A stretch of DNA of 64,000 nt, taken from NCBI RefSeq assembly GCF_003590945.1, contig NZ_QYUK01000011.1, positions 152,001 through 216,000 of the forward strand, in the 5' to 3' direction. This document shows, piece after piece, positions 1-64,000 of this stretch (position 1 is its first letter; each line of letters opens with the position of its first letter). Under the pieces are notes generated by a model, which worked only from the letters and a program-made list of their open reading frames with translations, did not search any database and was not told the origin of the DNA. Source of the DNA: Oleomonas cavernae. Its GTDB lineage: Bacteria > Pseudomonadota > Alphaproteobacteria > Zavarziniales > Zavarziniaceae. Made by a program: the position numbers and the translations under genes.

Positions 1-1
1 G

Positions 2-307
2 GAGGAACTGTTCGGCCCGATCGTCAGCATCGAGCCCTTCGATGACGAGGCCGGCGCGCTCGCCCTGGCCCATGCGACGCGCTACGGCCTCGCCGCCAGC
101 GTCTTCACGCGGGATCTCGCCCGTGCCATGCGCGTCGCGCGCCGGCTGAAGACGGGCACGGTCTGGCTGAACGCCCACGGCCGCCTGATCGCGGAGGCCG
201 AGATGGAGGGCTTTGGCGAAAGCGGCATCGGCCGGCTGCACGGTGCCGATGCCCTGGGCGAATTCCTGCAGACCAAGCACATCTATCTGCCGTTCGGCGA
301 AGCCTGA
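2..307 (+). CDS. Aldehyde dehydrogenase, C-terminal fragment (5' end outside window)
   Basis: This is the last 101 residues of an NAD(P)-dependent aldehyde dehydrogenase that begins upstream of base 1. The segment opens with ELFGPIVSI, the conserved stretch following the catalytic cysteine domain, continues through YGLAASVFTRD and GTVWLN, and ends in the usual GFGESGIGR and terminal helix. The catalytic Cys and Glu lie in the missing part, so activity cannot be judged. The next gene starts 21 bp downstream on the same strand, suggesting an operon in which a decarboxylase makes an aldehyde that this enzyme oxidises to the acid. The substrate is not visible in the sequence. Confidence 0.9.
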   Translation, partial: EELFGPIVSIEPFDDEAGALALAHATRYGLAASVFTRDLARAMRVARRLKTGTVWLNAHGRLIAEAEMEGFGESGIGRLHGADALGEFLQTKHIYLPFGEA

Positions 308-328
308 CGGCCCGGAAGGAAAAGAGTC

Positions 329-2044
329 ATGGAAAGCGTGACCCTGCGTAACGTCACCGTTGCCGAGGCTTATCTGCACCTGCTGCTCGACCGCGGCATC
401 GATTATTTCTTCGCCAATGCGGGCACCGATTTCGCACCGTTGATCGAGGCCTTCGCCAAGGCGGACAGCGAAGGCACCCGGCTGCCCAGGCCGGTCACCG
501 CGCCGCATGAGAATGTCGCGGTCTCCATGGCGCTGGGCCACACGCTGGTCAGCGGCAAGCCCCAGGCGGTCATGGTCCATGTCAACGTCGGCACGGCCAA
601 TGCCCTCTGCGGCATCCTCAACACCAACCGCATCCGCCTGCCCATGCTGTTCACGGCCGGGCGGACGCCGATCCTGGAATCCGGCATGGCCGGCGCCCGC
701 GGCAGTTTCATCCACTGGCCGCAGGAGATGTACGACCAGGCGGGCATGGTGCGCGAAGCGGTGAAATGGGACTATGAACTGCGCAACAGCCAGCAGCTCG
801 AGGCGGTGGTCGACCGGGCGCTGAGCATGGCGACCATGTCGCCGGCGGGTCCGGTCTACCTGACCCTGCCGCGCGAAGTGCTGGCGGCGATGCTGCCCGA
901 ATTCACCTATCGGCGCGATGGCCGGCAGGCGATACCGGGGCCGGCGCTGGGCACCCCGTCGGCGGTGGCCGAGGCGGCGGGCCTGCTGGCCGGGGCGCGC
1001 AACCCCCTGGCGATCACCTCCGCCGTCGGCCGCGACCAGGCCGCGACCGCCGCCTTGGCCGAGTTGTGCCAGGCCTTCGCGCTGCCGGTGGTGACCTACA
1101 ACCCGCGCTTCGTCGAACTGCCGTCCGATCACCCGATGCATCTGGGCACCGAGCCTGCGCCCTTGGTCGAGGACGCGGACGTCATCCTGGTGGTCGAGGC
1201 CACGGCGCCCTGGCTGCCCGGTCAATGCCGGCCCAGGCTTGGTGCGAAAGTCATCCACCTCGGCGAGGATCCGCTCTATCCCGAACTGCCCATGCGCAGC
1301 TTCCCCTGCGATATCGCGATCAAGGCCGATCCGGCCGCCGGGCTGCGCCAATTGGCCGAGGCGATGGCGGTATCGCCGGCGGCCGATGCCGGTCTGGTCG
1401 AGGATCGCCGCCGCCGGGTGACGGCGCAGCGCGCGGCCCTGGACCAGTCGCGCGACGCCGCCTGGAAACAGGCGCAGGCCTCCAGCCAGATCACCTCGCT
1501 GCACATCAGCAAGGCGATCGACGCGGTGAAGGGCGAGGCGCTGGTGTTCAAGGAATCGGGCCTGCGCGGCGATCACATGCGTTTCACCACGCCGGGCACC
1601 TATTTCTTCGCGGGCGCCGCCGGCGGCCTGGGCTGGAGCCTGGGCGCGGCGCTGGGCGCGCAGATGGCGGCACCCGACAAGCTGGTGATCTCCACGGTCG
1701 GCGACGGCTCCTACATGTTCGGCACGCCGCTGGCGGTCCACTACGTGGCGGCGGAACAGCGGTTGCCGGTGCTCTTCGTCGTCTTCAACAACAAGGGCTG
1801 GCACGCCGTGCGCCGCTCCACCAGGGGCATGTACCGGGACGGTTACTCGGCACGGGCAAAGCCCGAGCCGCTGACCGATTTCGGCCCCGACATGCGCTAC
1901 GAGCACATGATGGAAATCGTCGGCGGCTACGGCGAATGCGTATCCGACCCCGACGACCTGCCCAAGGCCCTCGACCGTGCGCTCGACGCGGTGAAGGGCG
2001 AGGGGCGGCAGGCGCTCCTCAATGTTCAGTGCCTGCCGGGCTGA
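329..2044 (+). CDS. ThDP-dependent acetolactate synthase/benzoylformate decarboxylase-type enzyme
   Basis: A 571-residue thiamine-diphosphate enzyme of the acetolactate synthase/2-oxoacid decarboxylase superfamily. The N-terminal Pyr domain has the active-site glutamate region HENVAVSMALGH near residue 60. The C-terminal PP domain has the metal and ThDP motif GDGSYMFG, closed by VVFNN about 30 residues later, the classical GDG...NN signature. The start follows a GGAAGGAAAAG ribosome site. With an aldehyde dehydrogenase immediately upstream and an isomerase 10 bp downstream, the likely role is decarboxylation of an (aryl) 2-oxoacid to an aldehyde. A carboligase role is equally possible. The family is clear; the substrate is not. 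Confidence 0.85.
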   Translation: MESVTLRNVTVAEAYLHLLLDRGIDYFFANAGTDFAPLIEAFAKADSEGTRLPRPVTAPHENVAVSMALGHTLVSGKPQAVMVHVNVGTANALCGILNTNRIRLPMLFTAGRTPILESGMAGARGSFIHWPQEMYDQAGMVREAVKWDYELRNSQQLEAVVDRALSMATMSPAGPVYLTLPREVLAAMLPEFTYRRDGRQAIPGPALGTPSAVAEAAGLLAGARNPLAITSAVGRDQAATAALAELCQAFALPVVTYNPRFVELPSDHPMHLGTEPAPLVEDADVILVVEATAPWLPGQCRPRLGAKVIHLGEDPLYPELPMRSFPCDIAIKADPAAGLRQLAEAMAVSPAADAGLVEDRRRRVTAQRAALDQSRDAAWKQAQASSQITSLHISKAIDAVKGEALVFKESGLRGDHMRFTTPGTYFFAGAAGGLGWSLGAALGAQMAAPDKLVISTVGDGSYMFGTPLAVHYVAAEQRLPVLFVVFNNKGWHAVRRSTRGMYRDGYSARAKPEPLTDFGPDMRYEHMMEIVGGYGECVSDPDDLPKALDRALDAVKGEGRQALLNVQCLPG

Positions 2045-2054
2045 GGGGGAGGTG

Positions 2055-2687
2055 ATGAAGCTTCACGGCTATTTCAGAAGCGCCGCCAGCTACCGCGTGC
2101 GTATCGCCCTTAACCTGAAGGGTGTCGAGGCGGCGCAGGCATTCCACCATCTACGCCGGGGCGAGCAGCGCGATCCGGCCTATCTGGCACTGAATCCCCA
2201 GGGCCTCGTGCCGGCCCTGGAGATGGACGACGGTTCGGTGCTGACCCAGTCCCTCGCCATCGTCGAGTGGCTGGACGAGGTGTTTCCCGAGCCGCCGCTG
2301 CTGCCGGGCGAGCCGTTGCTGCGCGCCCGGGTGCGTGCCTTCGCCGTGGCCATCGCCTGCGATGTGCATCCGGTGCAGAACCTCAAGGTGCTGGCGCGCC
2401 TGCGCACGCTGGGCCTCGACGAGGCGGCGGTGACGGATTGGGCGGCCTGGGTCAATCGCGAAGGCCTCGCCGCCTGCGAGGCCTTGCTGGCCGATGGGGC
2501 GGGACCCTTCTGCTTAGGCGCCGCGCCGACGCTTGCCGATATCTGCCTCGTGCCGCAGCTCGGCAACGCCAGGCGTTTCGGCGTCGATGTCGCCGCCTTC
2601 CCGCGCCTGCTGCGGGCGGAGGCGGCGTGCCGCGCGCTCGAAGCCTTCCGCGCCGCGGCCCCGGAAAACCAGCCCGACGCCGAGTGA
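2055..2687 (+). CDS. maiA: Zeta-class glutathione S-transferase, maleylacetoacetate/maleylpyruvate isomerase
   Basis: A 210-residue soluble GST. It begins MKLHGYFRSAASYRVRIAL, matching the zeta-class SSxS/CxxRVRIAL glutathione site, and continues NPQGLVPAL and LTQSLAIVEWLDE, which bind the gamma-glutamyl part. The C-terminal helical domain has PTLADICLVPQL. ATG at 2055 is chosen because GGGGGAGG lies just before it and the upstream in-frame ATG falls inside the previous gene. Zeta GSTs isomerise the ring-fission products of homogentisate or gentisate from cis to trans. This implies a dihydroxylated aromatic acid pathway whose dioxygenase is not in the window. A hairpin terminator follows at once. 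Confidence 0.85.
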   Translation: MKLHGYFRSAASYRVRIALNLKGVEAAQAFHHLRRGEQRDPAYLALNPQGLVPALEMDDGSVLTQSLAIVEWLDEVFPEPPLLPGEPLLRARVRAFAVAIACDVHPVQNLKVLARLRTLGLDEAAVTDWAAWVNREGLAACEALLADGAGPFCLGAAPTLADICLVPQLGNARRFGVDVAAFPRLLRAEAACRALEAFRAAAPENQPDAE

Positions 2688-2698
2688 TCGATCAAAGG

Positions 2699-2734
2699 AA
2701 AGGGCGCCGTCCCGGCCGGGGCGGCGCCCTTTTT
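2699..2734. terminator. Bidirectional rho-independent terminator
   Basis: Perfect 11-bp inverted repeat (AAAGGGCGCCG at 2699-2709 pairing with 2722-2732) around a 12-nt loop, flanked by A and T runs. It sits between the convergent isomerase and porin genes and can serve both strands. Confidence 0.85.
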
Positions 2735-2746
2735 GCTGGGCCTGCG

Positions 2747-4258
2747 TCAGAAGCGCAAGGTGGTACGCAACTGGAAGAAGTTCACGTCGTCGCCACCGGC
2801 GAGACGGATCGCATCATCGGTCTGGAAATTCACATACTGGCCGACGACGGTGATGTACTGAACCGGCCGCCAGTTCGCCTCGAGCACATAGGCCGTGCCG
2901 ATGTCCTTGTCGTCGTTCAGGATCGTGCGCGGCGCCACGGCCATGTTCGCCATGTAGACGCTGTCGTTGCCCGTCTGGCGCCAGAGGAAGTCCGCGCCGG
3001 CCGAGAGCGTCAACTCGTCGAGCGGCTGGATACGCAGCGACGGGAAGACCGACACGAGGTTGCTGTAGCCGGTCAGCGAGGCCAGGGTGAAATAGGCATT
3101 GTTGGGGAACAGCGGATTGAAGGTGTTCAGCTCCCCGTCGGTGCGGCTGTCGTCGCCGCTCGCGATGTCGAACTTCACGCCGAGGCGGGGCTTGAGGACG
3201 ACGTCGGACAGGGTATAGCCGGTGTCCGTCCCGAAGGCGTAGGCGCTGATGTCGCTGTCGCCGAACTGGCCGAACTGATAGACGAATTCCCAGTTGTAGT
3301 CGAAATCGTCCAGCGTGCCGAAGAGGCGGACGCCGATCGTGTTGCGGTCCTCTTCGCCGGTGGCACCCTGGAAGCTTGCGCCGTCACGATCGTAGTTCAT
3401 GAGATAGACGTCGGCCGAGAGGCTGAACGGCTTGCCCTTGGCGATCGGCAGCGTGGCATAGACGCCCTTGAATTCCAGATTGTCGTCCGGCTCGTCGTCG
3501 AAGGACTCAAGCCCGTTCAGCACCGGCCGGGTCCAGAAGGCGCTGACGGTGTATCCATCCGACTCGAACATGCCGCGCAGGCCGTCATAGCTGCGGCGCT
3601 GGTTGGGCGCGTCGCGAACGCCGAGCAGGCGGCCGGAGCCCAGCGGGATTTCCTGCCGCCCGGCGCGCAGTGTAATCGTCGATGTCTTGCTGGTGCCGGC
3701 CGTCAGGTCGACGAAGGCCTGCTGGAGTTCGGTCATGCTCTGGTCGGAGGCGGTCAAGGTCGCTTCCTTGCCCCAGGTGCGCGTGTCGCTCAACTCGACG
3801 AAGACGCGGGCGACCGAGCCGAAATGAAGATCGGCATAGACCATCGCCCGCTGCTGCAGGTAGTCGTCGTCATCGACGCCGCGCAGGCCGAAGGCGGCAT
3901 TCTCGCTGAAATCATCGAAGCGCAGCCGGTATTCGCCGCCCAGGGTGAGGTAAATCGGGTTCTCGCCCTCGCTCAGGGGAATGTACTTCAGCGGTGCGAA
4001 GAAGCCGGTCCGCTTGGCGGGATCGGCGAGCGCCGAATGGTCCTCGCGCCAGCGTTCGGTCGGCGAGCGGGAAGGCAGGCCTGGCGGGTTGACGCGCGGC
4101 GGACTGGCGGGGGCTGCCGCCGGTGCGGCGGGGGCCGGCGCGGCGGCGGGCTGTGCCGCCGTCTGGGCACCGGCCGGTGCGGCAAGGCCAAGCGCGACGA
4201 GGCCGGCACCGGATAGTGCCATCAGCCGTCGGGTGGACGGGCTGTTGCGCGTACTCAT
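2747..4258 (-). CDS. Outer-membrane porin of the alginate-export/aromatic-uptake type
   Basis: A 503-residue secreted beta-barrel protein. It starts MSTRNSPSTRR followed by a hydrophobic stretch ending APAGAQ, a signal peptide, then an Ala/Pro-rich linker and a long barrel region (LTLGGEYRLRFDDFSE, AGRQEIPLGSGRLLG, YDGLRGMFE) ending in the aromatic residue of TTLRF, as expected for Bam-assembled proteins. ATG at 4258 is preceded by GGGAGGAAGAAG; an upstream in-frame ATG adds 18 non-signal residues. The barrel resembles the alginate_exp domain family, members of which admit small aromatic acids. Its promoter shares an operator with the ubiX promoter, so it probably imports the cluster's substrate. 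Confidence 0.8.
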   Translation of the reverse strand: MSTRNSPSTRRLMALSGAGLVALGLAAPAGAQTAAQPAAAPAPAAPAAAPASPPRVNPPGLPSRSPTERWREDHSALADPAKRTGFFAPLKYIPLSEGENPIYLTLGGEYRLRFDDFSENAAFGLRGVDDDDYLQQRAMVYADLHFGSVARVFVELSDTRTWGKEATLTASDQSMTELQQAFVDLTAGTSKTSTITLRAGRQEIPLGSGRLLGVRDAPNQRRSYDGLRGMFESDGYTVSAFWTRPVLNGLESFDDEPDDNLEFKGVYATLPIAKGKPFSLSADVYLMNYDRDGASFQGATGEEDRNTIGVRLFGTLDDFDYNWEFVYQFGQFGDSDISAYAFGTDTGYTLSDVVLKPRLGVKFDIASGDDSRTDGELNTFNPLFPNNAYFTLASLTGYSNLVSVFPSLRIQPLDELTLSAGADFLWRQTGNDSVYMANMAVAPRTILNDDKDIGTAYVLEANWRPVQYITVVGQYVNFQTDDAIRLAGGDDVNFFQLRTTLRF

Positions 4259-4335
4259 TCTTCTTCCTCCCAATTGGCCGCGCCAGGAATGCGCGACCTG
4301 CCCCATAGCCACCGAATATGCAATCGGTGCTTATT

Positions 4336-4383
4336 TGTTCATATGTCTGATAATCATATCTCTGCGTAATATGGTGCTGTCAA
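4336..4383 (-). promoter_or_regulatory. Porin promoter with MarR-type operator
   Basis: Reading on the minus strand: TTGACA at 4383-4378, then TATGAT 19 bp later (4358-4353), immediately overlapped by ATCAGACATATGAACAA (4351-4335). The same element arrangement (TTGACA, TATNNT, ATCAGAC) occurs before ubiX. The 19-bp spacing is long and could demand help or compensate for operator position. Confidence 0.7.
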
Positions 4384-4495
4384 TCCCTTTTGAGTGCGAA
4401 ACAAGCCTGTCTCGCGGCGTAAAAGGCAATGATCGGCCCCCTGCTCGGCCGATCGGGCCGGGAAGACCGTTCGATGTCTGATAAAAAAGAGAGGG

Positions 4496-5449
4496 TCAGC
4501 CTGCCGATTCGGCGATCAAGGGCACCCGCACGTCGGCATTGTGGTGATTGACCAGCCGATCGAGCAGTTCGACGAAGATGTTCCGCTCGATCGCGGTGAA
4601 AGGCTCCAGCAGGCGCTCGACCGAGAGGACGGCCTTGGGCATCACCGCCGCCAGGTGGGTCCGGCCGGCGGCCGTCAGGGCGAGCACGCGCCGCCGGCGG
4701 TCTTCCGCATGCTGGCTCCGCTGCAACAGGCCGCGTTCCTCGAGCAGGGCGACGACGAGGCCGGTCGTGGAGCGGTCGAGGCCCAGCAGGCGCGCAAGGG
4801 TGATCTGGTCGACGCCGTCGCAGCGGCTCAGGGCGAACATCACCCCGAACTGGGTCGTCGTGATGTCGAATTCCCTGCAGGTCTCGCTGAAGACGGCGAC
4901 GGCGATCTGGTGGGCGCGGCGGATGAGGTAGCCGGGGCGGCCGTAGAGTTCCGCAAGTTCGTCGGCGGCCGCTGAACCGCCCAGCCGGTTGACCATGCGC
5001 TCGAGCAGCGCCGTCAGCATGTCGCGCTCCAGCGCCGGGAACGGCGCCAACAGGCGGACGATGGCATCGAGCGCGCAGGGGCGCAGCAAGGCCAGCAGGT
5101 CCCGCCCCGTATCGGTGAGGGTGAGCACGCGCTTGCGCTTGTCCTCGGCGTGGAGGCTGCGTGACAAGAGCTTGCGCTGCTCGAGGATGGACACGACCAG
5201 GCCGGTGGTCGAACGGTCGAGGCCGAGCAGGCGCGCGATGGTGATCTGGTCGACGCCGTCGCAGCGGCTCAGGGCGAACATCACGCCGTACTGGGTGGCC
5301 GTGATATCGTAGGCGGCGCATTCCTGCGTGAAGATCGAAACCGCGATCTGATGGGCGCGGCGGATGAGAAAGCCGGGGCGGCGGTAGAGTTCGTCGAGGA
5401 GGCCCGCTTCGGCCCGTGCCGGTCCCGTTTGCCCGTTGCTGGTGGTCAT
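4496..5449 (-). CDS. Tandem double-domain MarR-family regulator
   Basis: A 317-residue protein made of two complete MarR domains in one chain, about residues 19-157 and 165-300. The halves align at a constant 147-residue offset: RRPGFLIRRAHQIAV / GRPGYLIRRAHQIAV, then FALSRCDGVDQIT and ARLLGLDRSTTGLVV in both. The DNA repeats too (about 4762-4865 and 5203-5305, 441 bp apart), so the duplication is probably fairly recent. Ordinary MarR proteins are about 150 residues and bind as homodimers; this one could act as a single-chain dimer or a double dimer. ATG 5449 is chosen over 5485 for its better GGGG-rich leader. It lies between porin and ubiX, both of which carry its presumed operator. Confidence 0.88.
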   Translation of the reverse strand: MTTSNGQTGPARAEAGLLDELYRRPGFLIRRAHQIAVSIFTQECAAYDITATQYGVMFALSRCDGVDQITIARLLGLDRSTTGLVVSILEQRKLLSRSLHAEDKRKRVLTLTDTGRDLLALLRPCALDAIVRLLAPFPALERDMLTALLERMVNRLGGSAAADELAELYGRPGYLIRRAHQIAVAVFSETCREFDITTTQFGVMFALSRCDGVDQITLARLLGLDRSTTGLVVALLEERGLLQRSQHAEDRRRRVLALTAAGRTHLAAVMPKAVLSVERLLEPFTAIERNIFVELLDRLVNHHNADVRVPLIAESAG

Positions 5450-5581
5450 GCCGCCCCGCCGCTGTTCTTTCCGGCGCGGACACATGACGGCAGGCAGAAC
5501 CGTTTCGCTTCGGCAGGCATCAAGGCCCCTTCATGACACACTATGCGACCGTCGGCAGTATGATGAGATCGCCGAGGTCGT

Positions 5582-5605
5582 ACAATCATAAATCTGATCA
5601 AATTC
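5582..5605 (-). promoter_or_regulatory. Candidate autoregulatory MarR operator
   Basis: On the minus strand TTTGATCAGATTTATGATTG resembles the porin and ubiX operators (shared ATCAGA-N3-ATGA). It lies 130-150 bp upstream of the MarR start codon and contains a TATGAT that may be its -10 element. Weaker than the other two copies. Confidence 0.5.
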
Positions 5606-5733
5606 CGTGCCTATCGTCCATCAGCGGTCCGGCCAGCGGCATGCCCGGCCATGTCGGCACAAAAGCCGGGAAATGCCGCTTGCCGCCGGCGGGCGTGTCA
5701 TCGGCAAGGCCGGGGCGGGGCGAATTGAGGGGC

Positions 5734-5780
5734 TTGACAAGGCAACCCGGCCCTTCATATTTTAATCAGACGTATGAACA
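5734..5780 (+). promoter_or_regulatory. ubiX-operon promoter with MarR-type operator
   Basis: TTGACA (5734-5739) is followed after 18 bp by TATTTT (5758-5763), overlapped by the operator ATCAGACGTATGAACAA (5765-5781). A 6-bp inverted repeat TTCATA/TATGAA (5754-5759, 5773-5778) brackets the site. Binding here would cover the -10 region, consistent with repression relieved by a ligand. The rest of the 5450-5853 gap, about 400 bp, shows nothing else but the MarR-side site. Confidence 0.7.
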
Positions 5781-5853
5781 ATTCCAATGAGGGAGGCGCC
5801 GCGGGGTCCGTAAAGGACCAACCCGGCCCGAAAACCCCAGCAAGGGATCGGAA

Positions 5854-6453
5854 ATGGCGAGACCCAGGATCATCATCGGGATCAGCGGTGCAAGCGGCGC
5901 CGTCTATGGCGTGCGCCTGCTCGAAGCGCTGCGCGTGCTCCAGGTCGAGACGCATCTCGTGGTCTCGCGGGCGGGCGGGCTGACTCTCGCCCATGAAATG
6001 AACATGACGGTCAGGGACCTGCGCGCGCTGGCCGATTTCACTTACGGCGCCAGCGACGTGGGCGCGGCGGTTTCCAGCGGCTCGTTCAAGACGCTGGGCA
6101 TGATCGTGGCGCCGTGTTCGATGAAGACGCTCGGCGAAATCGCGCACGGCACCGGCGGCAATCTGCTGGCGCGGGCCGCCGATGTCGTCCTCAAGGAGCG
6201 GCGCCGGCTGGTCCTGATGGCCAGGGAGACGCCGCTGACCCTGGCGCACCTGAAGAACATGCAGTCGGTCACCGAAATGGGCGGGATCATCGCGCCGCCG
6301 GTGCCCGCCTTCTATGCCAAGCCCGACTCGCTGGACGCCATGGTCGACCATACGGTGACCCGCGTCCTCGACCTGTTCGGCCTCGATACCGGGCTGATCG
6401 AGCGCTGGGCGGGCATCAAACCCGGCAAGGACGACCCTGCCGTAGCGCTGTAA
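5854..6453 (+). CDS. ubiX: UbiX-type flavin prenyltransferase
   Basis: A 199-residue flavoprotein. UbiX enzymes attach a dimethylallyl group to FMN to make prenylated FMN, the cofactor of UbiD decarboxylases. The FMN/phosphate motif [11 protein letters not shown] is at residues 9-19. The conserved [25 protein letters not shown] and [33 protein letters not shown] segments are complete. Length matches the family. It leads the operon containing the UbiD gene about 1.4 kb downstream, so it most likely supplies that enzyme's cofactor rather than (or besides) ubiquinone synthesis. Confidence 0.93.
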   Translation: [199 protein letters not shown]

Positions 6454-6524
6454 CTTTTAGTGATACGTATCCGCCCATCCACCCGCCGCGTTCCGGCGGG
6501 CGGCGGATGTCAAGAGGTGTGAAG

Positions 6525-7769
6525 ATGAAAGTCATCATCGTCGGCGGCGGCATTGCGGGCCTGACACTGGCCTGCGGCCTGGCGAAGGGCGGCATCCGTT
6601 CCGATGTCTACGAAGTGGCGCCCCAGATCGCGCCGCTCGGTCTCGGCGTCAACCTGCTGCCGCACTCGACCAAGGTGATGGCCGAACTGGGCGTGCTCGA
6701 CGAGATGCGCCGGCGTTCGGTGGAGACCGTCGAATCGACCTTCTTCAACCGCTATGGCCAGCACATCTATTCCGAACCCGCAGGCCTCCACGCCGGCTAT
6801 GACGAGCCCCAGCTCTCGATACATCGCGGCGACATCCAGGAGCCGCTGCTGCACCGCTTCGTGGCCCAGGCCGGCGCCGAATTCATGCACACCGGCCGGC
6901 GCTGCGTCGGCTATGAGGAAGACGGCGAGGGTGTCACCGTCCACTTCGCCGATACCTTGAACGGGGCGCCCCTGCCGCCGGTCCGGGCCGATGTCGTGAT
7001 CGCGGCCGACGGCCTGCATTCCGTCATCCGCAAGCAGATGCATCCCGGCGAGGGCGACCCGGTCTATTCCGGCGTCAACATGTGGCGCGGCGCCGCCCTC
7101 TGGAAGCCGTTCCTCCAGGGCGGCAACATGACCCGCATCGGCTGGCTGTCGACCGGCAAGCTGGTGATCTACCCGATCCGCAACGATGTCGACGGCAACG
7201 GCAACCAGCTCATCAACTGGGTGGTCGAGATCGAGACGCCGAAGTTCAAGGAAAAGCGCGACTGGAACAAGGAAGGTTCACTGGACGACTTCTTCTGGGC
7301 CTTCAAGGATATGAAGTTCGACTGGCTGGACGTGCCCGGCCTGCTGCAGGCGACCGAGAAGATCCTGGAGTTCCCCATGGTCGACCAGGATCCGCTGCCG
7401 TTCTGGACCACGGGGCGCGTCACCCTGATGGGCGATGCCGCCCACCCCATGTACCCGCGCGGCTCGAACGGCGCCGGCCAGGCGATCCTCGATGCGGCCT
7501 GCCTCGCCAAGGCGCTGCTCGCGGCCGAGGATCCGCGGCAGGCACTCCGCGCCTACGAGGCGGAGCGCCTGGCGGCGACCTCCCGCGTGGTGCTGATGAA
7601 CCGGTCGACACCGCCCGACATCATCCTCAAGGTCGTGCATGACCGCACCGGCGGCAAGCCCTTCGAGCGGATCGAGGATGTGATCAGCGCGGAAGAGCTT
7701 GCGGCGCTGTCGTCCAGCTACAAGCGGGCGGCCGGCTACGATCGCGAAAAACTGGCCGTGGCGTCGTAA
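6525..7769 (+). CDS. FAD-dependent aromatic monooxygenase (PhzS/salicylate-hydroxylase-like)
   Basis: A 414-residue group A flavoprotein hydroxylase. It has the N-terminal Rossmann motif GGGIAGL (GxGxxG), the VVIAADGLHSVIRKQ segment (DG motif, NAD(P)H and FAD contact) and VTLMGDAAHPMYPRGSNGAGQAILDA (GD motif). Members use NAD(P)H and O2 to hydroxylate aromatic acids, sometimes with decarboxylation. The ATG follows AAGAGGTGTGAAG. Located between ubiX and ubiD, it suggests a sequence of hydroxylation and non-oxidative decarboxylation of one aromatic acid. The exact substrate cannot be read from sequence. Confidence 0.85.
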   Translation: MKVIIVGGGIAGLTLACGLAKGGIRSDVYEVAPQIAPLGLGVNLLPHSTKVMAELGVLDEMRRRSVETVESTFFNRYGQHIYSEPAGLHAGYDEPQLSIHRGDIQEPLLHRFVAQAGAEFMHTGRRCVGYEEDGEGVTVHFADTLNGAPLPPVRADVVIAADGLHSVIRKQMHPGEGDPVYSGVNMWRGAALWKPFLQGGNMTRIGWLSTGKLVIYPIRNDVDGNGNQLINWVVEIETPKFKEKRDWNKEGSLDDFFWAFKDMKFDWLDVPGLLQATEKILEFPMVDQDPLPFWTTGRVTLMGDAAHPMYPRGSNGAGQAILDAACLAKALLAAEDPRQALRAYEAERLAATSRVVLMNRSTPPDIILKVVHDRTGGKPFERIEDVISAEELAALSSSYKRAAGYDREKLAVAS

Positions 7770-7803
7770 CCGGCGAACCGACGGCAACACGAGGAACGAG
7801 CGC

Positions 7804-9267
7804 ATGAGCTATATCCAGGCAGACCGGCCGCTGCGCGCCGACGTACCGCACCGCGACCTTCGGGAATTCCTCGAACGGGTCGAGGCGGCCGGCGAGTTGA
7901 AGCGCGTCCAGGGTGCCCACTGGGATCTCGAGATGGGCTGTCTGGCCGAGCTGGTCTATCACTCGGGGCTGGAGCAGCCGCCGGCGATCCTGTTCGAGGA
8001 TATTCCGGGCTATCCCGGCTATCGCTGCACCTCGGGCCTGACCAATTCGAGCCAGCGCCTGGCGATCACCCTGGGCTTCCCCTTGTCGAAGAAGCCGATC
8101 GACATCGTCCAGCACTATCGCAACCGGATGAAGGTGCACAAGCCGATCCCGCCGGTCGAGGTGACGGACGCCCCGGTCTACGAGAACGTCATGCGGGACG
8201 ATGACGTCAACGTGCTGAAATTCCCGGTGCCGCGCCTGCACGAGCTGGATGGCGGGCGTTACATCGGCACCGACGACCTGGTGATCATGCGCGATCCCGA
8301 CGGCGGCTGGATCAACATCGGCACCTATCGCGCCATGGTCCACGACGAGAAGAACCTGGGCCTGTGGGTTTCGCCGGGCAAGCAGGGCCGCCAGATCCGC
8401 GACAAGTATTTCCGCGAGGGCAAGCCCTGCCCGGTCCTGATCTCCTGCGGGCACGATCCGCTGCTGTTCCTCGCCTCGGGCAACGAGATCGCCTACGGCC
8501 TTTCGGAATACGACTATGCCGGCGGCCACCGCGGCCAGCCCTTCGAGGTGGTCAAAAGCGAGCTTTACGGCCTGCCCATGCCGGCACGCTCCGAGATCGT
8601 GATCGAGGGCGAGATGTATCCGGGCGACGTGCGCATGGAAGGCCCGTTCGGCGAATTCACCGGTTACTACGCCAGCCACCGCAGCGAGCAGCCGGTGGTG
8701 CGCGTGCGCCGGATCTATCACCGCAACGACCCGATCATGACGATCGCCTCGCCGATCCAGCCGCCGTCCGATTTCAACTTCAGCAAATGCGTGACCAAGT
8801 CGGGCATGATCTGGGACGAGATCGAGCGCGCCGGCCTGTCCGGGGTCAAGGGCGTGTGGTGCCACGAGGCGGGCTGCGCCCGCATGTTCAACATCATCTC
8901 GCTGCAGCAGAAATATCCGGGCCATGCCCGGCAGGCGCTGCACCTGGCCGCGAGCTGCCAGTCCGCCTCCTACATGGGCCGCTTCGTCGTGGTGGTGGAC
9001 GACGACATCGATCCGACCAACACCTTCCACGTGCTCTGGGCGATCAGCACCCGCTGCGATCCCTCGCAGGACATCGACCTGATCAAGCGCGCCTGGTCGG
9101 GTCCGCTGGACCCGATCCTCGACATGGCGACGGGGACCAATTCCCGTGGCCTGATCGATGCCTGCCGGCCGTTCGAGCGGCTGAAGGATTTTCCGCAGGT
9201 GGCCCGCGCCAGCGACGAACTGCGCGCAAGGGTGGCCGCCAAGTTCAAGTCGGTCCTCGACAACTGA
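7804..9267 (+). CDS. UbiD-family prenyl-FMN-dependent (de)carboxylase
   Basis: A 487-residue UbiD-family protein. These enzymes use prenylated FMN for reversible decarboxylation of aromatic or alpha,beta-unsaturated acids in the cytosol. It has the family's WINIGTYRAMVHD segment, PCPVLISCGHDPLLFLASG and the acidic catalytic stretch EGEMYPGDVRMEGPFGEFTGYY. ATG 7804 begins the conserved region and leaves 34 bp after the monooxygenase stop; the longer in-frame start would overlap that gene. Clustering with a MarR regulator, monooxygenase, porin and ABC importer argues for catabolic decarboxylation rather than ubiquinone synthesis. Confidence 0.9.
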   Translation: MSYIQADRPLRADVPHRDLREFLERVEAAGELKRVQGAHWDLEMGCLAELVYHSGLEQPPAILFEDIPGYPGYRCTSGLTNSSQRLAITLGFPLSKKPIDIVQHYRNRMKVHKPIPPVEVTDAPVYENVMRDDDVNVLKFPVPRLHELDGGRYIGTDDLVIMRDPDGGWINIGTYRAMVHDEKNLGLWVSPGKQGRQIRDKYFREGKPCPVLISCGHDPLLFLASGNEIAYGLSEYDYAGGHRGQPFEVVKSELYGLPMPARSEIVIEGEMYPGDVRMEGPFGEFTGYYASHRSEQPVVRVRRIYHRNDPIMTIASPIQPPSDFNFSKCVTKSGMIWDEIERAGLSGVKGVWCHEAGCARMFNIISLQQKYPGHARQALHLAASCQSASYMGRFVVVVDDDIDPTNTFHVLWAISTRCDPSQDIDLIKRAWSGPLDPILDMATGTNSRGLIDACRPFERLKDFPQVARASDELRARVAAKFKSVLDN

Positions 9268-9321
9268 GAAAGACGCGAAGCCCAACAAATACCGGGATTT
9301 GAATTCCCCGGAGGAGGAAAC

Positions 9322-10341
9322 ATGAAAAAGTTCTTTGCAACCGCACTGATAACGGCCGTGCTCGGCCTTCTATCCCTCGGCCAGGCTTCGGCCAAGGATG
9401 TCCCCACCGTGCGCTACGGCGTCTACGATCCGGGCTTCGACTCAGGCTTCCTGCTGATGGCGCGGGAGAAGGGCTTCTGGGAAGCGCAGGGCGTCAAGGT
9501 CGAGGTGATCACCTTCAAGAGCGCCTCCCAGGCCTTCCCCGCCTTCATCGCGGGCGAAATCGACGTGGTGCAGGCCAACCCCAGCGAGGCCCTGCTGGCC
9601 TCGGCCAAGGGAGCCGACATCAAGTTCATCGGCTCGACCATGCCGGGGCTGAACTATACGATCTATTCCAAGCCCAAGTTCCAGACGCTGGCGGATCTGT
9701 CGGGCGCGACCATCGGGGTCGGCGGGCCGGCGGCGTTGCCGGCCGTCGTGGCCAAGGCCATGCTGATGGCCAAGGGGGTCGATCTTGCTAGTGTCACCTT
9801 CGCCAACTCGGGCGGCAGCCCCGATCGCTACCGCGCCGTGGTCAACGGGCTCGTCGATGCCGCCAGCTCGCCCAGCGACTACATCGGCCGCGCCGAGGCC
9901 GACAAGGTGAAGGTCCTGGCCATGGCCAAGGACGTCGTTCCCGACTATCCGCGCTATGCCCTGATCACCAGCAGCGCCTTCCTGCACACTGAGAACGGGG
10001 AAGGCGTGGTGGGCCTCATCGCCGGCCTGATCCAGGGCATGCGCTATGCCGTCGATCACCCCGACGAGGCCAATGCGCTGTCGGCCGCGACCGTCGGCGG
10101 CCTTGCCCCCGACGACCCGTCGATCCTGGCCGCCTACCGTGAATTCAAGGAGGGCGGCTATCTGGCGCTCAATGGCGAGATTCCGGTCAAGCAGATGAAG
10201 TATCTTGCCGACCTGCAGGCCAAGCTGGGCATTTCGTCCGCGCCGGTGAACGTCGATCCGCTGGTCGACGACAGCTATCGTCAGCAGGCCGTGGCCCGCG
10301 TCGGCACAGTCAAGTCGACCTACTATGGGGGTGTGGAATGA
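9322..10341 (+). CDS. ABC transporter substrate-binding protein (SsuA/NMT1/THI5-like)
   Basis: A 339-residue periplasmic binding protein. Its signal peptide runs MKKFFATALITAVLGLLSLGQASA with cleavage before KDVPTVRYG. The mature part has the NMT1/THI5 fold features: YDPGFDSGFLLMAREKGFWEAQGVKVEVITF and LSGATIGVGGPAALPAVVAKAML. GGAGGAGG precedes the ATG. This family feeds SsuBC-type importers for sulfonates, nitrate, thiamine precursors or aromatic acids. Because it follows ubiD by 54 bp and continues into an ATPase and a permease, it probably imports the aromatic acid handled by this operon. Confidence 0.88.
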   Translation: MKKFFATALITAVLGLLSLGQASAKDVPTVRYGVYDPGFDSGFLLMAREKGFWEAQGVKVEVITFKSASQAFPAFIAGEIDVVQANPSEALLASAKGADIKFIGSTMPGLNYTIYSKPKFQTLADLSGATIGVGGPAALPAVVAKAMLMAKGVDLASVTFANSGGSPDRYRAVVNGLVDAASSPSDYIGRAEADKVKVLAMAKDVVPDYPRYALITSSAFLHTENGEGVVGLIAGLIQGMRYAVDHPDEANALSAATVGGLAPDDPSILAAYREFKEGGYLALNGEIPVKQMKYLADLQAKLGISSAPVNVDPLVDDSYRQQAVARVGTVKSTYYGGVE

Positions 10342-11180
10342 CGGTATTGGATGTGGCTCCCGACAGGATCGGGAGCCCTTCTGCCGGGCCAGACAGCGGC
10401 TACGCTGTCGAGGTGGAGCACGTGAGCAAGCAGTTTTTCGCCCAGCCGGCCCGGCAGGTCCAGGCTCTCCTCGATGTCTCGTTCAAGGTCAGGAAGGGCG
10501 AGGTCATCGCCCTGACGGGCCGCAGCGGCTGCGGCAAGACCACGCTGCTGCGCATTATCATGGGCCTGGAACAGGCCTCCTCCGGCACCGTCAAGGTCGG
10601 CGGCAAGGTGGTGACGGGGTGCGGGCTCGACCGCGGCATTGTCTTCCAGCACGCGGAACTGCTGCCCTGGCGCACGGCTCTGGGCAACGTGATGTTCGGG
10701 CTTGAGTCGCGCGGGGTGGCCAAGGCCGAGCGTGTCGAGATCGCCAGGGATGCGCTGCGGCTCGTCGGCCTCGACCATGCCATGGACCGGCACCCGCACG
10801 AGCTTTCGGGCGGCATGAAGCAGCGCGTCGGCCTTGCCCGCGCCCTGGCCATCGATCCCCAGGTGCTGCTGATGGACGAGCCCTTTTCGGCGCTCGACGC
10901 CCAGACGCGCGAAGTCATGCAGCAGGAACTGCTCGATATTCAGGCGCGCACCGGCAAGACCATCATCATTGTCAGCCACGACCTCGACGAATCGGTGCTG
11001 CTGGCCGACCGGATCATCGCCATGCTGCCCAATCCGGGCCGCATGCAGAGCATCCTGGAAACGGGCATGGACCGCGCCCTGTCGCTCGACGAATTGCGCG
11101 GCTCCAGCCAGCTTGTCGAGCGCCGCCAGGAACTGTGGAAGCTGATCCACACCAAGGAAAGCGGAGAGGCGCACCGATGA
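10338..11180 (+). CDS. ABC transporter ATP-binding protein (SsuB/TauB-like)
   Basis: A 280-residue ABC ATPase with all motifs: Walker A GRSGCGKTTL near residue 57, Q-loop VFQHAELLPW, signature LSGGMKQRVGLARAL, Walker B VLLMDEPFSALD and H-loop IIIVSHD. The start codon overlaps the binding-protein stop (ATGA), indicating translational coupling. The C-terminal extension of about 40 residues is usual for SsuB/TauB relatives. It powers the permease encoded next. Confidence 0.92.
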   Translation: MTVLDVAPDRIGSPSAGPDSGYAVEVEHVSKQFFAQPARQVQALLDVSFKVRKGEVIALTGRSGCGKTTLLRIIMGLEQASSGTVKVGGKVVTGCGLDRGIVFQHAELLPWRTALGNVMFGLESRGVAKAERVEIARDALRLVGLDHAMDRHPHELSGGMKQRVGLARALAIDPQVLLMDEPFSALDAQTREVMQQELLDIQARTGKTIIIVSHDLDESVLLADRIIAMLPNPGRMQSILETGMDRALSLDELRGSSQLVERRQELWKLIHTKESGEAHR

Positions 11181-12010
11181 CCATGATCCTCAGCAATCGG
11201 GCAACCGCCCAAACCAAGGTGGCCGCTGTGATCAAGAAGCCTCGGGGCAAGACCTGGCGCGATTATTCGGTGACCGTCGGGACCATCGTGGTGCTGTTGG
11301 TGCTGTGGGAGATCGTCGCCCGCCAGACCAATCCCATTCTCCTCGCCCCGCCGACCAAGGTCGTGGCGGCGCTGATCACGATGATCGGCGACGGTACGAT
11401 CGGCAAGGCGCTGCTGGCTTCCGCCAAGCCTTTCGCCACCGGCTTCGTCGCCGCCGTCGTCGTCGGCGTGCCGCTGGGCCTGCTCATCGGCCGCTTCCGC
11501 TATGTCGAGGCGGCGCTGGGCTGGTTCATTATCGTCGGCTATGCCATGCCGATGATCGCGCTGGTGCCGGTCTTCATGCTCTGGTTCGGCCTGGGCTTCG
11601 TGGTCAAGGCGGTGATGGTCGCGACCATGACGGTCTTCGCCATCGTGATCAACACCTGGAACGGCGTGCAGAACGTACCGCGCAGCCTGATCGAGGTCGG
11701 CACCGCCTTCAATGCCTCGCCCGCCCGCATCCTCAACCAGATCATCCTGCCCTCGGTCATCCCCTCGATCATGACCGGCCTGCGCATCGGCATCGGCAAG
11801 GCCGTCATCGGCATCGTCATCGCCGAATTCTTCACGGCGCTCACGGGCCTGGGCGGCGTCATCGTCGAAGCCGGCGGCACCTTCCAGCCGGACCGCATGT
11901 TCGCCGCCGTGCTGGTGCTCTCGGTCATCGCGACGGGGCTGACCTGGCTGGTCGGGCGGCTGGAGCGCCGGATTGCGCCGTGGAACCATGCAACGACAGG
12001 GAATGCCTGA
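11177..12010 (+). CDS. ABC transporter permease (SsuC/TauC-like)
   Basis: A 277-residue inner-membrane protein with about six hydrophobic segments and the EAA-type cytoplasmic loop region EVGTAFNASPARILNQIILPSVIPSIMTGLRIGIGKAV. ATG 11177 overlaps the ATPase stop (ATGA). It completes a three-gene importer. No terminator is obvious behind it; the following 315 bp lead into an insertion sequence, so the original downstream end of this operon may have been lost or displaced. Confidence 0.9.
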   Translation: MTMILSNRATAQTKVAAVIKKPRGKTWRDYSVTVGTIVVLLVLWEIVARQTNPILLAPPTKVVAALITMIGDGTIGKALLASAKPFATGFVAAVVVGVPLGLLIGRFRYVEAALGWFIIVGYAMPMIALVPVFMLWFGLGFVVKAVMVATMTVFAIVINTWNGVQNVPRSLIEVGTAFNASPARILNQIILPSVIPSIMTGLRIGIGKAVIGIVIAEFFTALTGLGGVIVEAGGTFQPDRMFAAVLVLSVIATGLTWLVGRLERRIAPWNHATTGNA

Positions 12011-12325
12011 CTTGACGCGCCTTCTGGTTGACGGCGAGCACTTGAAGCGATGCCCGCCTCATCGGTCTTTCCGGCTGCAGATCAGCAAACTGCCTTGACC
12101 CTCTTCAACCAGGATCCGGTGCCACCGAGCGCCTGATGTCGGGCTCTCTCCGATCTGCCTGGCCCCGGCACAGCGATGTGTCGGGGCCTTCCTCGATCGC
12201 ACCACAGGGCTCTTTGTGGTCCGCGCCCAGGAATTGGTGTGCCTTCCAGTGGGAATTGCCGGGCACCATAAGTGATCCGTGCATTCTTCGCATTCTCCCC
12301 TGAATGTCCACTTTCAGCACACTGA
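12011..12325. other. Intergenic stretch between importer operon and insertion sequence
   Basis: 315 bp without a convincing gene. Minus-strand frames can be read across it but show no family motif. There is no recognisable C-terminal half of the truncated abiEii toxin here, so the IS is not a simple insertion into that gene; sequence was probably lost. Confidence 0.5.
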
Positions 12326-12345
12326 GAGCCTGACTCAAAAGCCTA

Positions 12346-12777
12346 CTATCGCGCGAGCCTTCTGATGGCGAGTTGGATCGAGGCGAGGGTGACGAAGGCA
12401 TGCAGGGTGTCGGCGAGGTTTTCCCAGTCCTTGGCGAGGCGCCGGTTGCGGCCGAACCAGGAGAAGGTCCGCTCCACCACCCAGCGCCTGGGCAGCACGA
12501 CAAAGCCCTTCATGTCATCGGTGCGCTTGACGATCTCGATGCGCAGACCCGGAGATTTCGCTACGGCGGCGTCAACCTGGCGGGCATTGTAGCCGCCATC
12601 GGCCCAGACTAGCTGGAGCCAGGGAAAGCGCGCTTTGATCCGCTCCAGAACGAGCGCGGCACCATCCCGGTCCTGGATGCCTGCCGAGTGGACGACGACG
12701 CGCATGGGCAGGCCCAGCGTGTCGACCAGGGCGTGGATCTTGCGCCATTTCACCTTCTTGCCGGCATCGTAACCCAC
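12346..12777 (-). CDS. IS5-type transposase, C-terminal catalytic part (ORF B)
   Basis: This frame encodes VGYDAGKKVKWRKIHALVDTLG, then the second catalytic Asp in VWADGGYNA and the Glu in VVERTFSWFGRNRRLAKDWE, completing the DDE triad begun in the overlapping upstream frame. The nominal GTG start is not preceded by a ribosome site, so independent translation is unlikely. It is -1 relative to ORF A with a 28-bp overlap. The transposase is otherwise intact to a TAG just inside the left terminal repeat. Confidence 0.85.
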   Translation of the reverse strand: MGYDAGKKVKWRKIHALVDTLGLPMRVVVHSAGIQDRDGAALVLERIKARFPWLQLVWADGGYNARQVDAAVAKSPGLRIEIVKRTDDMKGFVVLPRRWVVERTFSWFGRNRRLAKDWENLADTLHAFVTLASIQLAIRRLAR

Positions 12778-13181
12778 TGCGTTGTCTTGACCGCCCCCTT
12801 TTCCGCCGCCTTGAGCGACTGGCTGTCCAGCACCACCGCCGTCGGGCTCGCCTCATGGCCGAGGTGCTCGCGCAAGGCCATGTGCAACTCGGCCCAGATC
12901 GCGTCCCAGACACCTTCGCGCTGGAACTTGCGGAAGATGTTGTAGACCGTCGAACGCGGCGGGAAGTCCTTCCGCGGCAGGTAGCGCCAGGGGCAACTGG
13001 TCCGCAGCAGGTAAAAGATGGCGTTCATCGCCGCGCGCATGTCGGTCTTGCGGGGCCGACCACCTGGTTTCGCCGCCGGGATCAGGGGCGACAGACGATC
13101 CCATTCCTGATCCGTCAGATCGTTTGGAAACTGGCCGTCCCCGCGCCGATAGATTGCCCGATGCTCATCCGTCCACGCCAC
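12750..13181 (-). CDS. IS5-type transposase, N-terminal part (ORF A)
   Basis: 143 codons from a GTG start behind AGGTGATTT. It holds the IS5 N-terminal region (LTDQEWDRLSPLIP, GRPRKTDMRAAMNAIFYLLRTSCPWRYLP, FPPRSTVYNIFRKFQ) and the first catalytic Asp in VVLDSQSLK. After AAEKG the frame drifts into a non-family tail. Adding one G to the five-G run (plus-strand C run 12794-12798) gives EKGGGQDNAVGYDAGKK, joining smoothly to ORF B. Either a programmed -1 frameshift makes the full enzyme, or one base is missing from gene or read. Confidence 0.85.
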   Translation of the reverse strand: MAWTDEHRAIYRRGDGQFPNDLTDQEWDRLSPLIPAAKPGGRPRKTDMRAAMNAIFYLLRTSCPWRYLPRKDFPPRSTVYNIFRKFQREGVWDAIWAELHMALREHLGHEASPTAVVLDSQSLKAAEKGAVKTTQWVTMPARR

Positions 13182-13215
13182 AAATCACCTCCGTCAAGAT
13201 GACGGACTCGGTGAA

Positions 13216-13527
13216 TCACACAACCAAACCGCGCGCAATATACTCTTGGGTCAGGCTCTCACCGGCATAGCCAAGTTCAGCCCGATCGAAGGATAGGTCG
13301 ATGTCTTCGGAAAATCGACGGATGGCACCGAAGGCCTTCGACAAAGACGTGCCACCTTTGAAGACCAGGGTAGGCATGCCCTCCTGCCGCAGGCTGAACA
13401 GGCGCTTCAACGTCCAGCAAACCCAGAAATCCTTTTCGACGATGGCGTCTGCGACACCACGCGCCGCGCCGGTCTGCCCGGATAAGGCTTCTCGATCGGC
13501 GCGGCTCGAGACAGCGACCTTATCCAT
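13216..13527 (-). pseudogene. abiEii: AbiEii-type nucleotidyltransferase toxin, truncated by IS
   Basis: 103 residues corresponding to the N-terminal third of an AbiEii/AbiGii toxin. The nucleotidyltransferase motifs are present: VFKGGTSLSKAFGAI and FSEDIDLSFD (the DxD motif). Family members are usually 250-300 residues. Here the protein ends ARGLVV and its TGA lies in the IS terminal repeat, so the rest was removed. The 5' end overlaps the antitoxin gene by 8 bp, the usual abiE arrangement. The full C-terminal lobe is missing, so toxicity is probably lost. AbiE systems act in phage abortive infection and plasmid stabilisation. Confidence 0.85.
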
Positions 13528-14149
13528 TGACGTCGCCTAAAGCCGCTTGCCCGATCGAGATGAGCGTCATCCGCATCCAGGCCGGCGCTTGCGCAGCGCT
13601 GGCGCGAAGGACTTTCTTGTCTGCCGGCGACAGGGTGCGGGAAGCTACTTGGACAATGTCGGCCGCCCGGACCGGACCAAGGTGCCGCAAAGCCTGAACA
13701 ACTGTGCCCGCGGCGCTGCCCGGCGCGATCAGATGCTTTGGCGAGGCATGGCGCAAATCAACGACCCGCTTGCCCAGCACAACTCGCCGCGGGGGGCCAT
13801 CGGTCAAGTAGCTGCTCTGTGCCGGAACCTGGGTGGAGAGGCCAAGCGCATTGGCCGCCCGCGCGCCGGTGATCTGCACTACAGAACCGGTCTCCCGGGC
13901 CAGGGCCCGCGCCACGTCATCCGGGCTTGGCGCCAGGCCACCGAGCTTGGGGTGGGTCTTTGGAAAGTCATAGAGGCCCCGGGCCAACCGGCGCAGCTTG
14001 CCGCCCCTGACCAGGCGCGACAAGGCCTGGTCGATGGCGGCCCGACTGCCAGCGTCGACGAAGTCAGCGGGCGTGAAGACGCTGCCGCGCCTGCTGGCAC
14101 GGGCACGCTTCATGATTTGGTCGGAAACGGACAGCGCAGGAGTCTTCAT
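13520..14149 (-). CDS. abiEi: AbiEi-type antitoxin/transcriptional repressor (DUF6088)
   Basis: A 209-residue antitoxin. The N-terminal winged helix is visible in RASRRGSVFTPADFVDAGSRAAIDQALSRLVRGGKLRRLARGLYDFP, followed by the DUF6088-type C-terminal domain (QITGARAANALGLSTQVP, RRVVLGKRVVDLRHASPKHL). AbiEi proteins repress their own operon by binding inverted repeats and neutralise AbiEii without stable complex formation (type IV). A perfect 11-bp inverted repeat overlies its start codon. It appears intact although its toxin partner is truncated. Confidence 0.85.
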   Translation of the reverse strand: MKTPALSVSDQIMKRARASRRGSVFTPADFVDAGSRAAIDQALSRLVRGGKLRRLARGLYDFPKTHPKLGGLAPSPDDVARALARETGSVVQITGARAANALGLSTQVPAQSSYLTDGPPRRVVLGKRVVDLRHASPKHLIAPGSAAGTVVQALRHLGPVRAADIVQVASRTLSPADKKVLRASAAQAPAWMRMTLISIGQAALGDVNG

Positions 14150-14182
14150 GTGTCAGAAATTAAGCTATATTTTTCTGACACA
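14149..14182 (-). promoter_or_regulatory. Inverted-repeat operator at abiE start
   Basis: TGTGTCAGAAA (14149-14159) and TTTCTGACACA (14172-14182) form a perfect 11-bp inverted repeat with a 12-bp AT-rich spacer. It begins at the abiEi start codon. AbiEi repressors are known to bind such repeats. Confidence 0.75.
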
Positions 14183-14217
14183 CAAGAGAGCCTTGCTCGG
14201 CCTTTTCTGACGTCACG

Positions 14218-15513
14218 CTACGCGGCCCCCGACTGGTCAGCCGTGCCGCCCTCGGGCCGATCTCGGTGCCTGTCCAAGGCTTGGGCGATTATCGATGAGA
14301 TAGCATCCGATGCCCGGCGGAGAGGGGCCGCGTCCAGGTGAGTGTAGCGCTGGGTGGTTTCGACGTCTGCGTGCCCGAGCAACTTACCGATGATTGGCAA
14401 GCCCAGGCCCGAGCCTGCGCCGATGCTCGCAAATGAGTGTCGCAAATCGTGGATGCGGACATCGGCCAAGCCCGCGTGCTGTGATACCAGTGCCCAGGGC
14501 CGTTTCAGGTCCGGCTTGGGCTTGTCCGGATCGTCTCCAGCGATGACGAATGTTCCCGACCGCGGCAGCTCTTTAAGAAGTGCGATGGCAGGGCCGCCAA
14601 GCGCAATCGTCTTCTTCCCGGTCTTGGAGTCGGGAAGCAGCAGGAGGCCACGCTCCAGATCAACGTGCCGCCACTGCAGGTTCAGGATTTCTCGCAACCT
14701 AGCACCAGTGAAGATCAAGAGCCTCAGCGCGGCGGCGCTGTGCTGCGAAATGATCGTTCGTCGGTTCTCGGGGAGCTTGGGCGTGTGTTCGGCTTTCGGC
14801 TTGGACCAGTCGGTGGGTTTCCACTCGATGCCAATGGTTTCGGCTTCTCGTATCGAGGCGCCAAGACGCGCGAACTCCCCCGTGGTCAGATAGCGCTCCT
14901 TGCCCTGTTCGGGAAAGAGCTCGATCTTCCGTGCCGGGTTGAAACCCGGTGGCACCTCTGCCTCGTCCTCGAGCCACACGAAGAACCGGCCCAGCACGGC
15001 AACGAGCCGGTTCGCTGTGGCGGGATGGTCCTTCCCGACTTTCCGGTGCATTTCGGCGATATCGGCTTTCGTGACATCTCGCGGCCGCTTCGAGCCTAGG
15101 TGAGGGCGGATGTGGCACCGCCAGTAAATTGCATAGAGGTCTTTGGTCGATTGCTTGCGCGATGCTCCCGCCTCTTCCTCGTATCTACGGGGCAGTTTCT
15201 CAAGCGTTGCTGACTGCCGAGCCTCGGCTTTCTCTGCTCCTGGATCTTCGCCAAGGCGGGCCGCTGCCAAAATATCCTTGGCTGCCTTTCGAGCCTGGTC
15301 AGGCGTGAGGACGCCTGCCGACCCTATGGCGACGCGACGCTTAGTTGTGCCTCGACCGCCCACGCCGGGCCGATATTCCACGATCCAGGTCTTTTGCCCG
15401 GAGGGCATCACGCGCAGGCCAAATCCCTTTAGTTCGTCATCGTAATAGAACGTCGCCTTGGTAACGGCCGGCAGGTTGCTGAGGGCCTTTCGGCCAAGCT
15501 TGAGTATCGGCAT
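14218..15513 (-). CDS. int: Tyrosine recombinase integrase (P4-type domain order)
   Basis: A 431-residue integrase that would insert and excise the element. The N-terminal DUF4102-like arm-binding part has [27 protein letters not shown], a SAM-like core-binding domain lies near residues 115-200, and the catalytic domain shows Arg in [23 protein letters not shown] (HxxR), [16 protein letters not shown] with the second His and the nucleophilic Tyr. ATG 15513 starts the conserved region; the longer frame from 15555 has no ribosome site. It lies 170 bp from a tRNA-Pro 3' half, its likely attachment site. The gene looks intact. Confidence 0.92.
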
Positions 15514-15686
15514 GAGGCTTTTCTCATCAGGCTCGTGTAGCCACCGTGTAGCCACCGTGGTCGTGAAACACTAAGTAAGCTCATGATGTGTCGGGACCTG
15601 ACAAAAGTCAAATTAGTCAAGTATGGCAGGCACATAGGGACAAATAAGGACATACAGAGTAAAACGGTAAATATAGAAAAATCAAA

Positions 15687-15731
15687 TTCGGGAGCTAGGG
15701 GCCGGAGGTTCGAATCCTCTCACTCCGACCA
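15687..15731 (+). other. tRNA-Pro(CGG) 3' half: integration attachment site (attR-like)
   Basis: 45 bp matching the 3' part of tRNA-Pro from the anticodon loop onward: loop TTCGGGA (anticodon CGG), stem GCTAG, T-arm GGAGGTTCGAATCCTCT, acceptor strand CACTCCG, discriminator A and CCA. The 5' half is absent; upstream sequence is AT-rich. Tyrosine integrases often cross over at the anticodon loop and rebuild the tRNA 3' end, leaving such a half-copy at the far end. The intact tRNA should lie at the other end of the element, to the left, and is not in this window. Confidence 0.85.
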
Positions 15732-15758
15732 ACTTTGATCCTTCGGGATCAATGCGAT

Positions 15759-15786
15759 AGGCCGCCGCAAGGCGGCCTTTTGCTTT
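15759..15786 (+). terminator. Rho-independent terminator of the ancestral tRNA-Pro
   Basis: AGGCCGCC / GGCGGCCT stem (15759-15766, 15771-15778) with GCAA loop and T-rich tail TTTGCTTTT. A smaller hairpin TTGATCC-TTCG-GGATCAA (15735-15752) precedes it. Position 28 bp after CCA suggests it belonged to the tRNA transcript. Confidence 0.75.
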
Positions 15787-15809
15787 TGGGGGCCGCCCGA
15801 AGCAGACCC

Positions 15810-16709
15810 CTATTCCAGGGTCCGCAGGGCCAGCATGGCGGCAGCGGTGCGGTTTTCGACACCCAGCTTGTCGTAGATCGTCTCCAGGTGCTTGTTCACG
15901 GTGCGCGGGCTCAGCCCCAGGATCTCGGCGATGTCGCGGTTCGACTTGCCGCGGCCGAGCCAGGTCAGCACCTCGGCCTCGCGGGCAGTGAGCCCCAGGC
16001 GGTCGCGCAGCAACTGCTCGGGTGCCGGCTGGTTCAACTCGGCCAGTTGCAACAGCAATTCGTCGGGGCCGGTGCGGCCGACAAAGCCGAATTGCAGCCG
16101 CCGCCCGTCCACCCCCGGCGCCGGGGTGAATTGCGCCGGCACATTGGCGCCGCCCGCCAGTGCCGCCAGCCACTGCGCGGTCTCGCCGATCAACTGGCCG
16201 GGATAATCGGCCTGCGTGCTGGTGAGCAGGCGATTGGCCTGGGGCGTCGACCACAGGATGTGACCTTCCGGGTCGACCCCCAGCAGATAGCGGCCAGTGG
16301 CATCGAGCGCGGCCCGTGCGCTTTGGGTCAGGCGGGCATTGGCCAGGTGCACCCGGATGCGGGCCACCAGCTCGTCGGGCGAGATTGGCTTGGTGACATA
16401 GTCGACGCCGCCCGCGGCAAAGCCGTGGACGATGTGCTCGGTCTCGCTCAGGCCGGTCATGAAGATGACGGGGACATGGGCGATCGATTTCACCTGTTTC
16501 AGGCGCTTGCAGGTCTCGAAGCCGTCCATGCCCGGCATCATGGCGTCGAGCAGGATCACGTCGGGGGTGATCTTCTCGACCAGGCTCAAGGCGGCATGGC
16601 CGGCGACGGCGACCAGCACGGTGAGGCCCGCCTCCTCGATCGCGTCGGTGAGCATGCCGAGCGTTCCAGGCGAGTCGTCGACGACGAGGACGATGTCACG
16701 CGCCTTCAT
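15810..16709 (-). CDS. Response regulator with LuxR-type HTH (REC-PAS-like-HTH)
   Basis: 299 residues. The receiver domain has acidic pocket DDS near the N-terminus, phosphoacceptor in VILLDAMMPGMDGFE and Lys in DYVTKPIS. A middle region (RYLLGVDPEGHILWSTPQANRLL) looks PAS-like, and the C-terminus is a NarL/FixJ HTH: LTAREAEVLTWLGRGKSNRDIAEILGLSPRTVNKHLETIYDKLG. ATG 16709 lies inside the end of the kinase gene (14-bp overlap), so the two are coupled. It is the probable output of the permease-kinase, acting on the divergent urt/fmd promoter. The extra PAS-like domain is unusual for a NarL-type regulator. Confidence 0.88.
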   Translation of the reverse strand: MKARDIVLVVDDSPGTLGMLTDAIEEAGLTVLVAVAGHAALSLVEKITPDVILLDAMMPGMDGFETCKRLKQVKSIAHVPVIFMTGLSETEHIVHGFAAGGVDYVTKPISPDELVARIRVHLANARLTQSARAALDATGRYLLGVDPEGHILWSTPQANRLLTSTQADYPGQLIGETAQWLAALAGGANVPAQFTPAPGVDGRRLQFGFVGRTGPDELLLQLAELNQPAPEQLLRDRLGLTAREAEVLTWLGRGKSNRDIAEILGLSPRTVNKHLETIYDKLGVENRTAAAMLALRTLE

Positions 16710-19700
16710 GGTCTCGGTCGGCCGGTAGGCGACGCAGGATGTCCATGTATTCATCGAGCGCGAATCCTTTCACCATGGACCGCATGGCGGTCGTGAAGGC
16801 CTGGGCCTGGGGATATTGCTGGTCGATCTCGTCGAGCTTGGCCTGGATGCCGCGCACGTAACCGATCTCGCCCAGCTTCAGCAGTTCGTTCAGGTGCCGC
16901 TCGGACGGGAGCTGGCTGCCCAGGAAGCGGGCACGGACGGCCGCCGCTTCGGCCGCTTCCGCTGCCACCGGGTTCTCGTGGGTCCAAGTCAGGTTCAGCA
17001 GGCGGCCGATCGAATCGAACAGGCGGCGCAGATGCACGGGCTTGACCAGGAAATCGTCATGCACATCCATCTCGCCGCCGCCCGGCCGGTATTCGTTGGC
17101 ATTGGCCGAGATCATGATGATGCGGGGGCCGGCGCCGGCCGTCTCGCGCAGGCGCCGCGCCACGTCCCAGCCGTTCATGTCGGGCATGGAAATGTCGAGC
17201 AGGACGATATCCGGCCTGGCGATGGCGGCCAGTTCCAGGCAACTGGCGCCGTCCGGCGCGCCGAACACGGTAAAGCCGACGGGCGAGAGGAAATCCTGGA
17301 TCAGGTCGCGGTGGTCGATCTCGTCGTCGGCCACCAGCACCGTGCGCGGCCGCCCGAGATAGCCGTAGATCGAGGGATCCTTGTCGGTGGCGGCCTCCGC
17401 CGGCCGGCCGGACTCCGACAGCAGCAGGCGGACGCGGAAGCGGCTGCCCTTGCCGAAGCTGCTGGTCACGGCGATCTCGCCGCCCATGATCTCGGTCAGC
17501 AGCTTGGTGATGGTCAGGCCTAGGCCGGTGCCGAGGGCCGCATAGACATTGGGCTGACGCCCGCGCTCGAAGGGGTCGAAGATACGCCCCAGGTCGTCGG
17601 CATGAATGCCGATGCCGGTATCCTCGACCTCGAATTCCGCCATCGGGTTGCGGTAGCGGACGCGCAGGGCGACGTGGCCCTCCCTGGTGAACTTGATGGC
17701 GTTGGACAGCAGGTTGATCAGGATCTGGCGCAGGCGCTTCTCGTCGGTGAAGGCGACCTTGGGCAGGCTGTCGGCCCGCTCGAAGATGAACTCCACACCC
17801 TTGCCCGCAGCTTGCAGGCGGAACATGCCGACGATCTGCTCCAGGAACTCGTCGAGGTGCACCTCGTCCCGGTGCAGGTGCAGGCGCCCGGCCTCGATCT
17901 TGGAAATGTCGAGCAGACCTTCGATCAGGCCGGTCAGGTGCTCGGCGCTGCGCCGGATCACCTTCACCGCGTCCTGGCGGTGGGGCGGCATGGCCGGGTC
18001 GCGGTCCAGCAATTGCGCATAGCCGAAGATGGCGTTGAGCGGTGTGCGCAACTCGTGGCTGATACCCACGACATAGCGGGTCTTGGCCAGGTTTGCCGCC
18101 TCGGCCGCTTCCTTGGCCTTCTGCAGCTTGGCGTCGGTAACCTTGTGCGCCTCGATTTCCTGCATCAGCAAGGTGTTCTGGCGCGCCGATTCCTCCTCGG
18201 CCACGCGCCGGCTTTCCTGGGCCAGGACGAACAGCCAGGCGGCGACCCCGGTGATGATGAACAGAATGAAAAAGATCGACCACAGGGTGCTGGCCAGGGC
18301 CGCGTTGTGGCCGCCGCCGTTGATCGCACTTTGAAAATAGACCAGCCACAGGGTGAGGCCGATCACCCCGGCGGTGAGGGCATGGACGCCGATATAGTGG
18401 CCCAGGCGGGAATTGAGGCGATCGACCAGGCGCCCGGGCAGGACGGCCGCCAGCAGGGACAGGATCTGGTCGGGGAAGCGGGCCTTGTCCTTGCAATCGT
18501 CGTTGCAGCGCGCGTCGAGCGAACAGCACAGGGAACAGATGGCGCCCTCGTAGGCGGGGCAGAAGGCCATGTCCTCCGGCTCGAATTCATGTTCGCAGAT
18601 ACAGCAGGCGATGATCTTGCGGTTGTGCCAGTTCTGGCGCGGCGTGCGGGCGATGTAGTAGCGGCCCTTGGTGGCGACGGCGATCAGCGGCGCCGTGGTG
18701 AAGGCGACGCCCAGCGCGACAAAGGGGGCCAGCGCCTGCAAGGTGGCGCCGAAGACGCCGAACAGGCAGATCGAGGCGACGCCGGTCGCAAACAGCATCG
18801 AGCCGACGCCGACCGGGTTGATGTCATAGAGATGGGCGCGCTTGAATTCGATATGCCTGGGGCTGAGACCCAGGGGCTTGTTGACCACAAGGTCCGAGAC
18901 GATGGCGCCGACCCAGGCGATGGCGATCACCGAATAGAGGCCGAGAATTTCCTCCAGTGCCTGGTAGACTCCCAGTTCCATCAGCATCAGCGCGATGGCG
19001 ACGTTGAACACCAGCCAGACCACGCGGCCGGGGTGGCTGTGGGTCAGGCGCGAGAAGAAGTTCGACCAGGCGATGGAGCCGGCATAGGCGTTGGTCACGT
19101 TGATCTTGAACTGCGACAGCACCACGAAGGCGCCGGCGACGCCCAGCGCCACCGCGGGGTCGTGGAACATGGTGCCAAAGGCAACCAGGTACATCTCGGT
19201 CGGCTCGGATGCCTTGTCCAGCGGCACGCCCTGGGCCAGGCACAGCACCGCGAGGAACGAGCCCGCCAGCATCTTCAGCAGGCCCAGCACGATCCACCCC
19301 GGCCCGGCGGCCAGCAGCCCGGCCCACCAGCCGAGCCTGCCCTTGCCGCGCCGTCCCTCGGCCGGCAGGAAGCGCAGGAAGTCGACCTGCTCGCCGATCT
19401 GGGCAACCAGGGAGAACACCACGGAAGCGGCGAGGCCGAAGGCGATGAGGTCCAAGCCCCCGTCCGTCGGGCCGTGGCGCCCGGTGTGGCCTTGCCACGC
19501 GGTGAAGACGTCGCTGCCCGAATAGGCCAGGAACACGAAGGGCATCAGGTGCAGCACGATCCAGAACGGCTGGGTCCACATCTGGAAGCGGCTGATCAGG
19601 GTGATGCCGTGGGTTACTACCGGAATCACCGCCAGCGAACAGACGATATAGCCGACCGAGGTGGGCAGCCCGAACATCATCTCCAGGGCCGAGGCCATGA

Positions 19701-20106
19701 TGGCGGCCTCGATCGCGAAGAAGATGAAGGTGAAGGAGGCATAGATCAGCGAGGTGAGGGTGGAGCCGATATAGCCGAACCCTGCGCCTCTTGTGAGCAG
19801 GTCGATGTCGACGCCGTAGCGGGCGGCATAATAGGTGATGGGGATGCCGGTCAGGCCGATCAGCAGGCCCACCACCAGGATCGCCGTGGTCGCATTGGTG
19901 AAGCCGTAGGACAGGGTGATCGCCCCGCCGATCGCCTCCAGCGCCAGGAAGGAGATGGCGCCCAGGGCGGTGTTGGCGACGCGGAAGGACGACCAGCGCC
20001 GTGCCCCCTTCGCGGTGAAGCGCAACGCATAGTCTTCCAGTGTCTGGTTCGCCACCCATTGGTTGTACTGGCGGCGCACCCGGACGATGCGCTGACGTGC
20101 CGACAT
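16696..20106 (-). CDS. NCS1 permease-hybrid histidine kinase fusion
   Basis: About 1136 residues. The first ~480 are a multi-pass cytosine/purine (NCS1)-like permease (TRGAGFGYIGSTLTSLIY, SQFKINVTNAYAGSIAWSNFFSR). A Cys-rich stretch follows (CCICEHEFEPEDMAFCPA, GAICSLCCSLDARCNDDC), probably metal binding, then two membrane segments. Next come a HisKA box ISHELRTPLNAIFGYAQ near residue 690, an HATPase with DTGIGI and GTGLGLTITK, and a receiver domain with LLDISMPDMNG. ATG 20106 is used; a TTG at 20133 behind GAGGGAG is a credible alternative. By analogy with CbrA-type SLC-kinases it may sense, and possibly transport, a nitrogen compound and control the divergent amide genes. Confidence 0.88.
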   Translation of the reverse strand: MSARQRIVRVRRQYNQWVANQTLEDYALRFTAKGARRWSSFRVANTALGAISFLALEAIGGAITLSYGFTNATTAILVVGLLIGLTGIPITYYAARYGVDIDLLTRGAGFGYIGSTLTSLIYASFTFIFFAIEAAIMASALEMMFGLPTSVGYIVCSLAVIPVVTHGITLISRFQMWTQPFWIVLHLMPFVFLAYSGSDVFTAWQGHTGRHGPTDGGLDLIAFGLAASVVFSLVAQIGEQVDFLRFLPAEGRRGKGRLGWWAGLLAAGPGWIVLGLLKMLAGSFLAVLCLAQGVPLDKASEPTEMYLVAFGTMFHDPAVALGVAGAFVVLSQFKINVTNAYAGSIAWSNFFSRLTHSHPGRVVWLVFNVAIALMLMELGVYQALEEILGLYSVIAIAWVGAIVSDLVVNKPLGLSPRHIEFKRAHLYDINPVGVGSMLFATGVASICLFGVFGATLQALAPFVALGVAFTTAPLIAVATKGRYYIARTPRQNWHNRKIIACCICEHEFEPEDMAFCPAYEGAICSLCCSLDARCNDDCKDKARFPDQILSLLAAVLPGRLVDRLNSRLGHYIGVHALTAGVIGLTLWLVYFQSAINGGGHNAALASTLWSIFFILFIITGVAAWLFVLAQESRRVAEEESARQNTLLMQEIEAHKVTDAKLQKAKEAAEAANLAKTRYVVGISHELRTPLNAIFGYAQLLDRDPAMPPHRQDAVKVIRRSAEHLTGLIEGLLDISKIEAGRLHLHRDEVHLDEFLEQIVGMFRLQAAGKGVEFIFERADSLPKVAFTDEKRLRQILINLLSNAIKFTREGHVALRVRYRNPMAEFEVEDTGIGIHADDLGRIFDPFERGRQPNVYAALGTGLGLTITKLLTEIMGGEIAVTSSFGKGSRFRVRLLLSESGRPAEAATDKDPSIYGYLGRPRTVLVADDEIDHRDLIQDFLSPVGFTVFGAPDGASCLELAAIARPDIVLLDISMPDMNGWDVARRLRETAGAGPRIIMISANANEYRPGGGEMDVHDDFLVKPVHLRRLFDSIGRLLNLTWTHENPVAAEAAEAAAVRARFLGSQLPSERHLNELLKLGEIGYVRGIQAKLDEIDQQYPQAQAFTTAMRSMVKGFALDEYMDILRRLPADRDHEGA

Positions 20107-20148
20107 CCCTAGCCCTAACAGATACGCAGACAACAGACTCCCTCTTAA

Positions 20149-20290
20149 GCCCTCTCCGCCCTTTGGGGGGAGAGGGTTGGGAGAGGTGGGTCGGTGGCAT
20201 AGAGCTCGTCCTTCCCAACCACCACCTCACCCTCCCCGCCGCAATCGCGTCGGGTCCCCTCCCTCTCCCCCGCAAGCGGCGGAGAGGGCG
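20149..20290. repeat. Dispersed intergenic palindromic repeat pair (CCCTCTCC...GGAGAGGG)
   Basis: Two hairpin-forming units with CCCTCTCC/GGAGAGGG arms (about 20149-20180 and 20255-20290) enclose CCCAACCACCACCTCACC-type sequence. This GC-rich pattern recurs in intergenic DNA of many high-GC proteobacteria. It occupies much of the 370-bp gap between the divergent kinase and urtA genes and may act as terminator-like structure. Confidence 0.55.
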
Positions 20291-20401
20291 ATCGAGCGAA
20301 CCATCATTGCGGCGCCTACCTTGCATCGCAACATCGTTCGGCGCCTACGCGCTTTTGCCGCGCCGACTACGCAACAGTGATGCGTCATTACGGCGCCGCC
20401 T

Positions 20402-20419
20402 ATACGTAGATCGACGTAT
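20402..20419. promoter_or_regulatory. Candidate LuxR-type response-regulator site upstream of urtA
   Basis: ATACGT-AGATCG-ACGTAT is a perfect 6-bp inverted repeat with 6-bp spacer, 58 bp before the urtA start. TACGTA-centred dyads are typical of NarL/FixJ-family targets. The adjacent LuxR-type regulator is the obvious candidate; no direct proof. Confidence 0.45.
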
Positions 20420-20476
20420 GTTGCGGCGCACAATGGGCCGCGACCATGACCCCAGGATCAATCCAAGGAGGGGCGC

Positions 20477-21745
20477 ATGGCGACCGACGACAGCAACGAC
20501 AAACACGGGCCTCAATCGCCGCTGCGGCGGCAAATCCTCAAGGGTATGGCGGCTTTGCCGGCGATGGCGGCCTTCGGCGCCAGCCCCAGCTTCGCCCTGA
20601 CCACGTCCGAGGTGAACGCGACCGGCCTGGCCGTGACCGACACGGAAGTCACCGTCGGCATTCTCCATTCGGTGACCGGCACCATGGCGATCTCCGAGAC
20701 CGGCTCGGTCCAGGCCGAGAAGCTGGCGATCGAACAGATCAACGCCATGGGCGGCGTGCTGGGCCGCAAGATCAAGTTCATCCAGGAAGACGGCGCCTCC
20801 GACTGGCCGACCTTCGCCGAGAAGGCGAAGAAGCTGCTGGTCAACGACAAGTGCGCCTCGGTGTTCGGCTGCTGGACCTCGGCCAGCCGCAAGGCGGTGC
20901 TGCCGGTGTTCGAGCAGTACAACGGCATGCTCTACTACCCGACCTTCTACGAGGGCCTGGAGCAGTCCAAGAACGTGATCTACACGGGCCAGGAAGCGAC
21001 CCAGCAGATCATCGCCGGCCTCGACTGGGTGGTGAAGGAGAAGGGCGCCAAGACCTTCTACCTGCTCGGTTCCGACTACATCTGGCCGCGCACCTCCAAC
21101 AAGATCGCGCGCAAGCACATCGAGAACCACCTGAAGCTCGAAGTGGTGGGCGAGGAATATTTCCCGCTGGGCCACACCCAGTTCAATTCGGCGATCAACA
21201 AGATCAAGCTGAAGAAGCCCGATGTGATCTATGCGATCATCGTCGGCGGCTCGAACGTCGCCTTCTACAAGCAGCTCAAGGCCGCGGGCTTCAACCTCGA
21301 AGACAAGCAGACCCTGCTCACCATCTCGGTCACCGAGGACGAGATCCAGGGCATCGGCGGCGAGAACATCGTCGGCGCCTATGCCTGCATGAAGTACTTC
21401 CAGTCCCTGAAGAACGAGAACAACGAGAAGTTCGTCGCCGCCTTCAAGGAAATGTGGGGCAAGGATATCGTCATCGGCGACGTGACCCAGGCCGCCTATC
21501 TCGGCCCCTGGCTGTGGAAGCTGACGGTCGAGAAGGCCGGCAGCTTCGACATCGACAAGGTCGCCGCCGCCTCGCCGGGGATCGAGTTCAAGGGCGCACC
21601 GGAAGGTTACGTGCGGATCCACGAGAACCATCACCTGTGGTCCAAGACCCGCGTCGGCCGCGCCCGCACCGACGGCCAGTACGACGTGGTCTATGAGACC
21701 GCCGACCTGGTCGAACCCAACCCGTTCCCCGCCGGTTACCAGTAA
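20477..21745 (+). CDS. urtA: Urea/short-chain amide ABC transporter substrate-binding protein
   Basis: A 422-residue periplasmic binding protein of the UrtA/FmdD group. The leader SPLRRQILKGMAALPAMAAFGASPSFA contains a twin-Arg motif, so Tat export is likely. The mature part reads VTVGILHSVTGTMAISETGSVQAEKLAIEQIN, FGCWTSASRKAVLPVFEQYNGMLYYPTFYEG and PGPEGYVRIHENHHLWSKT-like C-terminus, typical of urea/amide binding proteins. AAGGAGG precedes ATG 20477. It starts an operon of five transporter genes plus formamidase, so the ligand may be formamide or another short amide rather than urea; sequence cannot separate these. Confidence 0.9.
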   Translation: MATDDSNDKHGPQSPLRRQILKGMAALPAMAAFGASPSFALTTSEVNATGLAVTDTEVTVGILHSVTGTMAISETGSVQAEKLAIEQINAMGGVLGRKIKFIQEDGASDWPTFAEKAKKLLVNDKCASVFGCWTSASRKAVLPVFEQYNGMLYYPTFYEGLEQSKNVIYTGQEATQQIIAGLDWVVKEKGAKTFYLLGSDYIWPRTSNKIARKHIENHLKLEVVGEEYFPLGHTQFNSAINKIKLKKPDVIYAIIVGGSNVAFYKQLKAAGFNLEDKQTLLTISVTEDEIQGIGGENIVGAYACMKYFQSLKNENNEKFVAAFKEMWGKDIVIGDVTQAAYLGPWLWKLTVEKAGSFDIDKVAAASPGIEFKGAPEGYVRIHENHHLWSKTRVGRARTDGQYDVVYETADLVEPNPFPAGYQ

Positions 21746-21760
21746 CGCGCAAACCTCCTC

Positions 21761-21848
21761 CGTCATGGCCGGGCTTGTCCCGGCCATCCACGAGCACTCG
21801 TTGGTTGGGGTGTCCGCGTGGATGCCCGGCACAAGGCCGGGCATGACG
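21761..21848. repeat. Dispersed intergenic palindrome (CGTCATGGCCGGGC type)
   Basis: CGTCATGGCCGGGCTTGTCC at the left and GGCACAAGGCCGGGCATGACG-like sequence at the right form long inverted arms around a less conserved centre. This element is familiar from alphaproteobacterial intergenic regions. It lies inside the operon between urtA and urtB and may modulate relative expression or mRNA stability. Confidence 0.7.
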
Positions 21849-21896
21849 ACAGGGGGGCGAAAGCAGGTTCAACGTCCAAGATGGGGTGACGCGGCC

Positions 21897-22820
21897 ATGT
21901 TCGATTATTCGTTTGCCGAGCTCAGTTCGATCCTGGTGATGCAGGGCTTCGCCGGGTTGATCCTGTTTTCGGTCTTCGTGCTGATGGCCCTGGGCCTCGC
22001 CATCATCTTCGGCCAGATGGGCGTCATCAACATGGCGCACGGCGAGTTCATGATCCTGGGCGCCTATGTCACCTTCCTGACCTCGCACCTGTTCCAGAAC
22101 TACCTGCCCTGGGCCTATCCGGCCTACTTTTTCGTGGCCATGGTGCTGGCCTTCATCACCAGCGGGGCCCTGGGCCTGGTGGTCGAATGGCTGCTGATCC
22201 GCCACCTCTATGCCCGGCCGCTCGACACGCTGCTCGCCACCTGGGGCCTCTCGCTCATCCTGCAGCAGATCTTCCGCTCCACCTTCGGGGCGCGGGAGGT
22301 GGGCGTGGAACTGCCCGACTGGATGATGGGCTCGCTCAACGTCTCCGACACCATCGAGGTACAGATCAACGGCCTGTTCGTGATGGGCCTGACGCTCGCC
22401 ATCACCACCGCCGTGCTGGTCCTCCTGTTCAAGTCGCGCTGGGGCCTCCAGGTGCGCGCGGTGACCACCAACCGCACCATGTCGGGCGCGGTGGGCATCG
22501 ACACCCGCCGGATCGACCGCCTGACCTTCGGCCTTGGCTGCGGCGTCGCCGGCGTGGCCGGGGCGGCCTTCACCATGATCGGCTCGACCGGGCCGACCTC
22601 GGGCCAGCTCTACATCGTCGACACCTTCCTGGTGGTGGTCTTCGGCGGCGCGCAGAGCCTGCTGGGCACTGTCGCCTCGGCCTTCACCATCTCGCAATCC
22701 CAGTCCGCCCTGGAATTCTTCCTGTCCGGCTCCATGGCCAAGGTGATCACGCTGCTGATCGTCATCGGCCTGCTGATGCTGCGGCCCCAGGGCCTGTTCG
22801 TCCTCAAGATCCGGAGGTAA
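21897..22820 (+). CDS. urtB: Urea/amide ABC transporter permease UrtB
   Basis: A 307-residue inner-membrane permease of the LivH/UrtB family. About eight hydrophobic segments are visible. GQMGVINMAHGEFMILGAY and the loop GLQVRAVTTNRTMSGAVGIDTRRIDRLTFGLGCGVAGVAG are the conserved features. ATG 21897 begins the family-conserved N-terminus; longer frames run through the intergenic repeat. It pairs with UrtC, whose gene starts 5 bp after its stop. Confidence 0.92.
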   Translation: MFDYSFAELSSILVMQGFAGLILFSVFVLMALGLAIIFGQMGVINMAHGEFMILGAYVTFLTSHLFQNYLPWAYPAYFFVAMVLAFITSGALGLVVEWLLIRHLYARPLDTLLATWGLSLILQQIFRSTFGAREVGVELPDWMMGSLNVSDTIEVQINGLFVMGLTLAITTAVLVLLFKSRWGLQVRAVTTNRTMSGAVGIDTRRIDRLTFGLGCGVAGVAGAAFTMIGSTGPTSGQLYIVDTFLVVVFGGAQSLLGTVASAFTISQSQSALEFFLSGSMAKVITLLIVIGLLMLRPQGLFVLKIRR

Positions 22821-22825
22821 GCGCA

Positions 22826-23953
22826 ATGCCGAAACTCTCGCTTTCCGCGCTCTCCCGTGACTGGTTGGGTTTCGTCCTTCTGGCCGCCCTGCTGCTGGTG
22901 GTGCTGCCCCTGGTCCTCGACGGTTTCCGCCTGAACCTGGTGGCCAAGTACCTGTGCTTCGGCTTCGTCGCCGTGGGCCTGGTGCTATGCTGGGGCAACA
23001 CCGGCATCCTCAGTCTGGGCCAAGGCATCTTCTTCGGCCTGGGCGGCTATTGCATCGCCATGTTCCTGAAGCTGGAAGCCTCGACCCCGGAAGCGACCGC
23101 AATCCAGTCGACCCCCGGCATCCCCGATTTCATGGACTGGAACCAGATCACCGAACTGCCCTTCTTCTGGCAGCCGTTCCATTCCTTCGGCTTCACCCTG
23201 TTCGCGATCATCGCGGTGCCCTCCGCCATCGCCTTCCTGTTCTCCTACGCGATGTTCAAGCGGCGGGTGGGCGGCGTCTATTTCGCCATCATCACCCAGG
23301 CGGTGACCGCGGTCCTGACCATCCTGATCATCGGCCAGCAGGGCTATACCGGCGGCATCAACGGCATCACCGACCTGCGCACCCTGCTGGGCTGGGACAT
23401 CCGCACTGATGGCGCCAAGTTCATCCTCTACTTCGTCTGCGTCGCCCTGCTGCTGGCCTCGATCGTCGTCGCCCGCGCCATCCAGCGTTCCAAGCTGGGC
23501 CGCATCCTGGTCGCCATCCGCGACAAGGAGGAGAGGGTGCGGTTCTCGGGTTACGACGTGGCCAATTTCAAGGTCTTCGCCTTCTGCGCGGCGGCGGGCT
23601 TCGCCGGCATCGGCGGCGCCCTGTTCACCCTGCAGGTCGGCTTCATGTCGCCCACCATCATCGGCATCGTGCCCTCGATCGAGATGGTGATCTTCTGCGC
23701 CCTGGGCGGCCGGCTGTCGCTGATCGGGGCGGTACTGGGCGCCCTGATTGTCAACGCCGCCAAGACCACCTTCTCGGAAATGTTCCCCGAGCTGTGGCTG
23801 TTCGCTATGGGCGGCCTGTTCATCGGCGTGGTGCTGTTCTTCCCCCGCGGTGTCGCCGGCCTGGTCGAGGATTACATCCGGCCTGGCCTGGCGAAGCTGA
23901 TGGTCCGTCGCGACAAGGCCCCGGCCAATGCTGTCGCCAAGCCGGCCGAGTAA
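22826..23953 (+). CDS. urtC: Urea/amide ABC transporter permease UrtC
   Basis: A 375-residue LivM/UrtC-type permease with about ten membrane segments. Recognisable parts are CWGNTGILSLGQGIFFGLGGYCIAMFLKL, the long periplasmic insert after it (EATAIQSTPGIPDFMDWNQITELPFFW) characteristic of UrtC, and GRILVAIRDKEERVRFSGYDVANFKVFAF. GGAGG of its ribosome site overlaps the end of urtB. It completes the membrane part of the importer. Confidence 0.92.
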   Translation: MPKLSLSALSRDWLGFVLLAALLLVVLPLVLDGFRLNLVAKYLCFGFVAVGLVLCWGNTGILSLGQGIFFGLGGYCIAMFLKLEASTPEATAIQSTPGIPDFMDWNQITELPFFWQPFHSFGFTLFAIIAVPSAIAFLFSYAMFKRRVGGVYFAIITQAVTAVLTILIIGQQGYTGGINGITDLRTLLGWDIRTDGAKFILYFVCVALLLASIVVARAIQRSKLGRILVAIRDKEERVRFSGYDVANFKVFAFCAAAGFAGIGGALFTLQVGFMSPTIIGIVPSIEMVIFCALGGRLSLIGAVLGALIVNAAKTTFSEMFPELWLFAMGGLFIGVVLFFPRGVAGLVEDYIRPGLAKLMVRRDKAPANAVAKPAE

Positions 23954-23968
23954 CGGGAGGAATTGCCC

Positions 23969-24730
23969 ATGACCACCATCGGCCCCATCGTCGAAAGCGA
24001 CATCCTCCTGGCCCTGGAGGGCGTCACCGTCTCCTTCGACGGCTTCAAGGCGGTGAACGACCTCAGCCTCTATATCTCCAAGGGCGAGCTGCGCGTGATC
24101 ATCGGCCCCAACGGGGCGGGCAAGACCACGGTGCTGGACCTGATCTGCGGCCGCACCAAGGTTTCCGACGGCTCGATCAAGTTCCACGACCGGGAAGTCA
24201 CCCGGATGAAGGAGCACGAGATCGTGCGCCTTGGCATCGGGCGGAAATTCCAGACCCCCTCGATCTACGAAGACCTGACGGTGTTCGAGAACCTGGAGAT
24301 CTCCTACCCCAAGGGCCGCGGCGTGTTCGGTGCGCTGGGCTTTCGGCGCACCGCGGCGGTGATCGAGCGGATCCACGAGATTGCCGAGACGATCTTCCTC
24401 AAGGACCAGCTCGACACCAAGGCGGAAATCCTCAGCCACGGCCAGAAGCAATGGCTGGAGATCGGCATGCTGCTGATCCAGGACCCGGAGCTGCTGATGC
24501 TGGACGAGCCGGTCGCCGGCATGTCGGTGGCGGAGCGGGTGAAGACTGCGGAACTGCTCAACCGGATCATCGAGGGCCGGGCGGTGATCGTGATCGAGCA
24601 CGACATGAAATTCGTCGAATCGATCGCCCACCGGGTGACCGTGCTGCATCAGGGCAAGGTCCTGGCCGAAGGGCGCATGGAGGTGATCCAGGAGGATCCC
24701 AAGGTGCGTGAAGTCTATCTGGGTCATTGA
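23969..24730 (+). CDS. urtD: Urea/amide ABC transporter ATPase UrtD
   Basis: 253 residues. Walker A GPNGAGKTTVLD, Q-loop FQTPSIYEDLTVFENLE, signature region LSHGQKQWLEIGMLLIQDPELLMLDEPVAGMS and H-loop VIVIEHDMKFV. The degenerate signature SHGQK is characteristic of UrtD/LivG proteins. ATG 23969 lies 9 bp behind GGGAGG and is preferred to an in-frame TTG two codons earlier. It works with UrtE as the ATPase pair. Confidence 0.92.
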   Translation: MTTIGPIVESDILLALEGVTVSFDGFKAVNDLSLYISKGELRVIIGPNGAGKTTVLDLICGRTKVSDGSIKFHDREVTRMKEHEIVRLGIGRKFQTPSIYEDLTVFENLEISYPKGRGVFGALGFRRTAAVIERIHEIAETIFLKDQLDTKAEILSHGQKQWLEIGMLLIQDPELLMLDEPVAGMSVAERVKTAELLNRIIEGRAVIVIEHDMKFVESIAHRVTVLHQGKVLAEGRMEVIQEDPKVREVYLGH

Positions 24731-24748
24731 GACGGGAAGGATAACGTC

Positions 24749-25438
24749 ATGCTGGACGTCCGCGATCTGAAAGTCTGCTATGGCCAGAGCGAGGTGCTCC
24801 ACGGGCTCGATTTCACCGTGAAGCCGGGCGAGATCGTCGCCGTGGTCGGGCGCAACGGCATGGGCAAGTCGACCCTGATGAAATCGCTGATCGGCATCCT
24901 GCCGACGGCGTCGGGCGCCGTGACCCTGGGCGAGACGCAGGTCCAGAAACTGCCCAGCCATGCCCGGGTGAAACAGGGCATCGCCTATGTCCCCCAGGGC
25001 CGCCAGATCTTCGGCACCATGACGGTTAGAGAGAATATCGAGGCCGGCCTGATCGTCTCGGGCCGGTCGAAGGTACCGGAAGAAATCTACGACATCTTCC
25101 CGATCCTGAAGGAATTCGCCAGGCGCCGGGGCGGCAACCTGTCGGGCGGGCAGCAGCAGCAATTGGCGATCGCGCGCGCCTTGGCGACCAATCCCAAGGT
25201 CCTGCTGCTGGACGAGCCGACCGAGGGCATCCAGCCCTCGATCATCAAGGACATGGCCAAGGTCCTGCGCCAGATCCGCGACATGACCAACCTGTGCATC
25301 GTCGTGTGCGAGCAGGTGCTGAGCTTCGTGCTCGATGTCGCCGACCGCATCCTGGTCATCGAGAACGGCCGCATCGTGCATGAAAACATCCGCGCGGAAG
25401 TCGACGAGGCGGCGATCAGCCGCTTCCTCGCCGTGTAA
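24749..25438 (+). CDS. urtE: Urea/amide ABC transporter ATPase UrtE
   Basis: 229 residues of the LivF/UrtE family: Walker A GRNGMGKSTLMKSLIG, VPQGRQIFGTMTVRENIEAG, signature LSGGQQQQLAIARALATNPKVLLLDEPTEGIQPSII and the VCEQVLSFVLDVADRI H-loop region, in which Glu-Gln replaces the usual His, as in other members. It starts 18 bp after urtD. The formamidase gene follows after 37 bp. Confidence 0.92.
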   Translation: MLDVRDLKVCYGQSEVLHGLDFTVKPGEIVAVVGRNGMGKSTLMKSLIGILPTASGAVTLGETQVQKLPSHARVKQGIAYVPQGRQIFGTMTVRENIEAGLIVSGRSKVPEEIYDIFPILKEFARRRGGNLSGGQQQQLAIARALATNPKVLLLDEPTEGIQPSIIKDMAKVLRQIRDMTNLCIVVCEQVLSFVLDVADRILVIENGRIVHENIRAEVDEAAISRFLAV

Positions 25439-25475
25439 TCGAACAGTTTCCAGTCCAGCGAAGGGAGAAGAAGCC

Positions 25476-26705
25476 GTGGCCGATACCTTGATCAAAGTGG
25501 ATCTGAATAGCTCGCCCTATGAGAACGACATGATCCACAATCGCTGGCACCCCGACATCCCTATGGTGGTGTGGGTGAAGCCGGGCGACGATTTCCTGGT
25601 CGAGACCTATGACTGGACCGGCGGCTATATCAAGAACAACGACAGCGCCGACGACGTGCGCGACGTCGACCTGACCACCGTGCACTTCCTCTCCGGCCCC
25701 ATCGGCGTCGAAGGGGCGGAGCCGGGCGATCTGCTGGTGGTCGACCTGCTGGACGTGGGCGCCAAGCCCGACAGCCTGTGGGGTTTCAACGGCTTCTTCT
25801 CCAAGAAGAACGGCGGCGGCTTCCTGACCGACCATTTCCCCCAGGCCCAGAAGTCGATCTGGGATTTGAGCGGTCTCTACACCAAGTCGCGCCACATCCC
25901 CGGCGTCTCCTTCGCCGGCCTGATCCACCCCGGCCTGATCGGCTGCCTGCCCGACCCCAAGCTGCTCGAGACCTGGAACAAGCGCGAGGTCGATTTCATC
26001 GCCACCAACCCGACCCGGGTGCCGGGCCTCGCCAACCCGCCGTTCGGCCCGACCGCCCACATGGGCCGCCTGGCGGGCGACGTCAAGGCCGCCGCCGCCG
26101 CCACGGGCGCACGTACCGTGCCGCCGCGCGAGCACGGCGGCAATTGCGACATCAAGGATCTCTCCCGCGGTTCCAAGATCTTCTTCCCCGTCTATGTGCC
26201 GGGTGCCGGCCTGTCCATGGGCGACCTGCACTTCAGCCAGGGCGATGGCGAGATCACCTTCTGTGGCGCCATCGAGATGGCCGGCTGGCTGCACATCAAG
26301 GTCAGCCTGATCAAGGGCGGCGTGGCGAAGTACGGCATCAAGAACCCGATCTTCCAGCCCTCGCCGATCACGCCCAATTACCGCGATTACCTGATTTTCG
26401 AAGGCATTTCGGTCGACGAATATGGCCAGCAGCACTACCTCGACGTCCACGTCGCCTATCGCCAGGCCTGCCTGAACGCCATCGAATACATGAAGAAGTT
26501 CGGCTATTCCGGCGCCCAGGCCTATTCGATCCTGGGGACGGCGCCGGTGCAGGGCCACATCTCGGGCGTGGTCGACATTCCCAATGCCTGTGCCACCCTG
26601 TGGCTGCCGACGGAAATCTTCGACTTCGACATCAAGCCGAACGCCGAAGGGCCGGTCAAATACATCACTGGCGACATCGATCTGCCCCTGTCGCCTGATC
26701 TGTAA
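25476..26705 (+). CDS. fmdA: Formamidase (acetamidase/formamidase family)
   Basis: A 409-residue cytosolic amidase that hydrolyses formamide (and weakly other short amides) to the acid and ammonia. It begins (V)ADTLIKVDLNSSPYENDMIHNRWHPDIPMVVWVKPGDDFLVETYDWTGG-type sequence and contains PPREHGGNCDIKDLSRGSK, GAGLSMGDLHFSQGDGE and DIPNACATLWLPTEIFDFDI, typical of FmdA. The start is GTG 25476 behind AAGGGAGAAG; longer in-frame ATGs overlap urtE. Its place after urtABCDE says that the imported amide is used as nitrogen source. No urease genes are present. Confidence 0.93.
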   Translation: MADTLIKVDLNSSPYENDMIHNRWHPDIPMVVWVKPGDDFLVETYDWTGGYIKNNDSADDVRDVDLTTVHFLSGPIGVEGAEPGDLLVVDLLDVGAKPDSLWGFNGFFSKKNGGGFLTDHFPQAQKSIWDLSGLYTKSRHIPGVSFAGLIHPGLIGCLPDPKLLETWNKREVDFIATNPTRVPGLANPPFGPTAHMGRLAGDVKAAAAATGARTVPPREHGGNCDIKDLSRGSKIFFPVYVPGAGLSMGDLHFSQGDGEITFCGAIEMAGWLHIKVSLIKGGVAKYGIKNPIFQPSPITPNYRDYLIFEGISVDEYGQQHYLDVHVAYRQACLNAIEYMKKFGYSGAQAYSILGTAPVQGHISGVVDIPNACATLWLPTEIFDFDIKPNAEGPVKYITGDIDLPLSPDL

Positions 26706-26726
26706 CCAGGCCGGGATCAACGCATT

Positions 26727-26806
26727 GTGTGGTTCGACAGGCTCACCATGCGGAGGATCTTCCTGCCGGAAAGGTTCCCCTCATCCCGAGCCTGTCGAAG
26801 GACGCA
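26727..26806. repeat. Dispersed inverted repeat (TTCGACAGGCTC type)
   Basis: GGTTCGACAGGCTCACCATG and CTCATCCCGAGCCTGTCGAAG form imperfect inverted arms flanking a short loop. This element is common between genes in many alphaproteobacteria. It fills the fmdA-fmdB gap. Confidence 0.7.
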
Positions 26807-26831
26807 GGATGGAACTGCCAGAGGACACCCA

Positions 26832-27200
26832 ATGCCGCTGTACGAATACGATTGCCGCGATTGCGGCCCGTTCACCGAATTGCGCCCGATGGCCGCCTCG
26901 GCGAACCCCTGTCCTTGCCCCGATTGCGGGGGTGATGCCCCGCGCGCCTTTCTGACCGCGCCGATGCTGGCCTGTGTCGGCATCGAGCGGCGGGTGGCGC
27001 TCGAAACCAACGAGAAGGCCGCCAATCGCCCCCTGACTAGCGGCGAATACGCCGCCAAGCAGGCCGAGGCCGGCAAGCGGCGGCACCGCTCGGGCTGTTC
27101 TTGTTGCGGGGCTTCGACGAAAAAGAAGAGTACGACAGTGAAGGCCCCGAACGGAGCCAAGGCCTTCCCATCGAAACGACCATGGATGATCAGCCACTAG
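26832..27200 (+). CDS. fmdB: FmdB-family zinc-ribbon protein
   Basis: A 122-residue FmdB-type protein. The N-terminus MPLYEYDCRDCGPFTELRPM, with CPCPDCGG about 20 residues later, forms a CxxC...CxxC zinc ribbon, and the C-terminus SKRPWMISH is typical of versions linked to formamidase. A Cys-rich patch CSCCG is near residue 92. In Methylophilus FmdB was proposed to regulate amide-induced genes. The protein is longer than the common 70-110 residues but appears complete. An IS630 remnant begins just past its stop. Confidence 0.85.
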   Translation: MPLYEYDCRDCGPFTELRPMAASANPCPCPDCGGDAPRAFLTAPMLACVGIERRVALETNEKAANRPLTSGEYAAKQAEAGKRRHRSGCSCCGASTKKKSTTVKAPNGAKAFPSKRPWMISH

Positions 27201-27212
27201 AGCGCGATTGGT

Positions 27213-28000
27213 TTAGGTGTGTTTGTAACCATCATGGGAGAAATAGTTTAGCATTCCTGCGGGTGATGGTGGCGAGGATGGTCGCGATGGCCTGGGAGAG
27301 GTTGTTGATGGTGCGGCACTGGGCGGCGCGCAGGTGGTGCTTGATCTTAGCGAGGACCTGCTCGATCGGGTTGAGATCGGGTGAGTACTTGGGCAGTAAG
27401 AGCAGCTTAGCGCCGGCCTTACGGATCGCTTGGCGCACGGCTTTCCCCTTGTGGCTGCCGAGATTGTCGAGCACGACGATGTCGCCGGGCGACAGGGTCG
27501 GGGCCGGGACCTGCTCGACATAGACCAGGAAGCGCTCGCCGTTGATCGGCCCGTCGAGCAGCAAGGGCGTCTCGACACGGTCATGGCGCAGGGCGGCCAG
27601 GAAGGTCGAGGTCTTTTAGTGACCGAAGAGAGCCTGGGCTTTCAAGCGCATGCCGCACGGGCTCCAGCCGCGCGGGATTGATGCGGGGCTGGAACTTCAG
27701 CCATTGCGCCCGGCGGCGGGCAACATCGGGGCGGCTCTGCTCGCTGGCGACCAGTGTCTTTTTTTTACGTCAGCTTCTGCTGGTGCATGAAGGCAAGGAC
27801 TGCGGAATAGTCGACCTTCAGCCCACACGCGCCAACTCGGCCACCAGGCCGCGCAGCGTGAAGGCACGCTCCTTAAGCCGTGCCGTCAACCACACCTCAT
27901 GCTCGCCCTGGATCGCGCGCGGCCGGTGTCCGCCGATCTGTCCAGAGGCCACACCCCCGTCTCCTGGAACCGGCGCACCCAATTGATCGCCGTGCTGATT
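27213..28000 (-). mobile_element. Degenerate IS630-family insertion sequence
   Basis: Minus-strand reading across frames recovers an IS630 transposase: AINWVRRFQETG, then GQIGGHRPRAIQGEHEVWLTARLKERAFTL-type sequence, ASEQSRPDVARRRAQWLKFQPRINPARL, a gap where the DETW segment should be, then KTSTFLAALRHDRVETPLLLDGPING, DIVVLDNLGSHKGKAVRQAIRKAGAK and YSPDLNPIEQVLAKIKHHLR. There are frameshifts, an in-frame TAA and loss of the first catalytic Asp region, so it is dead. The N-terminal end and its terminal repeat are missing. Confidence 0.85.
27232..27615 (-). pseudogene. IS630 transposase C-terminal catalytic fragment
   Basis: The longest uninterrupted part of the dead transposase. It contains the second Asp (VVLDNLGSHKGKA) and the Glu of NPIEQVLAKIKHHL. 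An in-frame TAA, where a Trp codon is expected (FGHWKTSTF), closes it upstream, and the final residues drift out of frame near the left end (NAKLFLP). Confidence 0.85.
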
Positions 28001-28165
28001 GCCAGAGAGCACGACGGCCCGCAGTGAGGTCTCGCACTTCAGCCGCTCGCCTGTCTCGACCAGGGCAGCGAACATGTCGTTGTTCAGCGCATTGCGCTTG
28101 CATGCCCGCGCCAGCCGGACATCAGCGATGCCGTGTTCGATCGTAACCTGGATCAGGTCATCGAT
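28001..28165 (-). pseudogene. Enoyl-CoA hydratase (crotonase) N-terminal fragment fused to IS630 remnant
   Basis: About 55 residues, DDLIQVTIEHGIADVRLARACKRNALNNDMFAAL and ETSLRAVVLSG, match the first strand and helix of crotonase-family proteins. The frame then runs straight into IS630 sequence and stops at 27818. The CoA/oxyanion motif normally following VVLSG is gone. No in-frame ATG remains between the ligase stop and the homologous region, so the start is also lost. It was probably the downstream partner of the acyl-CoA ligase, in a CoA-dependent degradation operon. Confidence 0.75.
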
Positions 28166-28190
28166 GATGCCATCCGATGTTCGAGGCGGG

Positions 28191-29720
28191 TTAGCCGACG
28201 CGGCGTTCCTGGCCGCGCCAGAATGGTTCTCGCAGCGCACGCTTCAGCACCTTGCCGGCACCGTTGCGCGGCAGCGCCGCCACGAATTCCACCCCGCGCG
28301 GCACCTTGAAACCCGCGAGGCGCTCGCGGCAAAAGGCCAGGATCTCGTCGGCGCATGGCGATGTCTCGTTTTTGGCGACGACGATCGCCTGTACCGCCTC
28401 GCCCCAGTGCGGATGAGGGACGCCGATCACTGCTGCCTCGGCAACCATGGGGTGGGCTGCGAGCACATTCTCGACATCGAGAGAGGAGATGTTCTCGCCG
28501 CCCGATACGATGATGTCCTTGATGCGGTCGACGACATAGAGATAGCCGTCCTCGTCCAACCTGCCGGCGTCGCCCGTATGCAGGAAACCGCCCTGCAGAG
28601 TGTCGGCGGTATCCTGGGGCCGGTGCCAGTAGCCGGCCATGACATGGCCGCTACGCACCACGATTTCGCCGACCTCGCCCGCCAGGAGTGCCTTGCCGTC
28701 GGCATCGAGAATGCGGAGCTCGGTGCCGGCGACCGGCCGGCCGGCGGCGGCGAGAATAGCTGGCCTCCCGCCCGAGAAGGCCAGCCGGTAATCCTCGGGG
28801 TTCAGGGCGGAGATCACGCTGTGGGTTTCGGTCATGCCGTAGACCTGCGCCAGGTCGCAGCCGAACCGCCGGGCCGCCCGCTGCAGGAGGTCGATCGAGA
28901 TGGGTGAGGCGCCGAACATCAGGGTCCGCAGCGCGGGGAAGCGGTGGCCGTCCGGCAGGGGCAGGGCGGTACAGGCCTGGATCATGGTCGGGACCATCAC
29001 CGCGTGAATGGGCTCCTGCCCCGACATCCGGTCGATCGCGTCCTGGGGCGAGAAATCGCGCCGCAGGACGAGGGAGGCGCCGTTGAACAGGCCGAAGAGC
29101 GACATGAACACGCCGCCGACGTGAAAGAGGGGCAGGCTCTGATAGAGCCGGTCACCCGGCGCGATGCGGACACCGAGCGAGGCCGAGACTGCGGCCTGCT
29201 GAGCGATCGCATTTGCCTGTGTCAGGACGACTCCCTTGGGGTTTCCCGTCGTACCGGATGTGTATATCTGCAGATAGGCGTCATCGGCCTCGTACGGCTT
29301 GCCATTCGCCGGCGATGCCGGCCACCAGGTCCCGTGCGCCAGGGTCTCGATCTCGGCGGCCTGCCGGGGCCCCAGCTTGGGCCGGAATTCCTCCTCGAAG
29401 AAGACAACGCGCGCCTCGCTGTCGCGGACGATCCAGTCCAGCTCCGGCGCCGCCAGGCGGTGGTTCAGCGGCACGAGGACGGCGCCGGCCAGGGCGGCGC
29501 CGAAGAGCATGACGAGCATCTCGCCGCGGTTCTTGGACAGCACGGCGATGCGGGTGCCGTTGCCCAGGCCCTGCCCGGCAAGAGTGGCCGCGAATCGCCG
29601 AGCGCCCGACCACAATTCGTCGAAAGTCCAATTGCCGGTGTCGCTCTCCACGGCCAGGCGACGCGGCGTTGCCCGGGCATGAAATTCGAGCGCGTGATGG
29701 ATGTTGAACGAAACTGTCAT
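28191..29720 (-). CDS. AMP-dependent acyl-CoA ligase
   Basis: A 509-residue class I adenylate-forming enzyme that activates a carboxylic acid to its CoA thioester in two steps via acyl-AMP. Core motifs: YTSGTTGNPKGVV (A3), VYGMTETHS (A5), FLHTGDAGRLDEDGYLYVVDRIKD (A7/A8) and catalytic Lys in PRNGAGKVLKRALR (A10). ATG 29720 has GAGGG upstream and lies 10 bp after the preceding gene. The acyl substrate (fatty, aromatic or terpenoid acid) is not deducible. A crotonase fragment directly downstream indicates beta-oxidation-type use. Confidence 0.9.
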   Translation of the reverse strand: MTVSFNIHHALEFHARATPRRLAVESDTGNWTFDELWSGARRFAATLAGQGLGNGTRIAVLSKNRGEMLVMLFGAALAGAVLVPLNHRLAAPELDWIVRDSEARVVFFEEEFRPKLGPRQAAEIETLAHGTWWPASPANGKPYEADDAYLQIYTSGTTGNPKGVVLTQANAIAQQAAVSASLGVRIAPGDRLYQSLPLFHVGGVFMSLFGLFNGASLVLRRDFSPQDAIDRMSGQEPIHAVMVPTMIQACTALPLPDGHRFPALRTLMFGASPISIDLLQRAARRFGCDLAQVYGMTETHSVISALNPEDYRLAFSGGRPAILAAAGRPVAGTELRILDADGKALLAGEVGEIVVRSGHVMAGYWHRPQDTADTLQGGFLHTGDAGRLDEDGYLYVVDRIKDIIVSGGENISSLDVENVLAAHPMVAEAAVIGVPHPHWGEAVQAIVVAKNETSPCADEILAFCRERLAGFKVPRGVEFVAALPRNGAGKVLKRALREPFWRGQERRVG

Positions 29721-29730
29721 GATCACGCCC

Positions 29731-30630
29731 TCAACCCGCCCGCAGAATCGTTTTCATCTTCTCGCGATCGATGGCGAGGACGTCGCCGCCCTTGCCTTCG
29801 AAATTCCGCCAGCCGACGGCGATGGGGTTCTGGCGGTCGGTCACCAGCGGGTGGTTTCGCGGATGATACTTCCGCGAGAACACCGGCAGCGAGAGCCAGG
29901 CCATCCGGGACAGGGTCGAGGCGAGGAAGGCAGTGGAGCGCCAGGCACGCCAAGGATTACGCAGGAAGCCGCTGACCTTGCACATGTGGAAATAGGCGCG
30001 CACCGTCTCCACCACGATGTGCTTCAGCGCCACCGCGATCATATACTTGCGGTACCATTCGTGGCGGCCGTAGAGCGCCTTGTAGACGTCGAAAGCGACG
30101 GCGCCGTGCTCGACCTCCTCCACCTGGTGCCAGACCCACATGGCCTTGATCGTCGGCTCGGAATCCGAGAACCAGGCGTCGTAATTGTCGAGCACGATCA
30201 TGCCGGCCAGGAAGGTGAAGGTCTCGTAGCCGGCGGTGAAACCGACCTGCCGCCTGGGCGTGTCGATCTTCAGGTGCTCAACGAAGAAATCGCGCGCCGC
30301 GTCATCGAGCGCCGGCGCCTTGGGATAGGTCAGGCCCAGAAACTTGTTGTAGGCCAGGAAATTCTTCGCATGGTGCGCTTCCTGCCCGATGATGGCGGAC
30401 ATGGCCTCGCGCAGCTTCGGGTCCTGGACCTCGGCCTTTGCCCGGTTCAAGACGCGGATGAGGTAGCGTTCGAAATAGGGAACGTGCAGGCCCAGGGCGT
30501 TGAGCAGGATCGAGAATTCGGGGCAGGAACGGCTCCACACCGGGTCCTTGCCGGCAAGGCCGTCGACATCGAAAGCCAGCGGACGGACCGGAATGTGGTC
30601 CATCGGGTGAGGTGCGGTATCTTCCGGCAT
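29731..30630 (-). CDS. Predicted metal-dependent hydrolase (PF10118 family)
   Basis: 299 residues of the metal_hydrol family (COG3687), a ferritin-like helical protein. Putative metal ligands are in GQEAHHAKNFLAYNKF and WHQVEEVEHGAVAFDVYKAL. Terminal sequence KYHPRNHPLVTDRQNPIAVGWRNFEGKGGD is typical. The biochemical reaction is not established. ATG 30630 follows GGGAGG. It is co-oriented and nearly contiguous with the acyl-CoA ligase, so they probably share a transcript, and both may serve hydrophobic-acid metabolism under the LuxR regulator upstream. Confidence 0.8.
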   Translation of the reverse strand: MPEDTAPHPMDHIPVRPLAFDVDGLAGKDPVWSRSCPEFSILLNALGLHVPYFERYLIRVLNRAKAEVQDPKLREAMSAIIGQEAHHAKNFLAYNKFLGLTYPKAPALDDAARDFFVEHLKIDTPRRQVGFTAGYETFTFLAGMIVLDNYDAWFSDSEPTIKAMWVWHQVEEVEHGAVAFDVYKALYGRHEWYRKYMIAVALKHIVVETVRAYFHMCKVSGFLRNPWRAWRSTAFLASTLSRMAWLSLPVFSRKYHPRNHPLVTDRQNPIAVGWRNFEGKGGDVLAIDREKMKTILRAG

Positions 30631-30718
30631 CGGGTGCCTCCCTCGGTGTTCTTGATCGAGGGAGACTACGTGCCCGGCCGGCACCCGATCGCCGATCTTT
30701 TGAACAGGTGGGCGGCGG

Positions 30719-33490
30719 CTAGATCAGGGCCATCGCCTTGGCTTTGGCGACGGCGGCGGTCCGATTGCGGACGCCGAATTTGCTGTAGATATTGTGCAGG
30801 TGCCATTTGACCGTCGGCTCCGACACCAGGAGGATCTTGGCTAGTTGCCGGTTGTCGTGGCCGGCGCCGACATGGCGCAGGATCTCGATCTCGCGCGAGG
30901 TCAGGTTTTCCAGGGTATCGAGCGCGCCAAGCGACACCGCGCCTTCCGGCGCCGGCGCGGCGGTTTCCCCTGTAAGCAGCCGGCGCAGGCGATTCTCGAA
31001 GTCGAGGCTGAGCTGGCCGACGGAAGCGGCCTGAGACCGGTTGGCCAGGATTTCGTCGAGGATGGGGATGAGGCCCGCCCCGACGGAGACGAGCGGATAG
31101 GCAAGGCCTTCGGGCGCCGCGGCCGACAGTGCCTTGTCCAGTTCCCGTGCCGCATCCGCCCTTCGCCCGGCCCTCCAGAAGGCTAGCGCCCGCACCCCGC
31201 GCACCAGGCACAGGCGGTTGCCGCGGCCTTCCGCGGTCAGTGCCATGGTCAGTGGGGTAAGGATCGACAGGGCGTGCTCGACGCGGCCCTCGGCGACGGC
31301 GATGCGGGCCTCCAGGATCTTGATGGGCTCCCGCCAGTTGCGCCGCTGGTCGCCCTTCAGCAGGGGGTGCTCGCGGCTGTTCAGGTTGGTGCGGATGACG
31401 GTTTCGATCGCGCCGTCAAGGTCGCCCGCGGTGATCTGAAGCCCCGTTTCCTCCGTCGCCAGGGCTACGAACAGCCGGGGCTGGTCGGTGGCGATGGCGA
31501 TTTCACGGCCATCCTGCAGGGTCTTGCGCGCCCGCTGCAGGTCGCCGGCGAAAGCACGCATACGCGCCTCGTTGCGATAGGCGCGCAGCAGGGGCTCCAA
31601 TGGCCCGAAAAGGTTGGTAAATCCTGAGGTTACGTGAAGCGAGTCGGCGACGCGACCGAAATGGCATCGCTGGACATTCACCTCGGCATCCACCAGGGCG
31701 GCCAAGGCACCAAAATAGGTTTCCTGGTCGATATGGCTCTGGGCGCCGGTCTTCGCCCGCTTAGCCAGTTCCTCGGCGGCGCAGAGGCGGCCCTGCTCGG
31801 CGGCGATGCAGCCGGCCAAGAAGTCGGCCCAGACGGTCGCATAGACCGCTTCCGCCTTGCAGCCATAGAGATAGGCGTCGGTGGCCGCCTGCTGCGCCTT
31901 GTCGAACATCAGATCGGTCAGATAGGAGTAGGCGAGGCAGTTGGAGATCGAGGCGATCAGGAACGGCTCCTCGTCGGGCAGGGCCGCCCGCGTCGCCCGG
32001 ACGGCGGCGGCCGAGAAATCCAGGCGGTCGCCGCAGACCTTGGCAATCGCCTTGGTGACCTCCGCCGTCCACAGAAGTTGCTCCTTGGTCCGGCCGTCGA
32101 GTTTGGCGACCGACTGGCGCGGGCGCAGCAGGGTTTCAGCCTCCTCGACCAGGGCAATCGACTGGTCGGTCCCGCGGGAGAAGGCCAGCGACCAAGCATG
32201 GATCAGGGCGATGACCGGATGTTCCTGGGCAAAGGCAGGTGGCAGGCTGCGCATCCAGGACAGCACCGTCTGATGGTCGCCGTAATGCTGGGCGACCCGG
32301 GGCGCATGGGTGGCGATCAGGCGCGCCGCCTCGGAGAAACTGCCGGCCTGCAAGAGATACTGGATCGCCTCCGTCAGGTGGCCGTTGCGTTCGCACCAGT
32401 CCGCCGCCTTGGCGCAGATCGCCTCGAAGGCGCCGGGCTCGTCCCGCTTCAGTAGGGCGACCAGGAAATCGGCGAAGAGGTGGTGGTAGCGGAACCAGCG
32501 GCCTTCCCGGTCGAGCGGGATGATGAACATGCTGGAGCGTTCGAGCAGCGCCATCATCTCGCCGCTCTGCGGGTGGCCGGAAACCTCTCGGCACAGTTCT
32601 GGCGACATGCGGGTGAGGGGGGCGGTGCGCAGCAGGAATTTCTTGGTCGCCTCGGGCTGCAGCCGCAGCACCCGCTCGACCAGATAGGCGGCGAGGTCGC
32701 GGTCCTTGCCCGAGAAGCCGTGGATGAGGTCGCGCGGCGAGCCGCGGCTGCGCGTGAGGGCGAGGGCGGCCAGTTGCAGCCCGGTGGCCCACCCTTCCGT
32801 CGTCGCATTGATTTCGGCGATTTCCGAGGACGACAGGTCCAGCGCATTCGCCGTGTTGAGCAGTTCGAAGGCCTCGGCATGTGAGAAGCGCAGCGCGTTC
32901 TGTCCCAACTCGACAAGCGAGCCGTCCAGCCGGCGCTTCGACAGGGACAGCGGCGGCTGCTCGCGGCTGGCGATGACCAGCTTCAGGCTGGAGGGATGGC
33001 TGGCGGCCAGGCGGTCGATGAATTCGATGATCGCCGGATGGCTGATGTGGTGGAAGTCGTCCAGGAACAGCGCCGTCGGCTCGGCGATCTCGGACAGTTC
33101 GCCGATGATCGAGGCGAAGATACCCCGCATGTCCCGCGCCATGTTGCCCCGCAGCAATTCCGCCTCCCGCTCGCCGATCCCCGGCGTGGAGCGTTGCAGC
33201 GTGCTGATGAGATAGGTGGCGAAGACCGAAGGCTCGTTATCCTCGGCATCCAGGGTCAGCCAGGATGTCCGCGTGCCGCTCTCGGCCAACTGCTGATGGA
33301 CATGGGCCATCACCGTCGACTTGCCCGAGCCGGCGGCCGCCACAATGATCATTAGGGAAAGCGGGGTCATGGGCTTCAGGAAGCCCTGGTACAGATGCTC
33401 CCTGGGCAGGAGGCGCTTGTCGGCGATCTGGGCGCTCAGCTTCGTCTGGATGATGCGATTGCGCCAGCCCTTGCTGCCATTCTGGGTCAC
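30719..33490 (-). CDS. MalT/LAL-type LuxR transcriptional activator
   Basis: A 923-residue signal-transduction ATPase. N-terminal STAND/AAA part has Walker A VAAAGSGKSTVMAHV and Walker B-like ALFLDDFHH; the middle is helical TPR-like repeats; the C-terminus is a LuxR HTH (LTSREIEILRHVGAGHDNRQLAKILLVSEPTVKWHLHNIYSKFGVRNRTAA). GTG 33490 follows GGGGAGG and starts a conserved region; longer frames lack a ribosome site. Related proteins (MalT, AlkS) bind an inducer and ATP to activate catabolic operons. It lies divergent from the YCF48-MMPL cluster and upstream of the ligase operon and may control either. Confidence 0.88.
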   Translation of the reverse strand: MTQNGSKGWRNRIIQTKLSAQIADKRLLPREHLYQGFLKPMTPLSLMIIVAAAGSGKSTVMAHVHQQLAESGTRTSWLTLDAEDNEPSVFATYLISTLQRSTPGIGEREAELLRGNMARDMRGIFASIIGELSEIAEPTALFLDDFHHISHPAIIEFIDRLAASHPSSLKLVIASREQPPLSLSKRRLDGSLVELGQNALRFSHAEAFELLNTANALDLSSSEIAEINATTEGWATGLQLAALALTRSRGSPRDLIHGFSGKDRDLAAYLVERVLRLQPEATKKFLLRTAPLTRMSPELCREVSGHPQSGEMMALLERSSMFIIPLDREGRWFRYHHLFADFLVALLKRDEPGAFEAICAKAADWCERNGHLTEAIQYLLQAGSFSEAARLIATHAPRVAQHYGDHQTVLSWMRSLPPAFAQEHPVIALIHAWSLAFSRGTDQSIALVEEAETLLRPRQSVAKLDGRTKEQLLWTAEVTKAIAKVCGDRLDFSAAAVRATRAALPDEEPFLIASISNCLAYSYLTDLMFDKAQQAATDAYLYGCKAEAVYATVWADFLAGCIAAEQGRLCAAEELAKRAKTGAQSHIDQETYFGALAALVDAEVNVQRCHFGRVADSLHVTSGFTNLFGPLEPLLRAYRNEARMRAFAGDLQRARKTLQDGREIAIATDQPRLFVALATEETGLQITAGDLDGAIETVIRTNLNSREHPLLKGDQRRNWREPIKILEARIAVAEGRVEHALSILTPLTMALTAEGRGNRLCLVRGVRALAFWRAGRRADAARELDKALSAAAPEGLAYPLVSVGAGLIPILDEILANRSQAASVGQLSLDFENRLRRLLTGETAAPAPEGAVSLGALDTLENLTSREIEILRHVGAGHDNRQLAKILLVSEPTVKWHLHNIYSKFGVRNRTAAVAKAKAMALI

Positions 33491-33695
33491 GGCATTTCCT
33501 CCCCACCGGTCATTCTTCTTGGAGCATCGATGCGGGCTGCCGTTTCGCGGCCTGCTCGAGCCCTCGTCCTCTAATACCCCCACCATAAGATAATGGGATC
33601 AACCGGGACCCCAACCAATTTGTCGGGGTTTCGCATTTCCCGGCCGCCGAATACTGCCCCCAACGAATAAACCGCGCTTCCGGGGAGGATCGCGA

Positions 33696-34733
33696 ATGCG
33701 GGGCGGCAACCAACCTTTCATTCTTTCGCGCCGGGCATTTTGCGGCGCGGCAATCGTGGCCGGTGGCCTGCTCGCCGGGCGTGTTTCCGATGCGGCGTCA
33801 CCTGCCTTGCGAGAATTCCCGGACGACCTGTTCGGGATCGCCGCGTTCGACGCCGGGCATCTGGTGGCGGTCGGCTATCATGGAACGGTGAAGGTCTCGT
33901 CCGACGCGGGCGGCACCTGGACCCGGATCGATTTCGGATCGCCCGAACTGCTGCGGCGGGTGGCGGCGCTGGACGGCGGCACCGCCTTCACCGTAGGGCA
34001 CCAGGGCAGCATTTTCGGTAGCGCCGACTACGGGCGGAGCTGGACGTCGCTGTTCAGCGAGCCGGGCCTCTATCTGCGGGCGCTCGCTTTCACCTCGCCC
34101 GCGGCGGGCTGGGCGGTGGGGCATGAAGGCACGATCCTGCGTACCGTGGACGGAGGTGCCAACTGGCGGCGGCAGAAGATCGCCGACTACAAGGGGCGTG
34201 ACCTGCCACGCCTGAGCGGCATCGCCGCCTTCGGCCCGGACCACGCCATCGTGGTGGGTGAATTCGGCGTGGTGGCGGAGACCGTCGACGGCGGCGCCAA
34301 CTGGCGCCTGCTCAGCTACCGGCAATGCCCAACCCTGACTGACATCGCCGTCGCCCGTGGAGAGGGCCTGGCGGTCGGCCTCAACGGCACGCTGCTGCGG
34401 CTTGTCCCCGGCAGCGTGACGTCGGTCGACACCGGCATGACACGCCACCTGCTTGCCGCCTCCATCGCGCCCGACGGCCGCACGCTCGTCGCCGGGCAGG
34501 GGGCGATCTTCGACTGGAAGGCGGGCGGGCTGAAGCCGGCCGCCGTCTCGGGCGGTTTCGACATGGCGCACAGCTGGATCGGCGGCGTGCTCGGCCTGCC
34601 GGGCGGCGCGGCGATCGGGGTCGGGGAACATGGCGCCATCCTGCGCGCGGCCGGGGCCGATGCCCCCTTCGTGCTCGCGGGCACGACAACGGTGACGGCG
34701 AGTGCCAACTCGCATGAGGAGGCTGCCCCATGA
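33696..34733 (+). CDS. YCF48-like beta-propeller protein, Tat-exported
   Basis: A 345-residue protein. The N-terminus has a twin-Arg leader ILSRRAFCGAAIVAGGLLAG. The rest is BNR/YCF48-like repeats such as SSDAGGTWTRIDFGS, SADYGRSWTSLFSE and TVDGGANWRR(Q)/TVDGGANWRLLS, predicting a periplasmic beta-propeller. GGGGAGG precedes the ATG and its stop overlaps the next start. Homologues regularly sit beside MMPL transporters with DUF1302 and DUF1329 proteins (from memory of such clusters). A scaffold role for the transport machinery is an inference. Confidence 0.82.
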   Translation: MRGGNQPFILSRRAFCGAAIVAGGLLAGRVSDAASPALREFPDDLFGIAAFDAGHLVAVGYHGTVKVSSDAGGTWTRIDFGSPELLRRVAALDGGTAFTVGHQGSIFGSADYGRSWTSLFSEPGLYLRALAFTSPAAGWAVGHEGTILRTVDGGANWRRQKIADYKGRDLPRLSGIAAFGPDHAIVVGEFGVVAETVDGGANWRLLSYRQCPTLTDIAVARGEGLAVGLNGTLLRLVPGSVTSVDTGMTRHLLAASIAPDGRTLVAGQGAIFDWKAGGLKPAAVSGGFDMAHSWIGGVLGLPGGAAIGVGEHGAILRAAGADAPFVLAGTTTVTASANSHEEAAP

Positions 34734-37081
34734 TCGCTCGACGTATCGCCACTTTTGTAACGCGGCGCGCCATCTGGATCGCCCTGACCATGATGGTGGC
34801 GACGCTGGCGCTCGGCTATGCCTCCTTTACCCAGTTGTCGCTCAAGGTCGTGCTCGAGGCGATGCTGCCGGTGCAGCATCCCAACGTCCAGCTGATCGGC
34901 AAGTTCGGCGCCCAGTTCGGTGGCGCCAACACCACGCTGATCATGATCGAGAACACCAGGGGCACGATCTACAGCGAGGAATATCTCCAGGCCTACAAGC
35001 GCATTGCCGATCAGGTCTATTACTACCCGACCGTCAACCGCCCCCTGGTCCAGGCGCTCACCTTGCGCAAGACCAAGGCGGTGGTGGGCTCGGCCGACCG
35101 GATCGACATCAATGCCATCGCCTGGCCCGACCTGCCCAAGACCGAGGCGCAGTGGGCGGCCTTCGAGGTGGCGATCAAGGCGCAGTACCGCGGCACGCTG
35201 GTGTCCGACGACGAGCGCGCTGCCATGGTCGTCGCCGATTTCGCGGATGATACCGACTATGCGGCACTGGTCTCCTTCATCGAGGAGATGGGCGCCAAGG
35301 AGGCGGGGGCAGGCGTGTCGGTACACATGGTGGGCCGGCCTATCCTGCTGGGCACGATCGACCAGAACCTGAGCGCCACGATCGGGCTGATCGCCGTCTC
35401 GCTGATCTTCTCGGGGCTGATCCTGCTTGCCTATTTCCGGTCCTGGATGGGGGTGCTGGTGCCCATGCTGACGGCGGCGATCGGCACACTGTGGGGCACC
35501 GGTGCCATGGCCCTGGTGGGTTACAATCTCGACCCCCTGCTGATCATCCTGCCGGTCTTCGTCTTCGCCATCGTGCTGTCGCACTGCGTGCAGTTCATGT
35601 CGCGCGTGTTCGAACGGCTCGAAGCCGGCATAGCCATGCAGGAGGCGGTCGCCGGCGGCCTGGCGCAGGTCTTCGTGCCCAGCCTGACAGCCATCGTCGC
35701 GGCGGCGGGCGGCTTTTTCGTCCTGGTTCTGATCGGCATTCCCAGCCTGCAGGTCCTGGGCATCATCTGTGGTGCCTGGCTGCTGGCGATCGCGCCGGCG
35801 CTGATGCTGACCGCGGCGATCCTGTGCCTGCTGCCCCGCCCGCGCAAATTCCGCGCCCGCACCACCTGGGTGGAGACGGTCTGGCGCATCGCCCGCTTCG
35901 ACCGCTATCCGGCCGTGATCATCGGCATCACGATCGCCCTCCTGGGCATGGGCTACTACGGCGCCCGCTACGTCGTCATCGGTGACGCCATCGGCAGCCC
36001 GATCCTGTGGCCGGATGCCTCCTACAACCAGGACAATGCGCTGATCAACGGCCGCTTCGCCGCGGTCGGCACCGACACCATGTACATCTATGTCGACGGC
36101 CCGCCCAAGACCATGGTGGAGCCTTCGGTCTACCGCAACCTGGAGGAACTGGACCGTTACGTCTGGCAGCGGGTGCGCCAGGCGCGCATGGGCCTGAGCC
36201 TCGTGCCGATGATCAAGGCCGTGAACAAGGTTCTCTACGAGGGGGATCCCTCCTATGCCTTCATCCCCAATTCGACCGAGGAGGTGGGCTTCAACATCTA
36301 CCTGCTCAGTAGCCGCGGCGAACCCGGGGACTTCTCGGCCATCACCAACGACCAGTGGGAAATCGGCAGCATGGCGATTCCCCTGGACGACAAGACCGGC
36401 GGGACGGTGGAACTGGCGACATCGATGGCTCACGCCTTCATCGACCAGATGGCGCCGATCGCCAACGGCGCCAAGCTGAAGGCCACGGGCGGCCAGGTCG
36501 GCATCGCCGAAGCGATCAACGATGAGATCAAGGACACCAAGGATATCATCCTCGTCGCCATCGTTGTCTTCATCATGGCGAGCGTGCTGGTCGCCTTCCG
36601 CTCGGTCGTCGTCGCCGCTGTACTGTGCTGCGCCCTGCTGACCTCGACCTACCTGACCGACAGCTTCATGTGGCTGATGGGCATCGGCCTCAACATCAAC
36701 ACGCTGCCCCTGGCGGCACTGGGGGTCGGGCTTGGCGTCGACTACGGCATCTATGTCCTGCACCGGATCAAGGAAGCGCTGGCGGAAGGCCACAGCTACG
36801 AGCACGCGGTCACGGAATCGCTCAGGAGTGCGGGGAACGCGGTGATGATCACGGCCATCACCATGATCGCGCCGGTGATGCCGTGGGCCTTCTTCTCGGC
36901 GCTCAAGTTCCAGGCCGAGATGGGCGTGCTGCATGCTGTCGTGCTGCTCTTCAACATGATGGCGGCGCTGATCTTCGTGCCTTGCGCGGTGCTGATGTTC
37001 CGGCCGGTGGCACTGCGGCGGCTACACCGCCGCGCGACACCGCCACACGGACAACTGGTGGTCGGCGAGGGGGCCGAATAG
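34730..37081 (+). CDS. MMPL/RND-family transporter
   Basis: A 783-residue inner-membrane protein with two halves of six hydrophobic segments, each preceded by a periplasmic loop (first loop about residues 35-220, second about 420-620), the RND/MMPL plan. Sterol-sensing-like segments include LIAVSLIFSGLILLAYFRSWMGVLVPMLTAAIGTLWG and MASVLVAFRSVVVAAVLCCALL, with GVGLGVDYGIYVLHRIKEAL containing the proton-relay Asp. Start overlaps the YCF48 gene stop (ATGA). It likely moves a hydrophobic molecule with the DUF1302/DUF1329 partners; direction and cargo are unknown. Confidence 0.88.
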   Translation: MIARRIATFVTRRAIWIALTMMVATLALGYASFTQLSLKVVLEAMLPVQHPNVQLIGKFGAQFGGANTTLIMIENTRGTIYSEEYLQAYKRIADQVYYYPTVNRPLVQALTLRKTKAVVGSADRIDINAIAWPDLPKTEAQWAAFEVAIKAQYRGTLVSDDERAAMVVADFADDTDYAALVSFIEEMGAKEAGAGVSVHMVGRPILLGTIDQNLSATIGLIAVSLIFSGLILLAYFRSWMGVLVPMLTAAIGTLWGTGAMALVGYNLDPLLIILPVFVFAIVLSHCVQFMSRVFERLEAGIAMQEAVAGGLAQVFVPSLTAIVAAAGGFFVLVLIGIPSLQVLGIICGAWLLAIAPALMLTAAILCLLPRPRKFRARTTWVETVWRIARFDRYPAVIIGITIALLGMGYYGARYVVIGDAIGSPILWPDASYNQDNALINGRFAAVGTDTMYIYVDGPPKTMVEPSVYRNLEELDRYVWQRVRQARMGLSLVPMIKAVNKVLYEGDPSYAFIPNSTEEVGFNIYLLSSRGEPGDFSAITNDQWEIGSMAIPLDDKTGGTVELATSMAHAFIDQMAPIANGAKLKATGGQVGIAEAINDEIKDTKDIILVAIVVFIMASVLVAFRSVVVAAVLCCALLTSTYLTDSFMWLMGIGLNINTLPLAALGVGLGVDYGIYVLHRIKEALAEGHSYEHAVTESLRSAGNAVMITAITMIAPVMPWAFFSALKFQAEMGVLHAVVLLFNMMAALIFVPCAVLMFRPVALRRLHRRATPPHGQLVVGEGAE

Positions 37082-37131
37082 GCCGCGGTGCGGGCACAGG
37101 AAACCATCAAGAGACAGGGCTGGGGGGAAAA

Positions 37132-39129
37132 ATGGTTGCCAACTTCAGGCAGGATTGGAAGCGGACGCTGCTGGCTGGAAGCATCCTGGGCAGCGTCTTC
37201 GGCGGTGCGATTGCAACCGCCGGCGTGGCACTGGTCGCCGATTTCAGCTACTCGGGCCGTATCAAACAGGGCGTCTCGGTCGCCACCGACCAGGAAGGCG
37301 GGCCGACCTGGGGCCCGGCGAATTTCATCGCCGAAATCGCCGCTGCCCTGCGGGTGGACAAGAACCTGTCGTTCACGGCCGACCTTTGGATGAGGGCCGA
37401 CTGGTACCCCTATCTCAAAGGCAACTTGCGGGACCGGGGCATCCAGAACTTCAATTCCCCCGACTTCCGCGACCAGTTCGGCTATCGGCTGAACCGGGGC
37501 GGCAACACCTATGAGGGCGAAGTGCCCTTCGGCAACGATGCCAAGGATCTGCGCTGGTATACCGACATCGATGACATCGTCCGAGAACTGTCGGTCAATT
37601 ACCGCACCAGCGACCGTTCGGTTTCCGTGAAGGCGGGCAGTTTCGTCCGTGGCTGGGGCCAGTCGGACGGGCTGCGCCTACTGGACATCCTCAATCCGCA
37701 GGATTTCAGGGCCCGCTTCGCCCTGTCCAATTCCGACGAGCTGCGCATTCCCCAGACCGGCGTCGCGCTGGACGTGGACCTGGAGCGTCTCGGTGTCAGC
37801 GAGCCCTTCGAGGCGATCGGGATTACCAAGCCCTCGTTCGAATTCCTCTACTTTCCGCAGGTGCGGACGAGCGAGTTCTTCATCAACAACCCAACGCCCT
37901 CGGACCAGACGGACGGCGGCGTTTTCGGCTTTCCCTATCCCTACCTGGACGATCCGGTTTCCGGCCGCGGCCTGCCTTACATCGGCGCCAATCTGCACGA
38001 CCTGAAGCCCAACGAGTGGAGTTGGGACGACGGGGAACTTGCCGCGCGCTTCAAGTTCAACCTGCTGGGCGCCGAAATCGCCTTCAGCGGTTTCTACGGC
38101 TGGCAGGACCTGCCTGTCGTCACCCTGCGCGGCGGTACGCTTCTGGTCGGCACCAATTACAACGACCCCGACAAGGCGCTGTTGGCGGTGCCGCTGGGCG
38201 TCGAGTCGTCGACCTTCATTACCCACGGGCCGGGCATGTACATCGACCAGCTCCGCACGCTGGGCGGGCTGAACAATATTCTGGCCGGCGCCCTGGGGCC
38301 CACGCTGGGTGCCTTGAACTCGGCCGTGCAGGCGGTCACCGGGCCGCTCAATCTTCCCGTGGGTGGCCTGCTGCCCAGCGGCGGCAATGGTACCGTCACC
38401 CTGCCGGTGGTCGGGCCGCTGAACCAGGTGGCCCCCTTCGGCTGCACGAACCTGCCGATCATCGAGGGATGCTCGGTCAATTTCGACTTCAACCTCGACT
38501 ATCGCTACCGGCAGAAGCTGCTGGGCCTGAGTCTGACGCGCGACATCAAGGAGCTGCGCTTCGGGGGCAAGCAGGTGAATCCCGTGCTGCGCATGGAAGT
38601 CAGCTACGAATTCGACAAGCCGTTCAACCGCAGCGTCGTGCACACGCCCTATGGCGATGCAGTGGGTTCCGCGGCGCTGGTGGTGCCGCCGGGCGATGCC
38701 ATCACCTACCGTGACCAACTGGCGGTGATGGTCGGCTTCGACTTCCCCCTCTGGGTTCCCTTCTGGGACGGCCAGCGCAAATCGATCTTCACCAGTTTCC
38801 AGTTCTTCAACTTCCACACCTTCAATTCCGCCAACTTGATGTACCAGGCGCCCTATGCCCAGACGCCGGTGCACGCGAACCAGCAGTTCGTAACCGCGTT
38901 CTGGAGCGCGCAGATCGACAACGAGCAATTGGTGCTCGAGGGGCTGGCGGCCTACGACATCAACAACAAGGGCTTCGCCTACCGGCAGCGGGTCGACTTC
39001 AACTACTTCGGCGACTCGATCCGGCCACGCCTCGAATACATCCATGTCGATGCCAAGAACGGCGTCGGCCCGTTCGGCTTCATCAACGACGCCGACATTG
39101 TCGAGCTTTCGCTGACCTATCAGTTCTAG
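37132..39129 (+). CDS. DUF1302 outer-membrane barrel-like protein
   Basis: A 665-residue secreted protein. It begins MVANFRQDWKRTLLAGSILGSVFGGAIATAGVALVADFSYSG, a signal-like hydrophobic start, then long alternating strands (FSYSGRIKQGVSV, TADLWMRADWYPYL, VKAGSFVRGWGQSDGLRLLDILNPQDF) and a C-terminal SLTYQF ending in Phe, as in outer-membrane barrels. The DUF1302 hallmark of a porin-like assembly is clear; function is unestablished. ATG 37132 is used because upstream frame overlaps the transporter; SD is weak (GGGGGG). It probably forms the outer-membrane part of the MMPL system. Confidence 0.85.
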   Translation: MVANFRQDWKRTLLAGSILGSVFGGAIATAGVALVADFSYSGRIKQGVSVATDQEGGPTWGPANFIAEIAAALRVDKNLSFTADLWMRADWYPYLKGNLRDRGIQNFNSPDFRDQFGYRLNRGGNTYEGEVPFGNDAKDLRWYTDIDDIVRELSVNYRTSDRSVSVKAGSFVRGWGQSDGLRLLDILNPQDFRARFALSNSDELRIPQTGVALDVDLERLGVSEPFEAIGITKPSFEFLYFPQVRTSEFFINNPTPSDQTDGGVFGFPYPYLDDPVSGRGLPYIGANLHDLKPNEWSWDDGELAARFKFNLLGAEIAFSGFYGWQDLPVVTLRGGTLLVGTNYNDPDKALLAVPLGVESSTFITHGPGMYIDQLRTLGGLNNILAGALGPTLGALNSAVQAVTGPLNLPVGGLLPSGGNGTVTLPVVGPLNQVAPFGCTNLPIIEGCSVNFDFNLDYRYRQKLLGLSLTRDIKELRFGGKQVNPVLRMEVSYEFDKPFNRSVVHTPYGDAVGSAALVVPPGDAITYRDQLAVMVGFDFPLWVPFWDGQRKSIFTSFQFFNFHTFNSANLMYQAPYAQTPVHANQQFVTAFWSAQIDNEQLVLEGLAAYDINNKGFAYRQRVDFNYFGDSIRPRLEYIHVDAKNGVGPFGFINDADIVELSLTYQF

Positions 39130-39145
39130 AACCAAGGAGGTTATA

Positions 39146-40564
39146 ATGGTGGGGAGAAAACTGAGGCACGTCGCCGGGGGAGCCGCGATGCTCCTCCTGG
39201 GCGCTACTGCGGTGGCCAGGCCCGCATCTGCCGCGGACTGGGTGGATGAATGGCAGGCCCTGGCCAAGCAGACGGGATTTGCCGGCCATGCCAAGTTCGC
39301 CGAACTGCTGGCCAAGCCTGAGGCGATCAAGCTGGCCCAGGATTGGGAGGCGTTCCGCGGCTATTCGGCCCGCTCGATCGTGGCGCAGTCGAACATTCCG
39401 CCAGACCTGAAGCCCGGCCTGGAAATCACCCGGGAGACGGCGGCGAAATACCCCTGGCTGAAGGATTACCTGCCGGGACCAAGCTATGACCGGCTGATGT
39501 CCACCGAATGGTTCCGCTGGGGCAAGATCCGCATCGTGCCCACCACGCCCTATGCGCTGAGCGCCAAGCGCCTGGCGGCGACGAAGAAGGCGCAGGAAAG
39601 CGGCGAGGCCTTCACGGTGAACGACAAGGGGGAACTGATCGACAGCAAGGGCGGGTTTGCCCTGATCGACAGCGACGCGCAGCCCTTCACCAAGCCGAAA
39701 TCGGGCATCGAACTCTACTGGGCCTTCCTGGGCCACGGCATCGCCAACGAGAACCTGGAGTTCAAGCCGCTGGCCCTCGATGCTTGCCTGCCGAGTAACA
39801 AGGTCGACCGCTCCTACAAGCTGCACCTGTGGTGGCAGAAGATGCACGGCCGCGTCGACGTGGCGCCCCTGGGCTCGATCAAGGGCGAGGACGACGTGAT
39901 CGAGGCCGGCTCGGTCATCTTCCTCGAGCCTTACGACGTTGCTGGCCTGGCGGCGTCGCGGCGGCGCTTCGCCGCAGCGGACAAGCCGGATGACTTCCGC
40001 GCCTTCGTGCCCAGCCTGAAGCGCACCCGCATCCTGGCCGGTTCCGACTCCCAGGATCCGATGGCAGCGGGCTTCGAGGCAACCTGGGACGAGTGGCGGC
40101 AGACCTGGATGAAGCCCGACGTGAAGAATTTCGACTTCAAGATCGTCGGTGAGAAGCTGATCCTGGCCCAGCCGGAAACCGGCCATGCCTATAATCCGGC
40201 GCAGTCGTCCTCAAACCCGTGCGAGATCGACGTGATCGACCTCGAGCTGCGGCCGGTCTGGGTGCTGGAAGTGACCGACAAGACCGGCAACTACATCTAT
40301 GGCAAACGCCGCATCTATATCGACAAGGAATTCTGGTACGCCCAGTACCAGGAAATGTTCGACCAGAAGGGTAATTTGTGGCGTGTCATCGACGATGCGC
40401 GCGACATGATCCCGGAAAAGGGCCTGTGGATGTGGCGAAACTACGTCATGTGGAACGTCATCTCGACCCGCTATAACCGGATCGAAATGACGGCCGACTG
40501 GTCGATCCTGGACAAGCCGATGGAAGGCCTGTTCGACGTCGATGTGCTGCGCGACAACCGGTGA
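39146..40564 (+). CDS. DUF1329 periplasmic/outer-membrane lipoprotein-like protein
   Basis: A 472-residue exported protein. Signal peptide MVGRKLRHVAGGAAMLLLGATAVARPASA precedes ADWVDEWQ. Conserved DUF1329 features include LIDSKGGFALIDSDAQPF-like N-part, YKLHLWWQKMHGRVDVAPLG and ELRPVWVLEVTDKTGNYIYGKRRIYIDKEFWYAQYQEMFDQKGNLWRV. The fold is expected to resemble lipid carriers of the LolA/LolB type (recalled, not tested). AAGGAGG precedes the ATG. Position between DUF1302 and an isomerase-like membrane protein supports handling of a hydrophobic substrate across the envelope. Confidence 0.85.
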   Translation: MVGRKLRHVAGGAAMLLLGATAVARPASAADWVDEWQALAKQTGFAGHAKFAELLAKPEAIKLAQDWEAFRGYSARSIVAQSNIPPDLKPGLEITRETAAKYPWLKDYLPGPSYDRLMSTEWFRWGKIRIVPTTPYALSAKRLAATKKAQESGEAFTVNDKGELIDSKGGFALIDSDAQPFTKPKSGIELYWAFLGHGIANENLEFKPLALDACLPSNKVDRSYKLHLWWQKMHGRVDVAPLGSIKGEDDVIEAGSVIFLEPYDVAGLAASRRRFAAADKPDDFRAFVPSLKRTRILAGSDSQDPMAAGFEATWDEWRQTWMKPDVKNFDFKIVGEKLILAQPETGHAYNPAQSSSNPCEIDVIDLELRPVWVLEVTDKTGNYIYGKRRIYIDKEFWYAQYQEMFDQKGNLWRVIDDARDMIPEKGLWMWRNYVMWNVISTRYNRIEMTADWSILDKPMEGLFDVDVLRDNR

Positions 40565-40574
40565 GGTTAAACCC

Positions 40575-41051
40575 ATGAATCAGCAAAGCTGCTCGATCTT
40601 GTTCAAGCATGGCCTTCTGGCGGTGCTGGTTGCCCTCATCGCCGGGTTCTGCCTGATCTTCAGCATGATCGGCGAGATTTCCTTCTCACCGCTCCCCTTG
40701 GGCATCCCGATCGAAATGCCGGGCACGCCCGCGGGCTGGCGGGTGGTCCACCTGGGCATGCTGCTGAACGGCTTCATGGCCCTGATCTTTGGCGCGGTGT
40801 TGCGGCACCTGGTGTTCGACAACAACGCGCCCAAGCGCATCGCCTTGTTCACCGTGATCGCCGTCTGGGGCAATTTCTGCTTCTACCTGTTCGGCATGTT
40901 CGCGCCCAACCATGGCGTAACCATGGGCGACAACAGGCTGGGCGACGGCAACCTCGCCGGCGCGTTGGCCTTCCTGCCGGCGTTGGTGGGCGCAGTCACC
41001 TTGATCTTTGCGGTGGTCACCATGCTGCGTGGACGGGTGGCAAGTAACTGA
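40575..41051 (+). CDS. Styrene-oxide-isomerase-like four-helix membrane protein
   Basis: A 158-residue protein with four hydrophobic segments. The blocks IPIEMPGTPAGWRVVHLGMLLNG and WGNFCFYLFGMFAPNHGVTMGDNRLG strongly resemble StyC styrene-oxide isomerase (recalled as VPGSPEGWARAHSGPALNG and NRGLTFGDNRFGP). The His six residues before Asn (HLGMLLN) and the Asn-x3-Tyr (NFCFY) match the heme-binding and catalytic positions reported for that enzyme. StyC converts epoxides to aldehydes by a 1,2-shift. An aldehyde dehydrogenase lies 1.8 kb downstream. Substrate unknown; family call is from memory of one sequence. Confidence 0.7.
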   Translation: MNQQSCSILFKHGLLAVLVALIAGFCLIFSMIGEISFSPLPLGIPIEMPGTPAGWRVVHLGMLLNGFMALIFGAVLRHLVFDNNAPKRIALFTVIAVWGNFCFYLFGMFAPNHGVTMGDNRLGDGNLAGALAFLPALVGAVTLIFAVVTMLRGRVASN

Positions 41052-41070
41052 TCATTCCCAGTTCCAGGTG

Positions 41071-41105
41071 AAGACCGCCAGCGGCGACGCTGGCGGTCTT
41101 TCTCT
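41071..41105. terminator. Bidirectional rho-independent terminator
   Basis: Perfect 12-bp stem (AAGACCGCCAGC 41071-41082, GCTGGCGGTCTT 41089-41100) with 6-nt loop and T-rich tail, between convergent genes. Confidence 0.85.
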
Positions 41106-41116
41106 TTCGGCGGAAT

Positions 41117-41587
41117 CTAGCCGTTGGATTGCACGAACTTCCAGAGGCATGGCCGTGCGATCGCGCTTGCCACGACGAGTTCGAGCCACGCCCACGGCAA
41201 GGCAATCGCCAGGGTACTGGTGTCGGCGAGGTTCATGTTCAGCATCGCCAGCCAGAACAAGGCAAAGAAGAACAACCAGGACAGCGTGCCGGCCAGTACG
41301 ACAATGCCCCAGCCCTCGCCGAAGCGCTCGGCGGCGAGCCAGTAGATCGCGACCGTCATGGCGACGAGAAGCGTGTCCCAAAGGCCCCATGCGAGGAACA
41401 CGGTCAGGTCCATCGGTGCGACACCGGGCACCATGGCCAGGGTCTCGCGCGTCATGGGCATTACGAAGGCGAAATAGCGAAAGATTTCCGACGCGTTGAC
41501 CCAGATACTGACCACCAGGCAGGTCAGGACGAATGCGCGCAACGGAAATGGCGGCCTGGTCGTGGCGAGAGACACGCTAGCGGTCAT
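41117..41587 (-). CDS. Unrecognised four-helix membrane protein
   Basis: 156 residues with about four hydrophobic helices (RAFVLTCLVVSIWVNASEIFRYFAFVMP, PMDLTVFLAWGLWDTLLVAMTVAIYWLAAERF, WGIVVLAGTLSWLFFFALFWLAMLNMNLA, LAIALPWAWLELVVASAIA). I do not recognise the family. The ATG (after GGAAAGGATTCAGC) lies inside the end of the TetR gene, an 11-bp overlap, so it is translationally coupled to the regulator. A co-regulated membrane enzyme or small transporter is possible. Confidence 0.7.
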   Translation of the reverse strand: MTASVSLATTRPPFPLRAFVLTCLVVSIWVNASEIFRYFAFVMPMTRETLAMVPGVAPMDLTVFLAWGLWDTLLVAMTVAIYWLAAERFGEGWGIVVLAGTLSWLFFFALFWLAMLNMNLADTSTLAIALPWAWLELVVASAIARPCLWKFVQSNG

Positions 41588-42182
41588 GCTGAATCCTTTC
41601 CTCGACGGCGAAGAGAAGCTGGGCGGCATAGGTACGAAGGGGGCGTGGCTCCGGCGTGATGCGGGAGACCGACCAGAGACCTTGTGTCGAAACAGTCAGG
41701 AACGAGGCCAGTCGAGCGACCAGCGAGGGCCTGGCCGGCGCCTTTGCCCGCAGTTCGTTCCCGACCGCATTGCCAAAGCCGGCAGTCAGGCGGTCCAGGT
41801 GGCGTTGCACCAGGTCGCGGAAGACTGTGTCGTGAGGGCCGCTTTCAGTCATTGTGTTGGCCATCAGGCAGCCCGGTCCTGGCAGCCCACGCGCGGCGGC
41901 CAGATTGATCTGCGTCTCGAAATAGGCGCGGACCTGGGCCAATCCCGCCCCCGGCGCTTCAACCGGTGAGAAGGCAGGCGATACGATGGCCTCGCGGTAG
42001 GCCTCGGCCGCGGCGACAAACAAGCCGCGCTTGTCGCCAAATTCGGCGTAGAGACCGTGCCGGCTTACCCCGGTTGCCCGGACCAGATCGTCGATCGACG
42101 TGGCGTAGTAGCCATGAGACCAGAACAACTCCATGGCTTGGAGTGTTGCATCGTTGCGTTGATAGCTCTTGGGGCGTGGCAT
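41577..42182 (-). CDS. TetR/AcrR-family transcriptional regulator
   Basis: A 201-residue TetR protein. The N-terminal HTH reads AMELFWSHGYYATSIDDLVRATGVSRHGLYAEFGDKRGLFVAAAEAY; the C-terminal ligand domain resembles the TetR_C group with GCLMANTMTESGPHDTVFRDLVQRHL. Its start codon lies within the left edge of a 52-bp perfect palindrome, its probable operator, implying tight autoregulation. It heads a two-gene unit with the membrane protein downstream, and may also control the ferredoxin and the isomerase cluster. Confidence 0.88.
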   Translation of the reverse strand: MPRPKSYQRNDATLQAMELFWSHGYYATSIDDLVRATGVSRHGLYAEFGDKRGLFVAAAEAYREAIVSPAFSPVEAPGAGLAQVRAYFETQINLAAARGLPGPGCLMANTMTESGPHDTVFRDLVQRHLDRLTAGFGNAVGNELRAKAPARPSLVARLASFLTVSTQGLWSVSRITPEPRPLRTYAAQLLFAVEERIQHDR

Positions 42183-42229
42183 ATCTCGATTGAATCAGAA
42201 TGATCATTCTGATTCAATCGAGATATGCC
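42178..42229. repeat. 52-bp perfect palindrome over the tetR start
   Basis: Both arms read GGCATATCTCGATTGAATCA then GAATGA inward, meeting at the centre GA|TC with no spacer or mismatch over 52 bp. The left edge contains the tetR ATG (42182-42180), and the right edge a mirror ATG. Sub-palindromes TTGAATCAGAATGA / TCATTCTGATTCAA are the likely operator core. The exceptional length suggests an inverted duplication of the promoter-operator or a hairpin with RNA-level effects. Confidence 0.9.
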
Positions 42230-42254
42230 GGTCAAGACCGCGGGCGATCTACAG

Positions 42255-42291
42255 GAAAAAAGAAGACCGCCAGGGTTCATCCCGGCGGTCT
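42255..42291 (-). terminator. Rho-independent terminator behind the ferredoxin gene
   Basis: On the minus strand AGACCGCC (42291-42284) pairs with GGCGGTCT (42271-42264), followed by CTTCTTTTTT. Lies 45 bp past the ferredoxin stop. Confidence 0.75.
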
Positions 42292-42336
42292 CTAGTTTGA
42301 GGCGAGGGGGAGGCCCCGCCTCGGGGAAGCAACGGG

Positions 42337-42687
42337 TCAAATCAGCCCGGCGACCTTCACCACCAGGCCGTCGAAACGCTCGTCGACGGGGATCTGGCAG
42401 GCGAGCCGGGCACTGGCATCGCCGCTGGCAAGAAAGACGAGCATCTCGCTCTCGACCGTCTGCACCGGCGGTAGCGGCAGGTCGGACAAGTGCGAGACCA
42501 AGCAGGTGCCGCAGACGCAATTGCCGCCGCAATCGCCCTCGATCCCCGGAATGCCATTCGACTTGGCAAGCTGCATCAGCGACTGGCAGGGCCTGCCGGT
42601 CACGGATCGGCGGGTGCCGTCGTTCAGAACGAAAGTGATGCGCACGGCACCGGCTTCCCCCGCCGTGTCTTTGTCGGTGGCTGTCAT
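42337..42687 (-). CDS. [2Fe-2S] ferredoxin, adrenodoxin/vertebrate type
   Basis: A 116-residue electron carrier. The cluster ligands are visible as CGGNCVCGTC (C-x5-C-x2-C with an extra Cys) and RLACQIP for the fourth Cys. This type hands electrons to cytochrome P450s, Rieske oxygenases or non-heme oxygenases. No partner reductase or oxygenase is present nearby, so it may serve an enzyme encoded elsewhere. GGAAGGAAAA precedes the ATG. It lies between the palindrome-controlled tetR and a divergent aldehyde dehydrogenase. Confidence 0.9.
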   Translation of the reverse strand: MTATDKDTAGEAGAVRITFVLNDGTRRSVTGRPCQSLMQLAKSNGIPGIEGDCGGNCVCGTCLVSHLSDLPLPPVQTVESEMLVFLASGDASARLACQIPVDERFDGLVVKVAGLI

Positions 42688-42831
42688 CGGTTTTTCCTTC
42701 CCTCGGCCGCGTTTCGTCGCCGGATTCTCGCTGCCGGATCGAGCCGGGACGCCGATCTATTGGTTGGTTTCCCGGTCCCTCAGCCCCCCTATCATGACGA
42801 CAGAGGCCGCATTGAGACAGGAACCGATCCC

Positions 42832-44286
42832 GTGACCATCACATTCCCCGCGCCGCGGATTTCGACCGCCGATGACGAGTTGCAGCACCTCAAGGAAAGC
42901 TTCGCGGCGCAGGCCAAGGCCTTCCACGGTGACAGCAATCCGGACCGTCGGACCCGGGGCGACCGCCTGCACCGCCTGGGCGAGATGGTGAAAGCCAACA
43001 GGCAGCGCATCATCGAAGCTGTCGCAAGCGATTTCGGCACCCGCGCAGCGGAGGAGATCCGCCTGACCGAGATCGCCGCGAGCTTGGCGCAGATCGATTA
43101 TGCGCGGAAGAACCTGCGCCGCTGGATGCGGCCGCGCCGGCGCAGCACGTCGATATGGTTCCTGCCGGGCAGCGGGCGGGTCATCTGCCAGCCCCTGGGC
43201 GTCGTCGGCGTGATGGCGCCCTGGAACCTGCCCTTCAACCTGGCTCTCGCGCCCGCCGTCGCCGCGATCGCGGCCGGCAACCGGGTCATCATCAAGATGT
43301 CCGAGGCGGCACCGGCAACAGGCGAGCTGACCCGCGCCATCGTCAGGGAACGGATGGACGAGACGGAGCTTTCCGTCGTGCTGGGCGCGGCCGATGTCGC
43401 CCAGGCCTTCGCTGACTTGCCGTGGAACCACCTGCTGTTCACCGGATCGACTTCGGTCGGGCGCAAGGTAGCCCTTGCCGCCGCGCGGAACCTGGTGCCG
43501 GTCACGCTGGAGCTTGGCGGGAAGAGCCCGGTGATCGTCGACCGCGACTTTCCCATCGAGGAGGCGGCGAAGCGCGTAGCATGGGGCAAGGCCTTCAATG
43601 CGGGCCAGATCTGCGTGGCGCCGGACTATGCCTTCGTCCCGCGCGAGAAGGTGCATGATTTCGCCCAGGCCTTCCTCGCGCAGGGGCGTCGCTACTTTCC
43701 AGGCGGGATCATGGACGATGCCTACACCTCGATCATCGACGAGCGTGGCGTCTCGCGTCTCGAAGGCCTGCTCGGCGCCGCAAGGCAGATGGGGGCGGAG
43801 GTATTGTCACTGGGCGAGATGACAGACGTCTCGCGGCGGTCGCGCAAGATTCCGCTGTCGCTCGTGATCGACCCGCCGCGGGATTCGAGCATCATGACGA
43901 ACGAGATCTTCGGGCCGCTGCTGGTCGTGCTCGGCTATGACAAAATCGACGAGGCCATCGCCTTCATCCGCTCGCGGGAAAATCCACTGGGTCTCTATTA
44001 TTTCGGCCACGACAAGGCGACGCGCGGCAGGATCCTGTCAGAAACGCTGTCGGGCGGCGTGGCGATCAACGATGTGATGCTGCAATACCTGCAGGTGGAC
44101 CTGCCCTTTGGCGGCGTGGGGGCCAGCGGTATTGGCCGGTACCACGGGACAGAAGGCTTCGATACCTTCTCGCACCACCGGGCCGTTTTCACCCAGCGCG
44201 GCCCCTTGGGTGTGACCGGCCTCAAGTTTCTCTACCCGCCCTACGGCGCCATCGGGAAGAGGCTCATCTCGATGATGGGCGGCTGA
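42832..44286 (+). CDS. Aldehyde dehydrogenase, coniferyl-aldehyde type
   Basis: 484 residues from GTG 42832. Class 3-like aldehyde dehydrogenase: NAD site GVMAPWNLPFNLALAP, GSTSVGRKVALAAA, catalytic Glu in LELGGKSPVIVD and Cys in FNAGQICVAPDYAFVP, then NEIFGPLLVV and PFGGVGASGIGRYHG. The C-terminus ending hydrophobic (YPPYGAIGKRLISMMGG) resembles membrane-associated and coniferyl-aldehyde dehydrogenases. The start is uncertain because the ribosome site (AGGAA) is distant. It could oxidise the aldehyde expected from the isomerase-like protein upstream. Confidence 0.88.
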   Translation: MTITFPAPRISTADDELQHLKESFAAQAKAFHGDSNPDRRTRGDRLHRLGEMVKANRQRIIEAVASDFGTRAAEEIRLTEIAASLAQIDYARKNLRRWMRPRRRSTSIWFLPGSGRVICQPLGVVGVMAPWNLPFNLALAPAVAAIAAGNRVIIKMSEAAPATGELTRAIVRERMDETELSVVLGAADVAQAFADLPWNHLLFTGSTSVGRKVALAAARNLVPVTLELGGKSPVIVDRDFPIEEAAKRVAWGKAFNAGQICVAPDYAFVPREKVHDFAQAFLAQGRRYFPGGIMDDAYTSIIDERGVSRLEGLLGAARQMGAEVLSLGEMTDVSRRSRKIPLSLVIDPPRDSSIMTNEIFGPLLVVLGYDKIDEAIAFIRSRENPLGLYYFGHDKATRGRILSETLSGGVAINDVMLQYLQVDLPFGGVGASGIGRYHGTEGFDTFSHHRAVFTQRGPLGVTGLKFLYPPYGAIGKRLISMMGG

Positions 44287-44544
44287 AACGCCAATTTTGG
44301 CTCGGAAATGCGGGAGGGTATCGATGGCTTTCCAAGAGAAGCGTAGCATGACGTGCCACAGCGAGCTCGCCGGCGTGCAAAGGTGGTTCCGCGCTTCCGT
44401 ATTGATGTGACCATATCTTCGCTTTGAATGGTAGTTAGGTTGACCTGGGAATGCGTCGCCCCAATTGTTCTGAAGGTGTCTCGCTGATCCTCAGTACCGT
44501 GCGATTTTCGGCATTCGCACTAATGTAATCTCACAAATCCCTAG

Positions 44545-44760
44545 ATGCTCTGAGCCTGTGGGAACTGACGGTGCAATGGCTTGGCCAGTTCGAACGGTGA
44601 AGCCAATTGCAGTAGGGCCACATCGTTACCGTCGCGTGTGGGAATCCGTACGCCGACCAGCTGGCCGGCATTCGTCCAAGGGGCGTGGCGGCGGGCAGGC
44701 CGGTCGCGTTGTAGGTCTGACAGAGCACCACGGCGACGGCCACAGCCGTATCCTGTTCAG
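44545..44760 (-). pseudogene. Trypsin-like serine protease fragment (remnant)
   Basis: A minus-strand frame reads NAGQLVGVRIPTRDGNDVALLQLASPFELAKPLHRQFPQAQ, resembling the segment around the catalytic Asp (xNDVALLxL) of trypsin-family proteases. It has no start, His or Ser motif, and is bounded by stops. Probably decayed; assignment rests on one motif. Confidence 0.35.
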
Positions 44761-44915
44761 CCTGGTTGGGGTTCGACGGGGGCATGCTTTGCTTGGGGCA
44801 TCGACAACAATCTGACGCGAAAGCTCAGCACCGCGGATCCGGTCCAGGTCGCGGCAATCAAGGGCGCGGCGCGGACGGGGCCTATTTCTCCGCATCAGTG
44901 TGGCACTTGTTGTCG

Positions 44916-45206
44916 TCATCCTAGGCGATCGTCATCCTGGGCGATCCGATCGCGGGGTCTTTGGCCGCGGCCGGGTTGATGATGATAGTGGGTGTCCACC
45001 TCCATTTGCCGGAATAGTACGAGCATTGGCGCGCCCGTAGCGCGCTGGCGCACGAGCCCCGCCACACCCATGATGCCCACCATCAGCGCGATGATGGTCC
45101 AGATATCCCTCCCGGTGAGCCCCACAGCCACTGGCATCATCACGGCGCCTTGGGGCTCAGCCACACGCACTGTCCCGACCAGCATTGTGGCCACGGCCAT
45201 TTTCAT
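44916..45206 (-). CDS. Doubtful small membrane protein
   Basis: 96 codons with two hydrophobic stretches (MAVATMLVGTVRVAEPQGAVMMPVAVGL; IWTIIALMVGIMGVAGLV) then a charged tail VRQRATGAPMLVLFRQMEVDTHYHHQPG. No ribosome site precedes the ATG and I do not recognise the family. It could be a real small gene or a remnant; coding potential is uncertain. Confidence 0.3.
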   Translation of the reverse strand: MKMAVATMLVGTVRVAEPQGAVMMPVAVGLTGRDIWTIIALMVGIMGVAGLVRQRATGAPMLVLFRQMEVDTHYHHQPGRGQRPRDRIAQDDDRLG

Positions 45207-45271
45207 CGGGGCGACGATTGAACGACTCGGACAATTTGATTACGTTCTGATCAAACTGGAAACAAAGTTTC

Positions 45272-46722
45272 ATGGATCGCACCAGCACTATCCTTATTGT
45301 CGCCCGCGACGGCACCGAATGGGTCGATGTGGTCGACCACCTCGCCGACGACTATGGCTATCGGGTGCTGGTGGTTCAGGGCAGTGCCGAGGCCCTGGCG
45401 ACCCTGGTCGACGTTCATGTCGATCTGGTGGTCGCCGAGATGGAGGAGCCGGCGGAGAGCGGCGCCGCGCTGTTGACCGAGCTGCGGGTCAGCCATCCCG
45501 ACATTATCCGGATACTGATCCTCGATGCCGATGCGCCGGGGATCGGGCGGGCCATCTCCCAGGCGGCGATCTATCAGTTCCTGCGCAAGCCGCTCGATGC
45601 CGAGCAACTTGCCCTGGTGGTCAAGCGCGGGCTCGAAACCCGGGAACTGGCGCGCCGGCACCGCATCCTCTCGCGCGAATTCAAGGTAAGCGACAATGCC
45701 GGCCTGCTCGACCTTCACCCCAGCCTGCCCTTCCGGGCCGAGAGCATGCGCTTCGAGAAGCTGGTCTATGCCAGCGAGAAAATGGCAGAACTGTGCGACG
45801 TCGCCCGCCAGGCCGCGCGCACCGAATTGCCGATCCTGATTCAGGGCGAGACCGGCACCGGCAAGGAATTGCTGGCCCGGGCCGTGCATTACAATTCGGC
45901 CCGCAAGGCCAGCCCGCTGCAGGTGCAGAATTGCGGCGGCATGTCCGACGAACTGCTGCAGTCGGAACTGTTCGGCCACAAGCGCGGCGCCTTTACCGGG
46001 GCGATTTCCGACCGGCTGGGCCTGTTCAGGGCGGCGGACGGCGGGACGGTGTTCCTCGACGAAATTTCCGAAGTCTCGCCCTCGTTCCAGGTCAGCCTGC
46101 TGCGCTTCCTCCAGGAGGGCGAACTCAAGCCACTGGGCTCCGACAAGTCGCTGATCTGCAATGTCCGTATCATCGCCGCGTCGAACCGGCGGCTGAGCAT
46201 GCTGGTGGCGAAGGGCGAGTTTCGCCAGGATCTTTATTTCCGCCTCAAGGGCTTCGAGTTCGAGGTGCCGCCGCTGCGCGACCGGGTCGAGGATATTCCG
46301 GTCCTGGCCGAATTCTTTGCGGCCAAGCACAGCGAGGCGATCGGCCGCAAGATCCTGGGGATTTCCGCCAGCCTGATCGAAAAGCTCGTGCATTATGACT
46401 TCCCCGGCAATATCCGCGAACTCGAGAACGAGATCCGCCGGATGGTGGCCTTGGCCAAGGATGGCGAGTACCTGACGACGCGCAATCTCTCGCCGGCCTT
46501 GCAGGCGGCCGCGCCGCGCCGCACCCCCAGGCGTCGGCCGGGTTCGTGCCTGAGGGTGAGACCCTGAAGGATCGTGTCGAAAGCCTCGAGAAGCATGTCG
46601 TGCGCGAGAGCCTGGGGCGTCATCGCTGGAATCAGAAACGGGCGGCGGAAGAGTTGGGCTTGTCGCGCGTGGGGTTGGCGAACAAGATCAAGCGCTACGG
46701 GCTCGACGAGCCCCATCGATAG
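45272..46722 (+). CDS. hoxA: HoxA/HupR-like NtrC-family activator (frameshifted)
   Basis: Receiver, sigma-54 AAA+ and Fis-type HTH domains. The receiver has [11 protein letters not shown], so the usual phosphoacceptor Asp is Glu. The AAA+ part has Walker [12 protein letters not shown], sigma-54 contact loop GAFTGA and VFLDEIS. The first frame ends at 46567, but the HTH ([29 protein letters not shown]) continues in the -1 frame to TAG 46722. One missing C in the run 46524-46528 explains this. HoxA/HupR proteins activate hydrogenase promoters and can work unphosphorylated. A sigma-54 promoter lies before the small-subunit gene downstream. Confidence 0.85.
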
Positions 46723-46735
46723 GGAAGGGGCTGCG

Positions 46736-46966
46736 ATGTCGAGCGATGAGCCGTCGAACGGGGATCTGGTCCGCTTCCCTCAGTCGCGGGTGCGCCCGTC
46801 GGCCCAGGGCCGTCCGTTCAGGACTCTGGGGCTGGGGCCGCTCGCCCGTGCCCTTGGCGCCCCGATCGAGCAGGCGACCGGTCATTGGTGCAGCCGCTGC
46901 CAGGGCATCTGGTACGGCTATCTGCTCGAGGTGACGTGCCCGGTTTGCGGCAGTCGCCAAGGTTGA
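46736..46966 (+). CDS. Small zinc-ribbon-like protein
   Basis: 76 residues, unrecognised. CSRCQGIWYGYLLEVTCPVCGS near the C-terminus is a CxxC-x11-CxxC ribbon that may bind zinc or iron. AAGGGG precedes ATG 46736, 13 bp after the activator's stop, so it is probably co-transcribed with it. Its position just before the hydrogenase operon suggests a regulatory or maturation role; this is only contextual. Confidence 0.7.
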   Translation: MSSDEPSNGDLVRFPQSRVRPSAQGRPFRTLGLGPLARALGAPIEQATGHWCSRCQGIWYGYLLEVTCPVCGSRQG

Positions 46967-47098
46967 GCCCGATTGTGCGAAACCTAATTTCCAGGTGCAA
47001 AGATAGTTTGCAGGGTGATCGGCCTATTTTATCGCGCTGCAACATGGTTACATTCCGATAAGTAATTGATTTTTATGTATATTTTTTAGTTCGCGAGA

Positions 47099-47115
47099 CT
47101 GGCACGCGGCTTGCT
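47099..47115 (+). promoter_or_regulatory. Sigma-54 (-24/-12) promoter of the hydrogenase operon
   Basis: CTGGCACGCGGCTTGCT matches the TGGCAC-N5-TTGC consensus with GG and GC exactly ten bases apart. It lies about 55 bp before the small-subunit start. The AT-rich tract 47062-47092 just upstream is a plausible IHF bend for contact with the NtrC-type activator encoded next door. Confidence 0.9.
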
Positions 47116-47170
47116 CCTATGAGGTCCAGAAGCGGCTCATAACGCTTCGATCGACAATTGGGAGGACGTG

Positions 47171-48133
47171 ATGGCCAATCTCCTCTGGCTTCAGGGCGGG
47201 GCTTGTTCCGGTAATACGATGTCGTTCCTCAACGCAGAGGAACCCAGTGCCTGCGATCTGGTGACGGATTTCGGGATCAATGTCCTGTGGCATCCCTCTC
47301 TGGGAATGGAACTGGGCGAGAACCTGCAGAAGATGATGAAGGCGTTGGTCTCGGGCGAAATCCCGCTCGACATCTTCGTGTTCGAAGGCTCGGTGGTGAA
47401 TGCCCCGGGCGGCACGGGCGAATGGAACCGTTTCGCCGGCCGGCCGATGAAGGACTGGGTGGCCGATCTCGCCAAGGTGTCGAATTTCGTCGTCGCCATC
47501 GGCGACTGCGCTACCTGGGGCGGCATTCCCGCGACGGCGCCCAATCCCTCCGACAGCGTCGGGCTGCAATTCCTCAAGCGGGCCCACGGCGGTGCGCTCG
47601 GCGCCGGCTATCGCTCCAAGGCCGGGTTGCCGGTGATCAACGTGCCCGGCTGCCCCGCGCATCCCGACTGGATCACCCAGATCGTGGTCGCGGTCGCCAC
47701 CGGCCGCGCCGGCGACCTGTCACTTGATGAGTTCCAGCGGCCCAAGACCTTCTTCACCAGCTTCACCCAGACCGGCTGCACCCGCAACATGCACTTCGCC
47801 TACAAGGTCTCGGCGACCGAGTTCGGCCAGCGCAAGGGCTGCCTGTTCTACGACCTGGGCTGCCGCGGGCCGATGACCCATTCGCCCTGCAACCGCATCC
47901 TGTGGAACCGCCAATCGTCCAAGACCCGCGCCGGCATGCCGTGCATGGGCTGCACCGAGCCGGAATTCCCCTTCTTCGACCTGGCGCCGGGCACGGTGTT
48001 CAAGACCCAGACGGTCATGGGCGTGCCCAAGGACATGCCCACGGGCGTCGACAAGACCGGTTACATCAAGCTGACCGCCGCGGCCAAGGCCGCATCCCCG
48101 GCCTGGGCGGAAGAGGAAATCTTCGTCGTCTGA
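47171..48133 (+). CDS. hupS: [NiFe] hydrogenase small subunit, group 2a-like
   Basis: A 320-residue electron-transfer subunit. It starts MANLLWLQGGACSGNTMSFLNAEEPSACDL with no Tat leader, so the enzyme is cytoplasmic, as for group 2 enzymes and cyanobacterial HupS. Cys ligands for three Fe-S clusters are seen in GGACSGNT, GDCATWGG, GCPAHPDW, GCLFYDLGCRGPMTHSPCNR and MPCMGCTEP. The N-terminal sequence is very like group 2a enzymes, including the high-affinity atmospheric H2 oxidisers (Huc). ATG 47171 has GGAGG five bases upstream. Confidence 0.92.
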   Translation: MANLLWLQGGACSGNTMSFLNAEEPSACDLVTDFGINVLWHPSLGMELGENLQKMMKALVSGEIPLDIFVFEGSVVNAPGGTGEWNRFAGRPMKDWVADLAKVSNFVVAIGDCATWGGIPATAPNPSDSVGLQFLKRAHGGALGAGYRSKAGLPVINVPGCPAHPDWITQIVVAVATGRAGDLSLDEFQRPKTFFTSFTQTGCTRNMHFAYKVSATEFGQRKGCLFYDLGCRGPMTHSPCNRILWNRQSSKTRAGMPCMGCTEPEFPFFDLAPGTVFKTQTVMGVPKDMPTGVDKTGYIKLTAAAKAASPAWAEEEIFVV

Positions 48134-48180
48134 AGCCACCGCGATCCGGCCAACTATAAAGAATTCAGGGAGCACGTCCC

Positions 48181-49778
48181 ATGTCAGCAGCCGTTCAAAC
48201 ACTCGATATTTCACCGGTCGGCCGGGTTGAGGGCGACCTCGACGTTCGTGTCGACATCCAGGACGGGGTGGTCGTCAATGCCTGGACCAGCGCCGAGCTG
48301 TTCCGCGGCTTCGAGATCATCCTGCGCGACAAGGATCCGCAGGCCGGCCTGGTGGTGACGCCGCGCGCCTGCGGCATCTGCGGTGCCTCGCACCTCACCT
48401 GCGCCGCCTGGGCGCTGGACACGGCCTGGAAGACCACGGTGCCGCGCAACGCGATCCTGGCCCGCAATCTGGGACAGATCGTCGAGAGCATCCAGAGCCT
48501 GCCGCGGCACCACTACGGCCTGTTCATGATCGATTACACCAACAAGAACTATTCGAATTCGGCCTACTACGAGGAAGCGGTGAAACGCTGGTCGCCCTTC
48601 ACCGGCACCAACTACGAGATCGGTGTGACCATCTCGGGCCGACCGGTCGAGATCTATGCCCTGCTGGGTGGGCAGTGGCCGCATTCCAGCTACATGGTGC
48701 CCGGTGGCGTCATGTGTGCGCCGACCCTGACCGACGTCACCAGGGCCTGGTCGATCCTGGAGCATTTCCGGCGCAACTGGATGGAGCCGATCTGGCTGGG
48801 TTGCACCCTGGAACGCTATGAGGAAATCCGCTCCTACGACGATCTCATGGCGTGGCTCGACGAGCGGCCGGAACATGCCAATTCCGATCTGGGCCTGTTC
48901 TGGCGCATGAGCCTGGATATCGGCCTCGACAAATACGGGCGAGGTCACGATCGCTACGTGTCCTGGGGCTATCTGCCGCACGAGGACCGCTACAACAAGC
49001 CGACGATCGAAAGCCGGAATGCCTCGCTCATCATGAAATCGGGTGTTTATAACGGCACCACCGACACCCACAAGCTGATGGACCAGTCGTTCACCCGGGA
49101 AGACGTGGGGCGTGCCTGGTACGACGAGCCGGGCCACCTGCATCCCTTCGAGCGCACCACCAAGGCGATCCAGAAGAACGAAGTCGATCACGAGGGACGC
49201 TATTCCTGGTCGGTCGCGGTCACGCACGACCAGGACGGCCGCCTGGAGGCTGGGCCCCTGTCACGCCAGCTCATCGCCGGCGGCCGGCACGGCGAGTCGT
49301 GGCAGCACTACGACCCGCTGGTCCTCGACATCTACAAGAAGCTGGGCGGCGCCAGCGTGATGCTGCGCCACTTCGCCCGCATGCACGAGGGGGTGAAGCT
49401 GTATCGTGAGGCCGAACGGATCCTGCGGGAATTCCGCCTGAAGGATAGCTGGTACGAAAAGCCGACCGAGAAGGACGGTCGCGGCTGGGGGCGACCGAGG
49501 CGATTCGCGGGGCCCTGTGCCACTGGATCGAGGTGCAGAACGGCAAGATCAAGAACTATCAGATCATCGCGCCGACGACCTGGAATGTCGGCCCGCGCTC
49601 GAACGATGGTACCCGCGGCCCGATCGAGGAGGCCCTGATCGGCACCCCGATCGCCGATCCGCGCGATCCCGTCGAGGTCGGGCATGTCTGCCGCTCCTAC
49701 GACTCCTGCCTCGTCTGCACGGTGCACGCGCACGACGCCAAGACCGGGGAGGAACTTGCAAGGTTCCGAACCGCCTGA
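48181..49778 (+). CDS. hupL: [NiFe] hydrogenase large subunit, group 2a-like (frameshifted)
   Basis: The catalytic subunit, about 531 residues once the frame is repaired. The proximal NiFe ligands are in RACGICGASH (Cys64, Cys67), the distal ones in SYDSCLVCTVHAHD near the C-terminus, with a 14-residue extension after His for removal by the maturation protease. The first frame leaves homology after GRGWG at the five-G run 49487-49491. Adding one G restores ATEAIRGALCHWIEVQNGKIKNY and the rest to the TGA at 49776. As written, the distal Cys ligands are lost, so either the read lacks a base or the enzyme is dead. Confidence 0.92.
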
Positions 49779-49872
49779 TCGACAAATCAGCGTTTTTGGC
49801 GAAGATTGAGTGGCCTGGTGCGCTTGGCGTTGAGCCGAGGGCACCGGGGACTCTTGCAAGGGGCGACCGAAA

Positions 49873-50187
49873 ATGGCTGCGGGCGATGCGGAGGTCCTGC
49901 TGAGGACCATCGCCGAAATGATGGCGAACGGTCTCAAAACGCAGACGGAGCCGTTCCCGGAAACGGACAAGGAGTTTGCCGATATTCTGGCGCAATTGCG
50001 TCAGCTCGATCCCGGCGACCTCAAGGCCAAGCTCGTGATCAGCGGCTTTGTCGATCAACCCTACGGGCCTGAACGGCAGCGCTGCATGGAGTGCATGTAC
50101 TACCTGGTTCACCGGCGTTGGTGCGATCTGCCCGAGTTGGCAGTCCCGGTCGAACCCGACTGGTGGTGCCGCCTCTGGCGTATCTAG
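49873..50187 (+). CDS. Cys-rich hydrogenase-associated protein, copy 1
   Basis: 104 residues, paralogous to the next gene. The N-half is helical and charged (RTIAEMMANGLKT, LDPGDLKAKLVISGF). The C-half has RCMECMYYLVHRRWCDLPEL and PVEPDWWCRLWRI, giving C-x2-C-x8-C-x14-C, a plausible metal or Fe-S site. AAGGGGC precedes the ATG. I know no established function. Conserved placement between large subunit and protease suggests an electron-transfer or assembly partner of this hydrogenase class. Confidence 0.8.
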   Translation: MAAGDAEVLLRTIAEMMANGLKTQTEPFPETDKEFADILAQLRQLDPGDLKAKLVISGFVDQPYGPERQRCMECMYYLVHRRWCDLPELAVPVEPDWWCRLWRI

Positions 50188-50251
50188 GGGCGTTGCCGCA
50201 CACGTATCCCGGGCCTCGAAAGATCCGCGACAGAAGATCGGGAGGATGGCG

Positions 50252-50563
50252 ATGACAGAAGTCGAGACCAGGTTGGAGGATATCCGTTCGCTGCTGGCGA
50301 ACGGGCTGAAAACCGAAGTGTTTCCCCGTGCCGACAGTGCCGAAGAAACCCAGGTGATCATCGGCCGCCTGCGGGCCGCCGGCGACGACCTTGTGGGCAA
50401 GCTGGTGATCGGCGGCTTCACGCTGACCACGATCGAGCACGGCGGCATCGAGCAACCTTGCGAGACCTGCATGTACTATCTGGTTCACCGGCGCCATTGC
50501 GAGCTGCCCGAGCTCGACCTGCCGGTCGAGCCGGAATGGTCGTGCCGGTTGTGGCGGATCTGA
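50252..50563 (+). CDS. Cys-rich hydrogenase-associated protein, copy 2
   Basis: 103 residues, clearly a duplicate of the preceding gene: LLANGLKTEVFPRAD, DLVGKLVIGGF, PCETCMYYLVHRRHCELPELDLPVEPEWSCRLWRI. The four Cys are retained with the same spacing. ATG 50252 is preferred because GGGAGG lies six bases before it, while the ATG at 50246 abuts that sequence. Identity is highest in the Cys-bearing half, so that half is the functional core. A heterodimer with copy 1 is possible. Confidence 0.8.
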   Translation: MTEVETRLEDIRSLLANGLKTEVFPRADSAEETQVIIGRLRAAGDDLVGKLVIGGFTLTTIEHGGIEQPCETCMYYLVHRRHCELPELDLPVEPEWSCRLWRI

Positions 50564-50567
50564 CGCC

Positions 50568-51056
50568 ATGATCGCGGTCATTGGCTGCGGCAACCCCAAC
50601 CGCAGCGACGACGGTGCCGGCGCCGGTGTGCTGCATTTGTTGAAGGCGCGCGGCGTGGGGGCGGGACGCGAGGATATTCGCCTGCTCGATGCGGGAACCG
50701 ACGGGATGTCCGTGATGTTCGCGGCGCGGGGCTGTCGGGCGTTGATCATCATCGACGCGGCGCGTTCGGGATCGACCCCCGGCGATCTCTTCGAGGTGCC
50801 GGGGGCCGAACTCGAGCAATCCCACAAACCGACGCTGACCCTGCATGATTTTCGCTGGGATCATGCGCTGTTCGCCGGGCGCAAGATCTATGGCCAGGAT
50901 TTTCCCGCCGACGTCACGGTATTGCTGATCGAGGCCGCGAGCCTCGACTTCGGCATCGGTCTTTCCGCCCCCGTCTCGGCCGCCGTCGAGCGCGCGGCGG
51001 ACCGTGTCGAGCTCTTGCTGGCCGAGCGGCAAGGGCGCCGGGAGGCCGCGTCATGA
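50568..51056 (+). CDS. hupD: Hydrogenase maturation endopeptidase
   Basis: A 162-residue HycI/HupD-type protease. It shows the family N-terminus IAVIGCGNPNRSDDGAGAGVLHLL (with the metal-sensing acidic residue after NxxxxDDG), LLDAGTDGMS and LIIIDAARSGSTPGDLF. These enzymes cut the C-terminal extension of the large subunit after Ni insertion; here the cut would fall after the His of CLVCTVH. Starts 4 bp after the previous gene and its stop overlaps the next start. Confidence 0.9.
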   Translation: MIAVIGCGNPNRSDDGAGAGVLHLLKARGVGAGREDIRLLDAGTDGMSVMFAARGCRALIIIDAARSGSTPGDLFEVPGAELEQSHKPTLTLHDFRWDHALFAGRKIYGQDFPADVTVLLIEAASLDFGIGLSAPVSAAVERAADRVELLLAERQGRREAAS

Positions 51057-51364
51057 GCGAGCCGGCACGGGTCACGATCCAGCGCGGCAGCCTCTACCTG
51101 ACGCGTGATGTCTACGATCGCTATTTCGGCGGCTTGCAGGCGGTCGTGCTGCTGCGGCGGGAGACCGCGCTGCTGGTCATGCCCGTGCGCCACGCCGCCG
51201 GTGGCGGTTACCTGCTCAAGCAGCGCAATGGCACCGGCGACCGGGTGGTGACCGCCGCGGATTTCTTCCGCGAACAGGGGATGGACGACGACCTGCCGCA
51301 TATCCTGCCGGCCCAGTGGAGCACCGAGCAGGTGGGGCTGTGGGTCGCCGACGCTTTTAAGTAA
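51053..51364 (+). CDS. Conserved hydrogenase-cluster protein of unknown function
   Basis: 103 residues, overlapping the protease stop (ATGA). It reads VTIQRGSLYLTRDVYDRYFGGLQAVVLLRRETALLVMPVRHAAGGGYLLKQRNGTGDRVVTAADFFREQGMDD, a likely small beta-rich fold, with no Cys. I recall similar short genes near group 2a hydrogenases but no function. The 89-bp gap after it is AT-rich and may contain an internal promoter. Confidence 0.7.
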   Translation: MSEPARVTIQRGSLYLTRDVYDRYFGGLQAVVLLRRETALLVMPVRHAAGGGYLLKQRNGTGDRVVTAADFFREQGMDDDLPHILPAQWSTEQVGLWVADAFK

Positions 51365-51453
51365 AATTAATTGTCATTTTGCATAATCAGTAGACTTTTT
51401 ATTGGAAAGAGACTTATCTTTATGGAAATCAACTAGTCCAACAATAAGGGGGG

Positions 51454-52479
51454 ATGTCGGAGGTGGCTATCGATCGCATCGAAGATCAGGTGCGGGCTGC
51501 CCTGTCCGCGGCAGAGGACGCCGAGGCGAGCCCGCAGGAGCGGGCCGAGATGCTGATGGAAATCGCCATCGGCCTTCAGCAACGCCCGAAGTCACCCGAT
51601 GCGCTGACGGCCGCCGTGGATCTCTACGACAAGGCGCTGTCGATCTGCCCCGCCGGCGAGGATTTGTTGCGGGCCAGGATCGTGGCGCGCCGGGGGACCG
51701 CGCTGCAGGCCGTGCCCGAGGAAGGCACCGCCTCGCTGGAGCAGGCGCGCAAGGCCTTCGACCAGGCGATCCCTGTCCTGGCCGAACTGGGCAGGCCCGA
51801 GGAAATCGCCGAAGCGGAAATGAACCTGGGTGTGGTGATCCAGAATCTGGCCGGCGCGGGGCGGGCCCGGATCACCGATGCGATCGCGGCCTACCAGCGT
51901 GCCTTGCGCACCTTCGAGCGGCGGCGCTTCCCGACGGAATTCGCCATCCTGCAGAACAATCTGGCCACGGCCTTCCTGTCGATCCCGATGACCGACGAGC
52001 GCGCCAAGATGCGCGAGGCGCTGGCCGTGCAGGCCTTCGAGGAAGGCTTGAAGGTGGTCAACCTGATCGACCATCCGACCGAATACGCCATGTTGCAGAA
52101 CAATCTCGGTAACGCGCTGCAATACGCCTCGTCGAGCCATGCGGTCGAAAACAACCTGCGTGCGCTCGATGCCTATGACGAGGCCTTGAAGGTGCGCAGC
52201 CGCGCCGACATGCCCGGCGAATATGCGAACACCATCGCCAACAAGGCGAACTGCCTGTGGAACCTGCCCGATGATCCGGCCAACCCGGAACATGGCAACC
52301 GAGCCAATCTGTTGCAGGCGAGGGCCTGCTATGCCGAGGCGCGCGAGATCTTCGTGGCCCAGGGCGAGTTGCAGAAGGCGCGGATCGTGGCGGAAGCCTG
52401 CGAGCAGGTCGAGCGGGAGCTGTTGGCGGCGCCCGCCGCCAACGGCGGCGGCATCACCGCCGTCGCCCGGACGATGTAA
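51454..52479 (+). CDS. TPR-repeat protein of the hydrogenase operon
   Basis: A 341-residue soluble helical protein with tetratricopeptide-type repeats: LTAAVDLYDKALSICP, LEQARKAFDQAIPVL, ITDAIAAYQRALRTFERRRFPTEFAILQNNLATAFL, and a near copy EGLKVVNLIDHPTEYAMLQNNLGNALQY, then LDAYDEALKVRSRADMPGEYANTIANKANC. GGGGGG precedes the ATG. It likely works as an assembly scaffold. An alternative GTG start five codons on is possible. No enzymatic motif is seen. Confidence 0.85.
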   Translation: MSEVAIDRIEDQVRAALSAAEDAEASPQERAEMLMEIAIGLQQRPKSPDALTAAVDLYDKALSICPAGEDLLRARIVARRGTALQAVPEEGTASLEQARKAFDQAIPVLAELGRPEEIAEAEMNLGVVIQNLAGAGRARITDAIAAYQRALRTFERRRFPTEFAILQNNLATAFLSIPMTDERAKMREALAVQAFEEGLKVVNLIDHPTEYAMLQNNLGNALQYASSSHAVENNLRALDAYDEALKVRSRADMPGEYANTIANKANCLWNLPDDPANPEHGNRANLLQARACYAEAREIFVAQGELQKARIVAEACEQVERELLAAPAANGGGITAVARTM

Positions 52480-52503
52480 TCTGAAAAGGAGCAAGGGCAT
52501 CAG

Positions 52504-52710
52504 ATGTTTGGCATTTCCATTGTTGGGGCGCTGATTGCGCTCGTGGTCGGATCCCTGGCCGCCATGCTGGCCGGCGCTGCCGTCGGCATCGCCATCGGCG
52601 GCAAGGCGCTCGGCAAGGAGCTGGCCGCGTTCATGGGCAGCTTCTATGGCCCCCTGGCCGGCGCCCCGGGCATCGTCATCGGCCTTGCCGCGCTGAGCGT
52701 GATCGGCTGA
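52504..52710 (+). CDS. Tiny Gly/Ala-rich membrane protein
   Basis: 68 residues, almost all hydrophobic: two helices (ISIVGALIALVVGSLAAMLAGAAVGIAIGG and GPLAGAPGIVIGLAALSVIG) around a short charged loop KALGKELAAF. Unrecognised. AAAGGAGCAAGGGC precedes it. With the next tiny gene it may anchor the cytoplasmic hydrogenase at the membrane or quinone pool. Confidence 0.7.
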   Translation: MFGISIVGALIALVVGSLAAMLAGAAVGIAIGGKALGKELAAFMGSFYGPLAGAPGIVIGLAALSVIG

Positions 52711-52721
52711 GGAGACGGGAT

Positions 52722-52946
52722 ATGTGGGATGTCGCCAAAAATTCCGTCAGCCTGTTCTTCGCCGGCAAGCTGTTCGCCGAGCCGGGCAAGGCCTATACGC
52801 AGATCGCGATCGGTATCGCCGTGACGGCGCTGCTGCTGGTCGGCATCGTCAAGATCGGCCTGCCCCTGTGGCTGGGCGGGCTGGCCGCCGGGCTGGCGGG
52901 CGGCGCCCTGCAACCTTATCTGTTTAAAGACCTGCGGTATCGCTGA
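52722..52946 (+). CDS. Tiny membrane protein, second of pair
   Basis: 74 residues with an amphipathic start (WDVAKNSVSLFFAGKLFAEPGKAYTQ) and two hydrophobic segments (IAIGIAVTALLLVGIVKIG; LWLGGLAAGLAGGALQPYLF). Unrecognised. GAGGAGACGG precedes the ATG, 11 bp after the previous gene. Same inferred membrane-anchoring context; no motif allows a firmer statement. Confidence 0.7.
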   Translation: MWDVAKNSVSLFFAGKLFAEPGKAYTQIAIGIAVTALLLVGIVKIGLPLWLGGLAAGLAGGALQPYLFKDLRYR

Positions 52947-52953
52947 GGTCGCC

Positions 52954-53829
52954 ATGAACGCGCCAGCCTCGCTGCCGACCCAACGCGACGACCTGACGGG
53001 ACTGGTCGGCGACATCCAGCATCTCGAAGCGATCTTCGAGACCTGGGGCGAGACCCAGCGCGGTGCGATCAGTGCCTATCGCCAGGCCATCGAGGCCCTG
53101 CACGGCGAGGCGCTGCGCCGGCTGGTGCGCGCGCTCAAGAGCGATCCCGCGGCGCTGGCCGCCATGAAGGACGCTCTGAGCGACGAGGTGGTCTATGCCG
53201 TCATGCGCCGCCTGGGCGTGGTCAAGGCCAGCCTGACGGAGCGGGTGGAGGCGGCGCTGGACAATGTGCGGCCGATGCTGGCCTCCCACGGCGGCGATGT
53301 CGAACTGGTCGCCATCCGGCCGCCGGCCATCGAAGTGCGCTTCGTCGGCGCCTGCGACAGTTGCCCGGCCTCGGCCCTGACCTTCCATTCGGGCGTGAAG
53401 AAAGCCGTGCAGGATGCCTGCCCGGAAATCACCGAGGTGCTGCAGGTCAAGGGCCTGGGCGGCGGGGCGTGCAAGGATGATGCCTTGCGTTTCGTCAGCC
53501 CCTTCGCCATCGACGCGGTCGGCCACTGGCGCCCTGTCGGCGTGCTGTCGGATATCCCCGAAGGCGGGGTGCGCGGGCTCGAACTCGACGGCGCGCCCAT
53601 CATTCTCTCGCGCCAGGGCGCGGTCGTCACCTGCTTCCAGAATGCCTGTGCCCACCTGGGTTTTTCGCTCGACGGTGGCACGATCAGGGACGGCATCATC
53701 GCCTGTCCGTTCCACGGTTTCCAATACGACCTGACCAGCGGCGAATGCCTGACCGCGCCGGAAGTGCAACTGCAACCCCATGCGGTGCGCGTCATCGGCG
53801 AGCGGGTCGAAGTGAGGCTCGCGCGCTAG
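52954..53829 (+). CDS. NifU-C/Rieske fusion protein
   Basis: A 291-residue fusion. The N-terminal 90 residues are helical and unassigned. A NifU-like scaffold domain follows (VEAALDNVRPMLASHGGDVELVAI, VRFVGACDSCPASALTFHSGVKKAV) with CxxC at about 133-136. The C-terminal domain is Rieske: CAHLGFSLDGGTIRDGIIACPFHGFQYDL (CxH...CxxH). It could build or pass Fe-S clusters and carry electrons from the hydrogenase to quinone. Similar fusions accompany group 2a hydrogenases, from memory. ATG 52954 overlaps nothing; 7 bp after the prior stop. Confidence 0.9.
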   Translation: MNAPASLPTQRDDLTGLVGDIQHLEAIFETWGETQRGAISAYRQAIEALHGEALRRLVRALKSDPAALAAMKDALSDEVVYAVMRRLGVVKASLTERVEAALDNVRPMLASHGGDVELVAIRPPAIEVRFVGACDSCPASALTFHSGVKKAVQDACPEITEVLQVKGLGGGACKDDALRFVSPFAIDAVGHWRPVGVLSDIPEGGVRGLELDGAPIILSRQGAVVTCFQNACAHLGFSLDGGTIRDGIIACPFHGFQYDLTSGECLTAPEVQLQPHAVRVIGERVEVRLAR

Positions 53830-53831
53830 CC

Positions 53832-55022
53832 ATGCAGATCTCGCTTCGCCCCGCCCGATCCCGCAACGCCCCCGTGTTGCCCCTGCCTGCCCCGTTGCTG
53901 GCATCGGAAGGCGCTCGCGTGATCCTGGGCGGCGATCCGGGGCTGGACGGCCTGGCGGCGCCGATCGTACCCGGTCCGGCCAGCCTGTTTGGCCCGCGCG
54001 GTGCCTGTCTGGCAGGCCCGGGCGGGCCGCTCTTCGTCTGCGACACCGGCCATCACCGCGTGCTGGGCTGGCACCGGGCACCGGCGACGGACGGCCAGCC
54101 CGCCGACTTCGTCCTGGGCCAGCCGGATTTTTCACGCGAAGGCCGCAATGCCAAGGGCGAGGTGACAGCCACCAGCCTGAATGTGCCCACCGGCATCGCG
54201 GCCGCCGACGGCATCCTGGCCGTGGCCGATGCCTGGAACCACCGCGTTCTCCTCTGGTTCGGGCTGCCCGAACGCGGCGGCCGTCCGGCCGACGTGGTGC
54301 TGGGCCAGGCCGATTTCAGCGGCGGGCTGATCAATCGCGGCAGCGACCAGGCCGCGGCCGATACGCTGAACTGGTGCTATGGCGTGGCCATCATCGACGG
54401 CCGCCTGCTGGTGGCCGACACCGGCAACCGCCGGGTGCTGGTGTGGGACACGATCCCGACCCGCAACGGCACGCCGGCCGACCTGGTGCTGGGCCAGCGC
54501 GGCCCGACCATCCGCGACGAGAATGCCGGCGCCGGCGCCAATGCCCTGGGCATGCGCTGGCCCCACGGTATCGCGATGCTGGACGGCCGGATCCTGGTCG
54601 CCGATGCCGGCGACAACCGGGTGATGGTGTGGAACCACCTGCCCCGGGCCGATGGTGTCCCCTGCGATTTCATGCTGGGCCAGGCCGACATGGCCGGCGT
54701 CGACCACAATCGCGCCGCCTATTACCCCACCGCCGGGGCCATGAACATGCCCTATGGCCTGGCTGTTCTGCAAGATCGCCTGGTGGTCGCCGATACCGCC
54801 AGTTCGCGCCTGCTGGGGTTCGAGGCGGGTGGTCTCGCCATGGGTGCCGAGGCGAGCCGCCTGGCCGGGCAGGCAAGCTTCGGCGACAAGGGCGACAACC
54901 GCTGGGGCTTTCCCGCCCGCGACAGCCTGTGCTGGCCCTATAACGTCGCCGCCTGCGAGAACACCCTAGTGGTCGCCGATTCCGGCAACAACCGCATCCT
55001 GTTGTGGGAGGCGGCGCCATGA
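53832..55022 (+). CDS. NHL-repeat beta-propeller protein
   Basis: 396 residues without a signal peptide. About six repeats of the type FVCDTGHHRVLGWHRAPATDGQPADFVLGQPDF, each pairing V(A)D(T/A)G-N-RV(L/M)VW with a ADxVLGQ unit, predict an NHL propeller. Such cytoplasmic propellers are protein-binding platforms. Its gene lies 2 bp after the Rieske fusion and overlaps hypF (ATGA). It recurs in group 2a operons but its role is unknown. Confidence 0.87.
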   Translation: MQISLRPARSRNAPVLPLPAPLLASEGARVILGGDPGLDGLAAPIVPGPASLFGPRGACLAGPGGPLFVCDTGHHRVLGWHRAPATDGQPADFVLGQPDFSREGRNAKGEVTATSLNVPTGIAAADGILAVADAWNHRVLLWFGLPERGGRPADVVLGQADFSGGLINRGSDQAAADTLNWCYGVAIIDGRLLVADTGNRRVLVWDTIPTRNGTPADLVLGQRGPTIRDENAGAGANALGMRWPHGIAMLDGRILVADAGDNRVMVWNHLPRADGVPCDFMLGQADMAGVDHNRAAYYPTAGAMNMPYGLAVLQDRLVVADTASSRLLGFEAGGLAMGAEASRLAGQASFGDKGDNRWGFPARDSLCWPYNVAACENTLVVADSGNNRILLWEAAP

Positions 55023-57421
55023 GCCTTCAGCCCCACCTTGTGGAACCGCAGGAGAGCTTTGCGATCCGCGTGCGCGGCCGAGTCCAGGGCGTGGGATTCC
55101 GTCCGACCGTGTGGCGGTTCGCCCGCGACCTGGCCCTCTCGGGCGAGGTGCTGAACGACGCCGAAGGCGTGCTGATCCGTGTCAACGGGGCGCGGGCGGC
55201 GGTCGATGCCCTGATCGGCCGCCTGCACCGCGAGCCGCCGCCGCTGGCCCGCATCGACAGTGTCGAGACCTGGCCGATCGCCGAGGTGGCCGCCGACGGT
55301 TTCAGCGTTGTCGAGAGTGCCCCGGGTGCCGCCCATACCCAGGTCGCGCCCGATGCCCTGGTCTGCGCTGCCTGCGCCGCCGAGATCGCCGATCCGTTCA
55401 GCCGGCGTTATCGCTACCCCTTTACCAACTGCACTCATTGCGGCCCGCGGTTCAGCATCGTGCGGGGCATTCCCTACGACCGGGTGACCACCACCATGGC
55501 GCCCTTCGGCCTGTGCACGGATTGCCTGGCCGAATACCGCGACCCCGCCGATCGCCGTTTCCAGGCCCAGGCCATCGCCTGCCACGCCTGCGGCCCCCGG
55601 GCCAGGCTGGTGCGCCTCGACGGCCGGGCGGTGAGCTTCGAACAGCACTCGATGCTCGACGATGTCGACGCGGTGTGCAGCCTGTTGCAGAAGGGCGAGA
55701 TCGTCGCCATCAAGGGCCTGGGCGGTTACCACCTGGCCTGCGATGCGACACGGGCCGATGTCGTCGCCCGGTTGCGCGAGCGCAAACGGCGCCATGCCAA
55801 GCCGTTCGCCCTGATGGCCCGCGACCTGGATATCGTTCGGCGTTACTGCTCGGTCGATGCGGCCGAGGCGGCGGCGCTGGCAAGCCCCGAGGCGCCGATC
55901 GTGCTGCTGCGGGCCGACGGCCCGGCCAGGTTGCCCGAGGCCGTCGCGCCCGGCTTGGGCCTGCTGGGCTTCATGCTGCCGACCACGCCCCTGCACCGGC
56001 TGATCCTCAGGCGCATGGAACGGCCGGTGGTGATGACCAGCGGCAACCTCTCCGACGAGCCGCAGGTAACCGACGACGTGGCGGCGCGCGAGCGGCTGGG
56101 CGGCATCGCCGCCTTCGCCCTGATGCACGACCGTGCCATTGCCAACCGGGTCGATGATTCCGTGGTGCGCCTGTCGGGCGGGGCGATCCGCGTGCTGCGG
56201 CGGGCGCGCGGCTTTGCGCCGGCGCCGATCGCCCTGCCGCCCGGCTTCGAGTCGGCGCCGCCGGTGCTTGCCTATGGCGGGGAGTTGAAGGCGACCTTCT
56301 GCCTGCTGAAGGACGGCGAGGCGATCGTCTCCCAGCATATCGGCGATCTGGAGGAGGGGGCGGCTTTCGACGACTATGGCCGCAACCTGGAGCTCTATGC
56401 CCATCTGTTCGATCATGCGCCGGCGGTGCTGGCGGCGGATCGCCACCCCGAATACCTCTCGACCAAGCAGGCGCTGGCGCGGGCCGCGGCGGAAGCGCTG
56501 CCCCTGGCACAGGTGCAGCACCATCACGCCCATGTCGCCGCCTGCCTGGCCGAGAACGGCCGGCCGCTGGAGGCCGCCCCCGTGCTGGGCATCGTGCTCG
56601 ACGGCCTGGGCTATGGCGACGATGGGGCGATCTGGGGCGGCGAATTCCTGCTGGCCGACTATCGCGGGTACCAGCGATTGGGCACCCTCAAGCCGGTCGC
56701 CATGCCGGGCGGGGCCCAGGCGGCGCGCGAGCCCTGGCGCAACCTCTATGCCCACCTGATGGCCGAGATGGGCTGGCCCGCCTTCGCCATGAACTTTGCC
56801 GAACTCGAGGTGTACCAGGCCCTGTCGCAGCGCCCGCGCGCCAGCTTTGATGCCATGATCCGTGATGGCCGCTTCGCCCCCAGGGCCTCGTCCTGCGGCC
56901 GCCTGTTCGATGCCGTCGCCGCCGCCCTGGGCCTGTGCCGCGACCGCCAGGCCTATGAGGGGCAGGCGGCGATGATGCTGGAGGCGAGCGTCGACGCGCA
57001 GGCGCTGGCGGACGAGGACGAGGCGCTGGCCTATCCCTTCACCATCCCGCTGCTGCCCGAGACCAGGATGCCCTATCTGGAACCGCTGGCGATGTGGAAC
57101 GCCCTGTTGGGCGACCTGATCCTGAAGACGCCGCCGGGCGTGATCGCCGCGCGCTTCCACCGCGGCTTGGCCAAGGGCGTTGCGGCCATGGCGGACAAGC
57201 TCGCCGGCGGTGAGGGCGAGGTGCGGCGCTTCGATACCGTCGCCCTGTCGGGCGGCTGCTTCCAGAACCGGGTGCTGTTCGAGGAAGTCGCCCGGCGCCT
57301 GGTCGCGCAGGGCTTCCAGGTGCTTTCCCATGCCCGCGTGCCGGCCAACGACGGCGGCCTGGCCCTGGGCCAGGCGGCGGTCGCCGCCGCCCTTTCGATT
57401 GGAGACCGGCCATGTGCCTAG
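55019..57421 (+). CDS. hypF: Carbamoyltransferase HypF
   Basis: An 800-residue maturation enzyme that turns carbamoyl phosphate into the thiocyanate/cyanide precursor for the NiFe site. Acylphosphatase domain RVRGRVQGVGFRPTVWRFA; zinc fingers CAACAAE, CTHCGPRF, CTDCLAEY, CHACGP; YrdC-like domain IKGLGGYHLACDA; Kae1-like domain with QHHHAHVAACLAENG and LSGGCFQNRVLFEEVARRL. All are present in family order and length is usual. It overlaps both neighbours. Confidence 0.95.
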   Translation: MSLQPHLVEPQESFAIRVRGRVQGVGFRPTVWRFARDLALSGEVLNDAEGVLIRVNGARAAVDALIGRLHREPPPLARIDSVETWPIAEVAADGFSVVESAPGAAHTQVAPDALVCAACAAEIADPFSRRYRYPFTNCTHCGPRFSIVRGIPYDRVTTTMAPFGLCTDCLAEYRDPADRRFQAQAIACHACGPRARLVRLDGRAVSFEQHSMLDDVDAVCSLLQKGEIVAIKGLGGYHLACDATRADVVARLRERKRRHAKPFALMARDLDIVRRYCSVDAAEAAALASPEAPIVLLRADGPARLPEAVAPGLGLLGFMLPTTPLHRLILRRMERPVVMTSGNLSDEPQVTDDVAARERLGGIAAFALMHDRAIANRVDDSVVRLSGGAIRVLRRARGFAPAPIALPPGFESAPPVLAYGGELKATFCLLKDGEAIVSQHIGDLEEGAAFDDYGRNLELYAHLFDHAPAVLAADRHPEYLSTKQALARAAAEALPLAQVQHHHAHVAACLAENGRPLEAAPVLGIVLDGLGYGDDGAIWGGEFLLADYRGYQRLGTLKPVAMPGGAQAAREPWRNLYAHLMAEMGWPAFAMNFAELEVYQALSQRPRASFDAMIRDGRFAPRASSCGRLFDAVAAALGLCRDRQAYEGQAAMMLEASVDAQALADEDEALAYPFTIPLLPETRMPYLEPLAMWNALLGDLILKTPPGVIAARFHRGLAKGVAAMADKLAGGEGEVRRFDTVALSGGCFQNRVLFEEVARRLVAQGFQVLSHARVPANDGGLALGQAAVAAALSIGDRPCA

Positions 57422-57693
57422 GAATTCCCGGCCGCATCGTGGCTATCGACGATCCCGTGCGCAAGCTGGCCACGGTCGATGTCAGCGGGGTGCGGCGGCA
57501 GGTCAACATCGCCTGCATCGTCGACGAGAACCATTCGGTCGCGTCCTGCGTCGGCGACTGGGTCCTGGTTCATGTCGGCTTTGCCATGAGTCGGATCAAC
57601 GAGGCCCAGGCGGCCGAGACCCTGAAGATCCTGGTGGAACTGGGCGAGGCGCAGGCCGAGATCGAGGCCATGCGCCGGTCGGCCGCGGGCTGA
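57412..57693 (+). CDS. hypC: Hydrogenase assembly chaperone HypC
   Basis: 93 residues beginning MCLGIPGRIVAIDD, with the essential Cys2 that carries the Fe(CN)2CO unit, then VGDWVLVHVGFAMSRINEAQAAETL. It overlaps the end of hypF by 10 bp. It hands the Fe complex, built with HypD, to the large subunit. Confidence 0.95.
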   Translation: MCLGIPGRIVAIDDPVRKLATVDVSGVRRQVNIACIVDENHSVASCVGDWVLVHVGFAMSRINEAQAAETLKILVELGEAQAEIEAMRRSAAG

Positions 57694-57705
57694 GGGAGGC
57701 GGATC

Positions 57706-58395
57706 ATGTCGACGCAGACCGAACTCCAGGCACTCTACCCCTTCCTGCACGGCAAGCCGCAGGACGCCCGCCGGCTCGACGCCGCGCTCTTGTCCTCGAT
57801 CGCCGAGAAGGCGCGGGACTCGCGCGAGGCCAATGCGCGCTTCTTCGAGACCCAGGCGGATACGCTGCTGGCCATTGCCCGCACCATCGCCCTGACCTAT
57901 CGCCGCAACGGCCGGCTGTTTGCCATGGGCAATGGCGGCTCCAGTTGCGACGCTGCCCATGTCACGGTCGAATTCGTCCACCCGGTGACCGCCGGCCGGC
58001 CGGCCCTGGCCGCGATCAACTTGGTGGCCGATGTCGCCCAGATGACGGCGGTTGGTAATGATGTGGGTTTCGAGCATGTTTTCCTGCGCCAGTTGGGCGC
58101 CCTGGGGCGGGCCGGCGATGCCCTGGTCGGCTTTTCCACCAGCGGCAATTCGGCCAACCTCCTCGCGACCTTCGCCAAGGCGCGGGAGATGGACATTGCC
58201 ACCGTCGGTTTTTGCGGCGGCAGCGGCGGGCGGATGGCGGCCGCCGGCGTGCTCGACCATTGCGTGGTGGTGCCCACCAGTTCGATCCACCGCACCCAGG
58301 AATGCCACGTCACCGCTTATCATATCGTCTGGGACCTGGTGCATACCTTGCTGGCCGACGACCGCGGCTCGGCGGCGATGGGAGTGAGCCCATGA
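57706..58395 (+). CDS. SIS-domain (GmhA-like) sugar-phosphate isomerase protein within hyp operon
   Basis: 229 residues of the DiaA/GmhA SIS family: NGRLFAMGNGGSSCDAAHVTVEFVHP, NDVGFEHVFLRQLGALGRAGDALVGFSTSGNSANLLATF and VPTSSIHRTQECHVTAYHIVWDLVH. GmhA isomerises sedoheptulose-7-phosphate. Here it is wedged between hypC and hypD with overlaps, so a hydrogenase-linked role is likelier than lipopolysaccharide heptose synthesis. I recall such genes in other group 2a clusters; the true substrate is unknown. Confidence 0.87.
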   Translation: MSTQTELQALYPFLHGKPQDARRLDAALLSSIAEKARDSREANARFFETQADTLLAIARTIALTYRRNGRLFAMGNGGSSCDAAHVTVEFVHPVTAGRPALAAINLVADVAQMTAVGNDVGFEHVFLRQLGALGRAGDALVGFSTSGNSANLLATFAKAREMDIATVGFCGGSGGRMAAAGVLDHCVVVPTSSIHRTQECHVTAYHIVWDLVHTLLADDRGSAAMGVSP

Positions 58396-59522
58396 AATAT
58401 GTCGACGAATTCCGCGACCGCGACAAGGCGCGCAGCCTGATCCGTGAGATCGAGGCCGTGGTCGCCACCATCGAGGTGGCCAGGCACCGGCCGATCAACA
58501 TCATGGAAGTGTGCGGCGGCCACACCCATTCGATCTTCCGCTACGGCCTGGAAGGCATGTTGCCCAGGCAAATCGAACTCATCCACGGGCCGGGCTGCCC
58601 GGTCTGCGTGCTACCCATGGGCCGGGTCGACGATTGCGTCGCCATCGCCGAGACGCCGGGGGTGATCTTTGCCACCTTCGGCGATGCCATGCGCGTGCCC
58701 GGCTCGCGCAAGAGCCTGCTCCAGGCCAAGGCCGAGGGCGCCGACGTGCGCATGGTCTATTCGCCCCTGGATGCCCTGGCCCTGGCCCGGCAGAACCCCG
58801 AGCACGAGGTGGTGTTCTTCGCCCTGGGCTTCGAGACCACCATGCCCTCCACCGCCCTGACCATTCTGGAGGCCGAGGCGGAGGGCATCGCCAATTTCTC
58901 GGTCTTCTGCAACCACATCACCATCGTGCCCACGATCAAGGCGATCCTGGACAGCCCGGACCTGCAGCTCGACGGTTTCCTGGGGCCGGGCCATGTCTCG
59001 ATGGTGATTGGCAACGCGCCCTATGAATTCATCGCCCGGCACTATCGCCGGCCGCTGGTGGTCGCCGGCTTCGAGCCCCTGGACATATTGCAGTCGATCT
59101 GGATGGTCCTGAAGCAGATCAAGGAGGGCCGGGCGCAGATCGAGAACCAGTATGCCCGCATCGTGCCCGACGGCGGCAATGCCCCAGCCCTGCATGCGGT
59201 TTCGCGCGTCTACGAGCTGCGTGAATTCTTCGAATGGCGGGGCCTGGGCTCGATCGATCATTCGGGCGTGCGCCTGCGGCCGGCCTATGCCGCCTTCGAT
59301 GCCGAACGGCGCTTCGCCCTGCCCAATGTGACCATTGCCGATCCCAAGTCGTGCCAATGCGGCGAGGTGCTGAAAGGCGTGATCAAGCCGTGGCAGTGCA
59401 AGGTTTTCGGCACCGCCTGCACGCCCGAGACGCCGCTGGGCGCCTTGATGGTGTCCTCGGAAGGCGCCTGCGCCGCGCACTACCAGTACGGCGGCGAGCA
59501 CGTACAGCGGGGGGCGGCATGA
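58392..59522 (+). CDS. hypD: Hydrogenase maturation protein HypD
   Basis: A 376-residue Fe-S scaffold that assembles Fe(CN)2CO with HypC. It has [39 protein letters not shown], the FETTMPST and [10 protein letters not shown] segments and the C-terminal cluster-binding [29 protein letters not shown] 58392 overlaps the SIS gene stop and its own stop overlaps hypE. Confidence 0.95.
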
Positions 59523-60584
59523 ACGTCATGGCGATGCCCCGGCCGCGGCCGCTGGGCCGGCTTCAGGTGCCGACGGTGACCCTGGCCCACGGCGGCGGCG
59601 GCAAGGCGATGAAGGACCTGATCGACGATGTCTTCGTGTCGGCCTTCGACAATGCCCTGCTGGCGGGCCTGGAGGACCAGGCGCGTATCGATCTGGTCGC
59701 CCTGGCGGCGCAGGGCGACCGGCTGGCCTTCACCACCGATTCCTATGTGGTCGATCCCCTGTTCTTCCCCGGCGGCGACATCGGCAAGCTGGCCGTCTGC
59801 GGCACGGTGAACGACCTCGCCGTGGGCGGCGCCGTGCCCCTGCACCTCGCCTGTGCCGTGATCATCGAGGAAGGCATGCCGGTCGACACCTTGCGCCGGA
59901 TCGCCCAATCGATGGGGACGACGGCGCAGGCAGCCGGCGTGCAGATCGTCACCGGCGATACCAAGGTGGTGCCGCGCGGCTGCTGCGACAAACTGTTCAT
60001 CACCACCACCGGCATCGGCGTCATCCGCCGGGCCTGAACCTCGGCGCCGACCGGGCGCAGGAAGGCGACGTGGTGCTGGTGAACGGGCGGCTGGGCGATC
60101 ATGGCGCGGCGATTCTGTGCGCGCGGGGCGACATGGCCCTGACCAGTGCGGTGGAAAGCGATTGCGCGCCCCTGCACGGGTTGATCGCCGGCCTGCTGGC
60201 GGCGGCACCGCAGACCCGCTTCCTGCGCGATGCGACGCGGGGTGGGGTGGCGACCGTCCTGAACGAACTGGCCCAGGCCTCGGCCGTGGCGATCGAGATC
60301 GAGGAGGCGGCGACGCCGATCTGCGACGAGGTGCGCGGCTTTTGCGAAATCCTGGGGCTCGACCCGCTCTACCTCGCCAACGAGGGCAAGATGGTGATCG
60401 TGGTCCCGCCCCAGGAGGCCGACACCGCCTTGGACGCGATGCGGGGCCATCCCCTCGGCCGCGATGCCTGTGCGATCGGGCGCATTACCAAGGGCCATGC
60501 GGGACGGGTCGCGATGAAGACCGTGTTCGGGGCCAGCGCATCGTCGACATGCTGGTCGGCGAGCAATTGCCGCGCATCTGCTGA
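59519..60584 (+). CDS. hypE: Hydrogenase maturation protein HypE (two frameshifts)
   Basis: A PurM-like enzyme that dehydrates the HypF-carbamoylated C-terminal Cys to thiocyanate. The first frame reads [54 protein letters not shown] and ends [10 protein letters not shown] at TGA 60035. One more C near 60026-60032 gives [22 protein letters not shown] and continues. A second slip at the four-G run 60529-60532 needs one G to reach [18 protein letters not shown], the essential C-terminal Cys. Repaired length is about 355 residues, normal. As written it would be inactive. Confidence 0.92.
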
Positions 60585-60595
60585 CGGAGGCGGCC

Positions 60596-60934
60596 GTGCA
60601 CGAGCTCAGCATCACCCGCAATATCGTCGCGATCGTGGCCGAGGCCGCGAAGGGCCGCCCGGTCGACCGGGTGACGTTGGAGGTCGGCCGGCTCAGCGGT
60701 GTGATGAGCACAGCCATCGCCTTCTGCTTCGACGTGGTGGCCAAGGGCACGGCGCTGGAAGCGGCGCAACTGCAGATCAAGGAGATCGACGGCCGTGCCC
60801 GTTGCCACGATTGCGGCGACGAGTTCGACACGCCGGATCTCTACACGTCCTGTCCCTGCGGTTCGCACCGCTTCACCCGGCTGCGGGGCGAGGAACTGAA
60901 GATAAAAACCATGGAATTGAGGGAGGTCGCCTGA
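60596..60934 (+). CDS. hypA: Nickel metallochaperone HypA
   Basis: 112 residues starting with GTG as (M)[17 protein letters not shown], whose His2 binds Ni, and a zinc finger RCHDCGDEF followed by CPCGSHRF (CxxC...CxC). GGAGGCGGCC precedes the start. It delivers nickel with HypB. The stop overlaps the hypB start by one base. Confidence 0.95.
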
Positions 60935-61830
60935 TGTGCGCTGTCTGCGGCTGCTCCGACGGAGCAACAGCCACCATTACCGACCTGCGGCACGACGGGC
61001 ACGACCATGTCCATGCCGACGGCACCAGGCATAGCCACGATCACGATCATGGGCACGGCCATGATCACCACCACGATCATGACCACGGCCACGGCCACGG
61101 TACGGGCACGCTGGTCGCTCTCGAAACCAAGGTACTGGCCAAGAACGATGCCTTGGCGGCGCAGAACCGGGCCTGGCTGGCCGGGCGTGAGATCCTGGCG
61201 CTGAACCTGGTCAGTTCGCCTGGCGCCGGTAAGACCAGCCTGCTGGAACGCACCATCCGCGACCTGGGCGGCGCTCTCGACCTCTTGGTGATCGAAGGCG
61301 ATCAGGCGACCTCGAACGATGCCCAGCGCATCCGTGCCGCCGGCGCGCCGGTGGTGCAGGTCAATACCGGTACCGGCTGCCATCTCGAAGCCGAGATGAT
61401 CGCCCGCGGCCTCGCCGTGCTGAAGCCCGCGGCGGGGGCGGTGGTGTTGATCGAGAATGTCGGCAACCTGGTATGTCCCGCCCTATTCGACCTGGGCGAG
61501 CGGGCCAAGGTGGCCATCCTGTCGGTGACCGAGGGCGAGGACAAGCCGCTCAAGTATCCGCATATGTTCAAGGCGGCGACGATCATGCTGCTGAACAAGA
61601 TCGACCTGCTGCCCCATCTCGATTTCGACGTGGCACGGGCGATTGCCAATGCCCTGCAGGTCAATCCCGACATCATCGTGTTCCGTGTTTCCGCCCGTAC
61701 CGGGGAAGGGCTCGACGCCTGGTACGGCTGGCTGCGTAGAGAGGCGTTACGAGCCCCAGAGGATGCCTTTGCTGCAATCTGCAGCGGGCCGGCCGGTGTC
61801 ACAAAACAGATGGAGGAAACAGTATCATGA
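60934..61830 (+). CDS. hypB: Nickel-binding GTPase HypB with His-rich domain
   Basis: 298 residues. N-terminal CAVCGC nickel motif, then a histidine-rich tract at about residues 20-56 ([20 protein letters not shown] and on), suited to nickel storage. GTPase motifs: [13 protein letters not shown] (94-106), [27 protein letters not shown] (metal site), LNKIDLLPH. It inserts Ni into the large subunit. The stop overlaps hupE. Confidence 0.95.
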
Positions 61831-62426
61831 AGCACACGATCAAGGTGGCGGGCGGCGCCCTGCTGGTCTGCCTGGTCGCGAGTTCGGCCTATGCCCATCC
61901 CGGCCACGATATGGGCGGCCTCGCCCATGGCATGGCGCACCCGCTGAGCGGGCTGGACCATATCCTGGCCATGACCATGGTGGGCATCTACGCCTATCAG
62001 CAGCGCGGCACCCAGGCGCTGTGGCTGTTGCCCGTGACCTTCGTGGCACTCATGGCGGTGGGCGGTGCCTTGGGTATCGCCGGGGCCGGCCTGCCGCTGG
62101 TGGAAATCGGCATCGGCCTGTCGGTCGTGGCGTTGGGCGCAGCCTTGGCCTTGGACGTCAAGTTGCCCGCGATGATCGCGACCACCGTCATCGGCGCCTT
62201 CGCAGTCTGCCACGGCTTTGCCCACGGCGCCGAAATGACGCTGGATGCGTCGGGTTACGCCTATGCCAGCGGCTTCATGCTGGCCACCGCGTCGCTGCAT
62301 CTGGCAGGTATCGGCATCGGCGCTTCCATCGGCCGGCTCGGCCGGCGGCTCGAAAGCCCGCTGGTGCGTACAGCCGGGGGCATTGCCTCGCTCGTTGGCG
62401 TCGGCCTGCTGGCCGGTACGCTGTAA
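61827..62426 (+). CDS. hupE: HupE/UreJ-family nickel permease
   Basis: A 199-residue membrane protein. Signal peptide [27 protein letters not shown] is followed by [19 protein letters not shown], the HupE/UreJ signature, and about six helices with [11 protein letters not shown]. HupE proteins import nickel for hydrogenase. It is the last gene of the operon, coupled by overlap to hypB. Confidence 0.92.
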
Positions 62427-62448
62427 CGGATGACCGATCTCGTCCGCG

Positions 62449-63411
62449 TCACTGGCGCGGACGGGCATGGCCCGGCCGATCGACCGCATCGGTAGCGGCA
62501 ATGCTGGGCAGGAAGCTGCCGCCGCGCTCGAGCAGGAAGTCGATGATGGCGCGCACGGCCGGTACTGGCCGGCGCTGGGCGAGATGGACGACATACCATT
62601 GCCGCACGATCGGCAGGCCCTTGACATCCAGGGCCACCATGCGCCCGTCGGCCAATTCCGCCCCCACCGTGTGACCTGAAATGAACGAGATGCCCAGGCA
62701 GGCGATGACCGCCTGCTTGATCGTCTCGTTGCTGTCGATCTGCATCGCGATCGGCGGATCAATGCGCATCTTGGCGAAGAAGCGCTCCATCAGGCCACGG
62801 GTGCCGCTGCCCGGTTCGCGCACCAGGAAGGTTTCCTCGGCCAGCAGCCTGGCCGGAATGTCGCGCTGGCCGGCCAGGGGGTGGTCGGGCGGGGCGACGA
62901 TGAGATGCGGATGATCCCCGATCACCTCGGCCTCGACATCGAGTTCGAGCGGCGGCCGCCCCATGATCGCCACATCGATGGCGAAATGCTGCAAGCCCTT
63001 CAGGATCTCGGCCCGGTTGCCGACGGTGAGGCGCAGCGAGATGCCGGGGTGAAGCCGGCGAAAGGCGGCCAGGGCCTGGGGCGCGAAGTATTTGGCCGTC
63101 GAGACCACGCCGATCGAGACCGTGCCCTTTTCCGCCCCCGCAAGACTGGACAGCATGGCCGAGCAATCGGCGATGGCCGCTTCGATCCGCTCCGCCGCGG
63201 TCAGGATCTCGCGGCCGGCGTCGGTGGCGACAGTCTCATTGCCGTGACGCTCCAGCAGCGGCTGGCCGGCCAGGTGCTGTAGCTGCTGCAACTGCATCGT
63301 TACAGCCGATGGGGTAACGTGCAGTTCCACCGCAGCACGTGTGACCGATCCAGTTCTGATCACCGCCTGAAGCGCGCGTAATTGTCGCAGGGTGACATTA
63401 TGAAGATTCAT
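62449..63411 (-). CDS. LysR-family regulator, CbbR-like
   Basis: A 320-residue LysR protein. HTH: LHNVTLRQLRALQAVIRTGSVTRAAVELHVTPSAVTMQLQQLQHLAGQPLLERHG; effector domain typical of CbbR/CfxR (RLTVGNRAEILKGLQHFAIDVAIMGRPP, GSGTRGLMERFF). The extreme start MNLHNVTLRQLRAL resembles Calvin-cycle regulators. It converges on hupE and faces rightward non-coding DNA, with a dyad at its start. cbb genes are not seen in the window, so the target may lie beyond 64 kb or be itself. Confidence 0.9.
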   Translation of the reverse strand: MNLHNVTLRQLRALQAVIRTGSVTRAAVELHVTPSAVTMQLQQLQHLAGQPLLERHGNETVATDAGREILTAAERIEAAIADCSAMLSSLAGAEKGTVSIGVVSTAKYFAPQALAAFRRLHPGISLRLTVGNRAEILKGLQHFAIDVAIMGRPPLELDVEAEVIGDHPHLIVAPPDHPLAGQRDIPARLLAEETFLVREPGSGTRGLMERFFAKMRIDPPIAMQIDSNETIKQAVIACLGISFISGHTVGAELADGRMVALDVKGLPIVRQWYVVHLAQRRPVPAVRAIIDFLLERGGSFLPSIAATDAVDRPGHARPRQ

Positions 63412-63429
63412 CGCGGCATTTTTCTAAGG

Positions 63430-63448
63430 TATTCAGAAAATCTGAATA
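63430..63448. promoter_or_regulatory. LysR-type dyad upstream of the cbbR-like gene
   Basis: TATTCAGA-AAA-TCTGAATA is a perfect 8-bp inverted repeat, 18 bp from the start codon, with a further GCTGAATAATAA half-site beside it. Spacing fits T-N11-A-type LysR binding and autoregulation. Confidence 0.65.
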
Positions 63449-63623
63449 GCTGAATAATAATTATGCGGTTCCATAAAGTATCTCAACAACCAAAAATGCT
63501 TTTGGTCACCGCATACAGCGGCCAAGGAAAAAGTGACGGATGCGTGTTCCGCTCAACCCGGAATCGCATAAGGAAAAGCGTTGTGCTTGAGGTGCAAACC
63601 GATCAGTCGATGGCACGCGATCG

Positions 63624-63818
63624 ATGTCTTTTGCGCCAGCAACGGAAAGAACGCCATTGACGGTATTGGTAGCTGCAGCCATCCCAACTCTCGGGGCAAC
63701 TGTGGCAGACCCCCATGCAAAAGTACGACGCAACTCTCCCGCCAAGGCAGCAAGGATAGCCCAAGCATCTACGTGTTCACCGACACCGGTTACCCTACTC
63801 TCCTCGACCGGTGTTTAA
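63624..63818 (+). CDS. Doubtful 64-residue reading frame
   Basis: It begins MSFAPATERTPLTVLVAAAIPTLGATVADPHAKVRRN and ends just 2 bp before a strong terminator. No ribosome site or known family is seen. The remainder of 63412-64000 (about 590 bp) shows no other convincing gene. It could equally be the body of a non-coding RNA ending at that terminator. Confidence 0.25.
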   Translation: MSFAPATERTPLTVLVAAAIPTLGATVADPHAKVRRNSPAKAARIAQASTCSPTPVTLLSSTGV

Positions 63819-63820
63819 CT

Positions 63821-63864
63821 GCCCGGGACCGCAAAGCTCGTCTTCGCGTCCCGGGCTTTTTTTT
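63821..63864 (+). terminator. Strong rho-independent terminator
   Basis: GCCCGGGAC (63821-63829) pairs with GTCCCGGGC (63848-63856), followed by eight T. It implies a rightward transcript in the preceding 200-400 bp, coding or not. Confidence 0.8.
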
Positions 63865-64000
63865 GCGCTTCTCCCGGCCAGGAATGGGGCCGCCTGATGA
63901 GATCCTGAGCCTGCTTCAACTACGTCGGGAGTAGTGTCGCATGGAGTCCCGTTGTGACGCGTGTGATCGGGCTGGTTTGGCTCAACGTCTGAAGCACGTA

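Follow-up and report, generated by a model that had tools for sequence, protein, structure and literature searches.

A perfect 52-bp palindrome at the start of a tetR gene in Oleomonas cavernae: a putative operator and core promoter with an extension that fits template switching

A perfect palindrome of 52 bp covers the start of a tetR gene in the alphaproteobacterium Oleomonas cavernae. Comparison with related loci separates an inherited regulatory symmetry of 30 bp from an outer extension, 11 bp on each arm, which is perfectly matched in the O. cavernae sequence and in none of the relatives compared. Taken together, the observations are probably best explained by an autoregulatory operator that is fused with the tetR core promoter, that gives the gene a leaderless or nearly leaderless start, and that was later enlarged by template switching.

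The palindrome and its locus

An earlier note on this DNA had described a 52-bp palindrome at the tetR start with neither spacer nor mismatch, and this was confirmed by a repeat search in the window, that is, the whole stretch of 64,000 nucleotides that was analysed. The palindrome lies at 42178-42229, with its centre between 42203 and 42204; its arms (42178-42203 and 42204-42229) are 26 nt each, 100% complementary and separated by 0 nt. It takes in the region of the tetR promoter together with ATGCC, the five bases with which the coding sequence opens. The symmetry ends abruptly, only 6 of the next 26 outward positions being paired, which is approximately what is expected by chance. The 52-bp sequence occurs once in the genome, the other match being the palindrome itself read on the opposite strand. 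A survey of 864,000 bases took in the 64-kb window and 40 further pieces of contig C11, each 20 kb long, and in it the runner-up among perfect palindromes without a spacer had arms of 14 bp; as 16 kb were counted twice (stretch L083 overlaps the window), the survey represents about 848,000 distinct bases of this genome.

tetR occupies 41577-42182 on the minus strand, with its ATG at 42182-42180, and encodes a protein of 201 residues. Family searches identified an N-terminal helix-turn-helix domain (TetR_N, PF00440, 49.9 bits against a cut-off of 24) and a C-terminal ligand domain (TetR_C_13, PF16925, 33.8 bits against a cut-off of 27). As a single sequence the protein matches CifR, an epoxide-responsive repressor, over residues 3-62 (E 1.2e-7); a profile built from nine relatives matches CifR over residues 3-184 (E 2.3e-18). 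No literature was found joining AcuR with the TetR family, a palindrome and an operator. Upstream of the palindrome, and on the same strand as tetR, lies a gene for a 2Fe-2S ferredoxin (Fer2), which is followed by a hairpin resembling an intrinsic terminator, with a T-rich tail (42263-42292, minus strand).

Downstream of tetR is a gene for a small membrane-type protein (41117-41587, minus strand), whose likely start at 41587 overlaps the end of tetR; it is likely to be co-transcribed with tetR and to be the target of the regulator. For the window copy, neither Pfam (limit E 5) nor NCBIfam (limit E 0.1) gives a match, and the copy in the closest relative found, L004, gives one weak NCBIfam row, IcmT_TraK, at E 0.045 and far under the cut-off. 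The protein carries the motif NASEIFRYF-FVMPM. Homologues follow tetR in L004 (51% identity over 127 residues), L034 (49% over 123) and L061 (35% over 143), and in L033 the shared motif, rather than a pairwise comparison, places one directly after tetR. The motif was not found within 1.5 kb after tetR in L059, L060, L062, L063, L005 or L080.

Several further genes lie near one another within 36625-46567 and possibly form a catabolic cluster. They comprise an 834-aa frame (36625-39129), a gene for a DUF1329 protein (39146-40564), an aldehyde dehydrogenase gene (within 42490-44286) and a gene for a sigma-54 activator (45272-46567). Convergent with the tetR unit is a plus-strand gene (40542-41048) for a small membrane-type protein like the styrene-oxide isomerase StyC (NF045734, E 4.3e-30, 104.7 bits, under the curated cut-off of 150).

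Relatives of the tetR gene

Ten tetR relatives were compared: L004, L005, L059-L063 and L080, all with E 5.5e-33 or better, together with L033 and L034, the two best of 26 loci in a separate search. The searches covered overlapping samples of 60, 385 and 398 genomes. Identity to the window TetR ranges from 38 to 52% across the ten, L004 being the closest at 52%, and no sister strain was found in the sampled genomes. The families of G128, G126 and G096 (2, 4 and 5 genomes, respectively) yielded no new orthologue at the limits set, and plasmids contributed eight records with 34-40% identity. L081 (39%, E 1.9e-31) was left out of the set; in this locus a perfect TGGAATGATCATTCCA core stands some 45 bp upstream of the ATG. 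Among more distant loci, similar cores are found at other distances, for example at -31 in L070 and at -11 in L007 and L067, and some have no recognisable core.

Nine of the ten relatives bear an equivalent operator core, as described below. These nine cannot be counted as independent, since L059/L060 and L062/L063 are near pairs. For the pooled alignment the centre of L033 was set by hand at -20, and that of L080 at -14.

A probable inherited operator of about 30 bp

The core of the palindrome, CAGAATGATCATTCTG (42196-42211), belongs to a type, GAAY-N4-RTTC, that is centred 20-22 bp before the tetR ATG in nine of the ten relatives, the exception being L080. This conserved position supports a palindrome of the operator type at tetR. 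Counted from the centre outward over the nine operator-bearing relatives, the numbers of loci in which positions 1 to 15 are paired are 5, 6, 5, 9, 9, 9, 7, 8, 0, 7, 8, 7, 6, 7 and 6. Pairing is therefore high at positions 4-8 and 10-15, while position 9 is never paired. At positions 16 to 26 the numbers fall to 2, 2, 3, 3, 3, 3, 3, 4, 2, 1 and 2, and the total beyond 15 bp per arm, 28 of 99, is at the level of chance. Individual relatives pair at 8 to 13 of the inner 15 positions; the window pairs at all 15, and at 26 of 26 overall. The inherited symmetry, about 15 bp per arm (42189-42218), looks like a TetR operator.

Symmetry alone is not outstanding at every locus. In shuffle tests made locus by locus for eight of the operator-bearing relatives, the observed symmetry was reached by 0, 0, 4, 0 and 0 of 1000 shuffles for L059 to L063, but by 59 for L004, 388 for L034 and 267 for L005. 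Since these last three do not stand out from their shuffles, it is the fixed position and the shared core that constitute the evidence, and not each symmetry by itself.

L080 (48% identity) has no such core at -21; its best symmetry is an imperfect one of 32 bp in a different sequence (L080:1471-1502), which is centred at -14 and also reaches the start codon; it pairs at 12 of 16 positions, and 1 of 1000 shuffles reaches this figure.

Searches with the pattern CAGAAYNNNNRTTCTG gave a single site in the O. cavernae genome and a single site in G001, in each case at tetR; in G006 the only match lies elsewhere, and G002-G005 have none. When the pattern was reversed as a control, the O. cavernae genome again yielded one match on each strand. 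The number of matches is therefore close to chance, and it is the place of the match that matters. As the search of this genome with the core pattern returned the tetR site only, that exact pattern points to no wider regulon. With up to two mismatches allowed, the window contains five matches to the core, one of them the site itself, where 2.06 would be expected; a count of five is reached in 7 of 100 shuffles, which gives no support to further copies of the core in the window.

A putative core promoter within the operator

The inner block also appears to contain the tetR core promoter. Read on the minus strand, a -35-like hexamer TTGAAT (42212-42217) is followed, after a 17-bp spacer that includes the operator core, by a -10-like hexamer TTCAAT (42189-42194), which ends 6 nt before the ATG. 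Both assignments are putative. Because the analyst placed the hexamers by reference to the operator centre, their distance from the ATG adds nothing to what the operator position already says; their sequence is independent of it. The TTG of the -35-like hexamer is found in register in eight of the nine operator-bearing relatives and is missing in L005. The second hexamer begins with T in all nine and with TA in eight, the ninth, L004, having TTCAAT as in the window. TTCAAT does not have the A at position 2 that the promoter scan demands of a -10. The sole match of that scan, TTGACC-18-CAGAAT (42206-42235, minus strand), would place the start of transcription at about 42199, inside the palindrome, and it lies at a different place from the TTG conserved in the relatives.

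In the 20 nt before the ATG, no 4-base match to AGGAGG was found in the window or in seven of the nine operator-bearing relatives; L005 and L060 have such a match. It therefore appears that a single element serves as both operator and promoter and that transcripts would begin at the ATG or close to it, and what is predicted from the hexamer spacing and the missing Shine-Dalgarno match looks like a leaderless, or nearly leaderless, tetR start. Leaderless transcripts are on record in another alphaproteobacterium, Zymomonas, where they account for 119 of 2,675 TSS-gene pairs in the data given in PMC7566282.

The outer extension and its likely origin

The outer 22 bp of the palindrome, 11 bp on each arm, consist of a gene-proximal part (42178-42188), which includes the tetR ATGCC, and a gene-distal part (42219-42229), the mirror of CGAGATATGCC, where the pooled symmetry of the relatives is at chance and the palindrome has its sharp end. 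In single loci the number of outer positions that are paired varies: L061 has 7 of 11 and may have an outer extension of its own, L059 has 6 of 11, and L004 has none. Asymmetry of the outer part is thus not complete at every locus.

The earlier note had observed that the palindrome mirrors the first bases of the gene and had taken inverted duplication as its probable origin; the comparison supports this for the outer part. ATGCC is present in nine of the ten relatives, and none of the nine that bear the operator has the mirror, GGCAT, at the corresponding position of the other arm. Template switching during replication can make imperfect inverted repeats more perfect (PMC7202029; PMC8604942), and the outer 11 bp per arm fit an extension of this quasipalindrome kind. 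A single templated copy would account at once for the zero mismatches, for the pairing seen at position 9, for the mirroring of coding bases and for the abrupt limit of the symmetry. When the five coding bases are excluded, both outer arms match the relatives equally well, at 53 of 104 positions each (L033 excluded), so that the direction of copying is read from ATGCC. Copying from the gene-proximal arm onto the upstream side is, on this basis, weakly supported.

In E. coli, strong instability of palindromes concerns lengths well above 100 bp, and the persistence of one of 52 bp therefore needs no special selection. The view that its retention points to selection is not supported for all 52 bp, as symmetry above chance, pooled over nine relatives, is confined to the inner 30. 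The parts of the review PMC7999016 to which we refer state no length limit for palindrome instability in bacteria.

Proposed mechanism and alternatives

We propose that TetR, as one dimer or two, binds the symmetric 30 bp in which the -35 and -10 elements lie. Bound there, TetR would block RNA polymerase and silence the unit formed by tetR and the gene for the membrane-type protein, until a small ligand released the repressor and silencing was lifted. Transcription would start at the ATG or a few bases from it, and the palindrome would act as DNA rather than being carried in the mRNA as a hairpin. In the lineage of the window, it would have become perfect and grown from about 30 to 52 bp when a replication template switch at the existing quasipalindrome copied one arm onto the other; the arm copied onto the upstream side was probably the gene-proximal one, with its ATGCC.

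A different role had been suggested in the earlier note, in which a long hairpin in the transcript would sequester the start codon and add control at the RNA level. If the whole palindrome were transcribed from upstream, the product would fold at -45.3 kcal/mol (z -7.66), and in the modelled full-length transcript the start codon is fully paired. However, both candidate promoters would start transcription inside or after the palindrome, giving transcripts with at most one arm; when these were modelled from 42182 and 42199, the start codon was unpaired with mean probabilities of 0.85 and 0.53, respectively. The terminator-like hairpin at 42292-42263, between the ferredoxin gene and the palindrome, should limit readthrough, and in eight of the nine operator-bearing relatives the upstream arm carries the -35-like TTG. 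Readthrough from the ferredoxin gene could make some hairpin, but as the main mechanism it was rejected and is very unlikely. A fold-back artefact of assembly or library preparation is likewise very unlikely. Hairpins do favour fold-back chimeras when libraries are prepared; against this, the palindrome is centred on a conserved operator, sits within a 4.37-Mb contig, and has unique, sensible DNA on both flanks, with tetR on one side and the ferredoxin gene and terminator-like hairpin on the other.

It is also unlikely, if less so, that the full 52 bp are selected as an extended operator on which several TetR dimers load cooperatively. Such loading is exemplified by EthR, for which an octamer on a 55-bp operator has been reported (PMC9210681), and L061 carries an imperfect 46-bp palindrome at the equivalent place, with its seven outer pairs. 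The chance-level pairing past 15 bp per arm in the pooled relatives speaks against it, as does the architecture described for the EthR site, which combines direct and inverted repeats and is not a single perfect palindrome.

Divergent genes and possible reading in both directions

In some relatives a divergent gene lies across the operator. In L061 and L063 it encodes a haloalkane dehalogenase (NF002938, 434.8 and 428.5 bits, cut-off 241), and the divergent gene of L062, judged by its first residues rather than by a family search, begins identically. By eye, a purine-rich stretch resembling a ribosome-binding site precedes the ATG of the dehalogenase gene, and there is none before tetR. These neighbours hint at a halogenated alkane or a related compound as ligand for the L061-L063 group of TetR proteins. 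The divergent gene of L059 resembles those of glutathione-dependent oxidoreductases, under the curated cut-off, and that of L060 has the same first residues; L004 and L034 have divergent genes for a sulfate-binding protein and a polyphosphate kinase, respectively. In L059-L063 the hexamers mirror each other (TTGTA/TACAA), and the site could serve there as a symmetric bidirectional promoter.

The operator of the window faces no divergent gene. The mirrored ATG opens a 137-codon frame (42225-42638, plus strand) antisense to the ferredoxin gene, which is taken as chance unless RNA data differ. It is nonetheless conceivable, albeit improbable, that the template switch copied the promoter, the operator and the leaderless start codon as one unit, giving a self-mirrored promoter-operator with a second leaderless transcript from 42225 on the plus strand into this frame and one TetR site that closes both directions. 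Were this so, a leaderless gene start could be carried to another site in a single step.

Significance and comparison with known systems

On the preferred reading, an operator fused with the core promoter and later extended, the O. cavernae locus is a clear instance from nature of bases that appear to be shared by a palindromic operator, a core promoter and a start codon. It illustrates, in a form that can be tested, how errors of replication at operators may yield perfect palindromes without selection for their full length, and it is an example of mirrored promoter symmetry in this group of TetR proteins.

Operators bound by pairs of dimers have been described for the TetR-family proteins QacR, CgmR (32 bp) and RolR (29 bp) (PMC9210681). 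The window resembles these in having a symmetric block of about 30 bp with a TetR_N protein encoded alongside, and differs in that its operator is putative and has a perfect symmetry that extends over 52 bp, part of it coding. The EthR operator discussed above is similar in total length and is bound by a member of the same family (PMC9210681); it is built of direct and nearly perfect inverted repeats and bound by an octamer, whereas the outer 22 bp of the window palindrome are not conserved in the pooled relatives. The description of the palindrome as far beyond a normal TetR operator thus stands for its perfect symmetry, but not for its length, given an inherited part of about 30 bp and the 55 bp reported for EthR. 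A TetR-family site on the start codon of the repressor's own gene is known from SAV576 (PMC3742746). As described in that report, the SAV576 site contains a 15-bp palindrome-like sequence and spans +383 to +407 relative to the start of transcription, apart from the promoter.

Symmetric bidirectional promoters are known in bacteria (PMC12825309). The putative promoter described here is likewise pseudo-symmetric, with -35- and -10-like hexamers that mirror each other, and in L061-L063 these hexamers sit between divergent genes. The window, in contrast, has no divergent gene, and transcription in the reverse direction is hypothetical. The proposed growth of the palindrome resembles quasipalindrome template-switch mutation, in which an imperfect repeat is perfected by templated copying of one arm; the cases treated in PMC7202029 and PMC8604942 concern E. 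coli lacZ reporters and yeast genes, whereas here the element is a bacterial promoter-operator with a start codon, and the event is deduced from comparison alone. The palindrome is unusual, yet most likely it fits mechanisms that are already known.
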